A stretch of 64,000 bases of DNA. Origin: Megasphaera vaginalis (ex Bordigoni et al. 2020) (lineage in GTDB: Bacteria; Bacillota; Negativicutes; Veillonellales; Megasphaeraceae). Numbering within the stretch: position 1 is the first letter of the stretch; every line of letters starts with the position of its first letter. The notes under the pieces were generated by a model, which made no database searches, was not told the origin of the DNA, and saw only the letters and a list, made by a program, of their open reading frames with translations. Made by a program: the position numbers and the translations under genes. This document shows positions 1-64,000 of the stretch, in pieces. Location: assembly GCF_900240295.1 (NCBI RefSeq), contig NZ_OEQB01000002.1, forward strand, positions 62,001-126,000, given 5' to 3'.

Positions 1-203
1 AGCCAGTAGATAAAAATCGGCTTGTCATACCAGGGAATGCCGTAAATGTGGGGCGAAATCCAGTCGCCGGAAAGGACCATTTCTTTCGCCGTGAGGGCAT
101 AATTGGATTCAACGGGGTCGGTAACGGCCAAATAGGCGTTGCCGGAGAGGAAAAAGAGGAGAGAGAGGAATGCCACGAAGAGCAGGAATGAACGCTGTCG
201 CAT
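1..203 (-). CDS. ArnT-like lipid glycosyltransferase, N-terminal fragment (cut by window edge)
   Basis: Sixty-seven codons remain of a protein that runs off the left edge. After a first membrane segment it shows the signature of the ArnT/PMT-type (GT83/GT39) glycosyltransferases: TDPVESNYA with the acidic catalytic region, then KEM, DW and YDKPIFIYW. These enzymes move a sugar from an undecaprenyl-phosphate carrier to lipid A or another acceptor on the outer face of the inner membrane. ATG at 203 is preceded by GGAGG. It starts 9 bases after the stop of a complete paralogue, so the two are tandem genes of one transcript. The acceptor and sugar cannot be told. Confidence 0.8.
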   Translation of the reverse strand, partial: MRQRSFLLFVAFLSLLFFLSGNAYLAVTDPVESNYALTAKEMVLSGDWISPHIYGIPWYDKPIFIYW

Positions 204-212
204 AGTTGCCTC

Positions 213-1772
213 CTAGAAATGATTGAGCAGAATGAGTTGCGCCGGCAGATCGGCGAGAACCGGAAATTGCGCTATCGCCGAGCCGGCAGACGTCAATTTG
301 CCGTATGTGTCTTTCGGGATGAGGATGTATACTCTGTCCGGTTTGCTGCGCAGCGATACCGGATCCAGGGCGCTGCAGCCTTTCCATTCCGTGCCGTATA
401 CGCCGCTGTAGAAGGCCAGGCCGGGACGCAGACTTTTTTCTATGTAGACGGGCGACGTGCCGTCATAATGGGCGGCAAGGGCGGCGGCAAGGGGCTGTGA
501 CGTTATATATGGCGCCAGAGCGGGCAAGATGGCGGCAAAGGTAAGGCCCGTAAAAAGCAGCATGGAAAGGACTGTCGTGTACAGTGCAAGACGGCGCCGG
601 CGCAGCCACAGGAGCAGACCGGGCAGGATGACGGCAGCCGCCAGCAAGATAGATACGGTAAGGATAGGCTCCTTATAGAAATGCGATCCGGTATGGAGCG
701 GGAGCAGATTGCAAAGCAACAGCGCCGCGCCGACGATAAAGGACGTCGCCGGCCAAAGGCGGGGACGATTATCCGCCTTTTCCAAAGACACGGAATACCA
801 GCCGAGAAGCAGGGCTACGGGCGGAAACATAGGCGCAATATAGGTGACGAGCTGCGTTTTCGAAAGGGAGAAAAAGAGGAAGATGAAGACGGCCCAAATC
901 AGGCAAAAACGCAGTGCGTCGCCATCGGGACCGCCTTCCCGGACGGCCCGGCGAAACGCCGGCGCCAAGGCTCCCGTCCAGGGGAGAAGAGCGCCGAGCA
1001 GAATGGGGATATAAAAGAAAAGACTGTTTTTGCCGGGATGTTCCGGCGCCGTAAAGCGGGTAATGTTGTGGTAGCCGATGAAAGTGTCGACGAAGGCGTC
1101 GCCGTGTACGTAGGTCATGGCCAGATACCAGGGCAGCCCGATGAGAAAAGCCAGCGCAATGCCTTGTGGAAGCCACATCGAGCGTATGAGCCGCCAGTGC
1201 CGGCAGACGGCGATGTAACAGCACATGATTAGCGCCGGGAACGCGTAGCCGACAGGCCCTTTCGCCAGGACGGCAAGACCGCAGAAGGCGAAAGCTTCGG
1301 CATAACGGCGGCGATAGAAAGCGAGCATGGCGACAGTCAGCGTAAAGACCAGGGTCATGTCCGTCACGGCCGCTTTGGCGATGTAAATGAAGCCGAGACT
1401 GGTCAGGAGGATGAGCGCCGCCCGGAAGGCGACGGCTTTGTTAAAAATGGCCTTCCCCTGCCGGTAAACGGTACAGACCGTAGCGATTCCCATGACGGCG
1501 CTGGGGAGACGGGACGTGAAATCGGAAATGCCGAAGAGACGGTACGAAATCATTTCGAGCCAGTAGAAGAGGGGCGGTTTATCGTACCAGAAATCGTTGT
1601 AAATTCGCGGGGAGAGCCAGTCCGCGGCGGCGAGCATTTCCCGCGCCGTTTCGCCGTACACCGGCTCATCGGGATCGGTCAGGGGAAACATGCCCAAAAA
1701 AGGCAGCAAAAAGATTGCTGCCAAAATGAACAGGCCGATGCCGTAACGGTTGTCGTACAGCCAATTCTTCAT
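213..1772 (-). CDS. ArnT-like undecaprenyl-phosphate-sugar:lipid glycosyltransferase
   Basis: A 519-residue polytopic membrane protein of the ArnT/PMT (GT-C) superfamily. Residues 32-46 hold TDPDEPVYGETAREM with the acidic pair D35/E36, followed by the DW and YDKPPLFYW motifs of the first periplasmic loop; about a dozen hydrophobic segments and a smaller C-terminal periplasmic domain follow. Known members transfer 4-amino-arabinose or other sugars from undecaprenyl phosphate to lipid A. The start at 1772 overlaps the stop of the dedA-type gene as ATGA, so translation is coupled. In this diderm Firmicute, modification of lipid A or another surface glycolipid is likely; the sugar is unknown, and no arnA/B/C genes are in view. 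Confidence 0.85.
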   Translation of the reverse strand: MKNWLYDNRYGIGLFILAAIFLLPFLGMFPLTDPDEPVYGETAREMLAAADWLSPRIYNDFWYDKPPLFYWLEMISYRLFGISDFTSRLPSAVMGIATVCTVYRQGKAIFNKAVAFRAALILLTSLGFIYIAKAAVTDMTLVFTLTVAMLAFYRRRYAEAFAFCGLAVLAKGPVGYAFPALIMCCYIAVCRHWRLIRSMWLPQGIALAFLIGLPWYLAMTYVHGDAFVDTFIGYHNITRFTAPEHPGKNSLFFYIPILLGALLPWTGALAPAFRRAVREGGPDGDALRFCLIWAVFIFLFFSLSKTQLVTYIAPMFPPVALLLGWYSVSLEKADNRPRLWPATSFIVGAALLLCNLLPLHTGSHFYKEPILTVSILLAAAVILPGLLLWLRRRRLALYTTVLSMLLFTGLTFAAILPALAPYITSQPLAAALAAHYDGTSPVYIEKSLRPGLAFYSGVYGTEWKGCSALDPVSLRSKPDRVYILIPKDTYGKLTSAGSAIAQFPVLADLPAQLILLNHF

Positions 1773-2362
1773 GATTGGTGAGCCTTGCTGCGGCGGCGCC
1801 AGAGAAAAATGGCGGCTGCAATCGCGCAGATGACGGCAATGACGATCAGGAAAATGTGATTGTACTGGATCAGGTCGCGCCAATGACTGCCGAGAATGGA
1901 GCCGGCCCAGACCAGGAGCAATGTCCAGGGGATGGTGCCGATGACGGTGTAGATCAAAAATCGACCGAAGGGATAACGGGCGACGCCGGCGGGAAAGGAA
2001 ATGAAGGTTCGGACGCCGGGCAGACAGCGACAGATCAGAACGGCTGCGCCGCCGTATTTGTTGAACATGGACTCGGCCATATTGAATTTTTTTTCGTTGA
2101 AAAAGATGTATTTACCGTATTTCAGCAGCAACGGCCTGCCGCCGTAAGAGCCGAGCCAATAACTGATGACGGAGCCGACGACGCCGGCAAGACAGGCGAC
2201 GATAAAGGTGGTCCAGAAGGTAAAAATATGTTGGGAAATGAGAAAGCCGGCAAAGCCGAGTATGACTTCGCTGGGAATGGGAATGTTGGCATTTTCGGCG
2301 ACCATGGCCAAAAACATAGCGACGTAGCCATACGATTCCATCAGCTGCAATAAGGTGTCCAT
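1769..2362 (-). CDS. DedA-family membrane protein (undecaprenyl-phosphate flippase candidate)
   Basis: A 197-residue DedA/SNARE-associated (VTT) domain protein. It shows the N-terminal ENANIPIPSE stretch with the conserved acidic residue and proline, two re-entrant-like hydrophobic regions, and the LICRCLPGVRTF motif carrying the conserved arginines. Members of this family (for example UptA and related DedA proteins) recycle undecaprenyl phosphate across the inner membrane. ATG at 2362 follows GGAGATCT; longer upstream in-frame codons lack a ribosome site. Its stop overlaps the start of the ArnT-like gene by ATGA, which fits a job in supplying or recovering the lipid carrier used by that enzyme (inference). 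Confidence 0.85.
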   Translation of the reverse strand: MDTLLQLMESYGYVAMFLAMVAENANIPIPSEVILGFAGFLISQHIFTFWTTFIVACLAGVVGSVISYWLGSYGGRPLLLKYGKYIFFNEKKFNMAESMFNKYGGAAVLICRCLPGVRTFISFPAGVARYPFGRFLIYTVIGTIPWTLLLVWAGSILGSHWRDLIQYNHIFLIVIAVICAIAAAIFLWRRRSKAHQS

Positions 2363-2402
2363 AGAGATCTCCTGTTTGAAATAGTGATAATTAAATATCA
2401 GT

Positions 2403-2431
2403 ATTATAATACCACAGGAGCAGGTATGAAA
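2403..2431 (-). promoter_or_regulatory. Putative sigma-A promoter of dedA-arnT genes
   Basis: Read on the minus strand, TTTCAT is followed after 17 bases by TATAAT, about 40 bases upstream of the dedA-type start. The -10 sits in the small palindrome GTATTATAATAC. Confidence 0.45.
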
Positions 2432-2501
2432 CCAGTTTTTTTCAGGCACCGGCGGACGCGGGAACGGTTCGTCGCGCCGCGGCTTTGTTATCAGGGCACT
2501 G

Positions 2502-3599
2502 TTACCGGCGTTGGAAACAGGTCAGGCGGAAGAGCAGATAGTTGGTGAGAAAGTAAACGTATACGAGTGTCAGGACGATGGCGAGGGTTACCTTCAAGAC
2601 GGGACCGACGGTCAGCGGTAAGAGAAAATATGCGAGCAGTTGCAGGCAGGCGTTGCCCAGATAGTAAAGGGGATAAGCGAAGAGGGCGAGTTTTTCCGTA
2701 GACGGAGAGGTCTTGCCGGCAAAGCGGGCGAAGATCGCCAAAAGAGAGAAAAGGCCTGTCAGCGAAATGAAGACATCGGTAATGGGAAGGCCGAACCCGA
2801 CGAGAAAAAAGAAGTGCCAGTCGCTGCGGTAAAGGACCAGTGCAAGGAGAAGAAGGACCAGCCACGGCAGCGACGGCGTATAGCCCTGCGCCGTGAACCA
2901 GCGATGTTTCATGGCGTAAACGCCGAGGGCGAAATAAAGACAGGACGACAGGAGCAGGTAGGGCGTTACGGCCAGCGTATACATTTGCTCGATAACGTTT
3001 CCGTAGAAGCCGGGCAGGACGTACCAAATGAGCAGCGTTCCGGCACTGTGCAGCAGCAAAAAAAGAGGTATGACGTAAAGCGGCAGGAGACGTTGTCCCG
3101 GTACGCGGCGCAGGATGTTGCGGCGCAGCTTCTTTGCCGCCGTTAATACGAGCGTGCAGAGACAAAGGAGACCGAGAAACCAGTAATGCCCCTGCTCATA
3201 AGCGGGACCGAAGAAGGAAGTCGTCAGGAAAGTCAGCGGCGCGACGTCGGATTGGCGGCTCAGCGCCGAGATATAAGCCAGGATCGGCGCGATAACGACG
3301 GCGCCGGCCAGCCAAGGCAGACCGATGCGGTGCAGGCGCCGCTGCAGAAAGGGACGAAAGAGACGGACGCGGAGAGAAGCTGCCGTACAGTAGCCGCTGA
3401 TAAAAAAAAGACAGGGGACGGCAAGCAGAAACAGGAAGTATGCGGCAAGGCTGACGGCGCCGCTCCGTTCTGCGGCGGGCATGGCGACAAAGGTGTGGTG
3501 CGGCGTCATGACGCCATAGCCGATGACGGCGGCGCAGCAAAAAAGGATGATAACGCAAAAGGTGCGGAGATTGTCGAGAAACGGGAGCTTAGGGCTCAT
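2502..3599 (-). CDS. Membrane acyltransferase, acyltransferase-3/OpgC type
   Basis: A 365-residue protein with about ten membrane segments that resembles the acyltransferase-3 family (PF01757). The N-terminal pattern FLDNLRTFCVIILFC and the HHTF stretch at about residue 34 fit the family, which puts acyl groups on sugars of surface polysaccharides, lipid A or glucans. ATG at 3599 follows AGAAGGCC. It lies upstream of, and on the same strand as, dedA and the ArnT-like genes, so surface glycolipid decoration is plausible. The substrate is unknown, and the assignment is by overall pattern rather than a verified alignment. Confidence 0.7.
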   Translation of the reverse strand: MSPKLPFLDNLRTFCVIILFCCAAVIGYGVMTPHHTFVAMPAAERSGAVSLAAYFLFLLAVPCLFFISGYCTAASLRVRLFRPFLQRRLHRIGLPWLAGAVVIAPILAYISALSRQSDVAPLTFLTTSFFGPAYEQGHYWFLGLLCLCTLVLTAAKKLRRNILRRVPGQRLLPLYVIPLFLLLHSAGTLLIWYVLPGFYGNVIEQMYTLAVTPYLLLSSCLYFALGVYAMKHRWFTAQGYTPSLPWLVLLLLALVLYRSDWHFFFLVGFGLPITDVFISLTGLFSLLAIFARFAGKTSPSTEKLALFAYPLYYLGNACLQLLAYFLLPLTVGPVLKVTLAIVLTLVYVYFLTNYLLFRLTCFQRR

Positions 3600-3757
3600 A
3601 AGCGGCCTTCTTTCTGTGAACGTATATAAACGGGAATGAGTTTATTTTCATTATAATACTTTCGTGCAGGTCGTAAAGAGCGGCGCGCAGTTTGCCCGCA
3701 GGAAGCGTCAACTTGTCGGGAAAAAAGGGCGCGTCTCTTCGGCCGCTGTGAAAACGA

Positions 3758-3784
3758 GAACTCCCGCAGCGAGTACGGGAGTTC
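3758..3784 (-). terminator. Intrinsic terminator after the M20 amidohydrolase
   Basis: A perfect 9-base inverted repeat (GAACTCCCG/CGGGAGTTC) with a 9-base loop lies 13 bases past the stop of the minus-strand peptidase gene. On that strand it is followed by TCGTTTTC. The stretch 3600-3796 holds no gene. Confidence 0.65.
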
Positions 3785-3796
3785 ATTAGGAGAAGA

Positions 3797-4987
3797 TTAC
3801 ACATAGGAGGCGAAGTAATACACGATGGTGACCAGTGTTTCGCACATGTATTTCAGAGCGCTGCTGTCCCAGTGGAACTGCGGCGAATGGCCGATGACCG
3901 GCTCATCCTTGTAAATGCCGACGTAATAAAACACGCTCGGCACGGCAGCCGCGAAATAGGCGAAGTCTTCGGAGCCGCTGCCGCGTTTCATGGGAACGAC
4001 GGAGACGGAATCCAGACAGTGCTCTTTCAGAATCGCGCCGACTTTCTCCGTCGCTGCCGCATCATTGATGCAGACCGGAGAGAAGGGAGCGAGGTTCAGG
4101 TCGAAAGTGCCGCCGTACTGCCGGGTAACGGCATGGAGAATTTCTTCCATTTTGTCGAGAATGAGATGCCTTTTCTTTTCGTCATACGTCCGCAGCGTAC
4201 CCTTCAGTTCCGCCGTGTCGGGGATGACATTCGGGCTCTGGCCGCTTTGGAATTGACCGAAGGTGAGGATGACGCCGTCGCCGTCGGCATGGCAGTGGTA
4301 GACGAAATTTTGCAGATCCTGAATGACGGACAGCCCCATCTGGATCGGACTGACGCAGAGTGAGGGCTGGGAACCGTGACCACCTTTGCCGTGGAGGGTG
4401 ATGATGAAGTCATCGCAAGACGAATTAATTTCACCGCTGCGCAGTCCGACGTAACCTCGCGGCAGGCCGCCGGCGACATGAAGACCGAGTGCATAATCGA
4501 CGGGCGGATTGTTCAAAATGCCGGAGTCGATCATACGGGCCGCACCGCCGCTGCCTTCTTCGGCAGGCTGGAAGGCGAGGCGGACCGTGCCGCGCAGACA
4601 GTCGCGGTGGTCCTGGAGAATCTTGGCGGTGCCGAGAAGATTGGCGGCGTGTCCGTCATGACCGCAGGCGTGCATGATGCCGTCAGCGAGGGAGGCGTAA
4701 GGGCAGTCGAATTTTTCCGCCAAAGGCAGGGCGTCGATGTCAGCGCGCAGCAACAGCGTCGGGCCCGGCAGTTCGCCGCGGATCAGTCCCGTGACGCCTG
4801 TACCGGCGATGATTTTGACGTCTTCAATACCCATGAGGGACAATTCCTGGAAAATCATCTTGCAGGTGTCAAATTCTCTTTCGCTCAATTCGGGATGGGC
4901 GTGAAAATATTCGCGCATTTCCATCATATAGGGAAGAACTTTACGAACGGCAGCGCGTATCGTAAAGTCCGGTACGAAGTCTTTCAT
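3797..4987 (-). CDS. M20D-family amidohydrolase (N-acyl amino acid/peptide hydrolase)
   Basis: A 396-residue metallo-amidohydrolase of peptidase family M20D, which includes hippurate hydrolases, IAA-amino acid hydrolases and N-acetyl-diaminopimelate deacetylases. Visible are HPELSEREFDT near residue 28, the metal-binding HACGHDGHAANLL stretch near residue 96, the EEGSGGA metal-site glutamates, and a C-terminal GSEDFAYF with HSPQFHWD. No signal peptide is seen, so it is cytoplasmic. ATG at 4987 follows GGAGGTCACGGCA. It lies 80 bases downstream of crcB on the same strand and ends at a terminator. The exact substrate cannot be read from the sequence; a dap deacetylase role would need a dapH-linked context, which is absent. 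Confidence 0.85.
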   Translation of the reverse strand: MKDFVPDFTIRAAVRKVLPYMMEMREYFHAHPELSEREFDTCKMIFQELSLMGIEDVKIIAGTGVTGLIRGELPGPTLLLRADIDALPLAEKFDCPYASLADGIMHACGHDGHAANLLGTAKILQDHRDCLRGTVRLAFQPAEEGSGGAARMIDSGILNNPPVDYALGLHVAGGLPRGYVGLRSGEINSSCDDFIITLHGKGGHGSQPSLCVSPIQMGLSVIQDLQNFVYHCHADGDGVILTFGQFQSGQSPNVIPDTAELKGTLRTYDEKKRHLILDKMEEILHAVTRQYGGTFDLNLAPFSPVCINDAAATEKVGAILKEHCLDSVSVVPMKRGSGSEDFAYFAAAVPSVFYYVGIYKDEPVIGHSPQFHWDSSALKYMCETLVTIVYYFASYV

Positions 4988-5067
4988 TGCCGTGACCTCC
5001 TTCTGGCAAGTGTGATGTATACTATCATATTCGTGCTGCTGCCGGGAAATTCCTGCTTGCCTGCCGG

Positions 5068-5445
5068 TCAAATGAAGGATTCGCCGGCGACGAGGCCGAA
5101 AAAGCAGAAAATAAAGGAACCGATCACATTCAGGCCGCCGTAGAGGAAAGCGGCGCTGAAATTTTCCGTCCGTATCAGCGTGATCCACTCGAGATTAAAT
5201 GTGGAAAATGTAGTAAAACCGCCGAGAATCCCGGTGATGAAAAACAGCTTCAGCCAACCGGGAAGCTCCGTATGACAGGCAAAACAAACGGCCAGGACGC
5301 CGATGAGGAAAGAACCGATTACATTGACCAGTATCGTGCCGTACGGAAACGTAAGACCGCCGTGTTGGTTGGCCAGCACGGTGACGCCATAACGGAGCGC
5401 GGCGCCGATACCGCCTCCGGCGGCGACGGCGAGGATGTGACTCAT
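5068..5445 (-). CDS. crcB: Fluoride exporter CrcB/Fluc
   Basis: A 125-residue small membrane protein with four hydrophobic segments and the Fluc hallmarks GGGIGAALRYG (residues 10-20), GTILVNVIGSFLIG (with the conserved Asn) and GFTTFSTFNLEW (with the phenylalanine box and central Na+ site region). Fluc proteins form dual-topology dimers that let fluoride leave the cytoplasm. A single gene suggests a homodimer. ATG at 5445 follows GGGAGGTTCTGC. A ClC-type transporter is divergently encoded across 177 bases. I saw no crcB-type fluoride riboswitch in the leader. Confidence 0.93.
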   Translation of the reverse strand: MSHILAVAAGGGIGAALRYGVTVLANQHGGLTFPYGTILVNVIGSFLIGVLAVCFACHTELPGWLKLFFITGILGGFTTFSTFNLEWITLIRTENFSAAFLYGGLNVIGSFIFCFFGLVAGESFI

Positions 5446-5557
5446 AACGCAGAACCTCCCATATAATATGTTTATTTATAATTAGCATGAAACAGATACC
5501 TTGTCAAGATAGGAAAAACCGCTCCGCGTCTTTCCCGCGCGGTACAGTCGATGAACG

Positions 5558-5586
5558 CTGACGCAATGCGCGATTCATGCTATAAT
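5558..5586 (+). promoter_or_regulatory. Extended -10 promoter of the ClC gene
   Basis: CTGACG (5558-5563), a 17-base spacer, then TATAAT (5581-5586) preceded by TGC, giving an extended -10. The start codon lies 37 bases downstream. Confidence 0.65.
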
Positions 5587-5622
5587 GGCTACGGCAAGAA
5601 GGCAATAAGGGAGGAATCGATT

Positions 5623-7194
5623 ATGCATATCCGCGGGCAATTAGTGCCGACAATACGCCAATTAAGTCATTGGCCACGGTTTCGGCTGCGGCTTTTTTTT
5701 GAAGGTACCCTGGTCGGTATCGTCTCGGGGCTGATCATCAGTCTTTTTCGCTGGGCTCTGGAACAGGGAACGGCCCTTCGGATATCCGTATATACAGTTT
5801 TGCAGCAAGGAGGCTTGCCGGAGAATATCGCCTGGTTTCTCTTGCTCATTGCCGCCGGATATCTCCTCCATCGGACCGTCGTTTACGAACCGGATGCCGG
5901 CGGCAGCGGCATTCCGCAGGTAAAAGGCGTCATTTCCGGCGTTATCCGTATGCGCTGGCTGCGTATTCTGTGGGTTAAGCTGTTTAGCGGCGTACTGGGC
6001 ATAGGCCTCGGCCTTTCGCTGGGACGGGAAGGACCGTCAATCCAGATCGGCGCCGTAACAGCTCAGGGGATCAGCCGTTTTTTCGGCCGGACGCGTATGG
6101 AAGAACGGTATTTGATTACGGCCGGCGCCAGCGCCGGACTTGCCGCCGCTTTTAACGCGCCCTTGGCAGGCGTGATTTTCGCTTTGGAGGAGCTCCATCG
6201 TAATTTTTCCGGCGTCGTGTTGGCGCCGGCTATGGCGGCGGCATTAATGGCAACGATGGTTTGCCGTTTTATTTTCGGAAAGGATTCAATCTTTCAGTTC
6301 GGCATGTTGCCGCATTTTCCGCTGCGTTACATGTGGATCGCCCTGATCGTCGGCCTTGTCGCCGCGTTTTTGGGACAACTCTTTAATAAGGGGCTCCTGT
6401 CCATGTCGAAATTCTACGGAACGGCTTTTTTCCGCAGCGGTTGGACTCGCGTTTCCTTTGCGCTGGTGACGGCCGGCGTGTTGGGCTATATTCTGCCGGA
6501 CGTATTGGGCGGCGGTAATGATCTGATCAACAGAATGCATGAAATGCCTCTTTCTTTAGGCCTGTTTCTCTTGCTCCTCATCGGCAAGTACCTGTTCACG
6601 TTTATCAGCTACGGCTGCGGCGTACCGGGCGGCTTTTTTTTGCCGATGCTCGTTCTCGGCGCGCTTTCGGGAAGCGTCGTCGGCATCTGCCTGATTCAGC
6701 TGGGACTGATGGAACCGGCTTACTTATCCAATATCGTTGTTATTTCCATGGCGGCCTTCTTCACGGCTTCCGTTCATTCGCCGATTACCGGTACGATACT
6801 GATCATGGAGATGACCAATTCCTACGACCATCTTCTGGTCCTCTGCACGGCTTCGCTTATTGCGCTGATTGCAGCTAAACTTGGCGGCGGCGAGCCGATC
6901 TACGATGTCCTCCTGCAGCGGTTGCTGAAAAAAGGGGGGCCTTCGGCGATTGACGATGGAGAACGTAATATTTTTGAACTTACCGTTGCCAGCGGCAGTC
7001 GCGCAGACGGCAGGTTTATCGGACATATCGAATGGCCCGGCCATGTTGCCCTGATTGATGTCAAACGCGGTCACGAGGAGATTGTTCCGGACAACAAAGT
7101 AAGATTGCAGGCGGGAGATTATATTTATATTCTCACCGATTCGCCAGGTGCGGCGGAAGCGGTCAGGAGTCTCGTGGAAAAAGAAAATGCATAA
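5623..7194 (+). CDS. ClC-family H+/Cl- antiporter with C-terminal RCK-C (TrkA-C) domain
   Basis: A 523-residue protein: a ClC membrane domain of about 430 residues, then a TrkA-C-like regulatory domain of about 75 residues. Selectivity motifs GGSGIPQVKG and GREGPSIQIGA are intact, so the gating glutamate is present; the FALEEL stretch keeps the internal proton-glutamate position, and GGGFFLPMLVLGA is the third anion-binding loop. Both glutamates point to coupled Cl-/H+ exchange rather than a channel. It is not the fluoride-selective ClC-F type as far as the motifs show. ATG at 5623 follows GGGAGGA. The neighbouring divergent gene is crcB. Confidence 0.9.
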   Translation: MHIRGQLVPTIRQLSHWPRFRLRLFFEGTLVGIVSGLIISLFRWALEQGTALRISVYTVLQQGGLPENIAWFLLLIAAGYLLHRTVVYEPDAGGSGIPQVKGVISGVIRMRWLRILWVKLFSGVLGIGLGLSLGREGPSIQIGAVTAQGISRFFGRTRMEERYLITAGASAGLAAAFNAPLAGVIFALEELHRNFSGVVLAPAMAAALMATMVCRFIFGKDSIFQFGMLPHFPLRYMWIALIVGLVAAFLGQLFNKGLLSMSKFYGTAFFRSGWTRVSFALVTAGVLGYILPDVLGGGNDLINRMHEMPLSLGLFLLLLIGKYLFTFISYGCGVPGGFFLPMLVLGALSGSVVGICLIQLGLMEPAYLSNIVVISMAAFFTASVHSPITGTILIMEMTNSYDHLLVLCTASLIALIAAKLGGGEPIYDVLLQRLLKKGGPSAIDDGERNIFELTVASGSRADGRFIGHIEWPGHVALIDVKRGHEEIVPDNKVRLQAGDYIYILTDSPGAAEAVRSLVEKENA

Positions 7195-7323
7195 TAATTA
7201 TAAAAATTATTACCTGGTGATAAAAATAAAAGGAAAACGATGTTTAAAATACAGATTATCATCTGTTTTCAGAATCAAAATATAAAATAAAAATTCAAAA
7301 TGAATGTGTTAATATTTATTTTT

Positions 7324-7353
7324 TTGACTTACGAACCTGTTTTTTGCTATAAT
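7324..7353 (+). promoter_or_regulatory. Sigma-A promoter of the 3D-domain gene
   Basis: TTGACT (7324-7329), an 18-base spacer, and TATAAT (7348-7353) preceded by TGC. The surrounding stretch 7195-7395 is very AT-rich and holds no convincing gene; an AT-only inverted repeat follows the ClC stop. Confidence 0.75.
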
Positions 7354-7395
7354 CGACGTGTGCCGATTTTTTGTATACAATTGTGAGGTGGTTTT

Positions 7396-7977
7396 TTGAA
7401 TAAACGAATACGAATACTTTTCACAGCATTGTTTATTTTTGTTTGTTCCGCTGTAGTGTATGCGAAACTTGATGTAGGAATGACTGGCGCTGAAGTACAG
7501 AGCGTACAATATATGCTCAGCGATACGGGGTATTTAACCGGGGGAGCGGATGGTGTGTTTGGAAGCGGTACACAGGCAGCTGTAAAGCGGTTCCAAGCAG
7601 ATCACGGATTAACGGTAGACGGAATCGTAGGCACACAGACGATGGCTGCGTTGTCTGCTGCGAGCGACCGGGAGGTCAGGGCAGATTCGCAAGGTCAAAG
7701 TCAGAAAAAGATAGTTATGGAAGCAACGGCATACTCGGCTGAAGATCCGGGAAATTGCGGGGTCACCGCCATGGGGCATCAGTTGAAACGAGGCTGTGTA
7801 TCGGTAGATCCGAATGTCATTCCCTTAGGCAGTCGGCTGTATATTGAAGGATACGGCTATGCCGTAGCCGATGATACGGGCGGTTCGATCGTCGGCAATC
7901 GCATTGACTTGGCCATGGATTCTAACGCGGAGGCGTTGAATTTCGGCCGGAAGGACGTCGTCGTCCACGTGTTGTAG
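7396..7977 (+). CDS. Secreted peptidoglycan-binding protein with 3D domain
   Basis: A 193-residue exported protein. Residues 1-23 form a Sec signal peptide ending at VVYA. Residues about 25-80 are a PG_binding_1 repeat (GAEVQSVQYMLSDTGYL, GSGTQAAVKRFQ, VDGIVGTQTMAAL). Residues about 110-193 are a 3D domain with the three conserved aspartates (DPNVIPLGSRLYI, ADDTGG, IDLAMDS), a double-psi beta-barrel related to lytic transglycosylase MltA and found in spore and resuscitation-type muralytic proteins. TTG at 7396 is the start, with GAGGTG in front. It is a lone gene with a strong promoter and its own terminator. Cell-wall cleavage or remodelling is likely. Confidence 0.88.
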   Translation: MNKRIRILFTALFIFVCSAVVYAKLDVGMTGAEVQSVQYMLSDTGYLTGGADGVFGSGTQAAVKRFQADHGLTVDGIVGTQTMAALSAASDREVRADSQGQSQKKIVMEATAYSAEDPGNCGVTAMGHQLKRGCVSVDPNVIPLGSRLYIEGYGYAVADDTGGSIVGNRIDLAMDSNAEALNFGRKDVVVHVL

Positions 7978-7993
7978 TTTTTTGTTAGATGAT

Positions 7994-8025
7994 AAAAAGG
8001 AGAGGCGAGAGTCTCTCCTTTTTCC
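7994..8025 (+). terminator. Intrinsic terminator after the 3D-domain gene
   Basis: A perfect 11-base stem AAAAAGGAGAG/CTCTCCTTTTT with an 8-base loop, ending in a run of T. Confidence 0.9.
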
Positions 8026-8159
8026 TTGTCTGGGGACGATTGAAAAAATTCGGTAAAGTTTATTCCCCCATTTCTCCGAAAAAAGATATATTTTCCCCTT
8101 GTTTTATGGTATCCTAAAACAGGTGTTACGGTAATTCATTGCAAGGAGGTTTTTGCATA

Positions 8160-9533
8160 ATGAATGATATAATCGCGTTGATTCTGGCAGCCGGCAAGGG
8201 GACAAGAATGAAATCCAAATTGCCGAAAGTGCTGCATAAAGTCGGCGGTGTGCCTATGGTGGAACGCGTGCTGCATACGGCGCAGGCTGCAGGCACGACA
8301 CGACAGATCGTCGTTGTCGGGTTCGGCGGCGACCTGGTTCGGGATTCTTTGCGCAATCAGGCTGAAACGGCAGTACAGGCGGAACAGTTGGGAACCGGTC
8401 ATGCCGTATTGCAGGCGGAGCCGCTGCTGCAAGGCATATCGGGAACGCTTTTGGTAACGTGCGGCGATACGCCGCTGCTCCGAACGGAAACGCTCGACGC
8501 TTTGCTGGCACAGCATTTGCAAACGCAGGCTGCGGCTACCGTTCTGACGGCTCGGCTGCCGGACCCTTCCGGGTATGGCCGCGTGATTCGCGGTGCCGGC
8601 GGGCAGGTCGCCAAAATCGTTGAACAGAAAGATGCAACGCCAGATGAACTGGCCGTTACGGAAGTGAATGCCGGTATCTACTGTTTTGCAATACCTCTGC
8701 TCTGGGAGCTGCTGCATGACTTGAAAAACGATAATGCGCAAGGCGAGTATTACCTGACCGACATCATCGGCATGTTGACGGAACGAAAAGCCGTCGTCGG
8801 CGCCGTCGCCGCTGCCGATTATGCGGAAACGCTAGGTGTCAATTCCCGCCAGCAGCTGGCTGCGGCAGAAGCGATTCTGCGCCGCCGCAAACTTGACGAA
8901 CTGCTGACCGCCGGCGTTTCGATCATTGATCCGGCGAGTACATACGTCGATACGACGGTTACTGTCGGCCGGGATACGGTATTATATCCCGGTACGATCC
9001 TGGAAGGGCGGACGACGATCGGCGAAGACTGTCAGATCGGTCCGTATGTGCGTATGACGAATGTTGTTATGGGCGATAACGACTGCCTCCAATTTACGTA
9101 TGCACATGATTGTGAAATCAAAAATGGCTGTGAGATCGGCCCGTTCGTCCATTTTCGACCCGATACGATTGTCGGCAACGGGGTTAAAGTCGGCAACTAT
9201 ATGGAAGTGAAAAATTCGAAAATCGGTGACGGTACAAAGTTACCGCATTTGAGTTATATCGGTGACAGCGATGTCGGCAGCGGCGTCAATATCGGCTGCG
9301 GCACGATTACTGTTAATTATGACGGCAAGGTCAAGCATCGCACGACGATTGCAGATCATGCCTTTGTCGGCTGCAACAGCAATCTCGTTGCCCCGGTGAC
9401 CGTCGGCGAGTACGCTTATGTTGCTGCCGGATCAACGGTTACCAAGGATGTGCCGGAACGGTCTTTGGCCGTAGGCAGAGCGAAGCAGCGCAATATTGAA
9501 GGCTGGGTAAAAGAGGATACATATAAGAAATGA
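8160..9533 (+). CDS. glmU: Bifunctional UDP-GlcNAc pyrophosphorylase/GlcN-1-P acetyltransferase
   Basis: A 457-residue protein of the usual GlmU length. The N-terminal half has the nucleotidyltransferase signature LAAGKGTRMKSKLPKVLH, the GTGHAV uridine site and EVNAGIYCF; the C-terminal half (about 250-445) is a left-handed beta-helix of hexapeptide repeats with the acetyltransferase histidine in GPFVHFRPDT and the NYDG and PVTVG stretches. It makes UDP-GlcNAc for peptidoglycan and lipid A. ATG at 8160 follows AAGGAGGT. It is the first gene of a glmU-prs-pth cluster, the order common in Firmicutes. Confidence 0.97.
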   Translation: MNDIIALILAAGKGTRMKSKLPKVLHKVGGVPMVERVLHTAQAAGTTRQIVVVGFGGDLVRDSLRNQAETAVQAEQLGTGHAVLQAEPLLQGISGTLLVTCGDTPLLRTETLDALLAQHLQTQAAATVLTARLPDPSGYGRVIRGAGGQVAKIVEQKDATPDELAVTEVNAGIYCFAIPLLWELLHDLKNDNAQGEYYLTDIIGMLTERKAVVGAVAAADYAETLGVNSRQQLAAAEAILRRRKLDELLTAGVSIIDPASTYVDTTVTVGRDTVLYPGTILEGRTTIGEDCQIGPYVRMTNVVMGDNDCLQFTYAHDCEIKNGCEIGPFVHFRPDTIVGNGVKVGNYMEVKNSKIGDGTKLPHLSYIGDSDVGSGVNIGCGTITVNYDGKVKHRTTIADHAFVGCNSNLVAPVTVGEYAYVAAGSTVTKDVPERSLAVGRAKQRNIEGWVKEDTYKK

Positions 9534-9595
9534 CCGGCTAATCATGTAGATTTACATTTTAGCATACATGCAGACAGTATTTAGGAGGCTGACGA

Positions 9596-10561
9596 ATGAG
9601 TTACGAAGACGGGAAAAAGCTGAAAATTTTTACGGGAAATGCGAATCCGCAGTTAGCAAAGGAAATTGCCGCTTATTTGGGTCTGGAATTAGGGAAAGCC
9701 TTTGTCGGCAAATTCAATAATGGCGAAGTGCAGATTATGATTGATGAAAGCGTTCGCGGTAAAGACGTGTTTATTGTACAGCCGACCAGCCAGCCGGTGA
9801 ATGATAACTTAATGGAGCTGCTGATTATGGCGGATGCGCTGAAACGCGCTTCGGCGCGCCATATTACGGCCGTTGTTCCTTATTACGGTTATGCCCGTCA
9901 GGATCGTAAGACGCGCGGCCGTGAGCCGATTACTTCGAAGCTCGTCGCCGATTTGATGGTCACTTCGGGAATCACCCGCGTCGTAACGATGGATTTGCAC
10001 GCAGGACAGATTCAGGGATTTTTCGACATTCCCGTCGATCATCTCGGTTCGGCATCCATTATGGCCAAATATATCAATCAGAAAAAGGAAGATACCGATT
10101 TGGGCGACCTTGTCGTCGTTTCTCCCGATCTCGGCGGTGTAACGCGGGCGCGGGATCTGGCTGACCGGGTCAATGCGCCGATTGCCATTATCGAAAAACG
10201 CCGGCCCCGTCCCGGTGTTGCTGAAGTCATGAATATCATCGGTAACGTCGAAGGGAAGACCTGTATTATCATCGACGATATCGTCGATACGGCCGGTTCT
10301 CTCTGCGGCGGCGCCAAGGCGCTGCATGAACGGGGCGCGTCACGGGTCATTGCAGCCTGTGCTCATGCCGTTTTGACGGATCCTGCCGTACAGCGCATTA
10401 ACGATTCCTTTATTTCCGAACTGATCATTACCAATACGATTCCCTTGCCGGAAGAAAAGAAGAGCGAAAAGATCAAGGCCCTTTCCGTAGCGCCGCTTCT
10501 GGGAGAAGCGATTATGCGTATCTTCCACGACGTTTCTGTCAGCAAGCTCTTTGAAAAGTAA
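9596..10561 (+). CDS. prs: Ribose-phosphate pyrophosphokinase
   Basis: A 321-residue class I PRPP synthetase that converts ribose-5-phosphate and ATP to PRPP for histidine, nucleotide and NAD synthesis. Seen are [10 protein letters not shown], the flexible-loop [29 protein letters not shown], and the PRPP-binding stretch [13 protein letters not shown]. Length matches the family. ATG at 9596 follows AGGAGG. It lies 62 bases after glmU and 12 bases before pth. Confidence 0.97.
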
Positions 10562-10573
10562 GGAGATGCGCCG

Positions 10574-11146
10574 GTGCATATGATTGTGGGTCTGGGCAAT
10601 CCGGGCCGTGAATACGAACGATCAAAACACAATACGGGCTTTTTAGTCGTCGATGAACTGGCGAAGCGTTGGGAAGTGAACTGCTGGCAGTCGAAGATGG
10701 AGGCACTGGTGGCGACGGCAACTGTGGGCGGCGAACCGGTTCTTCTCGTGAAACCGCAGACTTACATGAATGAAAGCGGTCGCGCCGTCGGTCCGCTGAT
10801 GCGCTGGTATAAGATTGATGAACCGGATGTATACGTCATCTATGACGATTTGGATCTGCCCGTAGGCAAATTGCGCATTCGGACGAACGGCAGCGACGGC
10901 GGCCATAATGGGATCAAGAGTCTTTTCGCCAACGGCTGTCGTGACTTTACCCGCTTCCGTATCGGTATCGGTCGGCCTTTGCCGCACCGTGACGTCATCG
11001 ATCACGTCTTGACACCGTTTCCGGAAGAATTGCAGGAACCCTACGGCGCGGGAATTCAAGCGGCGGCGAAGGCTGTCGAGGGTTGTTTGGCACTCGGTGT
11101 GAGCAAAGGAATGAATCGGTTTAATCCGAAGAAAAAGAATCGGTGA
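10574..11146 (+). CDS. pth: Peptidyl-tRNA hydrolase
   Basis: A 190-residue Pth. The catalytic residues are recognisable: the first Asn and His in GLGNPGREYERSKHNTGFLVVD, MNESGRAVGPLM, YDDLDLPVGKLRIRTNGSDGGHNG (catalytic Asp and Asn region), and the RIGIGRP turn. It frees tRNA from peptidyl-tRNA released by stalled ribosomes. GTG at 10574 lies 9 bases after AAGGAG and is preferred over the ATG two codons later. It is the last gene before a strong terminator. Confidence 0.96.
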   Translation: MHMIVGLGNPGREYERSKHNTGFLVVDELAKRWEVNCWQSKMEALVATATVGGEPVLLVKPQTYMNESGRAVGPLMRWYKIDEPDVYVIYDDLDLPVGKLRIRTNGSDGGHNGIKSLFANGCRDFTRFRIGIGRPLPHRDVIDHVLTPFPEELQEPYGAGIQAAAKAVEGCLALGVSKGMNRFNPKKKNR

Positions 11147-11200
11147 CCAGGTAGGTCGCGTTGCTGCGAGTTGTCGTGACAGTATTTGCCGGGTAGGCGA

Positions 11201-11230
11201 AAGCGGTACGTCTTTAAAGACGTACCGCTT
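11201..11230 (+). terminator. Terminator after glmU-prs-pth
   Basis: A 30-base perfect palindrome (AAGCGGTACGTCTTT and its complement) followed on the plus strand by CTTTGTTCTTTT. The convergent hemB ends about 90 bases further on. The T-run is better on the plus strand. Confidence 0.85.
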
Positions 11231-11322
11231 CTTTGTTCTTTTCGCTATAATCGGAGTTGGAAACGGATTCTTTTGGTAGGTTCGGCTTGTTTCGCTTATG
11301 TGCGGATTCGGCGTATTTCTTT

Positions 11323-12303
11323 TTAGTTTTCGGCGAGCCAATGAGCGGCAGCCAATGCGTGATAGGTAATGATGATATCGGCGCCGGCCCGTTTCATGGA
11401 CAGGAGGGATTCGAGAACGACGCGCTTTTCGTCGATCCAGCCGTTGGCGGCCGCCGCTTTGACCATGGCATATTCCCCGCTGACGTTGTAGACGGCTACC
11501 GGACGGTCGATGCGCTGTCGCGTCTGACTGACGATGTCGAGATAGGTCATGGCCGGCTTGATCATGATGATGTCGGCGCCTTCGGCCAGATCAAGATCCA
11601 CTTCTTTCTGCGCTTCGCGCGCGTTGGCCGGATCCATCTGATATTGTCTGCGGTCGCCGAATTGCGGCGCCGAATCGGCGGCGTCACGGAAAGGACCGTA
11701 GAAGGCGGAGGCATATTTGACGGCGTACGACATGATCGCTGTGTTTTTCAATCCTTTTTCGTCCAGGGCCGTGCGGATGGCGGCGATTCGGCCGTCCATC
11801 ATGTCTGACGGCGCAATGATGTCGGCGCCGCTTTCGGCTTGGCTGACGGCGATTTTCTGCAGAAGCTCGAGCGTCGCGTCATTGTCGACGTAGCGGCCGT
11901 TTAACTTGCCGCAATGGCCGTGTGTCGTGTACTGGCAGAGGCAGACGTCGCCGACGATGATGCTGTCGGGCAGCTCGCGTTTGATGGCCTGCATGGCCTG
12001 CTGTACAGGTGAGGTCATATCCCAGGCGGCGGAACCGATGGCGTCTTTATAAGCGGGAAGGCCGAAAATTTCGATGCCGTTAATACCGGCAGCAGCGGCT
12101 TTCTTCGCCGTTTCCACGGCGTTGTCTACGGAAAGGTGAAAACAGCCGGGCATGCTGGGGATTTCTTCTTTGATGTTGCTGCCGGCGACGACGAAGACAG
12201 GGTAAATAAAATCGTCGGCAGAAAGCGACGTTTCCCGAACGAGGGAACGAAGCGCTGCCGTAAGGCGGAGGCGGCGGGGCCGCAGGGATGGCAAAGGAAG
12301 CAT
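11323..12303 (-). CDS. hemB: Porphobilinogen synthase (delta-aminolevulinate dehydratase)
   Basis: A 326-residue HemB that joins two 5-aminolevulinate molecules into porphobilinogen. The zinc-type metal site DVCLCQYTTHGHCG has all three cysteines. The two Schiff-base lysines are in SYAVKYAS and MIKPAMTY. It is the last gene of the minus-strand tetrapyrrole operon, starting 3 bases after the stop of cobA-hemD. ATG at 12303 sits behind GGAGAG inside the end of the upstream gene. Confidence 0.96.
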   Translation of the reverse strand: MLPLPSLRPRRLRLTAALRSLVRETSLSADDFIYPVFVVAGSNIKEEIPSMPGCFHLSVDNAVETAKKAAAAGINGIEIFGLPAYKDAIGSAAWDMTSPVQQAMQAIKRELPDSIIVGDVCLCQYTTHGHCGKLNGRYVDNDATLELLQKIAVSQAESGADIIAPSDMMDGRIAAIRTALDEKGLKNTAIMSYAVKYASAFYGPFRDAADSAPQFGDRRQYQMDPANAREAQKEVDLDLAEGADIIMIKPAMTYLDIVSQTRQRIDRPVAVYNVSGEYAMVKAAAANGWIDEKRVVLESLLSMKRAGADIIITYHALAAAHWLAEN

Positions 12304-12306
12304 TTT

Positions 12307-13818
12307 TTACTCTCCAATCTCTTGGTTTATTTTAGCGGCTAAGCCGGGAATCGTGTACGTGTCGGCAATGATGCGGGGCGCAAGGCCATATTCGGCGCAG
12401 GTCTGCGCCGTGATCGGGCCGATGCAGGCAAAGATCACCCCGGCGAGGCGGCTCTTATCGCCGCCGAGGAATGTCATCAGACTGGTTACGGTTGACGAAC
12501 TGGTGAAGGTGATGACGTCGACGGCGCCGTCGTCGAGGAGTTGCAGCAGACGGGCTTTGTTTTCTTCGGCAGGAACGGCGCAGTAGGCTTCACAGACATC
12601 GACTGCGGCGCCCAGTGCGCGAAGGGTATCGGGCAATACGGAACGGGCCTTGCGAGCTCGCGGCAGCAGTATTCTGGTCGTTGTCGAAATGTGGGGAGCC
12701 AGGGCTGCGGCCAATTCTTCGGCGTGATAGTTTTTCGGAATGATGTCGGCGCGAAGGCCGTAAGGCCGTAGCGCGGCGTCGGTAGCGGAACCGATAACGG
12801 CGATTTTGGCCTGTCCCAAGGCGCGGCTGTCTTTGCCGCTGGCGGTAAGGCGGTCAAAAAAGGCGTGTACTCCGTTGGCACTGGTGAAAACGATCCATTC
12901 ATAGGCCGGGAGGGTGTCAATGGCCGTATCCAATGCCGCGTAGGCGTCGGCAGGCGGCGTCAGTCTGATCGTCGGTACTTCGAGGCAGCAGGCGCCCATT
13001 TCTTCCAGGGCCGCCGTCAGGGCCGATGCCTGGGCCTGCGTCCTGGTAACGACGATGCGTTTGCCGAAGAGCGGTTTGGTGTCGTACCAGGCAAGGTGAC
13101 GGCGCAGACCGACGACGGAGCCGACGACGAAGACGGCCGGCGGCTTCAATCTTGCTTTTGCTGCATCGGCCGCGGCGGTTCCCAACGTCGTTGTCAGGAC
13201 TTCCTGATTGGGCCGCGTACCCCAGCGGACGAAGGCAGCCGGCGTAGACGGAGATTTACCGCAGGCCAGGAGGCGGGCCGTCAGGTGCGGCAGGTGGTGA
13301 ACGCCCATGAGGAAGATCAACGTGTCAACAGCGCCGGCCAGTTTGTCCCAATGGACGGAAGACGTTGTTTTCAGCGGGTCTTCATGGCCCGTAATGACAG
13401 CAAATGACGAAGCTTCGCGGCGGTCCGTTACGGGAATGCCGGCATAGGCCGGTGCGGCAATGGCGGAGGAAACGCCGGGGACGATTTCGAATGGGATTTT
13501 TGCCGCCGCCAAGGCAGACGCTTCTTCACCGCCACGGCCGAAGACGAAGGGGTCGCCGCCTTTGAGGCGGACGACGGTCTTTCCGGCGTCGGCTGCGGCA
13601 ATGAGCAGCGCGTTGATTTCTTCTTGGCGCAATGTATGGCGCGCCGCCGTCTTACCGGCGTAAATCGTTTCCGCATTGGCGGCGAAAGAGAGGAGCCGTT
13701 TGTCGGCTAAGCGGTCGTAAACGACGACGTCGGCCCGCTCCAGCAATTCCTTGCCGCGCAGCGTCAGCAGCTTGTAATTGCCGGGACCGGCGCCTACGAG
13801 ATAAACCGTCCCCGTCAT
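12307..13818 (-). CDS. Fused uroporphyrinogen-III C-methyltransferase/uroporphyrinogen-III synthase (CobA-HemD)
   Basis: A 503-residue fusion. Residues 1-~245 are a SUMT/CobA methyltransferase: VGAGPGNYKLLTLRG, VVRLKGGDPFVFGRGGEE, VPGVSSAIAAPAYAGIPVT. Residues ~250-503 are HemD, a divergent two-lobe fold with IVVTRTQAQ at its start and FTSSSTVTS near its end. It closes hydroxymethylbilane to uroporphyrinogen III and dimethylates it to precorrin-2, feeding siroheme and corrinoids. ATG at 13818 overlaps the hemC stop as ATGA. This fusion is common in Firmicutes. An alternative start 41 codons upstream lies within hemC and lacks a ribosome site. Confidence 0.95.
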   Translation of the reverse strand: MTGTVYLVGAGPGNYKLLTLRGKELLERADVVVYDRLADKRLLSFAANAETIYAGKTAARHTLRQEEINALLIAAADAGKTVVRLKGGDPFVFGRGGEEASALAAAKIPFEIVPGVSSAIAAPAYAGIPVTDRREASSFAVITGHEDPLKTTSSVHWDKLAGAVDTLIFLMGVHHLPHLTARLLACGKSPSTPAAFVRWGTRPNQEVLTTTLGTAAADAAKARLKPPAVFVVGSVVGLRRHLAWYDTKPLFGKRIVVTRTQAQASALTAALEEMGACCLEVPTIRLTPPADAYAALDTAIDTLPAYEWIVFTSANGVHAFFDRLTASGKDSRALGQAKIAVIGSATDAALRPYGLRADIIPKNYHAEELAAALAPHISTTTRILLPRARKARSVLPDTLRALGAAVDVCEAYCAVPAEENKARLLQLLDDGAVDVITFTSSSTVTSLMTFLGGDKSRLAGVIFACIGPITAQTCAEYGLAPRIIADTYTIPGLAAKINQEIGE

Positions 13819-14774
13819 GGTCGCTCTCCTTGGCAAGGGGCGGTAATGCCGAGGCCGGCAAGGACCTCGCGTCCGCCGGAGGCCAGCAGTTCGTCGGCCA
13901 GATTCATTGCCAGTCTTTCCGTATCGGCCGTGACCGGGCAAGTCGCTTTACGGCGGTACAGGACCGCGCCGTCGGCAGAAGCGATGACCGCTTCCAGACT
14001 GAAGAGGCGGCCGGAGATATGGCCGAAGACGCCGACAGGAACCTGGCAGCTGCCTTCAATACGGCGCAAAAAGGCGCGTTCGGCAGTAACGGTAAGGGCC
14101 GTTGAGGGATCGTTGAGACGGTGCAGCATTCGGCGCAGATCGTCGTCACCGCGCCTGGCTTCCACGGCGAGAACGCCCTGCCCGACAGCCGGCAGACAGA
14201 GCGCTGTCGGCAAGTATTGCCGGATGCGGTCATCCAGACCGAGACGCTGTAAGCCGGCGGCGGCCAGGATGATGGCGTCATAGTCTCCGGCATCGAGCTT
14301 GGACAGCCGGGTAAGGATGTTGCCGCGCAGGTTTTTGATCGTAATGTCGCGGCGGCAGTGCAGAAGCTGCGCGGCGCGGCGCAGGCTGGACGTGCCGACG
14401 ATGGCGCCGGCAGGCAGTGTTTCAAAGGTTTTATACGTATTGGAGATAAAGGCGTCACGGTGATCGCCGCGTCTTGTCAAGGCGGCGATGCACAGATCAG
14501 ACGGCAAACTTGTCGGCATGTCCTTCAAACTGTGGACGGCAATATCGATCGTGCCGTTGACCATTTCTTTTTCCAGTTCTTTAATAAATAGCCCTTTACC
14601 GCCGATTTTTGCCAGCGGCGCGTCGAGCAGCATATCGCCTGTAGTGACAATCGGTTTGTACTGTATCTGCAGCAGCGGCGCGATTTTTTTTATTTCAGCG
14701 CCGATAGAGAGGGCTTGCCGGACGGCAAGTCTGCTTTTCCTGGTGCCGATGACGATGGTTCGGTTTTCTGTCAT
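13815..14774 (-). CDS. hemC: Hydroxymethylbilane synthase (porphobilinogen deaminase)
   Basis: A 319-residue HemC that polymerises four porphobilinogens into hydroxymethylbilane. Seen are GTRKSRLAVRQA at the N-terminus, HSLKDMPTSLP with the catalytic aspartate, GTSSLRRAAQLL, and EGSCQVPVGVFG with the cysteine that anchors the dipyrromethane cofactor. ATG at 14774 follows GGAGAACAT. A hairpin lies directly upstream, and the start is 178 bases from the precorrin-2 dehydrogenase gene, a gap where hemA sits in many related operons. Confidence 0.96.
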   Translation of the reverse strand: MTENRTIVIGTRKSRLAVRQALSIGAEIKKIAPLLQIQYKPIVTTGDMLLDAPLAKIGGKGLFIKELEKEMVNGTIDIAVHSLKDMPTSLPSDLCIAALTRRGDHRDAFISNTYKTFETLPAGAIVGTSSLRRAAQLLHCRRDITIKNLRGNILTRLSKLDAGDYDAIILAAAGLQRLGLDDRIRQYLPTALCLPAVGQGVLAVEARRGDDDLRRMLHRLNDPSTALTVTAERAFLRRIEGSCQVPVGVFGHISGRLFSLEAVIASADGAVLYRRKATCPVTADTERLAMNLADELLASGGREVLAGLGITAPCQGERP

Positions 14775-14788
14775 ATGTTCTCCTTCCG

Positions 14789-14817
14789 GACATCCGTAGC
14801 GAACCTGTTCGGATGTC
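14789..14817 (-). promoter_or_regulatory. Hairpin just upstream of hemC ribosome site
   Basis: An inverted repeat with an 8-base stem, GACATCCG/CGGATGTC, and a 13-base loop lies 15 bases from the hemC start. It has no T-run, so it is not an obvious terminator. The 14775-14952 gap has no gene and no recognisable cobalamin or other riboswitch. Confidence 0.4.
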
Positions 14818-14952
14818 TGTTGCTGATATCATTGCCTGCAGTGCAGACGGTGTACTCGCGGAGCTTCCTGTTAACGCGGCGTAAGAAGGCCGCACGGAGG
14901 CGGTCTCTTTTGCAAGGGTAATGATTCCTTTCCGGCCAGCGGCGCCGCCTTA

Positions 14953-15588
14953 TCATTCGAACCGGTAGCGGTCAATTGCATGGCGGAGCCGCGCCTCGGC
15001 CGCATCGATATTTCCTGCGGCGACGAGGGCCATGACGTCGTCCGTCAGCGCCTGCCGCCAAAATTGCTGTCTTTCCTGCGGTGTCTTCAATGTTTGTCGC
15101 GCTTCCCGGCGAAGTTGAACGAGGCTTTCCAGGAAGAGCCCGTAGCCAGCGCCGATTTCCGCTGCTAAGACCCGGCGAAAATAGCGGGAGAGAGCCGGTG
15201 ACTTTCCGCTGGTGCCGATCGTGATCAGCAGGTCGCCGCGACGGATGACGGCAGGTGCGGCAAAATCACTGATTGCCGGCACATCACAGACGTTGACCAA
15301 GATTCGCCGGCGTCGTGCTTCGGCGGCCGCAGCCCTGTTGACGGCCTGATTATCGGCGGCGCAAATAAGAAGGTCAAAGGCCTTCACGTCGCCGTCGGTA
15401 TACTCTTTTTTTTGCCAATGCACTTGCCCGCTGTCGGCCAGCAGCCGCAATTCACGACAGAGCAGCGGCGAGATGATCGTCACCTGTGCCTGTGCCGCCA
15501 AGAGTCCTTGCACCTTTTGCAGTGCAACGTTGCCGCCGCCGATGACCAGGCAGGGACGGGCTGAAAGAAAAAGGTTGATCGGATACAT
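14953..15588 (-). CDS. Precorrin-2 dehydrogenase/sirohydrochlorin ferrochelatase-like protein
   Basis: A 211-residue member of the SirC/Met8p/CysG-N family. The Rossmann motif GGGNVALQKVQGLL is at residues 17-30. The catalytic aspartate region is NVCDVPAISDF, and GTSGKSPALSRYFRR is the typical substrate-site stretch. It oxidises precorrin-2 with NAD+ to sirohydrochlorin; ferrochelatase activity varies in the family. ATG at 15588 follows GGACCTCCTC. It is the first gene of the tetrapyrrole operon seen here. A 14-base direct repeat overlaps its probable promoter. Confidence 0.92.
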   Translation of the reverse strand: MYPINLFLSARPCLVIGGGNVALQKVQGLLAAQAQVTIISPLLCRELRLLADSGQVHWQKKEYTDGDVKAFDLLICAADNQAVNRAAAAEARRRRILVNVCDVPAISDFAAPAVIRRGDLLITIGTSGKSPALSRYFRRVLAAEIGAGYGLFLESLVQLRREARQTLKTPQERQQFWRQALTDDVMALVAAGNIDAAEARLRHAIDRYRFE

Positions 15589-15622
15589 GAGGAGGTCCCT
15601 TCTTTTTGCAAATCATTTCATC

Positions 15623-15653
15623 AGTATAACAAATATTATAGTATAACAAATAT
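15623..15653 (-). promoter_or_regulatory. Tandem 14-base direct repeat over the sirC-hemC promoter region
   Basis: AGTATAACAAATAT occurs twice (15623-15636 and 15640-15653), 17 bases apart start to start. Read on the minus strand each copy holds TATACT, a good -10 hexamer, and a TATAAT overlaps the junction. This lies 35-65 bases before the precorrin-2 dehydrogenase start. It could be doubled promoters or an operator. Confidence 0.5.
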
Positions 15654-15749
15654 GCGGTAAATGCTATGCCGCAGTTAGAATAAATGATGTTCCGGCATAT
15701 GAATCAGGCAGGAAACGGCAGCAGATTGACGGAAGAATGCGGAAATAAA

Positions 15750-15778
15750 TTGACAATATCCGTAATTTGGTAAATAAT
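15750..15778 (+). promoter_or_regulatory. Promoter of the D-Ala-D-Ala carboxypeptidase gene
   Basis: TTGACA (15750-15755), a 17-base spacer, and AATAAT as -10 (15773-15778), about 60 bases before the start. The intergenic stretch 15589-15838 is AT-rich and holds only divergent promoter signals. Confidence 0.6.
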
Positions 15779-15838
15779 AACAAAAGATGGCATAAAATAT
15801 TAATGATAACAGAAATCAAGAAATGAGGATGTGGCAAG

Positions 15839-16684
15839 GTGATGATTTTTTTTCGTAAACGAGTGCTTCCGACTGTAGTGATGGCTTTCTTTCTGCTTCT
15901 TGCCGCGGCGGCCGGTAACGGTGTTCAGGCGTATGTGCCGCCGACAGCGGCGGAAGCCGTGTGCATGCTTGATGCAGATACAGGCAAGATACTCTACCGC
16001 GTCAATCCCGATAAATGGGTTCATCCGGCAAGTACAACGAAGATCGTCACCTTTATAACGGCATTGGATCAGGGTGGAGATCGCTTGGATGATCAGCTGC
16101 AGATTTCGGCGGAAGCGGCCAATACGGAACCTTCCGTGCTGGGTATCAGTCCGAGCGATAAACTCACGATTAAAGAAGCGATGCGCGGCATGATGGTCGT
16201 TTCGGGCAACGATGTGGCGGTGGCGGTGGCGCAAACCTTAGGCGGCACTGTCGCAGGTTACGCGGACATGATGAATGCCGAAGCTGCCAAGATGGGGGCC
16301 AGGCATACGCATTTTGTCAATCCGAACGGCTTGACGGCGCCCCGCCATTATACGACGGCTGTCGATATGGCGCGTATGGCTGCGTACGGCTTGAAGCATT
16401 ATCCCGAATTCCGTTATGCTGTTTCGTTGCCTTCTTACACGGTTAAATACATGGACGGTTCGACAAAGTACGTGACGACGACGAACAAGTTTTTGACCGG
16501 CGGGTATGAAGGCGCCGACGGCGTCAAAACAGGCTATACGGATGCCGCAGGGCCTTGCCTCGTCGCTTCGGCGACGCGAGGCGGGCATACGTTGGTCGTG
16601 GCTTTGTTTAATGACGATAATCGATGGGAAGATGCGCAGGCGATTCTCGACTACGGCTTTCGGCGCTTGCAGACCGGCGTATAA
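15839..16684 (+). CDS. D-alanyl-D-alanine carboxypeptidase (S11, DacF/PBP5 type)
   Basis: A 281-residue exported serine carboxypeptidase that trims the terminal D-Ala from peptidoglycan stem peptides. A signal peptide covers residues 1-31. Active-site motifs are S65-T-T-K68, S122-G-N and K230-T-G. It lacks the C-terminal PBP5-C domain and the membrane-anchor helix of longer relatives, so it is shorter than the common 380-430 residues and probably soluble in the periplasm. GTG at 15839 with an ATG right after; GAGG lies 10 bases upstream. A response regulator gene follows by 31 bases. Confidence 0.93.
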   Translation: MMIFFRKRVLPTVVMAFFLLLAAAAGNGVQAYVPPTAAEAVCMLDADTGKILYRVNPDKWVHPASTTKIVTFITALDQGGDRLDDQLQISAEAANTEPSVLGISPSDKLTIKEAMRGMMVVSGNDVAVAVAQTLGGTVAGYADMMNAEAAKMGARHTHFVNPNGLTAPRHYTTAVDMARMAAYGLKHYPEFRYAVSLPSYTVKYMDGSTKYVTTTNKFLTGGYEGADGVKTGYTDAAGPCLVASATRGGHTLVVALFNDDNRWEDAQAILDYGFRRLQTGV

Positions 16685-16715
16685 CGGCTGCGCAGCGACA
16701 AGGGGGGGAGAAGGC

Positions 16716-17423
16716 ATGGCCCGGGTTTTAGTAATTGAAAAAGATGAATTGATTGCCGCCATGGAGCGGGATTTCCTTGAAGACGGCGGTTTTGAAGTAA
16801 CGGTGACCAAAGATGAAAACGGCGCTGCCAGCGCCGTTGCCAGAGGCAATATAGACGCGATTCTCATCGAGCATGATTTTCCTGCCGAAAAAGGACTGGC
16901 CCTGATTCAGCAAGTGCGGGAAAAGACGAATATTCCGATTCTGGCGGTGTCGTCGCTGCAGGACGATGAAGCTGTTTTGCAGGCTCTCGCCGCCGGAATT
17001 GACGATTATATCGTAAAGCCCTTCAATCCGACGCTGCTGGTTGCGCGCCTGAAGGCGCATCTGGCAATTCACGACCGGCTTCTGGGCAAGCGGCTGGAAA
17101 TTGCGGACGGTCATGCGCCTGATATCGAGTGCGGCGATTTGCGGATCTACGTCCGCCGTCGTCAGGTATACAGAGGCGAGCAGGAGATTTTGCTGACGGG
17201 AAAGGAATTTAATTTGCTCGTTTTTTTGGCGCGCCATCCCAATCAGGTGTTTTCTAAAAAATACTTGTTTGAAACGATTTGGCATCTTGATGCTTATGGC
17301 GAGATGGCTACGGTAACGGTTCACGTCAACCGGCTCCGCGATAAGCTGAATGAGGTGGAACCGGAATTTACGGCTATTGAAACCGTATGGGGCAACGGCT
17401 ATCGGTTTCGACTTTCTCCATAA
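16716..17423 (+). CDS. OmpR/PhoB-type response regulator with degenerate phosphorylation site
   Basis: A 235-residue two-domain protein: a receiver domain (1-~120) and an OmpR-type winged helix (about 135-235: LTGKEFNLLVFLARHP, VTVHVNRLRDKL, TVWGNGYRF). The phosphate-accepting aspartate is replaced: in AILIEHDFPAEKG the residue four before the proline is E52. The acidic metal pocket reads E8-K9-D10, with lysine where an acid is usual, and the switch Thr is Ser. The conserved lysine (VKPF) is kept. No histidine kinase is nearby. It is probably a phosphorylation-independent DNA-binding regulator. ATG at 16716 follows GGGGGGAGAAGGC; likely co-transcribed with the carboxypeptidase. Confidence 0.9.
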   Translation: MARVLVIEKDELIAAMERDFLEDGGFEVTVTKDENGAASAVARGNIDAILIEHDFPAEKGLALIQQVREKTNIPILAVSSLQDDEAVLQALAAGIDDYIVKPFNPTLLVARLKAHLAIHDRLLGKRLEIADGHAPDIECGDLRIYVRRRQVYRGEQEILLTGKEFNLLVFLARHPNQVFSKKYLFETIWHLDAYGEMATVTVHVNRLRDKLNEVEPEFTAIETVWGNGYRFRLSP

Positions 17424-17464
17424 AAATAATACCGCATACGATACTCGTATGCGGTATTATTTTT
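17422..17464. terminator. Bidirectional terminator between response regulator and rubrerythrin genes
   Basis: A perfect 20-base stem, starting inside the stop codon of the response regulator gene (17422-17441/17445-17464), flanked by A- and T-runs on both sides. It suits both convergent genes. Confidence 0.92.
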
Positions 17465-17499
17465 ATGGAGAGCCGGATTAGGCTGCTGTAAGGTAAGGC

Positions 17500-18036
17500 T
17501 CAATAATTTTCGTTCAAAAGTTCAAAAAATGCTTGCGGATGGGCACAGACGGGACATACGTCAGGCGCTTCGGGGCCTTCGAAAATAAATCCGCAATTAC
17601 GGCAGACCCAGGTCTTGGATTCGTCTCGTTTAAAGGCTTTGCCGCTCTTGATGTTATCGAGCAAAGCGCGGTAGCGTTCTTCGTGATGTTTTTCGATGGC
17701 GCCGACTTTGTCGAAGAGGTTGGCAATGTGGTCAAAGCCTTCTTCACGGGCTGTCTTGGCGAAGCCGGGATACATTTCCGTATTTTCGTAGCATTCACCG
17801 GCGGCAGCGTCATTCAGGGCGCCGTCAACGTCGGGCATACCGTTGTGGAGAAGCTTGAACCAGATTTTGGCGTGTTCCTTTTCGTTGCCGGAAGTTTCTT
17901 CGAAGAAAGCCCGCACCTGTTCATAACCGGCTTTTTTAGCAACGCTGGCGTAATACTGGTACTTCGTATGGGCCTGCGATTCGCCGGCAAATGCAGCCAG
18001 TAAATTCTGTTCCGTCTTGCTTCCTTTAAGATCCAT
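17500..18036 (-). CDS. rbr: Rubrerythrin
   Basis: A 178-residue rubrerythrin. The ferritin-like domain carries the di-iron ligands ([40 protein letters not shown]), and residues ~140-178 form a rubredoxin domain with CRNC and CPVC. It reduces hydrogen peroxide in anaerobes using electrons from NADH via rubredoxin-type carriers. ATG at 18036 follows AAGGAGGTTCTTTACC. Single gene with its own AT-rich promoter and a shared terminator. Confidence 0.96.
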
Positions 18037-18097
18037 GGTAAAGAACCTCCTTTATTAACTAATAACTAATATTTATTATAGCTACATTATTATTATT

Positions 18098-18125
18098 ATT
18101 ATACTTGATATGGGAGAAAAATCAA
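18098..18125 (-). promoter_or_regulatory. Probable rubrerythrin promoter in an ATT-repeat tract
   Basis: On the minus strand TTGATT is followed after 16 bases by TATAAT (18098-18103). A second TATAAT lies nearer the gene (18075-18080). Between them is a run of ATT triplets (about 18085-18100). Confidence 0.5.
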
Positions 18126-18174
18126 GGTTTCCCTGTAAAATCCGAATATTACAAAAATTTTTCTGAGCTGCATT

Positions 18175-18864
18175 TCAGCGGAAACGTTCTTGCCGCAACG
18201 CTTTATGGCAGCGCCGGCTGACGTAGGAGGTAATCAGAAGGGCGAGAAAAATCGCTGCGGCAACGGCGATCATCGTGGCCAGCTGAAGATCGGGAAGGGG
18301 TAGGACAGTGGCATAATTGGGAATATAGTAGATGCCGACGGCAAAGAGGATGGACAGAACCAGTGCGATGCAAAGCAAGGCGCTGAGCAGGCTGAAAATC
18401 TTTCCGACTATCGCGTAAAAGGAACGGGTAACGGCTGTCGCCGCCTTATTCATCGCGCTCCGCTCCGGCGGTGCGGCGCCGCCGTCTGCGGCAGGTGATG
18501 AAACCGCATCGTTAGCTGTTTTTACGTGTAATTCATCCATGGCGTATCGCTCCTGTCTGTATGAAGATGTTCTGCCGGTTCCGGCGGCTTGATCATAAAG
18601 GCCCCGCGGTGCAAGGCGGTTCGCGTCGGCAGCATATCGGGGATTCAGTTTCGCATTGTCGGCGCGGACAATGGGCTGTCCCATATAATAACGGTAAATA
18701 TTTTTCGGCGAGCCCAGCTGATAACAGGTTTCCTCTTCCGGTATGCCGCGTTTGTCGCCGAGACGGAATTGCTCTTCGCAATCTTCTAAGATTCCCTTCA
18801 GATCATCGGGATCGCACTTGCGGAAGTAATAACGCAGTAAATCCATGAACTCATATTTTTGCAC
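18175..18864 (-). CDS. HAAS-domain (DUF1700-like) membrane protein
   Basis: A 229-residue protein. The N-terminal ~65 residues (FMDLLRYYFRKC, ILEDCEEQFRLGDKRGIPEEE, LGSPKNIYRYY) match the HAAS/DUF1700 pattern, a helical domain usually tied to PadR regulators and membrane sensing. A low-complexity linker of about 75 residues follows, then two hydrophobic segments near the C-terminus. GTG at 18864 is the start, behind AAGGG. It is co-directional with, and 3 bases from, a small membrane protein gene; no PadR gene is present. Function unknown. Confidence 0.75.
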   Translation of the reverse strand: MQKYEFMDLLRYYFRKCDPDDLKGILEDCEEQFRLGDKRGIPEEETCYQLGSPKNIYRYYMGQPIVRADNAKLNPRYAADANRLAPRGLYDQAAGTGRTSSYRQERYAMDELHVKTANDAVSSPAADGGAAPPERSAMNKAATAVTRSFYAIVGKIFSLLSALLCIALVLSILFAVGIYYIPNYATVLPLPDLQLATMIAVAAAIFLALLITSYVSRRCHKALRQERFR

Positions 18865-18867
18865 GAT

Positions 18868-19149
18868 TCAACCCTTCTGTCCGTTTTTCTCCTTTTCGTA
18901 CAATTGCTGACAAGTTGCACCGACTTGCCACGAAGCGACGGCAAGAACCATTAAAAGGATCAGAAAAATAAAAACGAAGATTGTCGGCATGGGCGGCAGA
19001 AATCTGATCGCTGCCAACGGCTCTTGCGAAGTGGCGATACAGAAGGCCGTCCAGACCAATAACGACACGGTAGTCAGCGAAAAAAGCGTTCCCAAGCCGT
19101 AAAGCGTACGATAAATCAACTTGTAATATGCAGGTGTTCCGGCTGCCAT
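18868..19149 (-). CDS. Small two-helix membrane protein, unknown function
   Basis: A 93-residue protein with two clear hydrophobic segments (about 18-40 and 55-75) and a charged C-terminus. I recognise no family. ATG at 19149 follows AAAAGGAGGTCTTCT, a strong ribosome site, so the gene is real; upstream in-frame codons extend through that site. It precedes the HAAS-domain protein gene by 3 bases, which suggests the two act together in the membrane. Confidence 0.65.
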   Translation of the reverse strand: MAAGTPAYYKLIYRTLYGLGTLFSLTTVSLLVWTAFCIATSQEPLAAIRFLPPMPTIFVFIFLILLMVLAVASWQVGATCQQLYEKEKNGQKG

Positions 19150-19236
19150 AGAAGACCTCCTTTTCGCCGTACAGCGCAATAACCAATTCTATAGTACCAT
19201 AGTTTGTATATCGTTTCCACCATTTCCGCCGATAAC

Positions 19237-19265
19237 TTGCATCGCTGCCGCACATACGGTAAGAT
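19237..19265 (+). promoter_or_regulatory. Putative promoter of mscS
   Basis: TTGCAT (19237-19242), a 17-base spacer and TAAGAT (19260-19265), 36 bases before the start. Confidence 0.4.
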
Positions 19266-19301
19266 AAGAACATATGCAGTGATTATCTGTGAGGAGTCAG
19301 T

Positions 19302-20141
19302 ATGGAAATTATTTTCAATCATCCCTTTTGGCAAGGAATGGCAGCGTCTTTTTTGGAACGGGGAAGCCGTATCGCCTTGCTCCTTGTCGGCTTGTTCATC
19401 GTACATGCAGTCATTGCGCACGTTCTCGGCGGCGCGCTCCGTTTTCGCTTCGAGAATCTGTCATCGGAGCAGCAGCGCCGGCAGACGACGCTGCTTAAAC
19501 TGGCGGAGCATTTCATAACGGTATTTTTTTGTTTTGTCGCCGTCGTCATGGTGCTCAACGAACTTTCCGTCGATACGACGTCACTGCTGGCCGGCGCGGG
19601 AATTATCGGCTTGGCTATCGGCGTCGGTGCGCAAAGTCTGGTTAAGGATTTTGTGGCCGGGTTCTTTATCATCGCCGAAAACCAGTATTCCATCGGCGAT
19701 TTTGTTACTATCTGTGAGCATACGGGCACCGTTATGGAAGTTACCTTCCGCACGACGAAGCTCCGTTCTGCCGATCAGGTTCTGCATATTATTCCGAACG
19801 GCCTTATTGCCGTTGTCAGCAATTATACGAAAAATCTCTATTTGGCAACGGTACGCATTGCCGTTGAACAGACGGCCGACCCGGACACGGTCCTGGTGGT
19901 TTTGACTGCGGCACTGGCGGCATTGTCGGAACGGTACGCGTCGGTAGAGGCCGGCGGCAGTATTGGCGGCATCAGCCGGATGGACGGCAATCAGTTCCTG
20001 TATGAAGTATATCTTCCTGCCCAACGGACAGAGGCGGCAGCTGTTTGTGCCGCTTACCGCTATGAAGTGGCTAAAGGGTTTTCGCAAAAACATATCTTGT
20101 TGTCCGATTTTATCGTGGCCTCAGGTTTGCCTGGACAGTAA
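19302..20141 (+). CDS. Small-conductance mechanosensitive channel, MscS family
   Basis: A 279-residue MscS-type channel that opens under membrane tension. Three N-terminal hydrophobic segments are followed by the pore helix and linker, LLAGAGIIGLAIGVGAQSLVKDFVAGFFII, here given as parts: the glycine/alanine-rich pore and the conserved QSLVKD; then the beta domain (YSIGDFVTI, GTVMEVTFRTTKLR, IPNG). ATG at 19302 follows GAGGAG. The next gene, DUF951, starts 10 bases downstream; this pairing is frequent in Firmicutes. Confidence 0.93.
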   Translation: MEIIFNHPFWQGMAASFLERGSRIALLLVGLFIVHAVIAHVLGGALRFRFENLSSEQQRRQTTLLKLAEHFITVFFCFVAVVMVLNELSVDTTSLLAGAGIIGLAIGVGAQSLVKDFVAGFFIIAENQYSIGDFVTICEHTGTVMEVTFRTTKLRSADQVLHIIPNGLIAVVSNYTKNLYLATVRIAVEQTADPDTVLVVLTAALAALSERYASVEAGGSIGGISRMDGNQFLYEVYLPAQRTEAAAVCAAYRYEVAKGFSQKHILLSDFIVASGLPGQ

Positions 20142-20151
20142 AGGAGTTTGT

Positions 20152-20364
20152 ATGGCTGATTTTGTTCGTTATCAGGTCGGAGATGTTGTTCGGCTGAAAA
20201 AGGCTCATCCCTGCGGATCTGCTGAATGGGAAGTATTGCGTATCGGCGTCGATTTCGTTATCCGCTGCTGCGGCTGCGGTCACCGTGTCATGGTACCGCG
20301 GCCGAAGTTTGAGAAGGCGGTCAGGAAAATTGTGACATCCGCCGCCGGTGCTGACGAGAAATGA
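20152..20364 (+). CDS. DUF951 family small protein
   Basis: A 70-residue protein of the DUF951 (YyzM-like) family. It has the typical beginning YQVGDVVRLKKAHPCGS, then EWEVLRIG, DFVIRCCGCGHRVMVPR, with a Cys pair that may bind metal. The C-terminal tail EKAVRKIV also fits. The function of the family is not known; members often sit beside mscS or ychF genes. ATG at 20152 follows AAGGAG that overlaps the mscS stop, so the two are translated from one message. Confidence 0.88.
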   Translation: MADFVRYQVGDVVRLKKAHPCGSAEWEVLRIGVDFVIRCCGCGHRVMVPRPKFEKAVRKIVTSAAGADEK

Positions 20365-20462
20365 CCGTCTTTGACGGCATTCGGCCACAGCGCCGCGGCG
20401 CGTTTCTTCCGCCGGGCGCACGTCTTGCCGCTTAGTTATAAAGTTGTGCAATAAATCTGTTC

Positions 20463-20499
20463 AACAAGTGTTGTATTTCTCTGGGAGTGTGGTATAATA
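20463..20499 (+). promoter_or_regulatory. his operon promoter with overlapping palindrome
   Basis: TTGTAT (20472-20477), 16-base spacer, TATAAT (20494-20499). The perfect palindrome CAACAAGTGTTG (20463-20474) overlaps the -35 and may be an operator. The 190-base stretch before hisZ has no T-box or his leader peptide that I can see. Confidence 0.55.
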
Positions 20500-20563
20500 T
20501 GCAACATAAATTCTTTAACAATTTAATGTAATAAAGAAAAGATAATTTGAGGAGATGTTTTCG

Positions 20564-21808
20564 TTGCAATACGATACCCTTGACGGTGTGAAGATGCTGC
20601 GCCATGACGAGATGAAAAATTACGAACGGATCCAGCGGCAGATCACCAAGGTTTTACAAGTACACGGCTGCAAAATTATCGAAACGCCGAGCTTTGAAGA
20701 CTACGATGTCTATCAGCAATTTTTTCCCGACTTACGCCGTGAAATGGTGAAAACCATTGATACAGACGGCCGGGTTCTCGTACTGCGGCCTGACGTGACG
20801 CTGCCTCTCGTTGAAACGGCGGCGCGGGAGTTTCCTGAAAAAAACAGGCTGCTGAAGTTCGGCTATGTGAGTACGGTCTTTCGCGAGTACTGCGGTAAAA
20901 CGGCGTACGGAAAAGAATTTTTGCAAGGCGGCGCGGAAATTTTCGGTGACGGCAGTGCCGAATGTGACGGCGAAGTTGTCGTGATGGCTGCAGAAATATT
21001 AATGGCTCTCGGCGTAGATGATATTCGCATCGATATGGGAACGGCCGCCTATACGCAGGCGCTGTTTTCCGGTTTGCAAATAGCAGAGAAGGAAAAAAAG
21101 AAATTGCGCCGCCTCTTGAATGAGCGGAATCTGGTCGCTTTTGCAGCGTATGCAGATACGCTGCCGTTATCGGAGACGGAACGGCAAGCGCTGAATGCCA
21201 TGCCCGTTCTCTTCGGTTCTTATGAGGAAACGTTGGCGAAAGCCCGCAGCTATTGTTTAAATCCGGCAATGCAGGCGGCGCTGGATCGCTTGGAGGCGGT
21301 GTACGCCTATGTTGACGCTGCCGGTTATCGGGATAAGGTGTATTTGGACTTCGGCTTTACAAGTCCGCTCGGCTATTATACGGATATGATTTTCAAAATA
21401 TACGTGGCCGGTGCTTCGTACGACGTTATCGACGGCGGCCGGTATGACGACGTGTCGGCTTGTTTCGGCACGCCGCGGCCGGCGTGCGGTTTCGGAATGA
21501 ACATTAACCTTTTATACGAATTTATGGATGATGCCGGCCTTTTGGCGGGAACGGAACCGACCTTGCAATTGCTCATCCGTTACGACCGCAGCGATCGGCG
21601 GCTTGCGTCTCAACTTGCGTCCTGGCGGCGACGGGGGTACCGCGTCGCCGCCTGCGGCACCGGCTGTCTTGTTGACAAGCGCGATTACAGTTTGGCGGCG
21701 GAGTATACTGAAGGAAACTATTATCGTCAGGGACAGGTTCTATCTCCGGAAGAATTGGAAGAATTGATAAGGGGGCTTTGCGATGGCGCTTCATATTGCC
21801 TTGGCTAA
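20564..21808 (+). CDS. hisZ: ATP phosphoribosyltransferase regulatory subunit
   Basis: A 414-residue HisRS-like protein without tRNA-charging role. Class II synthetase-like motifs are visible (ETPSFEDYDVY, LRPDVTLPLVE, YVSTVFREYCG, DGGRYDDV, CGFGMNINLL). HisZ joins the short HisG to form the feedback-controlled first enzyme of histidine synthesis. TTG at 20564 is chosen because GAGGAG is 9 bases ahead, while the ATG at 20555 directly abuts that site. The 3' end overlaps hisG by 26 bases. Confidence 0.93.
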   Translation: MQYDTLDGVKMLRHDEMKNYERIQRQITKVLQVHGCKIIETPSFEDYDVYQQFFPDLRREMVKTIDTDGRVLVLRPDVTLPLVETAAREFPEKNRLLKFGYVSTVFREYCGKTAYGKEFLQGGAEIFGDGSAECDGEVVVMAAEILMALGVDDIRIDMGTAAYTQALFSGLQIAEKEKKKLRRLLNERNLVAFAAYADTLPLSETERQALNAMPVLFGSYEETLAKARSYCLNPAMQAALDRLEAVYAYVDAAGYRDKVYLDFGFTSPLGYYTDMIFKIYVAGASYDVIDGGRYDDVSACFGTPRPACGFGMNINLLYEFMDDAGLLAGTEPTLQLLIRYDRSDRRLASQLASWRRRGYRVAACGTGCLVDKRDYSLAAEYTEGNYYRQGQVLSPEELEELIRGLCDGASYCLG

Positions 21809-22415
21809 GGGACGTATTCATAAGGCCGTCATGAACTGTTTGCGAGACAGCGGCTATGACTTTTCAACGTACGCTGAAGACAGTCGCAAATTAATATTTG
21901 AAGATACCGGCAAAGCCCTCAAGGTGACTCTGGTGAAGTCGCCTGATGTGGCTGTTTATGTCGAGCGCGGCGCCGCCGATATCGGCATCGTCGGCGAAGA
22001 TGTACTGGCCGAAGACTGTGCCGGTGCGGCCGTCTATGAGGTGTTCGATCTGGGAATCGGCCGCTGCCGCATGGCTGTCGCCGCTCCGCAGGGACGGAGC
22101 ATCGACCGGAGCCGCCGTCTGACGGTCGGTACAAAGTATCCGCGCTTGGCTCGGCAATACTTCGCCGCCAAACATCACAGCGTGGATATTATCAAGCTGA
22201 ACGGCTCTGTTGAGCTGGCGCCTCTGGTCGGGTTGGCCGACGTCATCGTCGATATTGTGGAGACAGGCAATACGCTGAAAGCAAACGGGCTGGAAGTATT
22301 GGCGTATTTCATGGATTTCAGTGCCCGCATGATCTGCAATAAGGTGGCTTTCAAGGTAAAATATGAGGAAATTCAGCATTTGATTACCATTATTGGCAGG
22401 AAAGAGATACAATAA
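21783..22415 (+). CDS. hisG: ATP phosphoribosyltransferase, short catalytic subunit
   Basis: A 210-residue short-form HisG that lacks the C-terminal regulatory domain and so needs HisZ. Motifs: ALAKGRIHK, DVAVYVERGAADIGIVGEDVL in part, GTKYPRLARQYF, KLNGSVELAPLVGLADVIVDIVETG in part. It couples ATP and PRPP. ATG at 21783 lies inside hisZ, with AAGGGGG just upstream. Confidence 0.97.
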   Translation: MALHIALAKGRIHKAVMNCLRDSGYDFSTYAEDSRKLIFEDTGKALKVTLVKSPDVAVYVERGAADIGIVGEDVLAEDCAGAAVYEVFDLGIGRCRMAVAAPQGRSIDRSRRLTVGTKYPRLARQYFAAKHHSVDIIKLNGSVELAPLVGLADVIVDIVETGNTLKANGLEVLAYFMDFSARMICNKVAFKVKYEEIQHLITIIGRKEIQ

Positions 22416-22437
22416 GGTCATAGGGGGAGATGATGTC

Positions 22438-23730
22438 ATGGAATGGATAGAAGTGCCTGAAGAAGGATTTTCCCTGCAAGAGATACGTCGCTATACCCGG
22501 CGCGGTCAAGCAGGTGACGACGAGATACGCGGCGATGTTGAAGCCGTTCTGGCTGCCGTCAAGGAGCGGGGCGACGCGGCGTTAAAGCAATTTACCGAGC
22601 GTTTTGACGGTGTTCGTCTGGACCGTTTTTTGGTTTCGGAGACGGAAATCGCGGCGGCGCGGGAACAGGTCGGCGCCGGTTTTTTAGCTGTCCTTGAAGA
22701 AGGAAAGCGGAATATCGAGGCTTATCACAGAAGGCAGGTGCAGGAGTCGTGGGTCGATACCTTTCGTGACGGCGTCCGGCTCGGGGCCCGTTATACACCG
22801 ATTCAGCGTGTCGGCGTTTATGTGCCTGGCGGTACCGCGGCGTATCCGTCGACGGTGTTGATGGACGCAGTTCCCGCCAAAGTGGCGGGCGTTCCGTCCA
22901 TTGCCATTTTTACACCGCCTGCTGACGATGGCAGTGTCAATCCGTATATTTTGGCGGCAGCTTCCGTTGCCGGCGTTTCGGAGATTTATAAAGTCGGCGG
23001 CGCACAGGGCATCGCCGCCGCGGCTTACGGTACGGAAACGATCGCTCCTGTCTTTAAGATCGTCGGGCCCGGCAATGCGTATGTGGCCATGGCGAAACGG
23101 CTGGTTTTCGGTACTGTCGGCATCGATATGATTGCCGGGCCCAGTGAAGTCGGTATTCTGGCCGATGACACGGCGCATCCCGAATGGATTGCCGCCGACC
23201 TGTTGGCCCAGGCGGAGCATGACAGTCGCGCCGCCGTTTTTCTGGCGACACCGAGCCGGGCCTTGGCGGCAGCTGTTGAAAAGGCTGTCGCCGCGCAGCT
23301 GGAAACATTGCCGCGGCGCCGGATTGCCTCCGCGGCGCTGGCATGTTACGGCAAGATCTTCATTACGACTACGCGGGAAGCCGCCGTCGCCGTCATGAAC
23401 CTGATCGCACCGGAGCATCTGGAGATCGTCTTTGCCGATGCGGAGACCTATGTCCGGGACATCGTCAATGCCGGCGCCGTTTTTATCGGTCCCTATACGC
23501 CGGAGCCGCTCGGCGATTATATCGCCGGTCCCAATCACACGTTGCCGACTATGGGAACCGCCGCGTTTTCATCGCCTTTAGGCGTCTATGATTTTGTCAA
23601 GCGAACCAGTATACTGCAATACGACAAGGACGCGTTTGCCGCCGTTGCCGCTGCAGTGATGACTTTTGCCGACGTAGAAGGACTGCAAGGTCACGGCGCG
23701 GCCGTAAGGAGGAGGATGACAAATGAATAA
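22438..23730 (+). CDS. hisD: Histidinol dehydrogenase
   Basis: A 430-residue zinc enzyme that makes the two last oxidations to histidine. Seen are YVPGGTAAYPSTVLM, YKVGGAQGIAAAAYGTE, GPGNAYVAMAKR, AGPSEVGILADDTA, LLAQAEHDS (metal and catalytic region), and LIAPEHLEIV with the catalytic Glu-His. ATG at 22438 follows GGGGGAG; an earlier in-frame start would overlap hisG without a site. Overlaps hisC by 8 bases. Confidence 0.97.
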   Translation: MEWIEVPEEGFSLQEIRRYTRRGQAGDDEIRGDVEAVLAAVKERGDAALKQFTERFDGVRLDRFLVSETEIAAAREQVGAGFLAVLEEGKRNIEAYHRRQVQESWVDTFRDGVRLGARYTPIQRVGVYVPGGTAAYPSTVLMDAVPAKVAGVPSIAIFTPPADDGSVNPYILAAASVAGVSEIYKVGGAQGIAAAAYGTETIAPVFKIVGPGNAYVAMAKRLVFGTVGIDMIAGPSEVGILADDTAHPEWIAADLLAQAEHDSRAAVFLATPSRALAAAVEKAVAAQLETLPRRRIASAALACYGKIFITTTREAAVAVMNLIAPEHLEIVFADAETYVRDIVNAGAVFIGPYTPEPLGDYIAGPNHTLPTMGTAAFSSPLGVYDFVKRTSILQYDKDAFAAVAAAVMTFADVEGLQGHGAAVRRRMTNE

Positions 23731-24796
23731 TCGCTGGCTACGAGATACGATTCGTAATTTGGAACCGTATGCTGTTCCTGTCGTTCGGGAGTCTATCGTC
23801 ATCAATGCCAATGAAAGTCCGTATAATATCTTTGACTTTCCGGCCGTACGAGCTGAATTTTTCAGTCGACTCAGAAGTCTGGCGTCTAATCGGTATCCCG
23901 ATCCGATGGCGCAGGAACTTTGCGCCGTTTTGGCCGCGTATGCAGGGGCCGCGCCGGATCAGATTCTGGCCGGCAACGGCGGTGACGAAATTATCGGTTT
24001 AGTGCTGCATACCTTCGTCAACCCCGGCGACGATGTATTGATTCACTCGCCGACTTTTGACGTCTACGGTATTGTCGCCGCTTCGCTGGGAGCTAATGTT
24101 TGCGCCGTTCCCGACGATCATGATTTTCAGCGCAACGCAGACGTTTTCAGAAAGACTGTTCACGCGATGCAGCCGAAGGTGACATTTATCTGCAATCCGA
24201 ACAACCCGACGGGGCATCTTTGGCCGCTTGAAGATATTGCCGCTATTGCCGCCGCATCCGACAATCCCGTCGTCGTCGATGAGGCGTACGTGGAATTTTC
24301 CGGTCAGGACAGTGCCGTTTCGCTGCTGAAAAAGCATGATAACCTCATCATCATTCGCACGCTGTCAAAGGCGTTCGGTCTCGCCGGCTTCCGTATCGGC
24401 TATGCCGTCGCCGGGAAACGGGTCATCAATGCGCTGACGTTGACGAAAGAAGCCTATAATCTCAACAGTGTCAGCCAATTGATGGGAATCGTAGCGGTGG
24501 GGCACAGCGAGGAAATCTTGCGGCAGACCGTTCCGACTGTAGTTGCCAACAGGACGTACCTGACTGCAGAATTGAACCGGTTGGAGGGGATCCGTGCCTA
24601 CGACAGCGCCGCCAATTTCATTTTGGTCAAGGTCCCGGACGGACCGGCTGTCACCGCGGCTCTGAAGCGTGCCGATATCTGCGCCCGCGTATATGGCGAC
24701 GGCGTTTTGGCCGACTGCATCCGTATCAGTGTCACGACGCGGGAGGTAGCGGAGCTTTTGATCGCTGTTTTCAGTGGAGGGAAACATTATGCGTAG
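23723..24796 (+). CDS. hisC: Histidinol-phosphate aminotransferase
   Basis: A 357-residue class II PLP aminotransferase. NANESPYN at the N-terminus, FICNPNNPTGHLW, VVDEAYVEFSG, and the Schiff-base lysine in RTLSKAFGLAGFRIGY are plain. It makes L-histidinol phosphate from imidazole-acetol phosphate. It starts inside hisD after AGGAGGATGACAA and overlaps hisB by 8 bases, so translation is coupled through the operon. Confidence 0.97.
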   Translation: MNNRWLRDTIRNLEPYAVPVVRESIVINANESPYNIFDFPAVRAEFFSRLRSLASNRYPDPMAQELCAVLAAYAGAAPDQILAGNGGDEIIGLVLHTFVNPGDDVLIHSPTFDVYGIVAASLGANVCAVPDDHDFQRNADVFRKTVHAMQPKVTFICNPNNPTGHLWPLEDIAAIAAASDNPVVVDEAYVEFSGQDSAVSLLKKHDNLIIIRTLSKAFGLAGFRIGYAVAGKRVINALTLTKEAYNLNSVSQLMGIVAVGHSEEILRQTVPTVVANRTYLTAELNRLEGIRAYDSAANFILVKVPDGPAVTAALKRADICARVYGDGVLADCIRISVTTREVAELLIAVFSGGKHYA

Positions 24797-25373
24797 CGCG
24801 CAAGTAGAACGGGAAACGGCGGAAACGCAGATCGCCGTCAGCCTTGATCTGGATGGCACCGGTAATTTTGCCGGGACGACGGGAATCGGGTTCTTCGATC
24901 ATATGCTGAACCTTTTCGCCTGTCACAGCGGTATTGACGTGACGCTTCATGTTCACGGCGATCTCGACGTCGATACACACCATACGCTGGAGGATTTGGC
25001 TATCGTTATGGGAGACGCGTTGACGAAGGCCTTGGGGGATAAGCGCGGCATTCATCGTTACGGCCTGTTCTATTGTCCGATGGACGAAGCGCTGACCCGC
25101 GTCGTCATCGATTTGAGCGGCAGGCCGTATCTTGTTTTTGACGTGTCTCTGGGCGTCGAACGGATCGGCGACTTTGAAACGGAAATGCTGCGGGAATTCC
25201 TTTATGCGTTTGCCGTACACGGTAAGATGAATCTCCATGTGACGAACTTGTACGGCGCCAATGCGCACCACATTGTGGAGTCCGTTTTTAAAGGGCTGGG
25301 ACATGCGCTGCAAGAAGCGGTGCGCATGGAGGGGGACGGGACGGCCATCCTTTCGACGAAGGGGGTTCTTTAG
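24789..25373 (+). CDS. hisB: Imidazoleglycerol-phosphate dehydratase (monofunctional)
   Basis: A 194-residue IGPD with the manganese-binding pairs GIGFFDHML, DTHHTLEDLAI and NAHHIVESVFKGL. It is only the dehydratase; the HAD histidinol-phosphatase domain found fused in enterobacterial HisB is absent. ATG at 24789 follows GGAGGGAAAC; the earlier GTG overlaps that site. hisH follows by 2 bases. Confidence 0.97.
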   Translation: MRSAQVERETAETQIAVSLDLDGTGNFAGTTGIGFFDHMLNLFACHSGIDVTLHVHGDLDVDTHHTLEDLAIVMGDALTKALGDKRGIHRYGLFYCPMDEALTRVVIDLSGRPYLVFDVSLGVERIGDFETEMLREFLYAFAVHGKMNLHVTNLYGANAHHIVESVFKGLGHALQEAVRMEGDGTAILSTKGVL

Positions 25374-25375
25374 CC

Positions 25376-25990
25376 ATGAAGATCGCCATTATCGATTACG
25401 GCGTCGGCAACATTGCCAACGTGTACAATGCCTGGCGGCGAATCGGTGTTTCCGCCGTCGTCACGCGCGATGCCGCCGTCATTCGTTCGGCAGATATGAT
25501 CGAACTGCCCGGCGTCGGCGCTGTTCGCGACGCGTTGGCTAATTTGCGGCGTTATGAATTGATTCCCCTTTTGCAGGAAGAAGTCGGCAAAGGCAAATTT
25601 TTTGTCGGCGTTTGTCTGGGCATGCAGCTGCTTTTTGAAAAGGAATACGAAGGCGGAGAAGCCGAGGGACTCGGGTTTTTACCAGGCTCCGTCGTACCCT
25701 TTCGGATCGCCCTGAAGGTGCCTCACATGGGGTGGAACGAGTTGTCCTTCCGCCGTCCCCATTGGCTGCAGGAGAAGCTGCCGCCGCGCCCGTACGTTTA
25801 TTTTGTGCATTCTTACTATAAGACGCCTGTCGATTCGGACGACGTCATTGCTGTCGCCGCGTATGAACATGACGTGCCTGCCGTCTGCGGCCGCGATAAC
25901 ATTCTCGGCATGCAGTTTCATCCTGAAAAAAGCGGCTCCGTCGGTGAACAGATTTTGCGAAATATAGCGGCGTACGCAAGGAAAGGATAA
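25376..25990 (+). CDS. hisH: Imidazole glycerol phosphate synthase glutaminase subunit
   Basis: A 204-residue class I glutamine amidotransferase. The nucleophile is in VGVCLGMQLLFE, and the catalytic His-Glu pair is in MQFHPEKSG. It hands ammonia to HisF. IDYGVGNIANV at the N-terminus is the usual beginning. Confidence 0.97.
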   Translation: MKIAIIDYGVGNIANVYNAWRRIGVSAVVTRDAAVIRSADMIELPGVGAVRDALANLRRYELIPLLQEEVGKGKFFVGVCLGMQLLFEKEYEGGEAEGLGFLPGSVVPFRIALKVPHMGWNELSFRRPHWLQEKLPPRPYVYFVHSYYKTPVDSDDVIAVAAYEHDVPAVCGRDNILGMQFHPEKSGSVGEQILRNIAAYARKG

Positions 25991-25994
25991 AGAG

Positions 25995-26711
25995 ATGATC
26001 GTATTTCCGGCAATAGATATACAAAAAGGAAAGGCTGTCCGCCTGCGTCAGGGCGTCGCCGAGGACAGCACCGTCTATTTTGACGATCCCGTTCAGGCAG
26101 CCGTAAAATGGTGCGACGAAGGGGCGTTGTTTTTGCATGTCGTCGATCTGGACGGCGCCTTTTCCGGCGCTTCGGAAAATGCCGACGTCATTGAAGCCAT
26201 TTGCGACGCCGTCGATATTCCCGTTGAAGTGGGCGGCGGCATTCGCACGGAAGAGACGATAGAAGATTACCTGGAACGCGGTGTGAGCCGCATTATTATC
26301 GGTTCGAAAGCGGCTGAAGACGAGTCGTTTTTGATCGACATGGCACAAAAGTATGCGTCCAGCCTGGCTGTTTCCATCGATGCCAGGAACGACGTTGTTG
26401 CTACGCACGGTTGGGTCGACGGCAGCGATAAAAAAGTCATTCCCTTTGCGCGTTTTCTGCTTTCCATCGGCATCCGGACGCTCGTATACACCGATATCGG
26501 TCGCGACGGTATGTTGACGGGGCCGAATCTGGATATGCTTGAAAAACTGCAGCAGCTGCCTTTTATCCGACTCATCGCTTCCGGCGGCATCAGCAGCATC
26601 GAAGATTTGAAGACGTTGCGGCGTCTCGGATTGTATGGCGCGATTACGGGCAAGGCCTTATACGAGGGCAGGCTGACGATGGCAGAAATTCGTTCGTTGC
26701 GGGGGATGTAA
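25995..26711 (+). CDS. hisA: ProFAR isomerase
   Basis: A 238-residue (beta/alpha)8 barrel. The first catalytic aspartate is in PAIDIQKGKAVRL and the second in YTDIGRDGML; GGGIR and ASGGISS are the phosphate sites. Converts ProFAR to PRFAR. ATG at 25995 is preceded by AAGGATAAAGAG. One base separates it from hisF. Confidence 0.97.
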   Translation: MIVFPAIDIQKGKAVRLRQGVAEDSTVYFDDPVQAAVKWCDEGALFLHVVDLDGAFSGASENADVIEAICDAVDIPVEVGGGIRTEETIEDYLERGVSRIIIGSKAAEDESFLIDMAQKYASSLAVSIDARNDVVATHGWVDGSDKKVIPFARFLLSIGIRTLVYTDIGRDGMLTGPNLDMLEKLQQLPFIRLIASGGISSIEDLKTLRRLGLYGAITGKALYEGRLTMAEIRSLRGM

Positions 26712-26712
26712 T

Positions 26713-27477
26713 ATGCTGGCAAAACGTATTGTTCCTTGTCTCGACGTACGTGACGGACGCGTCGTCAAGGGCAGACAGTTCAAGGGAATTCAGGACGTCG
26801 ATGATCCCGTGAAATTAGGGAAGTTTTATTCGAACCAATCTGCCGATGAACTGGTTTTTTACGACATTACGGCGACCCATGAAAAGCGGGGGATTTTTAT
26901 CGATGTTGTCCGCGCTGTGGCGGAAACGATTACGATTCCTTTCACCATCGGCGGCGGCATTGGCAGCGTCGGTGATTTTCAGAATGTGTTGCAGGCGGGA
27001 GCCGATAAGGTATCGGTCAATTCCGCCGCTGTCCGTTCGCCGGTCCTGATTCGATTGGCCGCGGAGCGCTTCGGCAGCCAGTGTGTCGTCCTGTCGATCG
27101 ACGCGAAGCGGTGCGGCGACGACAGGTGGCGCGTTTTTGTTGACGGCGGCCGTACGGACACGGGCCTTGACGCACTGCAATGGGCGAAGGAGGGCGTGGC
27201 GCTAGGCGCCGGTGAAATTTGTCTCAACTCCATTGACGGCGACGGTGAAAAACGAGGTTTTGACTTAGCCTTGAACAGTCTTTTTGCCAGGGAACTGTCC
27301 GTGCCGATTATCGCTTCCGGCGGCGCCGGAACAATGGAGGACTTTCGCAATGTCTTTGCAACCGGCGTTGATGCGGCGTTGGCCGCTTCGGTCTTTCATT
27401 TCGGACAGATAGCGATTCCGGAGCTGAAACGGTATCTGTCCGGTACGGGCTTACCGATGAGAGAGGTGGGAGAATGA
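26713..27477 (+). CDS. hisF: Imidazole glycerol phosphate synthase cyclase subunit
   Basis: A 254-residue barrel. The catalytic aspartates are in [14 protein letters not shown] and VLSIDAKR; the phosphate sites are in GGGIGS and ASGGAGT. With HisH it yields imidazole glycerol phosphate and AICAR. Its TGA stop overlaps the hisIE start as ATGA. Confidence 0.97.
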
Positions 27478-28118
27478 TGGAAACTGCAGGGTTGGATACG
27501 ATCCGGTATGACAGCCGCGGCCTGGTTCCCGCCATTGTACAGGAGGCGCGAAGCGGGGCGGTGCTGATGTTGGCCTATATGAATGCCGAGTCGTTGGCGA
27601 AAACGCTGGCAGACGGCGAAACCTGGTTTTACAGCCGCAGCCGCCGGAAGTTGTGGCATAAAGGCGAGACTTCAGGACATTTTCAGCGAGTGAAAGCTAT
27701 TGCCGTCGACTGTGACAGCGATACGATCTTGCTCCAAGTGGAACAGATCGGCGCCGCCTGTCATACAGGCAACAAAACTTGCTTCTATCGTGCCTTGGCG
27801 GGAGCGGAAGGGTTGTATACGGGAAGTCCGGCCGTTCTGCATGCGCTCCACGAAGAGATCGTCAAAAAAAAGAAGCATCCTACGGAGAAGTCGTATACGG
27901 CGTACCTATTGCGGGAAGGAATGGATAAGATCTGCAAGAAAATAGGCGAAGAAGCGGCGGAAGTCGTGATTGCCGCCAAGAATGCGGATTATCGCGGCGA
28001 CGATCCGTCTTTGCGTCAGGAGGTTTGCAAGGAATCGGCGGATCTGCTGTATCACCTTTCCGTCCTTTGGGAAGCGGCGGGAGTCGATGTTAACGAAGTC
28101 ATGCGCGTTTTGGAATAA
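27474..28118 (+). CDS. hisI: Fused phosphoribosyl-AMP cyclohydrolase/phosphoribosyl-ATP pyrophosphatase
   Basis: A 214-residue bifunctional HisIE. The HisI part (1-~115) has [25 protein letters not shown] and the zinc ligands in [12 protein letters not shown]. The HisE part (~120-214) has the MazG-like [13 protein letters not shown] and [14 protein letters not shown]. It carries out steps 2 and 3 of the pathway. Two ATGs in tandem start it at 27474. Confidence 0.96.
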
Positions 28119-28182
28119 CGGTCTCACGTCGAAGGGAATAAGAAGACTGCCGGCCATTTGGACAAGACCTTTTGAGGCGCCG

Positions 28183-29304
28183 ATGAAAACGGTTATTTTT
28201 GATGTAGACGGCGTTCTTCTCAGTGAAGAGCGATATTTTGACGTGACGGCGTTGACCATATGGGAATGGTTATACAGTCCGTCTTATATGGGACTTGACG
28301 GTGCAGCCGTTCATTTTGATGTTTCTGACGGCGAGATTACCGCATTACGGCATCAGCTGTTCGGCGCTGACGCCGTCCTGTCCTGGCTGAAGGGACATGG
28401 CGTAAACAGTAACTGGGACATGGTCCATGCCTATCTCGCCGTCACGCTGCTCTTGTTGGCGAGAGACTGCCGGCGGCAGCGCGGCAAGAGCGATTTCGTG
28501 CCGCCGTTGACGCAGGAGGCGGTGACGATTTTGGGACGGAACTGGCGTGGTCTGTCGGTACCGCCGGCGGCGGAGATCCTCGCGGCTTTGGCGGCGGCAG
28601 TACCGGCCGATGCCGACAAGGATGGCGTTTTTGCCGCGCTGACGGCGCAGGCAGTCGATGAATTGGGAGCGTCAGCGGCGTCCTGGCTGCCTCTTCGTTC
28701 GCCCTTCTGGCAACTCCATGTCAATGTCTTTCAGCACTGGTATTTCGGCGATGACCTGTATGCCGAGACCTATGGCGGACAGCCGCTTCAATCGGGAAAG
28801 GATGGCTTCCTGACACGGGAGCGGCCGTTGGCGCCGGCGACGGCGATACGGGAAATGTTCGTAACGCTGAAGGAGCGGGGCTATACATTGGCTGTTGCCA
28901 CAGGCAGGTCGACGGCGGAAACGATGATTCCTTTCCGAACGTATCATTGGCTGGAAGCATTCGACAAGAGCCACATGGCGACGGCCAGTGATGTTGCCGC
29001 CGCCTCAAAGCAGCTGGGGCGTTCCCTTGATAAACCGCATCCCTTTGCCTACTATTTGGGAGCCTTCGGCAACGTGCCGGAACGGTACGGCGACTATGTT
29101 GAGATGCCGGAACGGTTTCTGAACGGCACCTATTATGTTGTCGGCGATTCGTTGGCCGATGTTCTGGGCGCCCGCTCAATGGGGGCGGTCATGATTGCAA
29201 CCTTGACGGGACTTGAAGGCGAAGCGGCGCGACCCATGTTTGAACGGGAAGGCGCAGACTTCATCGTTGCCAAGGTTACGGACATTTTGGCAATCCTGAC
29301 CTGA
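28183..29304 (+). CDS. HAD-superfamily phosphatase with large cap, last gene of the his operon
   Basis: A 373-residue HAD hydrolase. Motif I is FDVDGVL (nucleophile D7, acid D9), motif II T240 in VATGRST, a motif III lysine in SLDKPHPF, and motif IV D322/D326 in GDSLADVLGA. All catalytic residues are intact. A cap insertion of about 225 residues lies between motifs I and II, much larger than in phosphoglycolate phosphatases. ATG at 28183 lies 64 bases after hisIE with no terminator between; a strong terminator follows. No other histidinol-phosphatase (HisN, HisJ/PHP or HisB-N) is in the operon, so it may fill that step; this is inference. Confidence 0.8.
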   Translation: MKTVIFDVDGVLLSEERYFDVTALTIWEWLYSPSYMGLDGAAVHFDVSDGEITALRHQLFGADAVLSWLKGHGVNSNWDMVHAYLAVTLLLLARDCRRQRGKSDFVPPLTQEAVTILGRNWRGLSVPPAAEILAALAAAVPADADKDGVFAALTAQAVDELGASAASWLPLRSPFWQLHVNVFQHWYFGDDLYAETYGGQPLQSGKDGFLTRERPLAPATAIREMFVTLKERGYTLAVATGRSTAETMIPFRTYHWLEAFDKSHMATASDVAAASKQLGRSLDKPHPFAYYLGAFGNVPERYGDYVEMPERFLNGTYYVVGDSLADVLGARSMGAVMIATLTGLEGEAARPMFEREGADFIVAKVTDILAILT

Positions 29305-29331
29305 CAGGCAGATGGAAGCGTTCTGCCGACG

Positions 29332-29382
29332 ACAAGGGCCGCAACAGCAGGGAGAAAGAACACCTGCTGTTGCGGCCCTTGT
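29332..29382. terminator. Strong terminator ending the his operon, shared with pirin gene
   Basis: A perfect 20-base stem (29332-29351/29363-29382) with an 11-base loop, followed by TCGTTTAT on the plus strand. It lies between convergent genes. Confidence 0.9.
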
Positions 29383-29401
29383 TCGTTTATCGGAATGCCC
29401 G

Positions 29402-30256
29402 TCATTTTTCGTAAGATAACGTATTTTTCAGAAATGTTCCCAGACGGAGTTCACGGAAACATTCCTGCAACTCTTCCGGCGTATTCATGACGATGGAACC
29501 ACCCCAGGCGACGGCTTCGTCGAGACGTCGCGAGCTCATAAAAAGGACTTGTGCGCCCTGATGGCTGGCAGTTAAGGTGACGGCGTCGCCCGGCGAAAGT
29601 TTGGCCGCCGTCTTTTCCGGAAGTGTTTCGGCGCCGACGGTGATACTGCCTGTCAGCGTGAAAATCATGACGGACGCATCCGTTTTCGTATCGACAGTGA
29701 AGGCGGCGTTGCCGTTGATGTGGATATCATAATAATCCAGCGGTAAATAGCGGCCCTGAAATCCCTGATGCTGTAAATAGCTGCCTGCCAGCAGGCGAAG
29801 GAAGCCGCCTGCAAAGGGAATTTCTTCGATTTTTTCAGCAGTGATCGCATGGTAACTCGGCGGCGCCATTTTATCTTTTTGCGGCAAATTCAGCCATAAC
29901 TGAACGCCGAGCATCCGTTTTGTCGGCGGCAGCTGTTCTTCATGCAAAATACCGGAGCCGGCGGTCATCCATTGGACGCCGCCGTCACTGACCGTATCGG
30001 CTGATCCGAGGCTGTCTTTGTGTCGCATAGCGCCTTTATAAACGTAGCTGATCGTCTCAATGCCGCGGTGCGGGTGCATAGGAAAACCGGCTGTGTAATC
30101 GGCGGGATCGGTACTGTCAAAGGAATCGAGCAGCAAGATCGGATCGTAGGCGTCTGTCGTCGTATTGTCAAGGACGCGGACTAACCGGACACCGGCGCCG
30201 TCCGTCGTATGAACGCCGCAGACGGTATGAATAACGGATCGTTGTTTTTTTGGCAT
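29402..30256 (-). CDS. Pirin family protein
   Basis: A 284-residue bicupin of the pirin family. The metal-site motif is FPMHPHRGIETISYV, followed by GGVQWMTAGSGILHEE (second set of metal ligands), and the pirin-C domain in the second half (FTLTGSITVGAE). Members act as quercetinase-like dioxygenases or redox-dependent regulators; the role here is unknown. ATG at 30256 follows AAGGAGTGATTATTT. The dipeptide epimerase gene lies 61 bases upstream on the same strand. Confidence 0.92.
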   Translation of the reverse strand: MPKKQRSVIHTVCGVHTTDGAGVRLVRVLDNTTTDAYDPILLLDSFDSTDPADYTAGFPMHPHRGIETISYVYKGAMRHKDSLGSADTVSDGGVQWMTAGSGILHEEQLPPTKRMLGVQLWLNLPQKDKMAPPSYHAITAEKIEEIPFAGGFLRLLAGSYLQHQGFQGRYLPLDYYDIHINGNAAFTVDTKTDASVMIFTLTGSITVGAETLPEKTAAKLSPGDAVTLTASHQGAQVLFMSSRRLDEAVAWGGSIVMNTPEELQECFRELRLGTFLKNTLSYEK

Positions 30257-30317
30257 AAATAATCACTCCTTAGAGCTGTGGCAGGAAGGTCGCGCCGGTT
30301 CAGCGGCAAAACTGCGG

Positions 30318-31427
30318 TCAACAAGATGCGTAAGGCATGGACAACGGTTGCCAGCCGGTAACTTCACTGATGCCGAGTCCCGGCGCTTCAGGCAGGAGAA
30401 GCATGTCTTCTTCATAACGGATGCCGCCGATGATGGGGTCGGTTTCCTGCAGGTCTGCGGCATCGAGATCGTTCCGGCCGATCGTACCGCATCCTGCCGA
30501 TAAAGCGGCAGCCGCCGTAACGCCGATCTTGCTTTCCAGCATACAGCCCATCATGGTGCCGATTCCGGCGGCTGAGGCCAAGGCGGCGATCTTGGCGGCT
30601 TCCGCGAGGCCGCCGGCTTTGATCAGTTTGATGTTCAGCAGATCGCAGGCGCGAAGCGCCAGCAGCCGAAAAGCGTCCGGCGCGCTGAAACACGATTCAT
30701 CGGCCATGATATCTGTGGCGACATGGTCGGTAACAAATTTTAAACCGTCAATGTCGTGGGCGCGGACGGGTTGTTCAATGAACTCGATAGAAAAATCGGC
30801 GTCTTCAAAGGCGCGGATGAGGCGGACAGCCTCTTTCGGTTTCCAACCCTGATTGGCGTCAAGGCGGAGACGGATCCCGGGACCGAGTGCGCTGCGGACG
30901 GCGCGGATCCGTTGAAAATCGAGGGCGGCATCGGTGCCGACTTTGATTTTCAATGTTCCATACCCGCTTTTTACGGCAGCCAGCGCGTCTTTTACCATCG
31001 TTTCCGGTTCATTGATGCTGATTGTCAGATCGGAAGAGACCGTGTTGGCGGCGCCGCCGAAGAAGCGATACAAGGGCATGCGATAATGCTGGCAAAATAA
31101 GTCGTGGACAGCGATATCGACGGCTGCCTTGGCGGAAGTGTTGTGCGCCATGGCGGTCTGGATAAGCAGACGGATTTCCTGCAGATCCTCAATGTTGGAG
31201 CCCTTTATTTTCGGCGCGATCACAGTGCCGATGGCGGCGGCAATGGCGGTCAGGCTGTCGCCTGTTATCGCGAGCGTCGCCGGCGCGTTGCCGTAACCGA
31301 CGTGCCCGTCGTCGGTAATGATCTTGACGACGAGATCTTCCGCGTCCGTTACCTGGCGCAGCGCCGTCCGAAAGGGCCGCTTCAAGGGAATTTTGACGAT
31401 ACCGAGCTGAATATCCGTAATCTTCAT
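30318..31427 (-). CDS. L-Ala-D/L-Glu-type dipeptide epimerase
   Basis: A 369-residue enolase-superfamily enzyme of the muconate-lactonising subgroup. Catalytic lysine motif KIKVG, metal ligands in LRLDANQGW, FIEQPV and MADES, and the second lysine in NIKLIKAGG; MGCMLES is the diagnostic end of dipeptide epimerases. It probably converts L-Ala-D-Glu from peptidoglycan turnover to L-Ala-L-Glu; other dipeptide specificities exist. ATG at 31427 follows GGAGACTGATGCGCTT. An AT-rich -10-like box lies about 40 bases upstream. Confidence 0.88.
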   Translation of the reverse strand: MKITDIQLGIVKIPLKRPFRTALRQVTDAEDLVVKIITDDGHVGYGNAPATLAITGDSLTAIAAAIGTVIAPKIKGSNIEDLQEIRLLIQTAMAHNTSAKAAVDIAVHDLFCQHYRMPLYRFFGGAANTVSSDLTISINEPETMVKDALAAVKSGYGTLKIKVGTDAALDFQRIRAVRSALGPGIRLRLDANQGWKPKEAVRLIRAFEDADFSIEFIEQPVRAHDIDGLKFVTDHVATDIMADESCFSAPDAFRLLALRACDLLNIKLIKAGGLAEAAKIAALASAAGIGTMMGCMLESKIGVTAAAALSAGCGTIGRNDLDAADLQETDPIIGGIRYEEDMLLLPEAPGLGISEVTGWQPLSMPYASC

Positions 31428-31537
31428 AAGCGCATCAGTCTCCTCTGCATTGGATTGGTATATTCATTATAGTACATATCGGCAGGGGAGAAAATAGCCT
31501 TCGCCGTTGCCGGCATCGCCTCGGGCCGGCCGTATCA

Positions 31538-31566
31538 TTGACAGGGTACCCCTTATTTTTTATAAT
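31538..31566 (+). promoter_or_regulatory. Consensus sigma-A promoter of trmB operon
   Basis: Exact TTGACA (31538-31543), 17-base spacer, exact TATAAT (31561-31566). Confidence 0.85.
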
Positions 31567-31587
31567 AAGAAAAGATATGGAAATTCG

Positions 31588-31618
31588 GGCTGATTTCATG
31601 AGGAATCAGCCTGTTTTT
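31588..31618 (+). terminator. Attenuator-like hairpin in the trmB leader
   Basis: An 8-base stem GGCTGATT/AATCAGCC with an 8-base loop, followed by TGTTTTT, lies within the leader 22 bases after the -10 and 29 bases before the trmB start. A 15-codon reading frame (31598-31645) begins in the loop, without a visible ribosome site. Confidence 0.55.
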
Positions 31619-31646
31619 CAAGTGGAAATCATTTTGGAGGAATGAG

Positions 31647-32324
31647 ATGCGCTTACGGAGAAAGCCGTGGATCGACGAGGCTGTCAAAGAATATGAGTCC
31701 TTCGTCTGTTTGGATGCAAAAGAAGAGATGAAGGGGCGTTGGCGAAGTCTTTTTGCCGATCCGGCAGCGCCGTTGTGGGTAGAGATCGGTACGGGTAAGG
31801 GGAATTTCATCGCGCAAATGGCGCAGCTGCATGGAGATGTCAATTTTATCGGCATTGAGGTGCAGCTCGGCGTCTTGTATTACGCCGCTAAAAAATGCGC
31901 TGCCGCCGAGACGGAAAACGTGCGCTTGCTGCGTTTCGACGCGACGGCGTTGGAATCGATTTTTGCAGCGCAGGAGATCGATCGGATTTTCATCAATTTT
32001 TGCGATCCGTGGCCGAAAAAGCGTCATGCCAAGCGTCGTTTGACATATCGCCTTTTTCTCGACCGTTACTGCCGATTGCTTCGGGCCGGCGGCTGCCTTT
32101 GTTTTAAGTCGGACAATCGCGGTCTTTTTGATTTTACGTTGGAAGAACTTACGGCACGGCGCTGGTCTTTGTCCGAAGTGACTTATGACCTGCACAACAG
32201 CGGCATCGTCAATGAAGCGATGACGGAATATGAAGCGAAATTCAGCGCGAAAGGACAGCCGATTTTTCACTGCCTGGCAACCAGGCCGACGGAGGTGAGA
32301 CGGGATGAAGCGGAAGAAAAGTAA
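31647..32324 (+). CDS. trmB: tRNA (guanine-N7-)-methyltransferase
   Basis: A 225-residue SAM-dependent methyltransferase that makes m7G46 in tRNAs. Motifs: WVEIGTGKGNFI (SAM), FIGIEVQ, FINFCDPWPKKRHAKRR (the family signature), and NSGIVNEAMTEYEAKF near the end, diagnostic of TrmB. ATG at 31647 follows TTGGAGGAATG. Its 3' end overlaps the next gene by 20 bases. Confidence 0.96.
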   Translation: MRLRRKPWIDEAVKEYESFVCLDAKEEMKGRWRSLFADPAAPLWVEIGTGKGNFIAQMAQLHGDVNFIGIEVQLGVLYYAAKKCAAAETENVRLLRFDATALESIFAAQEIDRIFINFCDPWPKKRHAKRRLTYRLFLDRYCRLLRAGGCLCFKSDNRGLFDFTLEELTARRWSLSEVTYDLHNSGIVNEAMTEYEAKFSAKGQPIFHCLATRPTEVRRDEAEEK

Positions 32325-33540
32325 GGAATTGAGAATCGCCTTCTGGGCGCTCATGACGGCTTTTGCTTTTCTGTTTGTCATCGGCACGGTCAACGTGTAC
32401 AGCTCAACCTTTGTCGAAGAGATCGGGACGGGAAATACGTTTGGTTATCTGGGACGTCAGGCTTTTCTGGTGTTTATCGGACTGTTTCCCGGCTTTTTTG
32501 TGTATTGCCGCGATTACCATTGGTGGAGCCGTCATGCAGGCAAGCTGGCAGTACTGACGATCATCCTCCTGTTGGCCGTTTTTGCAGGAGGGACCGTCGT
32601 TAACGGTGCCCGTCGTTGGATCGGCATCGGCGGTGTCACCTTCCAACCTTCCGAACTGGCGAAGCTTACGGTTATTGTTTGTACGGCGACGGCAATTACG
32701 AACAAGCTTTCCCGCCGTCGGGCAATCGAATTTTTGCGGCCGCTGCATCGGGAAAGACGGAAAAAGGGACGGGCCCGTGCGGCGGTGTTGCCTACGGAAG
32801 AATTATGGCTGCCCATTTTGTTGAGCGCGTTGGTGTTCAAGCAGCCTGATGCCGGGACGGCAGGGGTTATCTTTCTGTTGCCGGCCATGATGCTTTGGGC
32901 CAGCGGCGCCAAGCTTTCCCAGGCGAAATATCCGTTGCTGATCGCCGGCGTTGCCGGCGTGATTCTGCTCCTCTCGGCGCCGTATCGGATGGATCGCATT
33001 ACGGCGTGGCTTGATCCGTGGTCTTATGAAAAGACCTTAGGGTACCAGACGGTGCAGGGATTGATCGCCATCGGTTCGGGCGGCTTTTTCGGCCAGGGGC
33101 TCGGTGAGGGGATCAGCAAATTCAGCTACCTGCCTGAAGCCCACACGGATTTCGCCTTTGCCGTTTTTGCTCAGGAATGGGGATTTATCGGCGCTCTCGG
33201 CATCCTGTTTTTATTCGGCCTGATCATTTACTATGGTTGTTACAGCGCCTGCCACAGTCGCGATACGTTCGGCACTCTGCTGGCGCTGGGGGTAACCTTT
33301 TATTTCGGCGGCCAGGGATTTATCAATATCGGCATGGTCAGCGGCATGTTGCCTGTCGTCGGCGTACCGCTGCCTTTCATCAGTTACGGCGGCACGTCGC
33401 TGATCGTCAATATGACAGCGGCGGCGCTGTTGCTGAATATTTGCCGGGACGGCTACCGCCACGCCGAACAGCAGGAACGGTACGGGACTGTCGCCGCGCC
33501 AAAACCGATGCGGCAACAGCTGAAGTTGCCTGCGCGTTAA
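32305..33540 (+). CDS. FtsW/RodA/SpoVE-family peptidoglycan glycosyltransferase
   Basis: A 411-residue SEDS protein with ten hydrophobic segments. RRWIGIGGVTFQPSELAK, PDAGTAGVIFLLPA, the loop with KFSYLPEAHTDFAFAV, and GVPLPFISYGGTS are the family signatures; the catalytic Asp region (PEAHTDF) is intact. It polymerises glycan strands at the septum or side wall with a partner PBP. The HTDFAFA and SGMLPVVGVPLP context is nearer FtsW/SpoVE, but RodA cannot be excluded. Start overlaps trmB. A positively charged insert of about 20 residues lies near residue 150. Confidence 0.9.
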   Translation: MKRKKSKELRIAFWALMTAFAFLFVIGTVNVYSSTFVEEIGTGNTFGYLGRQAFLVFIGLFPGFFVYCRDYHWWSRHAGKLAVLTIILLLAVFAGGTVVNGARRWIGIGGVTFQPSELAKLTVIVCTATAITNKLSRRRAIEFLRPLHRERRKKGRARAAVLPTEELWLPILLSALVFKQPDAGTAGVIFLLPAMMLWASGAKLSQAKYPLLIAGVAGVILLLSAPYRMDRITAWLDPWSYEKTLGYQTVQGLIAIGSGGFFGQGLGEGISKFSYLPEAHTDFAFAVFAQEWGFIGALGILFLFGLIIYYGCYSACHSRDTFGTLLALGVTFYFGGQGFINIGMVSGMLPVVGVPLPFISYGGTSLIVNMTAAALLLNICRDGYRHAEQQERYGTVAAPKPMRQQLKLPAR

Positions 33541-33567
33541 TTCGTATTTTGCGGAGGAGTTACACGA

Positions 33568-34836
33568 ATGGAACAGAGAAAAATCATCGAAGTCGACGAG
33601 CGGCTGCCGCTCTTGCCGACGATACCGCTCAGTTTACAGCACCTTTTTGCCATGTTCGGTTCAACGGTACTGGTTCCTTTTTTACTGCACGTAGATCCGG
33701 CGACGGCCTTGTTCATGAACGGTATCGGCACGTTGCTGTACTTGACGATCTGTAAATGGCGGTTGCCGGCATACCTCGGTTCCAGCTTCGCCTTTATCTC
33801 GCCGGTACTGGCCGTCTGCGCCACGTCCGGCATGTCCTACGGCGATGCGCAAGGAGGGTTCATCGTTTTCGGTCTCTCCTTTATGATTTTGGCCGCCATT
33901 GTCGACCGCGTCGGCACCGCCTGGATCGACATACTGTTTCCGCCGGCTGCGATGGGAGCCGTCGTTGCCATTATCGGTTTGGAGTTGGCGCCCCTGGCGA
34001 TGACGATGGCAGGATATTTGGGCGATGCCCAAGGCATGACCAACGGAACGGCTATTCTTATCTCGACGTTTACCTTGGCCGTGACCGTTTTGGCAACTGT
34101 TCTGGGCCGGGGCTTCATCGGCATTATTCCGATTCTTATCGGTGTCGTTTCCGGCTATGTGCTTTCCTATTTTCTCGGTGTCGTCGACATGGCGACGGTC
34201 AGTGCGACGCCGTGGCTTGCCGTGCCGACTTTCTATGAACCGAAGTTCAATATCAGCGCCATCATGATGATCATGCCGGCCCTTTTCGTCGTTTTTGCCG
34301 AACATCTGGGGCATCTTTTCGTGACCAGCGATATTGTCGGCCGCGATCTGATCAATGATCCGGGGTTGCATCGGTCGCTTTTTGCCGACGGGCTTTCCAA
34401 TGTCCTTTCCGGCTTTGTCGGTTCGACGCCGAACACGACGTACGGTGAAAATATGGGCGTTATGGCAATTACCGGTGTTTACAGCACCTGGGTCATCGGC
34501 GGCGCCGCCGTTTTCGCCATCATTTTTTCCTTTGTCGGGAAGATTGCGGCCCTGATTCACGGGATTCCGACGCCGGTCATGGGCGGTGTCTGCATTCTTC
34601 TTTTCGGCTTCATCGCCGCTTCGGGGATTCGTATGCTGGTCGAAAAGAAGGTGGATTATACGCGGTCGAAAAACCTGATTCTTACGGCAGTGACGATGAT
34701 CTCCGGTTTGTCGGGGGCGACTGTCGTCCTCGGACCGGTGCAGCTCAAAGGAATGGGACTGGCGACGGTTGTGGCCATGCTGCTCAGTCTGGTCTTCCTC
34801 TTTTTCGAAAAGATACACTGGTCGAACGAACGCTAG
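33568..34836 (+). CDS. Uracil/xanthine permease (NCS2 family)
   Basis: A 422-residue NCS2 nucleobase:proton symporter with about 14 segments. DERLPLLPTIPLSLQHLFAMFGSTV in parts, the substrate-site stretch FAEHLGHLFVTSDIVGRD, and GLSNVLSGFVGSTPNTTYGENMGV in parts match UraA-type uracil permeases (GSTPNTTYGEN). ATG at 33568 follows GGAGGAG. It lies 27 bases after the SEDS gene and 10 bases before hydE. Confidence 0.92.
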   Translation: MEQRKIIEVDERLPLLPTIPLSLQHLFAMFGSTVLVPFLLHVDPATALFMNGIGTLLYLTICKWRLPAYLGSSFAFISPVLAVCATSGMSYGDAQGGFIVFGLSFMILAAIVDRVGTAWIDILFPPAAMGAVVAIIGLELAPLAMTMAGYLGDAQGMTNGTAILISTFTLAVTVLATVLGRGFIGIIPILIGVVSGYVLSYFLGVVDMATVSATPWLAVPTFYEPKFNISAIMMIMPALFVVFAEHLGHLFVTSDIVGRDLINDPGLHRSLFADGLSNVLSGFVGSTPNTTYGENMGVMAITGVYSTWVIGGAAVFAIIFSFVGKIAALIHGIPTPVMGGVCILLFGFIAASGIRMLVEKKVDYTRSKNLILTAVTMISGLSGATVVLGPVQLKGMGLATVVAMLLSLVFLFFEKIHWSNER

Positions 34837-34846
34837 GAAAAAGACG

Positions 34847-35950
34847 ATGAATTTAACGGAACTGTTACGTAAACAACGGGCCATGACGCGGCAGGATCTG
34901 ATCGACCTGCTGAGTCTTACCGATCCGGATGATTTGCAGCAGCTGTATGATGCCGCCTACGCCGTTAAGGCGGCAACTGTCGGTCGTGTCGTCTATTACC
35001 GCGGACTCGTTGAGTTTTCCAATATTTGCATAAAAAATTGCCGCTATTGCGGCATACGGCGCGATAATGACGAAGTCGAGCGATTTGATACGGAACGGGA
35101 CGATATTCTGGCCATGGCCCGATGGTCATACGAAAGCGGCTACGGTTCGCTGACGCTGCAGTCCGGCGAGCGGCAGGACGAGGCCTTCGTTTCCTATGTG
35201 GAAGAACTCATTGGCGATATAAAAAAAATCGGCGGCGGCGCTTTGGGGCTGACGCTGTGCGTCGGCGAACAGACGGAAGAAACGTATCGCCGCTGGTTTG
35301 CAGCCGGAGCTCATCGGTATTTGCTGCGCATCGAAACGAGCAACCCTTCACTGTATAATATGCTGCATCCGCGCGACGGCCGGCATGAATGGCAGGTTCG
35401 CCGCGATTGCCTGCAGACGTTGCGTCGAATCGGCTATCAAGTCGGCACCGGCGATATGATCGGACTGCCGGGGCAAACGGTAGAGGATCTGGCCGACGAT
35501 ATTCTTTTTTATAAACAGTTGGATATCGATATGATCGGCATGGGGCCTTACGTCGTTCATCACCGCACGCCTGTCGGACAGGCGGTTGCGGCCGCCGGAC
35601 TTGATTCGCCGGACGCGCGGCAACGGCGGCTTCAATGGGGCTTGTCGATGATCGCCGTAACGCGTCTGTTCCTTGTCGATGTCAATATTGCGGCGACGAC
35701 GGCGTTGCAGGCGTTGCATCCGCTGGGGCGCGAGCTGGGGCTGAGAGCCGGCGCCAATGTGCTGATGCCGGTCGTGACGGTGCCGAAGTTCCGCGCGCAG
35801 TATCTGCTTTACGATCATAAACCTTGCGTCGATGAGCGGCCCGATCAATGCAAAAACTGCCTCAGCGCCCGCGTTGCCTCTGTCGGTGACACCGTCGGCT
35901 TCGGCAGGTGGGGCGACTCTCTCCATTTTCATAAAAAAGAAAAGCGATGA
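34847..35950 (+). CDS. hydE: [FeFe]-hydrogenase H-cluster radical SAM maturase HydE
   Basis: A 367-residue radical SAM enzyme. The cluster motif C-I-K-N-C-R-Y-C follows the usual GLVEFSNICIKNC context at about residue 60; GYGSLTLQSGE, LRIETSNPSLYNMLHP and GTGDMIGLPGQT are HydE hallmarks, and PYVVHHRTP near residue 237. It helps build the di-iron site of the H-cluster. hydF, hydG and the hydrogenase are not in view. ATG at 34847 follows AGGAAAAAGACG. C-terminal cysteines (CVDERPDQCKNC) might bind a second cluster. Confidence 0.9.
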   Translation: MNLTELLRKQRAMTRQDLIDLLSLTDPDDLQQLYDAAYAVKAATVGRVVYYRGLVEFSNICIKNCRYCGIRRDNDEVERFDTERDDILAMARWSYESGYGSLTLQSGERQDEAFVSYVEELIGDIKKIGGGALGLTLCVGEQTEETYRRWFAAGAHRYLLRIETSNPSLYNMLHPRDGRHEWQVRRDCLQTLRRIGYQVGTGDMIGLPGQTVEDLADDILFYKQLDIDMIGMGPYVVHHRTPVGQAVAAAGLDSPDARQRRLQWGLSMIAVTRLFLVDVNIAATTALQALHPLGRELGLRAGANVLMPVVTVPKFRAQYLLYDHKPCVDERPDQCKNCLSARVASVGDTVGFGRWGDSLHFHKKEKR

Positions 35951-35953
35951 ACG

Positions 35954-35982
35954 ACAGCGCGACGATCTTTTCGTCGCGCTGT
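35954..35982. terminator. Terminator between hydE and the convergent LysR gene
   Basis: A perfect 12-base stem ACAGCGCGACGA/TCGTCGCGCTGT with a 5-base loop (35954-35965/35971-35982), followed by TGCTTATT. Confidence 0.75.
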
Positions 35983-35985
35983 TGC

Positions 35986-36855
35986 TTATTCCGGAGACAA
36001 GGAGTCGATGAACGCCTGGGCCAGGCAGGAGAGATACCGGTCTTTCGGCCAGGCCACGGCGATTGACGTATACAACGTAGCGTCATCGATTACCTTTGCC
36101 CGCAGCTGGTCATGTTCGGCCAAAGAGAAGGCGGAAGCCGGAATAATGGCGACGCCGAGACCGGCATTGGCCCAAAGGATCGTCGTTCTGGCATCATCAT
36201 TCCGGCAGAGGATCGTCGGTTCCAGATCGTGACGCAGCCAGGACTGGCGCAGCAACTTGGCGAAACGGCGATAAATGATGAGGGGTTTCTTGGCCAGGAG
36301 TGGCCAGGCGATCGTTTTTTCCCCCGGCTCTTCATCGAAGGCTGCCGTCATTGCGGCGATCATCGGTTCCGCAGGCAGGCGGCGGACGCCAAAGGGAGCG
36401 TCGTCAAAGGGCGTGCGGACGATGCCGATTTCAATGATGCCCTTGTGCAGCCAATCGATTACGTTGAACGTATTGCCGTCATAAATTTCGAAGCGGACGT
36501 TGGGATATTGACGGCGAAACATTTCCACGCCGCCGTTAAACAGCACGCTTCCCGATGACGAGACCGTGCCGATGCGGAGCGTGCCGCGCCGGCCGCTCTT
36601 GAAATCGGCCATTTCCCGCTCCGTTGAATCGGCCAGCGCCAGCAGCTGCTTGGCCCGGATATAAAGGATCTGACCGGCGTCTGTCAGCCGGATCTGACGA
36701 GGTCCCCGGCTGAACAAGGTTGAGCCGATTTCCGTTTCCAACAGTTGCATTTGTTTGCTGAGCGGCGGCTGAGCCATGTTCAAGCGCTTTGCCGCAGCGG
36801 TGATCTGCCGCTCTTCGGCAATGGTGACAAAGTAATGAAGCTGACGCAAATCCAT
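35986..36855 (-). CDS. LysR-type transcriptional regulator
   Basis: A 289-residue LTTR. The N-terminal helix-turn-helix is MDLRQLHYFVTIAEERQ then AAAKRLNMAQPPLSKQMQLLE; the C-terminal two-lobe effector domain starts near residue 90 (GTLRIGTVSSSG). ATG at 36855 follows AAGGAAATTTTCAAGTT. It is divergent from two chromate-transporter genes across 135 AT-rich bases, so it probably controls them and itself. The effector is unknown. Confidence 0.93.
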   Translation of the reverse strand: MDLRQLHYFVTIAEERQITAAAKRLNMAQPPLSKQMQLLETEIGSTLFSRGPRQIRLTDAGQILYIRAKQLLALADSTEREMADFKSGRRGTLRIGTVSSSGSVLFNGGVEMFRRQYPNVRFEIYDGNTFNVIDWLHKGIIEIGIVRTPFDDAPFGVRRLPAEPMIAAMTAAFDEEPGEKTIAWPLLAKKPLIIYRRFAKLLRQSWLRHDLEPTILCRNDDARTTILWANAGLGVAIIPASAFSLAEHDQLRAKVIDDATLYTSIAVAWPKDRYLSCLAQAFIDSLSPE

Positions 36856-36933
36856 AACTTGAAAATTTCCTTCCAATAAAATGCATATTAAAAAGATATT
36901 GAATATAGAGTATATATATATTTTTAGTATATC

Positions 36934-36950
36934 ATCACAAGTGATATAAT
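36934..36950 (+). promoter_or_regulatory. Extended -10 and overlapping palindrome before the chromate transporter genes
   Basis: TATAAT (36945-36950) is preceded by TGA, an extended -10. The perfect inverted repeat ATCACAAGTGAT (36934-36945) fits the T-N11-A shape of LysR sites and overlaps the -10. Confidence 0.5.
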
Positions 36951-36990
36951 CAAGATCGGAAAAGCGGAAAAATGCGATCAGGAGGAAATC

Positions 36991-37566
36991 ATGACAGACA
37001 GAGCGGAACGGAAAGTAACAAAAGACTTTTACTGGAAGCTGTTTACATCGACCTTTATTATCAGCGCCGTTACTGTCGGCGGCGGTTACGTCATCATACC
37101 GTTGCTGAAGGCGAAGTATGTTGATGAATACGGCTGGATTACAGACAAAGAAGCGCTGGAACTGGTCGCCGTCGGGCAATCCATGCCGGGCGTCGTAGCC
37201 GTCAACAGCGCGGTTATTCTCGGCTATCGCATGGCCGGCATTGCAGGTACGCTGACGGCACTGACGGCTACGGTTTTGCCGCCGTTAGCGATTATCATGG
37301 CCGTTTCTTTCTTCTATGATTATTTCATCCAAAATATCTATATCAAATTCGCGTTGCGCGGTATGCAGTGTGGCGCGACGGCACTGATCGTCAATGTAGG
37401 GCTTGATTTGCTGATTAAGCAGGGCAGAAAGCGGCTGGCTCTGCCCTTGGCTATTATCGGCGGCACGTTTATCGGCACCGTGTTTTTTGATCTCAATATC
37501 ATGTATTTGATTTTGTTGGATGCCCTGATAGGACTTCTTTTTATGAAACGCGAAAAATATGATTAG
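36991..37566 (+). CDS. Chromate transporter (CHR) family, first half-size subunit
   Basis: A 191-residue single-domain CHR protein. VTVGGGYVIIPLLKAKYV near residue 30 and GQSMPGVVAVNSAVILGYRMAG are the family motifs, with about six hydrophobic segments. Long ChrA proteins have two such domains; here they are two genes 3 bases apart, likely forming a heterodimer with opposite topology. Chromate efflux is proven only for some members; sulfate or other anion transport is possible. ATG at 36991 follows AGGAGG. Confidence 0.9.
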   Translation: MTDRAERKVTKDFYWKLFTSTFIISAVTVGGGYVIIPLLKAKYVDEYGWITDKEALELVAVGQSMPGVVAVNSAVILGYRMAGIAGTLTALTATVLPPLAIIMAVSFFYDYFIQNIYIKFALRGMQCGATALIVNVGLDLLIKQGRKRLALPLAIIGGTFIGTVFFDLNIMYLILLDALIGLLFMKREKYD

Positions 37567-37569
37567 GCG

Positions 37570-38151
37570 GTGATGACGATGATTTATTGGCTGTTGTTTT
37601 GGGAATTCTGCAAAGTCGGCGTTTTCTGCGTTGGCGGCGGCTACGCCTCGATGCCGTTGATTCAGGCCAGCATTGTTGACGGCTATCATTGGTTGACAAT
37701 GAGTGAATTTGTCGATATTTTTACGATTTCGCAAATGACGCCCGGGCCGATCGGGATTAATGCGGCAACCTTCGCGGGCACGAAGATCGCCGGTGTCGGC
37801 GGCGGTTTGGCAGCGACGCTGGGATTTGTCACGCCGTCTTTTTTTCTCGGTATCCTTTTGGCGAAACTCTTTTTGAAATACGGCAACATCGGGCCGATTC
37901 GCGGCATTCTCAACGGCCTGCGTCCTGCTGTCGTCGCGCTGATCTGCGCGGCGTCGATCAGCTTTATCTGGTTGGCGCTGTGGAATACGGAAGGCGTTCC
38001 TCAGGACTGGAGCGCTTTCAGCGGCGGCGGCCTGCTTATCCTGATTGCCGCTGTTATCGCCGTGCGTCGGAAATTCGGTGTCATTCATATCTTGTTGGGT
38101 GCAGGTCTTGCAGGTCTCATCTTGGGCGTGGCCGGAATGTTGCAGGTATAA
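37570..38151 (+). CDS. Chromate transporter (CHR) family, second half-size subunit
   Basis: A 193-residue CHR domain. FCVGGGYASMPLIQASIV and ISQMTPGPIGINAATFAGTKIAG are the matching motifs. It pairs with the preceding gene. The start could be GTG at 37570 or the ATG at 37573 or 37579; the spacing from AGGCGGTGA suits the last best. No terminator is obvious before the tRNA promoter. Confidence 0.9.
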   Translation: MMTMIYWLLFWEFCKVGVFCVGGGYASMPLIQASIVDGYHWLTMSEFVDIFTISQMTPGPIGINAATFAGTKIAGVGGGLAATLGFVTPSFFLGILLAKLFLKYGNIGPIRGILNGLRPAVVALICAASISFIWLALWNTEGVPQDWSAFSGGGLLILIAAVIAVRRKFGVIHILLGAGLAGLILGVAGMLQV

Positions 38152-38241
38152 CGGTCATGCCGCAACGGGCCGGCAGCGGCTGTTGCCGGCGGGCCGGTGT
38201 TGCTCTGGTCGATCGGATCGGCGCCGAATTGAAGATAAATC

Positions 38242-38271
38242 TTGACGCGGCTCTCTTGAATTTGGTATACT
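38242..38271 (+). promoter_or_regulatory. Promoter of tRNA-Ser
   Basis: TTGACG (38242-38247), 18-base spacer, TATACT (38266-38271), 12 bases before the mature tRNA end. Confidence 0.75.
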
Positions 38272-38282
38272 TACTTCATTAT

Positions 38283-38371
38283 GGAAGGGTGTCCGAGCGG
38301 TTTAAGGAGCTAGTCTTGAAAACTAGTGATACGGCAACGTACCGTGGGTTCGAATCCCACCCCTTCCGCCA
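38283..38371 (+). tRNA. tRNA-Ser (anticodon UGA)
   Basis: The acceptor stem GGAAGGG (38283-38289) pairs with CCCTTCC (38361-38367), followed by G and an encoded CCA. The anticodon stem CTAGT/ACTAG encloses the loop CTTGAAA, giving UGA. A long variable arm (GATACGGCAACGTACC) and the T-arm GTGGGTTCGAATCCCAC are present, as expected for a type II serine tRNA. Confidence 0.97.
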
Positions 38372-38379
38372 AAGTTGCG

Positions 38380-38417
38380 AAGGCGCAAGCATTGAAAACA
38401 ATGGTTGCGCCTTTTTT
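38380..38417 (+). terminator. Terminator after tRNA-Ser
   Basis: AAGGCGCAA...TTGCGCCTT with an inner CATTG/CAATG stem, then TTTTTTG. Confidence 0.9.
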
Positions 38418-38536
38418 GTTTCCGCATCGGAAGCGGCAAAATTGGGATTACTTGCCATTTTATGCGAATTATGATATATATTTAAGTGTATATCTATACC
38501 TAAAAGATAATCGTATTTATGAAATGGGGCAGTGAT

Positions 38537-39511
38537 ATGTATCACATATGTGTTCTGACAGGACACCCGGATGAAGATGAGTTTGGAGAGCGGTTGAGCG
38601 ATATTGCAGAGGTGGAATATTGCTCGGCCGAGGATGAAGAGGATTTAGCGGATCAGTTGGACGGCGCGGAAATTTTGATCTGTCGTGACGAACCGGTTTC
38701 GGCGTCGCTTATCGAACGCCTGGAGGATTTGCGGCTTATCGTTGTGCTTTCGGCTTTTACCGATCATGTCGATGTGGCGGCGGCGGCGGCCAAAGGGATC
38801 AGGGTTGTTCGTAATACGTCGTATTGTGTTGACGATATTGCCGATCACAGCGCGGCCATGATCTTGGCTTTATTGCGTCAGCTGCCGGAATATCAGAATG
38901 ACATCCGCAGTAACAGCCGCTGGCAATACGGATCGATTACCTGGCCGATTCACCGTGTCGGTGATACGCTGATCGGTCTCGCCGGTTTCGGTCATATCGG
39001 ACGGGCCGTGGCGCGGCGCTTGCAGGCTTTCGGCTGCCCGATCCAAGCGTTTGATCCTTTTGTCGATGAACGGGTCTTGCGGGAGGCCGGCGTCAAACCG
39101 GTCGACTTTGATACATTGCTGCAAACGAGCGACCTCGTTTCACTCCATCTGCCGCTGAATGAGGCGACGGAAAACCTGTTTCAAGATGAACAGTTTGAAG
39201 ATATGAAGAAGGGCGCCATGTTTGTCAACTGCTGCCGCGGCGGGTTGGTTGATGAGGCGGCTTTATATCACGCCGTCGATGACGGTCATATCCGCAGCGT
39301 CGCCTTGGACGTCTTGTCTATGGAACATCCGAGCCCGATGCTGCTGAAGATGATTGCCCGTCCCGAATTCCTTTTGACGCCGAGTATCGCCTGCCATTCC
39401 GTGGAAGCCGACAAACAGCTTGTCGATGACGGCGAACGGTACATCAGACTCTTTTTGGACGGAAAGTATGATGAATTGCCCGTCGTTCATTGTGAACGGA
39501 CGGAGTGTTGA
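38537..39511 (+). CDS. D-2-hydroxyacid dehydrogenase
   Basis: A 324-residue NAD-dependent dehydrogenase of the D-isomer 2-hydroxyacid family. The Rossmann motif is LAGFGHIGRAVARRL, followed by DPFVDE, the catalytic LHLPLNEAT, VNCCRGGLVDEAAL (with Arg) and a C-terminal His in SIACHSVEAD. The catalytic Glu region is DVLSMEHPS. Substrate (glycerate, lactate, phosphoglycerate-like) is not clear. ATG at 38537 is favoured over one at 38519; GGGGC lies 10 bases ahead. The gene ends 40 bases before a lipoprotein gene. Confidence 0.88.
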   Translation: MYHICVLTGHPDEDEFGERLSDIAEVEYCSAEDEEDLADQLDGAEILICRDEPVSASLIERLEDLRLIVVLSAFTDHVDVAAAAAKGIRVVRNTSYCVDDIADHSAAMILALLRQLPEYQNDIRSNSRWQYGSITWPIHRVGDTLIGLAGFGHIGRAVARRLQAFGCPIQAFDPFVDERVLREAGVKPVDFDTLLQTSDLVSLHLPLNEATENLFQDEQFEDMKKGAMFVNCCRGGLVDEAALYHAVDDGHIRSVALDVLSMEHPSPMLLKMIARPEFLLTPSIACHSVEADKQLVDDGERYIRLFLDGKYDELPVVHCERTEC

Positions 39512-39551
39512 GGTTCACCGGCCGGTGAGCGATAAAGGAGGACTCGGAATT

Positions 39552-40373
39552 TTGCGGATTTGGAAATTGCTGTGCCTGGCGGTTGTCTGCTGCTTCGTGT
39601 TGGGCGGCTGCGCCTTGCCGGAGAAAACCGGCGGCGAGACGGCGGAAAAGGCTGTACAGACGAAGCAAACGGCGCCGGCTGTTCCGGAAAAGGTTCCGGA
39701 ACAGGGCGTGCCTGTGCTGATGTATCATATGATCGGTGATGTCAAAGATAATGACGCCGTTTTGCTCGAGTCTCACTTTCGCCAGCAGATGCAGTTTCTG
39801 AAGGATAACGATTACCATCCGATTACGCTGCAGCAGCTGTATGCGTATATGGTGAACAAGCAGCCCATACCGGAGCGTCCCGTTGTCCTGACCTTTGACG
39901 ACGGGTATCCGGATACGTATACTGTCGTTACGCCGATTATGAAGGAATACGGTTTTGCCTGTACTGTTTTTATTCCGACGTATGACGCCGATCAGGGGAC
40001 GCGGCTGACTTGGCAGCAAATCAAAGAAATGCAGGCTGCGGGCATTCAGATTGCGTCGCATTGCCATCATCACGACGAGATGGGAGAAATGACGGCGGAG
40101 CAGCTCAGGAGCGAAATTGCCACCAGCCAGCAGCGGCTGAAAGAAGAGCTGGGCATTGACAATGCGTTCTTCTGTTATCCCTACGGCAGCGAAGATGAAG
40201 CGGCTGAGAAGGAATTACGGCGAGCCGGCATCAAATTGGCCTTCACGATGAAGTCGGGATGGGCCAAATACGGTGATAATCCCTATGCCGTCAGACGCGT
40301 CTGGATCGGCAATGCCGTTGATATCGACAATTTCCGGCAACGGCTTACGACGGAACGATATGCGTCCCGTTAA
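39552..40373 (+). CDS. Lipoprotein polysaccharide deacetylase
   Basis: A 273-residue exported NodB-type deacetylase. The start is TTG at 39552, 9 bases after AAGGAGGA; it gives a perfect lipoprotein signal (hydrophobic segment then LGGC, cysteine at residue 20). A Pro/Lys-rich linker follows. VPVLMYHMIG, VVLTFDDGYPDTYT with the catalytic and metal aspartates, and QIASHCHHHDEM with the metal histidines are intact. It removes N-acetyl groups from an extracytoplasmic glycan such as peptidoglycan or a surface poly-GlcNAc. It opens a run of envelope genes. Confidence 0.9.
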   Translation: MRIWKLLCLAVVCCFVLGGCALPEKTGGETAEKAVQTKQTAPAVPEKVPEQGVPVLMYHMIGDVKDNDAVLLESHFRQQMQFLKDNDYHPITLQQLYAYMVNKQPIPERPVVLTFDDGYPDTYTVVTPIMKEYGFACTVFIPTYDADQGTRLTWQQIKEMQAAGIQIASHCHHHDEMGEMTAEQLRSEIATSQQRLKEELGIDNAFFCYPYGSEDEAAEKELRRAGIKLAFTMKSGWAKYGDNPYAVRRVWIGNAVDIDNFRQRLTTERYASR

Positions 40374-40405
40374 GATATGCTTAGCAGAGGATTCCGAGGT
40401 TACGT

Positions 40406-41347
40406 ATGAAACTATTTCGAGAAATTTTTAAATTTATCATGGTGCTCATGGTGTTTTTTGCAGTGACATCGCCTTTTGTCGCTTTATTCGGTCCGTTTGA
40501 CAATATTAAGCGTACCGTTGTCGGCGCCATCCTTAAGAGCCGTCATCCACAGTACATTACATGGCTTTTTTCGCAAGAAGAGATTGATGCCATTTTGGGC
40601 GGCATCAGTACGGCGCCGAAACAGGAACTTTTTAAATTTACGTCGCGCAGCGATTCTTCCTTGAAACTGAAAAATATTGATTCCAGCCGTTTTAAGGGAT
40701 TTTTGTTGGAAATACCCGACCCGAAACGAGTAGAAATCGCGACGGCGGCGAATCTGGATGAAAAAGGCGACACGACGAGCGGTATCGCCAAACGGAACAA
40801 TGCCGTCGCCGCCATCAATGCCGGCGGTTTTTATGATGCCAACGGCACTGGAACGGGACGCAGCCCTTATGGCTTTATTATTCATGACAACGGCTTTATC
40901 CTGGGAAAAGAATCGGACGACAGTGAAGTGAACGAGTTTGTCGGTTTCACGAAGGACGGCAACCTTATTGCCGGCAATTACAGTAAAGGCGAGCTGGTTT
41001 CCATGGGAGTCAAGGAGGGAATCACCTTCGGACCGCCTTTAGTTGTCAACGGGGAAAAGATGATTACCAGCGGCGACGGCGGCTGGGGTGTCGGTCCGCG
41101 AACCGCCATCGGCCAACGCAAAGACGGCACCGTCCTCTTTCTCGTTATCGACGGCAGGCAACCGTCTTATTCCATCGGTGCAACGCTGCGTGATCTGCAA
41201 AATATTATGTATGAAGAAGGCGCCTATATTGCAGCCAATCTGGACGGCGGGTCCAGTTCGACCTTGTATTTGAATGGCGAAGTCGTCAATAAGCCAGCGG
41301 ATCTCCTGGGAGAACGCATGATTCCGACGGCCTTCATCGTAAAGTAG
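40406..41347 (+). CDS. Exported phosphodiester glycosidase (NAGPA) domain protein
   Basis: A 313-residue protein with an N-terminal membrane anchor (residues 9-31). From about residue 135 it has the NAGPA-domain pattern: AINAGGFYDANG, GFIIHDNGF, ITFGPPLVVNG, PRTAIGQRKDGTVLFLVIDGR in parts, and the catalytic-region ANLDGGSSSTLYLNG. Family members uncover or cut phospho-GlcNAc linkages in glycans. A role in trimming a phosphodiester-linked surface polymer is likely. ATG at 40406 is 32 bases after the deacetylase gene; 9 bases separate it from the next gene. Confidence 0.88.
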   Translation: MKLFREIFKFIMVLMVFFAVTSPFVALFGPFDNIKRTVVGAILKSRHPQYITWLFSQEEIDAILGGISTAPKQELFKFTSRSDSSLKLKNIDSSRFKGFLLEIPDPKRVEIATAANLDEKGDTTSGIAKRNNAVAAINAGGFYDANGTGTGRSPYGFIIHDNGFILGKESDDSEVNEFVGFTKDGNLIAGNYSKGELVSMGVKEGITFGPPLVVNGEKMITSGDGGWGVGPRTAIGQRKDGTVLFLVIDGRQPSYSIGATLRDLQNIMYEEGAYIAANLDGGSSSTLYLNGEVVNKPADLLGERMIPTAFIVK

Positions 41348-41356
41348 GAGGCGCCC

Positions 41357-42253
41357 ATGAAGATCGGTAATGTATTGTTGACCTTTATCGCCGGTGTAGC
41401 GATTCAAGCCGGCGTTTACTATTATCTGGACAGTTTCCTGTTTGCACCTACGTCGGATTATAAGATCGGCGGAACCAATCAGCAGGAGGCGCTGGGATTC
41501 GGCGTAGAGCCGAACGGGCAGTCCTATTATTCTTATGACAAGCGATTTATGGCCGTAATCAGTAATGAGAACGTGTCGATTTACGAAGCGGGAAAGAAGG
41601 GAAATCCTCAGCGTATCAGCCTGCACGGCAGAAATGTTTCTTTCTTTGAATGGCTTCCTGACAGGGATCTGGCTATCTTTGCCACTTATGGCAGGAGCAG
41701 CAAGACCGGTGCGTACGGCGTCTTTATTGCCCAGTATAACCCGCAGGCCCCCGACAGAGAGCTGGATACGGAGATTGAAGATGTGCCGCGTGACAGCAAA
41801 ATCACGGACGTCGCCTATTCGACGGCAACGAATGTCATCTACATGAAGTTGCAGATTGAAGAAGAGCGGTATCGTATTTACCGCACTGATGCGAACTATG
41901 ATACGCGTCGGATCCCCGTACAGGCGGAGGATATCGGTAAGATTGCCGTCTTTTATGACCAGGATATTCTCTTTTACGACAATTTGAAGCGCGGTATCGT
42001 CTACATGTTGGAAGGCGCGACGGGGACGTGGCGCGAGATTTCGCCAAACGGTAATTTCCGCCTCGTCGGCATAGACGGGCAGGAGATTTACATTGCCGAA
42101 GTGAATCGTGACGGTAAGGCCGTTGCGGCTTATCGCGGCCGTTTAAAAAAGGGCTTCACGAAGATTGCGACATACCAGACGCCGGAAGAGTTTTCTTCCC
42201 TGACACTGGACAGTATGCATGAAGCATCAGATAACATGGATAAAGAAAAGTAA
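41357..42253 (+). CDS. Membrane-anchored protein of unknown function
   Basis: A 298-residue protein with one N-terminal hydrophobic segment (residues 4-24) and a long extracytoplasmic part. Repeating strands with patterns such as FFEWLPDRDLAIFATYG, ITDVAYSTATNVIYMKL and VFYDQDILFYDNLKRG suggest a beta-propeller-like fold; this is inference. I know no named family for it. ATG at 41357 follows GGAGGCGCCC. Close spacing on both sides (9 and 14 bases) puts it in one operon with the glycosidase and deacetylase. Confidence 0.75.
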   Translation: MKIGNVLLTFIAGVAIQAGVYYYLDSFLFAPTSDYKIGGTNQQEALGFGVEPNGQSYYSYDKRFMAVISNENVSIYEAGKKGNPQRISLHGRNVSFFEWLPDRDLAIFATYGRSSKTGAYGVFIAQYNPQAPDRELDTEIEDVPRDSKITDVAYSTATNVIYMKLQIEEERYRIYRTDANYDTRRIPVQAEDIGKIAVFYDQDILFYDNLKRGIVYMLEGATGTWREISPNGNFRLVGIDGQEIYIAEVNRDGKAVAAYRGRLKKGFTKIATYQTPEEFSSLTLDSMHEASDNMDKEK

Positions 42254-42267
42254 GAAAAGGGGCATAT

Positions 42268-42606
42268 ATGGCTAAGCATAAAATACCTAAAAACCGTTCC
42301 CTTGAGGATATGTTTGCCGGCGTGAAAGAGGAGCTCACTTTTGAAACGGCAGACTGGGATGACGGAGAACCGCGGCGCTCGCCGTCCGGGGCCGCCAAGG
42401 CGGCACGGCAAAGTCCGGGCGATTTTCGCAAACAGTTTTTTACGGAAGACTTGCAGGAAAAAGTGGGAGCCCTGCTGTTGGAGATCAAGATGGCTTACTA
42501 TAAAGACGGTGTCGGCGATATTTCACTCCAGGCCGTCAGAGACGGCCGCAATATCGTCATCAAAACAGCGCCGAAAGCCGTTAAAAAAGGAGGTAGATTA
42601 CAGTGA
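42268..42606 (+). CDS. Small protein of unknown function in the envelope gene cluster
   Basis: A 112-residue soluble protein: an acidic, poorly ordered N-terminal half (residues 10-55) and a folded-looking C-terminal half (EDLQEKVGALLLEIKMAYYK, DISLQAVRDGRNIVIKTAPK in parts). No signal peptide or membrane segment, so probably cytoplasmic. No family recognised. ATG at 42268 follows AAGAAAAGGGG. Its 3' end overlaps the UspA gene by 4 bases (GTGA), linking the two in translation. Confidence 0.7.
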   Translation: MAKHKIPKNRSLEDMFAGVKEELTFETADWDDGEPRRSPSGAAKAARQSPGDFRKQFFTEDLQEKVGALLLEIKMAYYKDGVGDISLQAVRDGRNIVIKTAPKAVKKGGRLQ

Positions 42607-43043
42607 TAGCATATAAGCGGATTGTGGTTCCCGTCGACGGCTCGGAGAACGCCAAACGGGCGTTGGAACATGCCTGTGCGCTGGCCGTTGCCGCCGATGC
42701 GTCGCTGATCCTGGTGTATGTCGCTACGATCATTTCGTCGACGCCGAGTTTCGGTTCTCTTTTCGGCGGCTATGCGGCGGAGCGGGTGGCAGTGGAACTG
42801 CAGGAAAAGGGGGAACGGATCCTGCAGGAAGCGGCTGCATCTGTGCCGCACCGGGTGAAAGTCGAACGGGTTTTTGAAGTCGGCGCCCCTGATGCGATCA
42901 TTCTTTCCGTCGTTAAGGAAAAGGCGGGCGACATGATCGTCATGGGCTGCCGCGGCCTGGGAAAAGTGGAAGGGTATGCCCTGGGATCTGTCAGTCAATA
43001 TGTCATGAATCATGCCAACGTTCCCGTCATTTTGGTAAAATAA
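42603..43043 (+). CDS. Universal stress protein, UspA family
   Basis: A 146-residue UspA-fold protein. IVVPVDGSENAKRALEHA at the N-terminus and the ATP-binding G-2X-G-9X-G(S) stretch in GCRGLGKVEGYALGSVSQYV mark it as an ATP-binding type; NVPVILVK ends the fold. GTG at 42603 follows AAAGGAGGTAGATTACA. A terminator follows, closing the operon. Confidence 0.93.
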   Translation: MIAYKRIVVPVDGSENAKRALEHACALAVAADASLILVYVATIISSTPSFGSLFGGYAAERVAVELQEKGERILQEAAASVPHRVKVERVFEVGAPDAIILSVVKEKAGDMIVMGCRGLGKVEGYALGSVSQYVMNHANVPVILVK

Positions 43044-43055
43044 GGGAGCGTGAGC

Positions 43056-43097
43056 AAAGCATCGCTTTTTTTATCAGGAAAGCGATGCTTTTTTTAT
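43056..43097 (+). terminator. Terminator ending the envelope/UspA operon
   Basis: Stem AAAGCATCGCTTT/AAAGCGATGCTTT (43056-43068/43079-43091), followed by TTTTTAT. Confidence 0.9.
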
Positions 43098-43177
43098 GAT
43101 TCGGCGGCGTTATTGGCAGCCGCGATACGATCCGCGATGGCGTGTTATTTACTATAAGAGGAAATACAGGTGATACC

Positions 43178-44428
43178 GTGTTTGGTACATATGGCAAGCG
43201 ACATGATTTTCAGATGAATGCGCGGAAGGCGCTGAAGTATATCGGTCCGGGCATTTTGATTACTGTCGGCTTTATTGATCCCGGCAACTGGGCGGCCAAT
43301 ATAGCTGCCGGCGCCGAGTACGGTTACGCCCTTTTATGGATGGTGACACTGGCTACGATTATGCTCATTTTTTTGCAGCATAACGTCGCCCATTTGGGTA
43401 TTGTTACCGGTCTTTGTCTGGCAGAAGGCGTGACGCACTACTTGCCTCGCCGCCTGGCGCGGCTGGTTCTTGCCACTGCCGTTTTGGCGGCGGTGGCTAC
43501 GGCAATGGCGGAGATCCTTGGCGGCGGGTTGGCAATATCCATTTTGACGGGACTGCCGGTCCTGCCTGCTTGCTTTTTCACGGCAGCGGCTTGCTTTTGG
43601 CTCTTGTGGACGAATTCGTACAAGCGATTGGAAAAAATTATCATTGCCTTCGTGTCGCTGATCGGTCTGTCTTTTTTGGCCGAAGTGACCCTCGTCCATA
43701 TCGACTGGCAGGCGGCGGCGCCGGCTATGGTCATGCCGTCGCTGCCGGCGGGCTCGGTCATGATCGTCATGAGCGTACTCGGTGCCGTCGTCATGCCTCA
43801 TAATTTGTTCCTCCATTCGGAAATCGTGCAGAGCCGCCAATGGAACCTGCAGGATGAGACGGTTATCAGCGAACAGCTGAAGTATGAATTTTTAGATACG
43901 ATTTTATCCATGGGAATCGGTTGGGCTATCAACAGTGCGATGATACTGATTGCCGGAGCAGTCTTTTTTTCGCAGGGTATCACCGTGACGGAGATCGGAC
44001 AGGCTCAGGCTATGCTGGAGCCGATGCTGGGCAAGGCGGCGGCGTTGCTCTTCGCCTTGGCACTTTTCTTTGCCGGCCTGGCTTCGACGACGACGGCCGG
44101 TATGGCCGGCGGAACGATCTATGCCGGTATTTTCGGCGAGGCCTACCAGATCAAAGATTATCACTCATGGCACGGTGTCGCCTTGACGTATCTTCTGGCG
44201 CTGGTCATTATCTGTCTGATCGTTGACCCGTTTCAGGGACTCGTTTATTCCCAGATCGCCTTGAGTGTCCAGTTGCCGTTGACGATTTTTACGCAGATAT
44301 ATTTGACTTCAGCGCATAAGGTCATGGGGAAATTTGCCAATACGACGCTGCAAAAGACGATTCTCGGTACGATTGCCGTCATCGTGACGCTGCTGAATGG
44401 CTTGCTTCTGTGGGAGATGCTGCAATAA
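43178..44428 (+). CDS. Nramp-family divalent metal transporter
   Basis: A 416-residue Nramp/MntH protein with 11 segments. The metal-site motifs are GFIDPGNWAANI (DPGN, segment 1) and GAVVMPHNLFLHS (MPHN, segment 6), the pair with methionine position intact (AVVMPH). It imports Mn2+ or Fe2+ with protons. GTG at 43178 is taken as start (AGGTGATACC before it); an upstream GTG at 43142 has no site. It stands before a metal ABC transporter and a Fur-like regulator. Confidence 0.92.
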   Translation: MFGTYGKRHDFQMNARKALKYIGPGILITVGFIDPGNWAANIAAGAEYGYALLWMVTLATIMLIFLQHNVAHLGIVTGLCLAEGVTHYLPRRLARLVLATAVLAAVATAMAEILGGGLAISILTGLPVLPACFFTAAACFWLLWTNSYKRLEKIIIAFVSLIGLSFLAEVTLVHIDWQAAAPAMVMPSLPAGSVMIVMSVLGAVVMPHNLFLHSEIVQSRQWNLQDETVISEQLKYEFLDTILSMGIGWAINSAMILIAGAVFFSQGITVTEIGQAQAMLEPMLGKAAALLFALALFFAGLASTTTAGMAGGTIYAGIFGEAYQIKDYHSWHGVALTYLLALVIICLIVDPFQGLVYSQIALSVQLPLTIFTQIYLTSAHKVMGKFANTTLQKTILGTIAVIVTLLNGLLLWEMLQ

Positions 44429-44440
44429 AGGGGATATTGA

Positions 44441-44479
44441 TGCAAATGCCTTGCGTTTGCAAATGGGGCGGTCTATAAT
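44441..44479 (+). promoter_or_regulatory. Promoter and palindromic site before the metal ABC operon
   Basis: TTGCGT (44451-44456), 17-base spacer, TATAAT (44474-44479). The inverted repeat TGCAAA-N9-TTTGCA (44441-44446/44456-44461) straddles the -35 and could bind the Fur-family regulator encoded in the same operon. Confidence 0.5.
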
Positions 44480-44511
44480 AAAACGAACCTGTATGGGGAG
44501 GAGGTAGCGTT

Positions 44512-45189
44512 GTGATCGACTTGGAACATATGTATTACGCCTACGATTTGGGCGCGCCGTTTATCTTGAAGGACATTACGCTGCATATTGATAACGGCAC
44601 CTATCTTTCCGTTGTCGGTGAAAACGGGTCGGGGAAGAGTACGCTCCTGAAACTTTTACTGGGCCTGATAAAACCTGTGCGCGGCAGGATGTACAATGAT
44701 TTTTCCCGCACGGCCTATGTGCCGCAGCGTTTTGAATCGCTGAACAGCCAATTTCCGATTACGGTGCGGGAAGTCATGAATTGTTACCGTAAGGTGCTTC
44801 ATATCAAGGACAGTTCCGTCGTAAAAAACTATTTGGAACTCGTCAAGATGGAAGCGTTCGGCGACTCGCTGATCGGCAATCTTTCCGGCGGTCAATGTCA
44901 AAAAGTCTTTATTGCCAGAGCGTTGATGGCCCGTCCCGATCTGCTCATCCTCGATGAGCCTTCCGTCGGCATTGACGTTAAAAGTCAAGCCGAGCTTTAC
45001 CCGTTTTTGAAAAAATTGAATACAGAGCAAGGGATTACCGTCATTGCCGTAGAACATAATTTACGGGCGGCGATGAAAAATTCCCGCTACCTGTACCATC
45101 TCGCCGGCGGCAGCGGGCATTTATGTTCGCCAAAAGAATATATTAAGGAATATGTGACCGAGAATACGGGGAGTGAATCGTATGTTTGA
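44512..45189 (+). CDS. znuC: Zinc/manganese-type ABC transporter ATP-binding protein
   Basis: A 225-residue ABC ATPase. Walker A GENGSGKST, Q-loop YVPQRFES, signature LSGGQCQKV, Walker B LLILDEPSVGID and switch H in AVEHN are all intact. Sequence features (short, YVPQ, NLSGGQ) fit the metal-chelate MZT subfamily. GTG at 44512 follows GGAGGAGG. The permease gene overlaps by 8 bases. No solute-binding protein is in the operon. The metal cannot be decided; Zn is preferred because of the Fur/Zur neighbour. Confidence 0.9.
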   Translation: MIDLEHMYYAYDLGAPFILKDITLHIDNGTYLSVVGENGSGKSTLLKLLLGLIKPVRGRMYNDFSRTAYVPQRFESLNSQFPITVREVMNCYRKVLHIKDSSVVKNYLELVKMEAFGDSLIGNLSGGQCQKVFIARALMARPDLLILDEPSVGIDVKSQAELYPFLKKLNTEQGITVIAVEHNLRAAMKNSRYLYHLAGGSGHLCSPKEYIKEYVTENTGSESYV

Positions 45190-46015
45190 ATATACTTTTA
45201 TGCAGAATGCCTTCGTCGTGGCGATTCTCATTTCCATCGTTTGTCCGCTGATCGGCATGTTCCTCGTGCTGCGTCGTTATTCCATGATCGGCGACGCTTT
45301 GTCACATGCTTCTTTGGCCGGTGTGGCTGTCGGTCTTTTGCTCAATGTCAATCCGATTATCAGCGCTTTTTTTCTGACGTCTTTTTTCGGCATTCTCATC
45401 GAAGTGCTGCGCAATCAGTTTCGCCGCTACGCTGAACTGATCCTGGTTATCGTCCTGTCATTTTCCGTCGGCATCGCCATTACGATCATCAGCTCCGGCG
45501 TAGTTCACGCTAACGTAGAGTCCTTTCTTTTCGGCAGTATTCTCACGGTGTCCCGCGAAGACGTGATTTCCGTTATCGTTCTCGGCATCGTATCCATCAT
45601 TACGATCGTATGGCTGTATCCGCAGCTGGTCATGCTCACTTTTGATGAAGACGGCGCAAAGATCGCCGGAGTCAGGAGCCGGCTTATTAACTACATCTTT
45701 GCCGTTCTTGTAGCGGCGACGATTTCCGTTTCGATCCGCGTTGTCGGTATTCTCGTCATCAGTTCGCTCATCGCCTTGCCGGTAGCCACGGCGTTGCAGC
45801 TTAAGAAAGGTTTTCGCCGGACTTTGCAGCTATCCGTTCTTTGCAGTTTTGTCGATATTCTTTCCGGTCTTTTCCTGTCGTACTATATCGACGCGGCTCC
45901 CGGCGGCGTGACGGCCGTATTGTCCGTGCTGATGCTGTTGGCGGTCATTGCCGTGCGTCAGTGCCGTCAGGCGCTGCAGCGGCGCAGAGAAGGGAGGATT
46001 AACGGTGATGGATGA
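45182..46015 (+). CDS. znuB: Zinc/manganese-type ABC transporter permease
   Basis: A 277-residue ABC-3 family permease with eight or nine segments: GMFLVLRRYSMIGDALSHASLAGVA in parts, the DALSH motif, FGSILTVSREDV, and LPVATALQL. ATG at 45182 lies 8 bases after GGGGAG and within the end of the ATPase gene. It overlaps the Fur-like regulator gene by 8 bases, so three genes are coupled. Confidence 0.92.
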   Translation: MFEYTFMQNAFVVAILISIVCPLIGMFLVLRRYSMIGDALSHASLAGVAVGLLLNVNPIISAFFLTSFFGILIEVLRNQFRRYAELILVIVLSFSVGIAITIISSGVVHANVESFLFGSILTVSREDVISVIVLGIVSIITIVWLYPQLVMLTFDEDGAKIAGVRSRLINYIFAVLVAATISVSIRVVGILVISSLIALPVATALQLKKGFRRTLQLSVLCSFVDILSGLFLSYYIDAAPGGVTAVLSVLMLLAVIAVRQCRQALQRRREGRINGDG

Positions 46016-46469
46016 AAAGGAATACGGTGCGTTGCTTCACAAGCACGGTTTGAAAAACACGCGGGCCCGCAATTGGGTGTTGCATGTGCTGCTCGCTCGA
46101 GAAGGCGTTCTTACGGCGGAAGAAATCTATCAGAACATCGATCAGAACGGCGGCAAAGTAAATTTTTCAACTGTTTACCGAATTTTGGAATTATTTGAAA
46201 CGGCGTCGCTTGTGGAGAAAACCTTTTTACCCGATTTAAAACGGCACGGTTATGCGCTTCGTTCCATAGGGCACAGGCATCGGCTGATCTGCCTGCGCTG
46301 CCATAAGACGGTGGAAATTTCCGCATGTCCGTTGGCGTCGTTTGAAGAGCGGATTGCCGCTGAAACGACATTTCAGATCGTAGGACATAATCTGGAACTT
46401 TTCGGGTATTGCGGCGACTGTCGTCGGCAACTCCGGAGAGAAGAGGAAGGAGACGGCGTTTATGAATGA
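46008..46469 (+). CDS. Fur-family (Zur-like) metalloregulator
   Basis: A 153-residue Fur-fold repressor. The N-terminal winged helix has TRARNWVLHVLL and NFSTVYRILELFE; the C-terminal half has HRHRLICLRCHKTVE and YCGDCRR, i.e. two CxxC motifs forming the structural zinc site, and metal-sensing histidines. The location next to znuCB points to Zur. ATG at 46008 follows GGGAGGATTAACGGTG. Overlap of 8 bases with the next gene. Confidence 0.9.
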   Translation: MDEKEYGALLHKHGLKNTRARNWVLHVLLAREGVLTAEEIYQNIDQNGGKVNFSTVYRILELFETASLVEKTFLPDLKRHGYALRSIGHRHRLICLRCHKTVEISACPLASFEERIAAETTFQIVGHNLELFGYCGDCRRQLRREEEGDGVYE

Positions 46470-47241
46470 AACGCTGCAGCAGGTATGCGACGATTATTGG
46501 CACGGCGCCGGCGAGCTTGCCGTTTACTGCCGGCGTCTCGGCGGCGAGGAACCGTTTTTGCTGCGAGACAGGCCGATGGCGGCGGCCAGTCTGATCAAGA
46601 TTCCGATTATGATTGAAGCCTTCCGGCAGGAACGGGCCGGGAGGATTTCTTTTTCCGCACGCTGGCCCGTACGCGCCGCCGTTCCTGGCGGGTCTTTCTA
46701 TACGCTGCCGATCAACACGCCGGTGACGACTGCCGTGTTGATCGAACACATGATCGTTGAAAGCGACAATACCTGTGCCAACATGCTCTTGGATATACTC
46801 GGCATGGCCGCCGTCAATGACTGCATCGACGGTCTCGGGCTGAAAGGGACTCGGCTGCGGCGGAAAATGATGGACTTTACCGCCGCCGCGGCGGGCCGAG
46901 AGAATGTGACGACGCCTGGCGATATGGGGCGGTTGATGACGCTGCTGGCAGAAGGTCGTTGCCTGGGCCGGCGCGCCGATGCGGCTATGTGCGGCATTCT
47001 TTCCCGACAGGAAGACAATTGCGTCATACCGGCGCAGATGGCCCGCAGTCTCCGCATCGATCATAAAACAGGCGAGTTGGCCGGCGTCTATCATGACTGC
47101 GGCATTCTTTATGCGCCGCAGGGCAAACTCATTCTCTGTCTCATGGCTGACGGCATAAAAAATGAGGCTCAAGCCATTTACGACATGTCGTATTTGGCTC
47201 GAGCCTTGTATGACGCGGTTGCGGCCGCTCCGGTTATTTGA
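46462..47241 (+). CDS. Class A beta-lactamase-fold serine hydrolase without signal peptide
   Basis: A 259-residue protein with the three penicillin-recognising motifs: S43-L-I-K46, S101-D-N103 and K202-T-G204. The omega-loop ExxLN of true class A lactamases is not visible; the corresponding stretch is MMDFTAAAAGRENVTTP. There is no signal sequence, so it would act in the cytoplasm unless the real start is missed, but the start is fixed by its 8-base overlap with the Fur gene. Function unknown; cleavage of beta-lactams is doubtful. It overlaps the convergent nitroreductase gene by 8 bases. Confidence 0.85.
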   Translation: MNETLQQVCDDYWHGAGELAVYCRRLGGEEPFLLRDRPMAAASLIKIPIMIEAFRQERAGRISFSARWPVRAAVPGGSFYTLPINTPVTTAVLIEHMIVESDNTCANMLLDILGMAAVNDCIDGLGLKGTRLRRKMMDFTAAAAGRENVTTPGDMGRLMTLLAEGRCLGRRADAAMCGILSRQEDNCVIPAQMARSLRIDHKTGELAGVYHDCGILYAPQGKLILCLMADGIKNEAQAIYDMSYLARALYDAVAAAPVI

Positions 47242-47758
47242 TGAAGATAACGTAGTCGTCTTTGCGCGGCTTCGGCGGCGGTGCCGTTTCGGCGGGGTAG
47301 CCGAGGATGCAGTGGCCGACGCCGACGAGATGTTCCGGCAGTCCCCATTTTTTCAGCAGCGCTTTGCCTTCAGGCGAAGCGAATTCTTCTTTGGCGCGGT
47401 TGATCCAGCAGGAGCCGAGACCTAAGGCTGCCGCGGCGTTCATCAGATTGCCCATGACGAGGCAGCCGTCCGACCAGGCATTGGCGGAACGCTCCGGATC
47501 GGCAAAAACGATGACGACTGTCGGCGCACCATAAAGAGGATCGCTGTCGGTACCCAGAATCTTTGCGTTCATGGCGGAAATGGCGGCGATGACAGCTTCA
47601 TCCTGGATGACGACCATCGAGGCGCCTTGCAGTCCTTTGGCGGACGGAGCATACATGCCGGCTTCAAGAATCTGATTCAATTCCTGATCGGTAATCTGCT
47701 CTTTCTTATACTTGCGGATACTGCGGCGTGAGAGCAACGTTTGAAGGGATTCGTTCAT
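47234..47758 (-). CDS. Nitroreductase family protein
   Basis: A 174-residue FMN-dependent nitroreductase-fold protein. The FMN phosphate site is SRRSIRKYKKEQI, followed by EAGMYAPSAKGLQ, NLMNAAAALGLGSCWI and ILGYPAETAPP. The short size fits the NfsA/FRP-like small members of anaerobes. The substrate is unknown. ATG at 47758 follows AGGAGATGATCAGTT. Its stop lies inside the end of the convergent beta-lactamase-like gene. Confidence 0.92.
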   Translation of the reverse strand: MNESLQTLLSRRSIRKYKKEQITDQELNQILEAGMYAPSAKGLQGASMVVIQDEAVIAAISAMNAKILGTDSDPLYGAPTVVIVFADPERSANAWSDGCLVMGNLMNAAAALGLGSCWINRAKEEFASPEGKALLKKWGLPEHLVGVGHCILGYPAETAPPPKPRKDDYVIFIK

Positions 47759-47824
47759 AACTGATCATCTCCTTGTTTTAATATATTTTTATTATAACAT
47801 AGGATGGTTATTTTTGTGATGTAA

Positions 47825-47845
47825 AAAAACGGCGGTCCCGTTTTT
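47825..47845. other. Hairpin with A/T flanks in the nitroreductase-arsR gap
   Basis: AAAAACGG/CCGTTTTT with a 5-base loop. It looks like an intrinsic terminator in both directions but lies upstream of both divergent genes, so its role is unclear. Confidence 0.4.
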
Positions 47846-47892
47846 ACGGAAACAAACCTGCGCGCCGGTTCGATTGACGCCGCCGAGTATGG

Positions 47893-47898
47893 TATAAT
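47893..47898 (+). promoter_or_regulatory. Extended -10 of the ArsR gene
   Basis: TATAAT preceded by TGG. A TTGACG lies 13 bases upstream, too close to act as its -35. Confidence 0.4.
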
Positions 47899-47957
47899 AC
47901 AGTCAGCGGAATTGCGTCGGAACGGTAAGCTTGCAGGCAGAGAATGGAGAGAAACTC

Positions 47958-48293
47958 GTGACAGAAAATTACACTAAACAACATCCTTTTGAGGACGAAA
48001 AAGACATTTCCGTCTTGGAAGAGTATACGCAGCCTTTAGCCAACTTGTTTAAAATCCTCGGCGACCCGACACGGCTGCGCATTTTGCAGGCATTGATGAA
48101 GAGTGAGCTTTGCGTATACGATATTGCCGATACGATACAAATGGGGCAATCTGCCGTTTCCCATCAATTGCGTATTTTGCGTGATTCTCATTTGGTGCAA
48201 TTTCGCCGCGACGGCAAGACCGTGTATTATTCATTGGCCGACGATCATGTTTATACGATGCTTCAAGTCGGTTTGGAGCACGTTGCCGAATAA
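47958..48293 (+). CDS. ArsR/SmtB-family metal-responsive repressor
   Basis: A 111-residue winged-helix repressor: LFKILGDPTRLRILQALMKSELCVYDIA, then QSAVSHQLRILRDSHLVQFRRDGKTVYYSL, quoted in parts from a continuous stretch. The alpha-3 site CVCDL of CadC-type sensors is CVYDI here, so lost. The C-terminal helix reads DDH-N10-HVAE, close to the zinc site DxH/HxxH of CzrA with the last His replaced by Glu. A Zn, Co or Ni sensor is likely. GTG at 47958 follows GGAGAGAAACTC. A SixA gene follows 28 bases later. Confidence 0.9.
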   Translation: MTENYTKQHPFEDEKDISVLEEYTQPLANLFKILGDPTRLRILQALMKSELCVYDIADTIQMGQSAVSHQLRILRDSHLVQFRRDGKTVYYSLADDHVYTMLQVGLEHVAE

Positions 48294-48321
48294 AGGGACA
48301 GTCAAAAAGGGGGACGATGTC

Positions 48322-48816
48322 ATGTATGTTTGTCTGATGCGGCACGGCAAGGCGGAAAAAGCGCATGCCGGCTGTGCAGATGCCGAACGCAAACTGACTG
48401 ACAGGGGGCGGTGCGATGTGGCGGCAATGGCCGAGTTCGCAACCAATTGGTGGCCTTCTGGCAAAAAAGCAATGGAAGTGAGTCCTTACGTGCGGACGAA
48501 AGAGACGGCGGAGATTATCAGCCGCCGTCTTCATTGCCGCAATATGCATGTCAACGACGCGTTGGTTTCAGGCGATTTATCTCGCCTTTACCGGGACGTC
48601 CTCTCCCGGCGGGACGCCGATCTTCTTTTGCTTATCGGACACTCGCCGTACTTGGAAAACTGGAGCACCGAATGGACGGGAACGACCCTTGATTTTAAGA
48701 CGGGCGGCATGGCGTTGTTTGATTACGATCCTTATGACGGCGAAGTCGGTACGGCTTCCCTGTTATTTTATATTCAGCCGGCTGCAGTCAGATTGTTGCT
48801 GAAGCTGCAGCATTAG
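48322..48816 (+). CDS. SixA-type histidine phosphatase
   Basis: A 164-residue protein with the histidine-phosphatase LMRHGKAE motif at residues 6-13, KLTDRGRCDV, SPYVRTKETAEII and the second catalytic His in LLLIGHSPYLE. Members such as SixA dephosphorylate phospho-His on phosphotransfer proteins. Target unknown here. ATG at 48322 follows AAAGGGGGACGATGTC. Probably in one transcript with arsR and thiD. Confidence 0.85.
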   Translation: MYVCLMRHGKAEKAHAGCADAERKLTDRGRCDVAAMAEFATNWWPSGKKAMEVSPYVRTKETAEIISRRLHCRNMHVNDALVSGDLSRLYRDVLSRRDADLLLLIGHSPYLENWSTEWTGTTLDFKTGGMALFDYDPYDGEVGTASLLFYIQPAAVRLLLKLQH

Positions 48817-48827
48817 GAGGTAGAAAC

Positions 48828-49628
48828 ATGAAACATGTCTTATCAATTGCCGGTACGGACCCTTCCGGCGGCGCCGGTGCGGCGGCGGACTGCAAGACCT
48901 TTTGCGCGCACGGTTGTTTTGCGCTCAATGTCATTACTGCCGTCGTTTCGCAGAATACGCAGGGCGTGCGGGATTATATGGATGTTACGCCGCCGCTGAT
49001 CGCATCTCAGATTGACGCCGTCTTTGAAGATATCGATGTCGATGCCGTCAAGATCGGCATGGTCAGCGTCGTCGAAACGATCCGGATCATTGCGGCCAAG
49101 TTGAAACGATATCAGCCACCCTTTGTCGTCATTGATCCCGTCATGGTGGCGACGAGCGGTCATCGGTTGCTCCGCCCGGAAGCGGAAGAATCGCTGCGTA
49201 AAATGCTGTTGCCGTTAGCGACGGTGCTGACGCCGAATATTCCGGAAGCGGAGGTGCTGACGGGCAAGGAGATCCGCGATTTCCGCGATATGGAAGAGGC
49301 GGCTCGCGCCATTGCCGCCATGGGAGCGCAAACGGTGCTGGTCAAGGGCGGTCATCGTACGGAGGATGCTACGGATTTGTTCTTTGACGGCAAGGAAATG
49401 CATTACTTCAAGGGACGCCATATTGACAGCACGAGTACGCACGGAACAGGCTGTTCTCTTTCCAGCGCCATTGCGGCCGATCTGGCGAACGGCATGACGC
49501 TTACCGATGCCGTTGCCGCGGCGAAGGCGTATGTTTTTGACGGTATTGCGCACGCTGAACCGATCGGCAAGGGGCATGGGCCGATTCATCATTTCTACGG
49601 GTTATACGAAAAAGCGGGAATCGTTTAA
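48828..49628 (+). CDS. thiD: Hydroxymethylpyrimidine/phosphomethylpyrimidine kinase
   Basis: A 266-residue ribokinase-fold kinase. SIAGTDPSGGAGAAADCKTF is the ThiD signature; VIDPVMVATSGHRLL and HGTGCSLSSAIAADLANG with the anion hole are also plain. It phosphorylates HMP twice for thiamine synthesis or salvage. ATG at 48828 follows AGGAGGTAGAAAC. No other thi gene is nearby. Could also act on pyridoxal as in some relatives. Confidence 0.93.
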   Translation: MKHVLSIAGTDPSGGAGAAADCKTFCAHGCFALNVITAVVSQNTQGVRDYMDVTPPLIASQIDAVFEDIDVDAVKIGMVSVVETIRIIAAKLKRYQPPFVVIDPVMVATSGHRLLRPEAEESLRKMLLPLATVLTPNIPEAEVLTGKEIRDFRDMEEAARAIAAMGAQTVLVKGGHRTEDATDLFFDGKEMHYFKGRHIDSTSTHGTGCSLSSAIAADLANGMTLTDAVAAAKAYVFDGIAHAEPIGKGHGPIHHFYGLYEKAGIV

Positions 49629-49641
49629 GAGAGGGAACAAC

Positions 49642-50484
49642 ATGATTGGAAACTATATCAAGAAAACGCTTTGTCTTTTTGCCGCCGCCGCAACGGTTAC
49701 CGGCAGCGCCTTGGCGCTGACGCCGGCAGAGACGTACGAGGCGGCGGCCCGCAATATGGCGGCGCATCCGCAAGGAGAATACACGGTACAAATGAATGTG
49801 CAGGCTCCGTTCATGTCGGTGGGACGGCTGAAAAACAAAATCGACATACAGGAAATGCCGTTCAAAGTCAAAAGCACGGCCAGCGTTGGTTTTCTCGGCA
49901 ACGAAACGTTGAGCGGCACGTCCTCCCTTTATGCCGAGCAGGACGGCGCTGTCGTTCACGTTTACTACGGTTACGGTGATGAGGACAGCCGGACGTGGCA
50001 GTCGTATGATCGCCCTTTACGCGACGCGATGCCGCTGGCTGCAACGTTGCGTGCTGACGGCAATGTGCTGGCAGGCGTGAAAACGGTCACGGCGATTTCG
50101 GCGCATACGTATCGGGTCGTCTATGACATGTCCCGCCTGTATGCGACAGGTGATGAAGCGAAGTGGGCTGAAGCGGGCCTTTCCGGGGAAGAAAGGAAGG
50201 CATTGAAGGAAGCGCTGCTGGCGTTGCAGCAGAGTGGCGATATCCTTGCAGACGTCACGATTGACCCCGCAACGGCGCGCATCAGTCATATCTATTTCCC
50301 GCTGACGCCGCAGCTGCGCAGTATTGCAGCACTGATTGCGGCCAATGCCAATGTCCCGGAAGCGCAAAAGGCGTTGATCGGCCGGATTCTGGCCTACAGC
50401 AGCGTGAATGTGACCGTTGATTGTGCGCCTCTGCCGGAAAATATCGACTTTACGGTACCGGCTGCGGCCCAAAAAACGAGATAA
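49642..50484 (+). CDS. Exported protein of unknown function, paralogue 1
   Basis: A 280-residue protein with a signal peptide (residues 1-25, cleavage after SALA). The mature part contains many beta strands: GEYTVQMNVQAPFM, MPFKVKSTASV, VVHVYYGYGDEDSRTWQSYD, ISHIYFPLTPQL. The order resembles the LolA/LppX-like half-barrel lipid-binding folds or the DUF6612-type lipoproteins; this is inference, and it is not lipidated. ATG at 49642 follows GAGGGAACAAC. Its paralogue starts 28 bases downstream. Confidence 0.75.
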   Translation: MIGNYIKKTLCLFAAAATVTGSALALTPAETYEAAARNMAAHPQGEYTVQMNVQAPFMSVGRLKNKIDIQEMPFKVKSTASVGFLGNETLSGTSSLYAEQDGAVVHVYYGYGDEDSRTWQSYDRPLRDAMPLAATLRADGNVLAGVKTVTAISAHTYRVVYDMSRLYATGDEAKWAEAGLSGEERKALKEALLALQQSGDILADVTIDPATARISHIYFPLTPQLRSIAALIAANANVPEAQKALIGRILAYSSVNVTVDCAPLPENIDFTVPAAAQKTR

Positions 50485-50511
50485 TTGTGGAGTTTTTGAG
50501 GAGGATAATTT

Positions 50512-51432
50512 ATGCATAGGAAGTCGTTATGGCTGAAAAATATACTGCTTACGGCAGCGTCGACGTTACTGCTCAGTACGGCCGCGTTGGCGGCAGACCC
50601 GTTGACGACGTATACGGAGGCCGTCCGTCATAGGGCTGCAAACCCGGACGGCCAATATACCGTACACGTCGCCTATGATATGCCCTTTTTTAAAGGCGCC
50701 GTGAAAGAAATGATTTCTTTGCAAGCGAATCCGTTTGCCGTGAAGGTGACGGCGCAGGCGGAAGACGCTTCACTTCCGACGTTGGCGACGACGGTTACCG
50801 CTTATAGTGAAGTGGCGGATAAGGAATACCATTTTTACTATGGCGTCACCAGTATGGGTGCAACGCAGTGGTATGTCGTCTCCGGGACGGCTGATGCCGC
50901 CATGGTCGGACAAAGCCTGACGTCTCTGTTCCAGGTCTTTGGCGACGGTATTACGGCGGTTCGGCAAACCGGCTCGCATACGTACGTCGTCGAATATGAT
51001 ACGAATCGGCTCGGGGCCATGCTGAAGCCGCCTGCTGCCGAGAATAAGACGGCCGATAAGATTTTGTGGGCCTTGAAGCAAAACGGCACGTATACGGTTA
51101 CGGCGACGTTGGATTCGACGGACAAGGCGTTGCAGCAACTGACGTTTCCCATGACGCCGCAATTGCAGGGCCTGCTTGCCGTATTGGCCGAAGACTATCC
51201 GCGGTTTACTCCGCCGGAACGGGAAATTATCCGGCAATATGCCGAGAATGCAACGCTTGACGTAACGTTGACTATTGCGCCGCTGCCGCCGGGAGAAGAT
51301 CTGCGTGTGCCGGCTGCCGTCAAGAAGGTGGCTGTACCGATAACGGATGGCGCCGCGACGCGTACGGGTACCGTCCGTGAAGGCGATAAAGCGGGTTCGT
51401 CGCCGCAGTCTGCCGGACAGGGGCAGGACTGA
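50512..51432 (+). CDS. Exported protein of unknown function, paralogue 2
   Basis: A 306-residue paralogue of the preceding gene, with a signal peptide (residues 1-28, ending ALAA). Shared landmarks: TYTEAV..AANPDGQYTVHV versus TYEAAARNMAAHPQGEYTVQM (partial), FPMTPQLQGLL versus FPLTPQLRSIA, and TLTIAPLPPGEDLRVPAA versus VDCAPLPENIDFTVPAA. A disordered tail (residues ~280-306) is extra. Identity is modest, so the duplication is old. Function unknown. ATG at 50512 follows GAGGAGGATAATTT. Confidence 0.75.
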   Translation: MHRKSLWLKNILLTAASTLLLSTAALAADPLTTYTEAVRHRAANPDGQYTVHVAYDMPFFKGAVKEMISLQANPFAVKVTAQAEDASLPTLATTVTAYSEVADKEYHFYYGVTSMGATQWYVVSGTADAAMVGQSLTSLFQVFGDGITAVRQTGSHTYVVEYDTNRLGAMLKPPAAENKTADKILWALKQNGTYTVTATLDSTDKALQQLTFPMTPQLQGLLAVLAEDYPRFTPPEREIIRQYAENATLDVTLTIAPLPPGEDLRVPAAVKKVAVPITDGAATRTGTVREGDKAGSSPQSAGQGQD

Positions 51433-51585
51433 TGACGGCTCGGGAATAGCCGGTCGCTGTTTCGCGTGCCCGTATTCGTTCGAGAAGACGATGCGAAAAG
51501 TGAAGTGCCGGTGCGTGAGGCTTTGCGCATTTCGGCAGCGCCGAAGGGAGCGGCAGTGCAGCTTCGCTGCGCGATTTAAACGTAA

Positions 51586-51618
51586 GGCGGGCGGATTATT
51601 TCATCAAATCTGCTCGCC
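51586..51618 (+). other. Hairpin in the 357-base gap before rnj
   Basis: A 12-base stem with two G-U pairs (GGCGGGCGGATT/AATCTGCTCGCC) and a 9-base loop, without T-run. The gap 51433-51789 has no gene; TTGACA at 51658 with a poor -10 (GAAAAT, 51681) may be the rnj promoter. Confidence 0.35.
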
Positions 51619-51789
51619 TCAAATTGTAAAGAGAGTATATGAATCTTCGGAAATATGTTGACAGAGAGCTTAAAATAACGGAAAATGGTATAAACGGGAC
51701 AAACGGACGGATGTTTATGAATTATGGGGTGTTTGTACGTATTACCGATTCACATTGCAGAACCATACGATATAGGAGGTAGAAAAAAA

Positions 51790-53451
51790 TTGGCTAAGAA
51801 GGAAAAGCTCTTTGTAATTCCATTGGGAGGCCTGGGGGAAATCGGGAAAAACATGACGGTTATCCAGTACGGAGAGGATATTGTCGTCTTGGATGCGGGA
51901 TTGGCATTTCCCGATGACGACATGTTCGGCATTGACCTGGTCATTCCCGACATGAGCTATTTGATCGAAAATCGTGACAAAGTCAGAGCCGTCGTTATTA
52001 CGCACGGACATGAAGACCATATCGGCAGTTTGGCATATTTATTGAACGAGATCAACGTTCCCGTTTATGCTACAAGGCTTGTGTGCGGTCTGATTGAAGG
52101 GAAGCTGAAAGAAAATCGTATTTCGAATTATTCATTGAATGAAGTGAAGCATGGCGATGAAGTGGAAATCGGCTGTATGAAGGTCGGCTTTATCCATACG
52201 AATCATTCCATTCCCGATGCAAGCGCCATTTATTTTAAAACGCCTGTAGGTACGGTCGTTCATACCGGTGACTTCAAGATCGATCTGACCCCTGTCGATG
52301 ATCAGTTGATGGATATCCATAAGTTTGCCGATCTGGGCAGGCGCGGCGTGCTGCTGCTCATGTCGGACAGCACGAATGCCGAACGGCCGGGGTATACGGA
52401 GTCGGAAAAAACGGTCGGACAGGCTTTTCTCCGTGAATTCAGCCAGGCCAAGGGACGGATTATCCTAGCTACCTTTGCGTCGAACATTTCCCGCATTCAG
52501 CAAGCTGTCAATACGGCGGTCCTCTATAAACGAAAGGTTGCCGTTCTGGGACGGAGCATGGTCAACAACGTTCAGATTGCCACGGAATTGGGCTATTTGG
52601 ATATTCCGGAAGGAGTCCTTATCGAGGCTGACGAATTGAATCGGTATCCTGCCGATCAGGTGCTGATTCTGACGACGGGCAGCCAAGGGGAACCGATGGC
52701 CGGATTGTCCCGGATGGCTTCCAACAATCATCGCAGTGTCAGCATCATGCCCGGCGATACCGTCATCATTTCGGCGACGCCGATTCCCGGCAACGAGATG
52801 GGCGTCAGCCGCACCATTGATAATTTGATGAAACTCGGAGCCCATGTCGTTGCCGGCAGAGACAAAAAAATACACGTTTCCGGGCACGGCAGCCAGGAAG
52901 AATTAAAAATCATGCTCGGTTTGATTAAACCGAAATATTTCATTCCCGTTCACGGCGAGTACCGAATGCTTAAGAAGCACGGCGAAATGGCTGTGGAAAT
53001 GGGAGTCGACAAAGCGCATATCCTCATTGGCGATAACGGCCAGATTTTCGAGTTTACGGGACGCAGCGGGCAAAAAACGGGCCGTGTCAATGCCGGCCGC
53101 GTTTTCGTCGACGGACTCGGCGTCGGCGATGTCGGCAACATCGTCATTCGCGATCGACAGCAGTTGGCCATGGAAGGCGTCGTGATCGTTGTCATGACCT
53201 TGGCGAAAGGAACCAGTCACGCTTTGGCGGGCCCCGATATCGTTTCCCGCGGCTTCGTCTATGTCCGTGATTCGGAAGCGCTTCTGGCGGAAGCGCACGA
53301 ACGGGTTGCTGCCGTTTTGGAACGATGTGAAGCGGGCAATATCCGCGAATGGGCCGTGATCAAGTCCCAAGTCCGCGATACGCTGAGCCGATATCTCTTT
53401 GAAAAAACGAGACGCCGCCCCATGATCTTACCGATCATCATGGAAGTTTAA
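51790..53451 (+). CDS. rnj: Ribonuclease J
   Basis: A 553-residue metallo-beta-lactamase/beta-CASP nuclease with endo- and 5'-exoribonuclease roles in mRNA decay and rRNA maturation. The zinc motif is THGHEDHIGSL; HTGDFKIDLTP, LLMSDSTNAERPG, TTGSQGEP and the beta-CASP histidine in VSGHGSQEE are present, with the C-terminal RNase J domain after residue 450. TTG at 51790 is the start: AGGAGGT lies 9 bases upstream, and the initial MAKKEKLFVIPLGGLGEIGK fits the family. Confidence 0.95.
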   Translation: MAKKEKLFVIPLGGLGEIGKNMTVIQYGEDIVVLDAGLAFPDDDMFGIDLVIPDMSYLIENRDKVRAVVITHGHEDHIGSLAYLLNEINVPVYATRLVCGLIEGKLKENRISNYSLNEVKHGDEVEIGCMKVGFIHTNHSIPDASAIYFKTPVGTVVHTGDFKIDLTPVDDQLMDIHKFADLGRRGVLLLMSDSTNAERPGYTESEKTVGQAFLREFSQAKGRIILATFASNISRIQQAVNTAVLYKRKVAVLGRSMVNNVQIATELGYLDIPEGVLIEADELNRYPADQVLILTTGSQGEPMAGLSRMASNNHRSVSIMPGDTVIISATPIPGNEMGVSRTIDNLMKLGAHVVAGRDKKIHVSGHGSQEELKIMLGLIKPKYFIPVHGEYRMLKKHGEMAVEMGVDKAHILIGDNGQIFEFTGRSGQKTGRVNAGRVFVDGLGVGDVGNIVIRDRQQLAMEGVVIVVMTLAKGTSHALAGPDIVSRGFVYVRDSEALLAEAHERVAAVLERCEAGNIREWAVIKSQVRDTLSRYLFEKTRRRPMILPIIMEV

Positions 53452-53530
53452 AATATGATAGCATGACAGCATACAGCGGGGGTTTTTGCCTCCGCTGTTC
53501 TGAATGTAGAGAGAAAGACAGGATGAGACG

Positions 53531-54490
53531 ATGGACGATATGAATGTAAAAGCAATGACGACAGCCGGGCTTTTGGCTGTCATAATGGTATTTTTAGGCG
53601 TACTGGGCTACGTGTCGCCTTTATTCGCGCTGATCGGTTATTTTGTGTTTCCCGTACCGATGATCATCGTTTTCCTGAAATTCGGCGCCAAGTGGGCAGC
53701 ACTGTTCGCTCTTGCGGCAGGCCTTTTGCTGGCCTTATTTATTTCACCGCTTTTCGCGCTGATCATGTTTCTCTCCTTCGGAATCATGGGAACGGCCATC
53801 GGTTGCGGTCTGCGGCGGCAATGGCCGCTGGGGCGGCTGATCGCTCTTGCGGCAGGCGCTTTGTTGGTATTGACCGTTTTGTTGTCCCTGTTGACGTATG
53901 CCGTTAACGGCGTTAATGTGATTGCCGTTACGACGGATGCCTGGCGGCAGACCTTCGATTTGGCCTTGGCGTCGTACAGCAGCCGGGGGCTCTCGCCGGA
54001 GGAAGCGTTGGCATTGCAGGAACAGGTCGATGCGATCAAAGAAACCTCGGCCGTTCTTCTGCCGGCGGCGGCAGTAGTCAGCATGTTTATCTTGGCTTAC
54101 GTATATATCAAGGCGGCCGTCATTATCCTGCAGCGGCTCCATCTTCCCGTTCGTCCGCTGCTGCCTATTCGTTATTGGGAAATACCGCGCATTATGGTAT
54201 ACTTATATGTACTGGCACAGGTCATGCGCTACTGGGGATCGACAAGATCCGTTGAGTGGCTCAACCTGACCGGTGTCGGTTTGAGTTTGGTTTCTTTTTT
54301 CTTTATTTCCATCGAAGGTATCGCTTTCTTTCTGTTTTTGGCAGAGCGCAAGTTTCACCTGAAGTCGACGGGGCAGGGAATGATCCTTGCCGCTTACTGT
54401 CTTTTTCTGCCTCTTTTGCAGAATGCGGCCTTCATCGGCGGGATTGTCGAGATGCTGCTGCAATACCGCAAGAAACACGGGGGTCTTTGA
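53531..54490 (+). CDS. YybS-like DUF2232 membrane protein
   Basis: A 319-residue membrane protein with about eight segments, of the DUF2232/YybS family that precedes gdpP in many Firmicutes. It has the usual N-terminal TTAGLLAVIMVFLGVLG and the C-terminal GIEGIAFFLF-type segment. The family is predicted to act like an S component or channel; no function is proven. ATG at 53531 follows GACAGGATGAGACG. Starts 79 bases after rnj, with a G-U containing hairpin (53473-53499) in between that lacks a T-run. gdpP begins 17 bases downstream. Confidence 0.88.
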   Translation: MDDMNVKAMTTAGLLAVIMVFLGVLGYVSPLFALIGYFVFPVPMIIVFLKFGAKWAALFALAAGLLLALFISPLFALIMFLSFGIMGTAIGCGLRRQWPLGRLIALAAGALLVLTVLLSLLTYAVNGVNVIAVTTDAWRQTFDLALASYSSRGLSPEEALALQEQVDAIKETSAVLLPAAAVVSMFILAYVYIKAAVIILQRLHLPVRPLLPIRYWEIPRIMVYLYVLAQVMRYWGSTRSVEWLNLTGVGLSLVSFFFISIEGIAFFLFLAERKFHLKSTGQGMILAAYCLFLPLLQNAAFIGGIVEMLLQYRKKHGGL

Positions 54491-54507
54491 CCCCGGGGAG
54501 CCGACGC

Positions 54508-56517
54508 ATGTTTAAAAAACTATTGGGCAGTCCATTTGAAAGGTATTATCTGCTTGTCATTTCCCTTCTCCTGATGATCATTGCCGTGTATAACTGGGTA
54601 GTCGCCGCTTTGGCGGTAATCCTGATCATCGGCGCATTTTTCTTAAGCCGCAAAGATTCCAATGAGCGCAATCGCGAGATCAGCCGCTTTTTCGATGCCA
54701 TTTCGCGCAGTGTCGATCAGGCGACGACATATGCCGTTCAAAATCTTCCCATCGGCATTGCCATCATTGACTCGGAATCGGCGCTTTGCTGGTCGAACAG
54801 TGTTTTCATGGACTGGTTGGCGGCTGTCGACGACGGACAGAAAATGAGTCAGATCATGCCGAATTTGAATCTCGATAAGGTTTGGGGAAAGTCGGGGTAT
54901 TTTTTTGAAACGATCAATGACCGGTACTATCGCGTGGTTTACAAGTATCTGCAAACTGATGCATCGGAAGACGATAATTATTTGATCCTGTACTTCGAGG
55001 ACATTACCGATACGGAACGACAGAAAGAAAATGCCCTGCAGACTATGCCCGTTTTTGCGGAAATTGTCATTGACAACATGGAAGAAGTGGGCAAGGGGAT
55101 GTCGGCTGTACAACAGGCGACACTTTGGACCGACGTCAACAACTGCATTGTCGGAGAAATGACGGCGCTGGGCTGTTATATCCATGTATACGGCAATGAA
55201 AACTATTTTGTCTGCTTAACGAGGAAGGCCTTCGAAGGGTTGAAGAAAAATCATTTCGCCATCCTTGACAAGATCAGAGCCATTCACACCGTGAACCGCA
55301 TTCCCGTTACTGTCAGCATGGGTGTGGCGGCAGTACCGGAAGAAACCTTTACCCGAGGCTTATCCGATTTCAACGAGCTGGCCGACAAGGCTCATGCCGG
55401 CGTTGACTTGGCTTTGGGACGCGGCGGCGATCAGGTCGTCGTTTATGAAGAATCGGGAGAGGTTCATTTTTTCGGCGGCAAGACGCAGTCCCTAGAAAAG
55501 AACACCCGCGTTCGCGCCCGTATTGTTGCCCAGGCCCTGCATGAATTGATCGATACGAGTGAAAACGTGCTGGTTATGGGACACGAACGGGAAGATTACG
55601 ACTGCATCGGTTCCGCCATCGGCGTGGCTCATATGGCGCGTATTGCCGGTAAGTCCGTGCATATCGTCGCCAGTAAAGAAACAGATGCGATTCAGCCGCT
55701 GCTGGATAAAGTCAGCGAAGTGGAACTTTTCCGCAATCTGCTGATTACGCCGGAAACGGCGGAAATGATGTGCACCGAAAAAACGCTTCTTTTTATTACC
55801 GATACGCATCGGGCTGATATGACGGCGGCGCCGAAGCTTTTGGAAAAAACGAAACGCCGCGTCGTAATCGACCATCATCGGCGCAGCAGCGATTTCATCA
55901 AGAAGCCCCTTTTAACGTATACGGAGACGTCGAGCTCCTCGACGAGCGAACTCGTTACGGAGCTGATCCAGTATTTCAGGGATGATGTGGAGCTTGAGAA
56001 GGTCGAAGCAACGGCCTTATATGCCGGTATCGTCGTCGATACGAAGAGCTTTGCCGTGCAGACCGGCGTGCGCACTTTTGACGCCGCCGCGTATTTGCGG
56101 CGCAGCGGCGCCGATCCGACGATCGTGCGCAGTCTTTTCAGCTCGGATTTCGCCCTGGTCAAGACGAAGGCGCAAATGCTGGCCGACGCGGTTATTATGG
56201 ACAGTATTGCCATGACGAATTGTCCGCCCGGCGTGGAGAACGCGCCTGTCGTATCGGCACAGGTGGCGGATATGCTGTTAGGAATCAATACGGTCGAGGC
56301 GAGCTTTGCTTTTTATGCGCTTTCTGACGGCAATCTCGGCGTCAGCGCCCGCTCTCAGGGCAATATCAACGTGCAGCTGGTCATGGAAGAACTCGGCGGC
56401 GGCGGTCACCGCACCGTCGCCGGTGCGCAGCTGAAAGGACTGTCTCCGGCAGAGGGACAGGCTGCCGTGCGGAAAGCATTGCAGCAAGTTGCAGAAAAGG
56501 AGAGTACAACGATATGA
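54508..56517 (+). CDS. gdpP: c-di-AMP phosphodiesterase GdpP
   Basis: A 669-residue GdpP/YybT. Two N-terminal membrane helices (residues ~10-50), a PAS-like domain (~65-160), a degenerate GGDEF domain (~170-305), then DHH (~340-500) with VMGHEREDYDCIGSAIG, FITDTHRADM, VVIDHHRRS, and DHHA1 with LGGGGHRTVAGAQ at the end. It splits c-di-AMP to 5'-pApA and so sets potassium and cell-wall balance. ATG at 54508 follows GGGGAGCCGACGC. Its stop overlaps rplI as ATGA. Confidence 0.95.
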   Translation: MFKKLLGSPFERYYLLVISLLLMIIAVYNWVVAALAVILIIGAFFLSRKDSNERNREISRFFDAISRSVDQATTYAVQNLPIGIAIIDSESALCWSNSVFMDWLAAVDDGQKMSQIMPNLNLDKVWGKSGYFFETINDRYYRVVYKYLQTDASEDDNYLILYFEDITDTERQKENALQTMPVFAEIVIDNMEEVGKGMSAVQQATLWTDVNNCIVGEMTALGCYIHVYGNENYFVCLTRKAFEGLKKNHFAILDKIRAIHTVNRIPVTVSMGVAAVPEETFTRGLSDFNELADKAHAGVDLALGRGGDQVVVYEESGEVHFFGGKTQSLEKNTRVRARIVAQALHELIDTSENVLVMGHEREDYDCIGSAIGVAHMARIAGKSVHIVASKETDAIQPLLDKVSEVELFRNLLITPETAEMMCTEKTLLFITDTHRADMTAAPKLLEKTKRRVVIDHHRRSSDFIKKPLLTYTETSSSSTSELVTELIQYFRDDVELEKVEATALYAGIVVDTKSFAVQTGVRTFDAAAYLRRSGADPTIVRSLFSSDFALVKTKAQMLADAVIMDSIAMTNCPPGVENAPVVSAQVADMLLGINTVEASFAFYALSDGNLGVSARSQGNINVQLVMEELGGGGHRTVAGAQLKGLSPAEGQAAVRKALQQVAEKESTTI

Positions 56518-56960
56518 AAGTAATCTTATTGCAAGACGTAAAAAAATTAGGAAAAAAAGGGGAAATCGTCGAAGTTTCCGACGGATATGGCCGTAATTAT
56601 CTGTTGGCGCGTAAGTTGGCGGCACCCGGTACGGCTGAAAATATCAACGATGCCAAACAGAAAAGCGCGGCGGCGCAGCATAAGGCGAAGGTGGCTTCCG
56701 ACGAAGCGGTCATCCTGGCCAGTCAGCTGAAGAAAGTCGAATTGACGATTCCCGTGCGTACCGGTGAAGGCGGCAAGGTCTTCGGCGCCATTACGGGAAA
56801 GAACATTAGCGATGCCGCAAAGGAACAATACAACCTTGATCTGGACAAGAAAAAAGTAGAGATCAAAGAGCCGATCAAGGCCGTCGGGACGTATGATGTC
56901 ATCATCCGTGTTCATCCGACGATTACGAGCGTGATCAAAGTTCATGTCACCGAAGGATAA
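56514..56960 (+). CDS. rplI: 50S ribosomal protein L9
   Basis: A 148-residue L9. VILLQDVKKLGKKGEIVEVSDGYGRNYLLARKLA, quoted here as the start of the family's signature (positions 3-36), the long connecting helix (about 40-75) and the C-terminal domain VFGAITGKNISDAAKEQ are clear. The start overlaps the gdpP stop by 4 bases; lonC follows by 3 bases. Confidence 0.97.
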   Translation: MKVILLQDVKKLGKKGEIVEVSDGYGRNYLLARKLAAPGTAENINDAKQKSAAAQHKAKVASDEAVILASQLKKVELTIPVRTGEGGKVFGAITGKNISDAAKEQYNLDLDKKKVEIKEPIKAVGTYDVIIRVHPTITSVIKVHVTEG

Positions 56961-56963
56961 GGT

Positions 56964-58880
56964 ATGAAAGAGTTATTAGATAAATTACTGCAGCGCCATA
57001 AGTATCTGGAACCGACGGCGGAAGAGGAACTGCGCCGGCAGGTGAACGTATTGTACGGCGCTTTTACAGGTCTCATCGGTCCGGAAAAAATGGTTCTTCG
57101 CGCCAGCAAATATTCCGCTTTGGCCTACGTTCACTCCGAAGATCCCCGGCAGCGCCTGACAGGGCTGCAGCGGCTGATTTATGAAGATGCGTCATACGAT
57201 AAGGTACCGACAGACGAAGAGGTCGTCGACGTGTTGAACGAGTTGGAAACTGTTTTGGCGGAGATGCTGGCGCGGCAGGCCGTGGAAGAACGGCTGGAAA
57301 AGAAGATTTCCCAGCGGATGGAAGAAAAACAGCAGGAATATGTCCAGGAAATCAAGATGCAGCTGATCCAGGAAGAGTTGCATGACGTCGAAACGCCGCA
57401 GACGAAGCAGAAGTTGGAGGCCTTGCAACGGCTCGATACGATCCAGTTGGCCGCATCCGTTATGGAACGGGTTCGGCCGAAAAAACTGTCGGCTATCGTC
57501 GGGCAGGAGCGGGCTGTAGAAGCGATGCAGAGCAAATTGGCATCCGTCTATCCCCAGCATCTGCTCCTTTACGGACCGCCAGGTGTCGGTAAGACGACGG
57601 CTGCCCGCATTATTTTGGACGAGGCCAAAAAGTTGCCGTTTACTCCCTTCGGCGCAGATGCGCCTTTCGTGGAAACGGCAGGTACGACCTTGCGCTGGGA
57701 CTCGCGGGATATGACCAATCCCCTGATCGGTTCCGTTCATGATCCCATTTATCAGGGAGCGAGGCGGGATCTGGCCGAAACGGGTATTCCCGAGCCGAAG
57801 CCGGGGCTTGTAACGGAAGCACACGGCGGTATTCTCTTCATCGATGAAATCGGCGAAATGGATCCCATGCTGCTGAATAAATTATTGAAAGTATTGGAAG
57901 ATAAACGGGTGAAATTCGAATCGGCTTATTATGACGAATCGGATCCGAATATTCCCGAATATATACGCAAACTCTTTGCCGACGGTGCGCCGGCGGACTT
58001 CATTCTCATCGGGGCCACGACACGGGATCCGTCGGAAATCAATCCGGCTATCCGTTCGCGTTGCGCCGAAGTGTTCTTCGAGCCGCTGGTACCGGCCGAT
58101 ATCGTTCGGATCATCGGCAATGCCGCTGCGGAGTTGGGGATTTCTCTGGCTGACGGCGTGGCGGAAAAGATCAGCACCTTTACGATTGAAGGGCGTAAGG
58201 CCGTCAATATTTTGGCTGATGCGTACGGTCATGCCGTTTATCAGCAAAAAAGCACGACGGATATACAAATTACGCTGGAGACCATTCAGCATATTGCTCA
58301 CGTCAGTCGCTTAGTGCCGTACGTGCCGGAACGGGCGTCGTCGGCAGGCGTCATCGGCAAGGTCTTCGGCCTCGGCGTCGCCGGTTATCTCGGTTCGACG
58401 TTGGAAATCGAAGCTGTCGCCTTTCCGGCGCAGACAGCGGGCAAAGGCTATTTCCGCTTTAACGATACGGCCGGTTCCATGGCGAAGGATTCCATGTTTA
58501 ATGCCGCCGCCGTCGTTCGCGCCGTGACAGGCAAAGAGCTGGCTGATTTCGACATCAACATCAATTTTATCGGCGGCGGCAATATTGACGGACCGTCAGC
58601 GGGAACGGCGATTACGACGGCGCTGATATCCGCCATTACCAAGGTGCCGGTACGCCAAGATGCAGCCGTTACGGGAGAAATTTCCGTACAGGGACAGGTT
58701 AAACCTGTTGGCGGCGTCTTTGAAAAAGCGTATGGCGCCAGCCGTGCCGCAATGAAGACCATTATTATTCCGGAAGAGAATAAAGAAGATATACCGGCAG
58801 ATCATTTGGGGCTTGAAGTCTGTCCCGTCAAGACGATCGGCGAGGTCTTGGATCTGTTGCTCATCAAACAGGAGTCGTAA
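56964..58880 (+). CDS. lonC: Lon-family ATP-dependent protease, LonC type
   Basis: A 638-residue protease. Residues 1-~170 are a helical, coiled-coil-rich N-terminal part (EERLEKKISQRMEEKQQEYV); the AAA+ domain has Walker A LLYGPPGVGKTTAAR and Walker B ILFIDEIGEMD; the Lon protease domain has catalytic S545 (DGPSAGTA) and K588, 43 residues apart as in classic Lon. No membrane segment, so not archaeal-type LonB. It resembles the LonC group described for spore-forming Firmicutes. Sits between rplI and dnaB, 1 base before dnaB. Confidence 0.88.
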   Translation: MKELLDKLLQRHKYLEPTAEEELRRQVNVLYGAFTGLIGPEKMVLRASKYSALAYVHSEDPRQRLTGLQRLIYEDASYDKVPTDEEVVDVLNELETVLAEMLARQAVEERLEKKISQRMEEKQQEYVQEIKMQLIQEELHDVETPQTKQKLEALQRLDTIQLAASVMERVRPKKLSAIVGQERAVEAMQSKLASVYPQHLLLYGPPGVGKTTAARIILDEAKKLPFTPFGADAPFVETAGTTLRWDSRDMTNPLIGSVHDPIYQGARRDLAETGIPEPKPGLVTEAHGGILFIDEIGEMDPMLLNKLLKVLEDKRVKFESAYYDESDPNIPEYIRKLFADGAPADFILIGATTRDPSEINPAIRSRCAEVFFEPLVPADIVRIIGNAAAELGISLADGVAEKISTFTIEGRKAVNILADAYGHAVYQQKSTTDIQITLETIQHIAHVSRLVPYVPERASSAGVIGKVFGLGVAGYLGSTLEIEAVAFPAQTAGKGYFRFNDTAGSMAKDSMFNAAAVVRAVTGKELADFDININFIGGGNIDGPSAGTAITTALISAITKVPVRQDAAVTGEISVQGQVKPVGGVFEKAYGASRAAMKTIIIPEENKEDIPADHLGLEVCPVKTIGEVLDLLLIKQES

Positions 58881-58881
58881 A

Positions 58882-60216
58882 ATGGAACAACGAATACCGC
58901 CGCAGAATATAGAAGCGGAACAGGCCGTTCTCGGCGCGATGATGTTGGAACACGACGCGGCGACGTTGGCTGCGGAGAAACTGCTTCCCGTCGATTTTTA
59001 CCGTGAAGTACACCGCATTATTTTTGAAGCGATGGTCAATTTGCACGGCGAACGGAAAGAAATCGACGTCATTACGCTTCCGGAAGAGCTGCGGCGCATG
59101 AAAAAGCTGGACGATGCGGGCGGCCTGGAATATGTGCTGAGCTTGCCGAATCTCGTGGCGACGGCTGCCAATATCGAATACCATATCAACATTGTCGTGG
59201 AAAAGTCATTGGCCCGCAAGCTCATTTCCACCTGTACCGATTTGGCAACGGAAGCTTACGACGGCGAGACGGCGGCGAGTGAACTGCTCGATAAAGCGGA
59301 GCAGAAAATCATGGGGATCTCCGACAGCAACAATCGCAGCGATTTCGCGCCCGTCAGCGACGTCGTCAATGAGACGCTCGATAAGATTACGAAGCTTTAT
59401 GAGAATAAAGCGGGGCTGACAGGCTTGCCGACGGGATTTCGCGATCTCGACCTCCTGACGTCGGGGTTGCAGCCGTCCGATTTGATCCTCATCGCCGCTC
59501 GCCCCAGTATGGGGAAGACGGCCTTTACGCTGAATATTGCCCAAAACGTCGGGGTGCGTCAGCAGAAAACGGTTGCTTTTTTTTCGTTGGAAATGTCCCG
59601 GGAACAGCTGGTACAGCGATTGCTCTGCCAGATTTCTCATATTGATTCGCAGAAGCTCAGGACCGGGCAGCTGAACAGCGACGAAGAATGGGGAAGGCTG
59701 ACGGAGGCGTGCAGTAAATTATACCAAGCGCCGATTTATATTGACGATACGCCCGGCATCGGCGTCGGAGAAATGCGTTCCAAAGCGCGGCGGCTGAAAT
59801 CGGAAAAAGGCCTTGATCTGATTATCGTCGATTATCTACAGCTCATGCAGGGGCGCAATGCCGAAAGCAGGCAGCAGGAAATCTCCGATATTTCCCGTTC
59901 CCTGAAAGCGCTGGCGCGTGAGCTGAAAGTGCCGCTCATCGCATTGTCGCAGCTGTCGCGAGGCGTTGAGAGCCGGCAGGAGAAACGGCCCATGTTGAGC
60001 GATTTGCGTGAATCGGGGGCGTTGGAGCAGGATGCCGATATCGTGTCCTTCCTTTACCGCGAAGATTATTACGATAAGGAGACGGAGAATCAGCACATTA
60101 CGGAAGTCATCGTGGCCAAGCACCGCAACGGCGCGACGGATACGGTGAAGCTCTACTTCAAAGGAGAGTACACGCTGTTTCTTAATCTCGATACGCATCA
60201 CAGCGAAGAATTTTAA
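58882..60216 (+). CDS. dnaB: Replicative DNA helicase
   Basis: A 444-residue DnaB. The N-terminal domain begins PPQNIEAEQAVLGAMML; the RecA-like C-terminal domain has Walker A AARPSMGKTAFTLNIA, FFSLEMSREQLVQR, Walker B LIIVDYLQLMQG, and LSQLSRGVESRQEKRPMLSDLRESG in parts. Hexameric helicase at the fork. ATG at 58882 follows CAGGAGTCGTAAA. A strong terminator follows. No intein. Confidence 0.97.
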   Translation: MEQRIPPQNIEAEQAVLGAMMLEHDAATLAAEKLLPVDFYREVHRIIFEAMVNLHGERKEIDVITLPEELRRMKKLDDAGGLEYVLSLPNLVATAANIEYHINIVVEKSLARKLISTCTDLATEAYDGETAASELLDKAEQKIMGISDSNNRSDFAPVSDVVNETLDKITKLYENKAGLTGLPTGFRDLDLLTSGLQPSDLILIAARPSMGKTAFTLNIAQNVGVRQQKTVAFFSLEMSREQLVQRLLCQISHIDSQKLRTGQLNSDEEWGRLTEACSKLYQAPIYIDDTPGIGVGEMRSKARRLKSEKGLDLIIVDYLQLMQGRNAESRQQEISDISRSLKALARELKVPLIALSQLSRGVESRQEKRPMLSDLRESGALEQDADIVSFLYREDYYDKETENQHITEVIVAKHRNGATDTVKLYFKGEYTLFLNLDTHHSEEF

Positions 60217-60217
60217 T

Positions 60218-60263
60218 AACCAAAAAGGGATACGAGACGATCATCTCGTATCCCTTTTTGGTT
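60218..60263. terminator. Terminator after dnaB, shared with queG
   Basis: A perfect 20-base stem (60218-60237/60244-60263) with a 6-base loop and A/T-runs inside both arms, between convergent genes. Confidence 0.92.
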
Positions 60264-60288
60264 GGGTTGCCGGCGGTTCGGCGTAATT

Positions 60289-61200
60289 TTATCCGGATGG
60301 ACCTGCTGGAAAAGGCGGCGGTGTTTCCCCGTTTTCTTTCAAATACGCCAAGTTGCGCAGCAATATTTTTTTACCGCGCCAGGCAAAGGCGCGGTTGCCG
60401 TAAGCGGCGCGGAACTGGCTGTTCGTAATGGATTCCAAGGCGGCGGCATCGATGTGCGTCAGCAGCTGCTCCCTGAATTCAGGCAGCGGCGTTACCGGCA
60501 CGTCCCGATTATGAGGGCAGACGCGCTGGCATTCATCACAGCCGAAGACGAGGGGCGTTTTTTGTATAATCGCGATTTCCGCAGGGGACAAGTCGCCTTT
60601 TTTTTGCGTTAAATACGATTTGCAACGCTCATAGGTGTAGGATGTGCCGGTAAAGCAATTGCCGGGGCAGGCGGCGGCGCAGGCACCGCAGTGGCGGCAT
60701 TCGCGCTGGTTCGGCGCGTCGGCGTCCAGGGGCAGGGTAGTCAGCAGGCTGCCGATGAAGCAGTACGTGCCGTAGGTTTCGTGAATGAGGCAGCGATTGT
60801 CGCCGAAGAAGCCGAGGCCGGCGCGCTGGGCCAAATAGCGATCGGCTAAGGGCGTCGTATCGATGACGGCGACTTGCCGGCTGTCGGGGAAACGGCGGCG
60901 AATGGCCGCGTCGAAGCGTGCCAGATAGTCACGAATAATCTGATGGTAATCGCGGCTCTGGCAATAGAGGGAGAGGTTGGCCTTGCCTGCCTTTTGGCCG
61001 TGGTAGTAGGGAAATAAGACGACGATAATGGCACGGCATGCCGGCAGCAGGCGCTTCGGTTGCCAGCGGTCCTCGCCGTGGCCGGCGGCGAGAGGGCAAA
61101 TCGGCTCGGTCGACACTTCTGCCGGCAGTTCGGCGGTGGCAATACCGATGCAGTCGAGCCCGAGTTCCCGTCCCAGCGCTTTGATGAGGCGACTATCCAT
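60289..61200 (-). CDS. queG: Epoxyqueuosine reductase
   Basis: A 303-residue cobalamin- and iron-sulfur-dependent enzyme that makes queuosine in tRNA from epoxyqueuosine. N-terminal IKALGRELGLDCIGIA, DTTPLADRYLAQRAGLGFFG, and two [4Fe-4S] motifs CRHCGACAAACPGNC and CDECQRVCPHN. It lacks the C-terminal HEAT-like extension of longer QueG. ATG at 61200 lies within the GntR gene end (8-base overlap), with GGAAAGCGACTCTC upstream. Needs B12, which fits the corrinoid-branch genes at 12-15 kb. Confidence 0.93.
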   Translation of the reverse strand: MDSRLIKALGRELGLDCIGIATAELPAEVSTEPICPLAAGHGEDRWQPKRLLPACRAIIVVLFPYYHGQKAGKANLSLYCQSRDYHQIIRDYLARFDAAIRRRFPDSRQVAVIDTTPLADRYLAQRAGLGFFGDNRCLIHETYGTYCFIGSLLTTLPLDADAPNQRECRHCGACAAACPGNCFTGTSYTYERCKSYLTQKKGDLSPAEIAIIQKTPLVFGCDECQRVCPHNRDVPVTPLPEFREQLLTHIDAAALESITNSQFRAAYGNRAFAWRGKKILLRNLAYLKENGETPPPFPAGPSG

Positions 61201-61885
61201 GGAGAGAGTCGCTTTCCTTGATTTCCGGCCTGACGATATAACTGTACGCGGAGGTATAACAAATATGCAGGTGGTGGCGCATGGCGATCTCCGCTTCTTC
61301 AGCGCTGTGCCGTTCCAGGGCGGCGGCGATGGCGGCGTGTTCATTGGCTGCTTCGGCGACGCGGCTGGTACGGCTGTAAAGGGAATTGATGCCGGTTCGC
61401 TTGATATTATCCCGAAGTTCCTCTACGACGTATCGAAGAAGGGAGTTGCCGGATGCCTCAATAATGGTATTATGAAACTCCGTGTCGCTGAAAATGAACT
61501 CCTGGTATTTCGGACTGTCATATTCCGCCAGTTTGCGCTGTTGTTCTACAGACAGACGCAGTATCTCCAGCTGTTCCGACGTGATATGGGAACAGGCCAG
61601 CTGGACGGACAATACTTCCAGTGCCGTGCGGATCTGAAAAATATTAGTTAAATTTTTGGCGTCCAAACTTTTGACGATAATTCCCTTCTGCGGAATATAG
61701 CGGACCCAGCCTTCTTTCTGCAAACGCAGCAACGCTTCACGCACCGGCGTGCGGCTGACACGCAGTTCATCGGCGAGCGTCCGTTCCGAAAGCAGGTGAC
61801 CGTCTTGATACTTTTGATCGAGCAGGCGTTTTTTGATAATCGTGTAGATTTGATTTTTTAATGACTGCGCATGATAATTGACCAT
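61193..61885 (-). CDS. GntR-family regulator, FadR/FCD subfamily
   Basis: A 230-residue regulator: an N-terminal winged helix (LLSERTLADELRVSRTPVREALLRLQKEGW, in parts) and a C-terminal FCD domain with the metal-binding residues DTEFHNTII and NEHAAI..MRHHL. The effector is often a carboxylic acid. ATG at 61885 follows GGAGGTCCGT. It overlaps queG and is divergent from an unknown membrane protein. Its likely target is not clear. Confidence 0.92.
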   Translation of the reverse strand: MVNYHAQSLKNQIYTIIKKRLLDQKYQDGHLLSERTLADELRVSRTPVREALLRLQKEGWVRYIPQKGIIVKSLDAKNLTNIFQIRTALEVLSVQLACSHITSEQLEILRLSVEQQRKLAEYDSPKYQEFIFSDTEFHNTIIEASGNSLLRYVVEELRDNIKRTGINSLYSRTSRVAEAANEHAAIAAALERHSAEEAEIAMRHHLHICYTSAYSYIVRPEIKESDSLHG

Positions 61886-62042
61886 ACGGACCTCCCTTTG
61901 GACGTAATGGAGAAAAAGACTGGCATTCCCCGGGTAACTACATTATACTATAGTTATACAGCGTCGGCAGCCGCTTTTTTCGTTTTCGCCGGACTGCTGA
62001 TTATTTCAGGCGAACTGATCTCCCGTCAAGGCAGGCGAGCTT

Positions 62043-62540
62043 ATGACCCAGGAAGACCTGACCAAACGCTTTTCGTGCGGTGCAATTGAAAAAGAATATG
62101 AAAAAGCGCGTGCCCTGTCCTTCATGTTTCAGCTGGCTTTTACGGCCGTAGGTATTTATTTTTTCTGGCTCATGCTTCCGGAACGGACGATTGCCGCCAA
62201 GTTGGACAATATTGCCGTCTTGTGTTTTTGCCTGTGGCAGATACACCGACAGCGGGATATTCTCTGCTACACGACGGCCAAAGGACTGATCGTGCGGCGT
62301 CAATGCACGTCGGCGCGGGATCTTCTGAGCGGACAGCTGCACCCGGAAAAGCAATTGCTCTTCGTTCCGTATCGGGATATTTTTGAAATTGCCGATACGT
62401 GGCGCGAATTTCGCTTGGGACAGCCGATAGAGGGCGGCCTTGTAATTTTGCCTGTTCAGCTTCAATTTCTCTCCGGAAAAGATAAGCGGGAAATATTGGA
62501 TCGCATTCGTGATGGGGCAGAAAAAGATGAGGAAGAATGA
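62043..62540 (+). CDS. Membrane protein of unknown function
   Basis: A 165-residue protein with two hydrophobic segments (residues ~26-45 and ~55-70) followed by a soluble part of about 90 residues with strands such as GLIVRRQC, LLFVPYRDIFEIADTW and GGLVILPVQLQFL, like a small PH-type or YcxB-like domain (inference). ATG at 62043 follows AGGCAGGCGAGCTT. No family recognised with certainty. It stands alone, divergent from the GntR gene across 157 bases that include TATACTATAGTTATA. Confidence 0.65.
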   Translation: MTQEDLTKRFSCGAIEKEYEKARALSFMFQLAFTAVGIYFFWLMLPERTIAAKLDNIAVLCFCLWQIHRQRDILCYTTAKGLIVRRQCTSARDLLSGQLHPEKQLLFVPYRDIFEIADTWREFRLGQPIEGGLVILPVQLQFLSGKDKREILDRIRDGAEKDEEE

Positions 62541-62550
62541 GAATTACAGA

Positions 62551-62577
62551 GAGATCAAATGAAATCAGGTGAAATCA
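62551..62577 (+). repeat. Three helically phased repeats before the solute-binding genes
   Basis: GAGATCA, GAAATCA, GAAATCA at exactly 10-base intervals (62551, 62561, 62571), about 105 bases before the next start. They could be a regulator-binding array. The rest of 62541-62680 is AT-rich with no gene. Confidence 0.45.
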
Positions 62578-62680
62578 AAAAATAACAGGTATGTTTCGCC
62601 TCCACTTTATTCTTTACTATTTTAATGAGATAAAGTAAAATAAAGAAGCATCATCAGTAGGCATTGTGGAGGCGATATAC

Positions 62681-63475
62681 ATGGGATGGAAGCGGTATGC
62701 GGCGTTTGCCGTTGTCGGGGTGGTTCTTGCCGGCGTGCTTGCCGGTTGCGGACAGGATAAAACGGCTGCTGGCGGTCAACAGAAGCGTGCTAAGATCGTT
62801 ATCGGCTTGGATGATAATTTCCCGCCTTTCGGGTTTCATGATGAATCGGGCGAACTGGTCGGCTTTGATATTGATATGGCTAAAGAAGCGAGCAGGCGTC
62901 TCGGCATGGAGGTGGAATTCAAGTCCATCGATTGGGACAGCAAGGAAGCGGAGTTGAAGAGCAAGAATATTGACGCCATCTGGAGCAGTCTTTCCATCAC
63001 GCCGGATCGGGAAAAGAATATCCTTTTCTCCCGAGCCTATGAAAACGGGCCGCAAATATTGCTGGTACGCAGTGATTCGACGATCCGCGGCAAAGCTGAT
63101 CTTGCCGGCAAAATAGTCGGGACGCAGCAGGGAAGCACGGGACTGGAAGCGATTGACGCGGAGCCGGAACTGAAGAATTCTTTTAAGGAATTGAAACAAT
63201 ATTCCGATAATGTGACGTCTTTCATGGATCTGGAAGTCGGCCGCATTGATGCCGTCGTCGTTGCCAAGACGACAGCAGGATATTTTATGAAGAAAAACAA
63301 GGCTGATTTCCGCATTATCGACGTAGGTTATCCCGCTGTTCCCAGTGGCGTCGGCCTGCGCAAGGAGGATACGGCGTTAAAAGAAAAGCTGGATCGTGTC
63401 CTGGAAGAAATGCACAGCGACGGGACGGCACAGAAATTTTCGGAAAAATGGTTCGGTATGGATATAACGGTATAG
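62681..63475 (+). CDS. Amino-acid-type ABC transporter solute-binding lipoprotein 1
   Basis: A 264-residue family 3 (SBP_bac_3) protein. Lipoprotein signal with LAGC (cysteine near residue 23). VIGLDDNFPPFGFHDESGELVGFDIDMAKE, in parts, IWSSLSITPDREKNILFSRAY and GTQQGSTGLEAI are the usual binding-site stretches. It delivers a polar amino acid to an ABC importer that would be beyond the window. ATG at 62681 follows GGAGGCGATATAC. A close paralogue begins 10 bases later. Confidence 0.93.
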   Translation: MGWKRYAAFAVVGVVLAGVLAGCGQDKTAAGGQQKRAKIVIGLDDNFPPFGFHDESGELVGFDIDMAKEASRRLGMEVEFKSIDWDSKEAELKSKNIDAIWSSLSITPDREKNILFSRAYENGPQILLVRSDSTIRGKADLAGKIVGTQQGSTGLEAIDAEPELKNSFKELKQYSDNVTSFMDLEVGRIDAVVVAKTTAGYFMKKNKADFRIIDVGYPAVPSGVGLRKEDTALKEKLDRVLEEMHSDGTAQKFSEKWFGMDITV

Positions 63476-63485
63476 GAGGCAGAAG

Positions 63486-64000
63486 ATGAGACTCAAAAAA
63501 ATGATTTGTGCAGGATTGTTGACGGTTGCGGCAGTATCGTTATTGACCGGCTGCGGCGGCAGCGGCGCGAAGCAGGCGGAACAAAAGTTGCCGGATAAAT
63601 TGGTTATCGGACTGGATGATAATTTCCCGCCGATGGGATTCCGCGATGACAGCGGCGCGTTGGTCGGCTTTGATATCGATTTGGCCAAAGAAGCTTCCAA
63701 ACGGTTAGGCGTCGAAGTTGAATTCAAGCCGATCGACTGGGACAGCAAGGAAGCCGCTTTGAAGAGCAAGCAGGTGGATATGCTTTGGAACGGGTTGACG
63801 ATTACAGAAACACGGGCGCAGCAGATCGCCTTTTCCAAGCCGTATATGAAGAATTCCCAGCTCCTCGTTGTGCGCAGCGATTCACCGGTTACCGACAGGG
63901 CCGGTTTGGCCGGCAAGGTTATCGGCACGCAGGAAGGCAGCAGCTCTGTTGACGCTCTCGATAAGGTTCCCGATTTTAAAGGTTCGCTGGCTGATGTAAA
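63486..64000 (+). CDS. Amino-acid-type solute-binding lipoprotein 2 (cut by window end)
   Basis: The first ~171 residues of a second SBP_bac_3 lipoprotein, with the lipobox LTGC at about residue 22. It is closely similar to the previous protein across IGLDDNFPPMGFRDDSGALVG (partial), EFKPIDWDSKEAALKSK, and GTQEGSSSVDAL. ATG at 63486 follows GGAGGCAGAAG. The gene runs off the right edge; permease and ATPase genes are expected beyond. Confidence 0.92.
   Translation, partial: MRLKKMICAGLLTVAAVSLLTGCGGSGAKQAEQKLPDKLVIGLDDNFPPMGFRDDSGALVGFDIDLAKEASKRLGVEVEFKPIDWDSKEAALKSKQVDMLWNGLTITETRAQQIAFSKPYMKNSQLLVVRSDSPVTDRAGLAGKVIGTQEGSSSVDALDKVPDFKGSLADV

Follow-up and report, generated by a model that had tools for sequence, protein, structure and literature searches.

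The analysed window, a stretch of 64,000 nucleotides from Megasphaera vaginalis, carries a histidine operon whose genes all lie on the forward (+) strand: hisZ (20555..21808), hisG in its short form (21783..22415), hisD (22438..23730), hisC (23723..24796), hisB (24789..25373), hisH (25376..25990), hisA (25995..26711), hisF (26713..27477), and hisIE (27474..28118). The genes were assigned with NCBIfam, and each scored above the cut-off of at least one model (TIGR00070 for hisG, TIGR00069 for hisD, TIGR01141 for hisC, NF002111 for hisB, TIGR01855 for hisH, TIGR00007 for hisA, TIGR00735 for hisF, and NF002747 for hisIE) except hisZ, which reached 252 bits with TIGR00443, slightly under the cut-off of 272. 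These assignments bear out the initial annotation, which had placed the his genes between 20.5 and 28.1 kb and had read HisB as a dehydratase only: the protein has 194 aa and is without the N-terminal phosphatase domain.

The order hisZGDCBHAFIE is followed by an open reading frame without internal stops (28183..29304, +) that encodes a 373 aa phosphatase of the HAD superfamily, our candidate for a new type of histidinol-phosphatase, and then by a strong terminator. As previously described, this is the next gene before the terminator: the hisIE stop and the HAD start are separated by 64 bases that contain no terminator, and a hairpin that closes the operon lies 3′ of the HAD stop codon (29326..29385, +), with a folding energy of −48.9 kcal/mol compared with −21.4 ± 3.3 for shuffled sequences (z −8.5), a core of 19 bp (29333–29351/29363–29381), and a tail that is T-rich as read by eye. 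The HAD gene is probably transcribed together with hisZGDCBHAFIE, as the final gene of the unit. No his T-box or other Rfam element was found upstream of the operon or of HAD genes unlinked to his genes. Upstream of hisZ, shortly 5′ of a TATAAT box, lies the palindrome CAACA-AG-TGTTG (20462–20473), a candidate operator, possibly for HisR, a TrpR-family regulator to which the control of Veillonellales his operons has been ascribed (PMC9413887).

The HAD protein has all four catalytic motifs that had been attributed to it: motif I with D7 and D9 (FDVDGV; 28201..28209, +), the nucleophile and acid/base aspartates, motif II with T240 (ATGR), motif III with K284 (DKPHPF), and motif IV with D322 and D326 (GDSLAD). 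The four motifs were present in 53 of 53 aligned relatives with T240S as the single exception, and the D, K, and D positions were invariant. Membership in the superfamily was indicated by PF00702, PF13419, and PF13242, all above cut-off, and by an AlphaFold model (pLDDT 96.4) showing a Rossmann-like core with an inserted, all-helical cap, the helices of which lie between residues 16 and 197. The initial annotation had described this cap as unusual and 225 residues long; it is indeed large, but measures about 200 residues in the model, and it has a precedent in the Staphylococcus aureus structure 1QYI, which has the same fold. In a fold search 1QYI scored Z 44.6, and beyond it only generic HAD proteins were recovered (Z 16–20), so that the structure gave no hint of the substrate. 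The protein family matches no curated functional model. At E ≤ 0.001 in NCBIfam, the window HAD matched neither TIGR01656 (Histidinol-ppas, HisB-N type) nor the SerB/HAD-IB models, and it likewise did not match TIGR01856 (PHP-type HisJ) or PF00459/TIGR02067 (IMPase-type HisN). As no histidinol-phosphatase (HolPase) model was matched and 1QYI was deposited without a function, the protein is a HAD phosphatase by membership, and its role as a histidinol-phosphatase is one that we strongly infer.

To the initial annotation, the window held no HisN, PHP, or HisB-N enzyme, and this absence extends to the whole source genome (G000; 2.2 Mb, 99% complete). The known types covered by the genome-wide search were those with HisJ, IMPase, HisN, and HisB-N models. 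HisJ gave no match in G000 even at E 0.001, and neither an IMPase-family protein nor a HisN match was found there. A HisJ- or IMPase-type HolPase elsewhere in the genome, one of the two findings that had been named as together counting against the proposal, was looked for without any being detected in G000. The sole HisB-N-like protein above the TIGR01656 cut-off in G000 is GmhB, identified as such because its gene sits in a heptose cluster resembling hldE-hldD-gmhB-waaF (gene names assigned by reading the sequences), as it also does in G012.

The distribution of the HAD gene was examined in the 61 genomes of the order, hisD being present in 41. Within the GTDB family (17 genomes), HAD was found in 13, always approximately 5.7 kb downstream of hisD. 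The co-occurrence check that had been suggested for genomes without the known enzymes was run with hisD, and the result was fully complementary: 22 of the 41 hisD-bearing genomes have HAD, 19 have HisJ, none has both, and none has neither. The HAD carriers comprise 13 genomes of family f1, eight of f2, and G375, and the HisJ carriers 17 genomes of f4 together with G012 and G013; the HisJ of G013 is truncated at the edge of a contig and for that reason scored below cut-off. Seen from the other side, all 22 hisD-bearing genomes without HisJ carry HAD, and none of them has HisN above cut-off. In 18 of these 22 genomes HAD either follows hisIE immediately or is separated from it by one gene, and in four f2 genomes it is found elsewhere; in genus g4 of f2 (G338, G341–G343) it is unlinked to his genes. 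HisJ above cut-off was also seen in four genomes in which hisD was not found (G009, with loci L015/L037, G364, G369, and G370). In G006 (Megasphaera sp. NM10; L012/L014/L046), the reading frame of HAD is interrupted around residues 19–24, which may reflect either an error in sequencing or recent pseudogene formation.

Fisher's exact test gave 4e-12, a value that ignores shared ancestry; as shared ancestry shrinks the effective sample far, the informative part of the pattern is the changes of enzyme. Two such changes occurred within genera, and the genomes being related, independent events in the order number about two to three. G012 and G013 group together as a single clade of their genus (support 95/91); in both, the operon is intact through hisIE, HAD is gone, a peptidyl-prolyl isomerase gene comes next, and HisJ is encoded elsewhere. 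Conversely, G375 has a HAD-bearing operon and its six congeners have HisJ. The G375 operon (L129) has the megasphaeral order hisZGDCBHAFIE-HAD, with genes 33–68% identical to those of the window, and the congeners G376 and G373 have a different his operon order; the simplest reading is that the operon of G375 was replaced along with its phosphatase.

This pattern bears on the idea that GmhB, a heptose bisphosphate phosphatase related to HisB-N, moonlights as the HolPase while HAD does something else. GmhB is suitably widespread, a protein above the TIGR01656 cut-off occurring in 17 of 17 genomes of the GTDB family and being the only HisB-N-like protein above it, but these 17 include the hisD-less genomes, and GmhB is equally present in HisJ-bearing ones. 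Were GmhB enough, HisJ would not be needed wherever HAD is absent; together with the heptose-cluster location in both G000 and G012, this makes a moonlighting GmhB very improbable.

Scanning genome contigs with the family profile yielded 55 loci, which also showed the relatives of the window to be Megasphaera and its neighbours. Outside the order, two further lineages have his gene orders of their own around HAD. The Ktedonobacteria have the order hisZ-like, hisG, HAD, hisH, hisA, hisF, and the Clostridia have hisD, hisB, HAD, and then a fumarase gene; these homologues are 27–36% identical to the window protein. HisJ was above cut-off in none of these his-linked Ktedonobacteria or Clostridia genomes, and the Clostridia genomes gave no HisN-like match at all. 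In the Ktedonobacteria (L070–L078, L082, L091), HAD forms the N-terminal half of a 776–829 aa protein in the his operon, beginning at locus position 8001 in most of these loci; the C-terminal half of ~400 residues shows a weak likeness to APH-type kinases (PF01636, E about 0.002, below cut-off), giving a phosphatase joined to a kinase-like domain inside a his operon.

The Bacilli homologues (34–38% identity) are not near his genes, and in 13 of 17 loci (L051–L067; Brevibacillus, Aneurinibacillus, Ammoniphilus) serA lies within about 4.5 kb of HAD. HisJ was above cut-off in four of 15 Bacilli genomes. Bacilli IMPases were considered as HisN candidates and set aside, those examined lying away from his genes. 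Because the Bacilli genes are not his-linked and are often near serA, the substrate of this branch is less certain; the serA proximity hints at phosphoserine, and the Bacilli branch and 1QYI could share the same or a related substrate of this kind. In the tree, for which a midpoint root was used for drawing only, the Bacilli formed one clade, which joined the Clostridia and Ktedonobacteria with his linkage and did not fall outside all his-linked members, so the family may have had a histidine role from early on.

The Bacilli loci also lend some substance to the view that the window HAD is a phosphoserine phosphatase, or a dual phosphoserine/histidinol-phosphate enzyme, that lies in the his operon by chance. 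Phosphoserine and histidinol phosphate share the form R-CH(NH3+)-CH2-OPO3, there are SerB-like proteins that have taken on the HolPase role (PMC5764234), and SerB was above cut-off in no genome tested. That last point cannot discriminate, since the HAD-less genomes of the order are likewise without SerB above cut-off. The HAD distribution, on the other hand, tracks hisD and mirrors HisJ, and HAD is linked to his genes in three lineages, leaving this explanation with very little probability.

Ten cap residues, nine of them within two motifs, were invariant in 46 sequences from the his-linked lineages and the Bacilli: K70, N75, N77, W78, D79, Q184, W186, Y187, D190, and E213. The first motif is K70 ... 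N75-S-N77-W78-D79 (28390..28419, +) and the second F183-Q184-x-W186-Y187-x-G189-D190 (28729..28752, +). Three hisD-less f2 genomes hold four HAD copies, two of them in G336, and all four copies break between one and five of the ten residues while keeping D7, D9, T240, K284, D322, and D326. The changes are N77E, Q184L, W186I, D190T, and E213D in L110; D79E in L126; K70Y, N75E, N77M, and Q184E in L127; and K70Y, N75E, N77T, and Q184E in L112, so that the first motif is broken in four of four copies and the second in three of four. As the set is broken only in hisD-less genomes, selection on the cap goes with the presence of the pathway. The retention of HAD copies in such genomes indicates that some copies do something else, and the changed cap residues suggest that L110, L112, L126, and L127 may have a new substrate. 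HAD might instead serve the his pathway in housekeeping or damage control, another protein being the true HolPase; the retained copies could be read in this way, but the idea is scarcely credible, as their cap motifs are eroded and the 22 hisD-bearing genomes left without any HolPase would be exactly those without HisJ.

We conclude that the gene is very probably the organism's histidinol-phosphate phosphatase (EC 3.1.3.15), from a HAD family to which this reaction had not previously been attributed. The earlier proposal of a new type of HolPase is supported, at the level of sequence comparison, by the HAD/HisJ complementarity, with further support from two other lineages in which HAD is linked to his genes and from cap erosion seen only where hisD is absent; the type would be distinct from the HisB-N, PHP, IMPase, and SerB-like HolPases. 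The gene, its motifs, the operon layout, the distribution, and the conservation are observed here, and substrate, kinetics, co-transcription, and the roles of single cap residues are predicted. By standard HAD chemistry, as the conserved motifs suggest, D7 would attack the phosphate, with Mg2+ held by D7, D9, D322, and D326, D9 acting as acid/base, and T240 and K284 holding the phosphoryl group. The large helical cap would close over the active site, and its two conserved motifs, K/N/N/W/D and F-Q-x-W-Y-x-G-D, are probably responsible for recognition of L-histidinol phosphate at its aminoalkyl-imidazole end. HAD would thereby fill the slot taken by PHP-type HisJ in related genera.

Of the enzymes of the histidine pathway, this phosphatase is the one that genome annotations most frequently lack, and a survey of amino acid pathways found histidinol-phosphate phosphatase to be the commonest low-confidence step (42 of 148 organisms; PMC7311316). 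With a newly defined family and its clear cap signatures, the HolPase step could be annotated where it is now missing in many Bacillota and in some Chloroflexota, and Megasphaera and its relatives, where wrongly predicted to be histidine auxotrophs, could be reassessed; 1QYI also gains a testable function. We lean slightly towards a broader reading, in which the whole 1QYI-like family, spanning Veillonellales, Clostridia, Ktedonobacteria, Brevibacillus/Aneurinibacillus/Thermoactinomycetaceae, and perhaps Staphylococcus, is one ancient and widespread HolPase class, which would account for many of the gaps in histidine synthesis that lack an explanation and would supply a function for 1QYI, whose structure was solved in 2003.

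HolPases are known from the HisB-N, PHP, and IMPase families (PMC5516325), and SerB-like HAD-IB proteins have also been found to fill a missing HolPase step (PMC7606547, PMC5764234). For Firmicutes, a study from 2022 on the regulation of his genes gave only HisJ for this step. Our literature search, with most subscription journals outside its reach, returned no publication naming the present family as a HolPase or tying it to histidine synthesis, nor did it bring up anything relevant for 1QYI or for the locus tags it probably has. The IMPase-type HisN catalyses the same reaction but belongs to an unrelated family and is absent from G000, and the PHP-type HisJ/HisK perform the same step with an unrelated fold and from an unrelated family, HisJ being mutually exclusive with HAD in the hisD-bearing genomes of the order. 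The only close solved structure is 1QYI (hypothetical protein Q8NW41, from structural genomics), which resembles the window protein over its full length including the cap (phmmer 7e-61, profile 2e-109; 365 residues superposed at 2.1 Å), although some cap positions invariant in the window family are changed in it. The HisB N-terminal domain and GmhB (HAD-IIIA) share the superfamily, and HisB-N the reaction, but the window HAD has a large cap and, besides lacking a TIGR01656 match, matches TIGR01662 only weakly, below cut-off. The SerB-like HolPases (Neisseria NMV_1317 and genes of Burkholderia, Pseudomonas, and Marinobacter) share HAD chemistry and the reaction proposed here; they belong to subfamily IB, whereas the window HAD, without an IB match, folds with HAD-IA-like proteins but has an enlarged helical cap.
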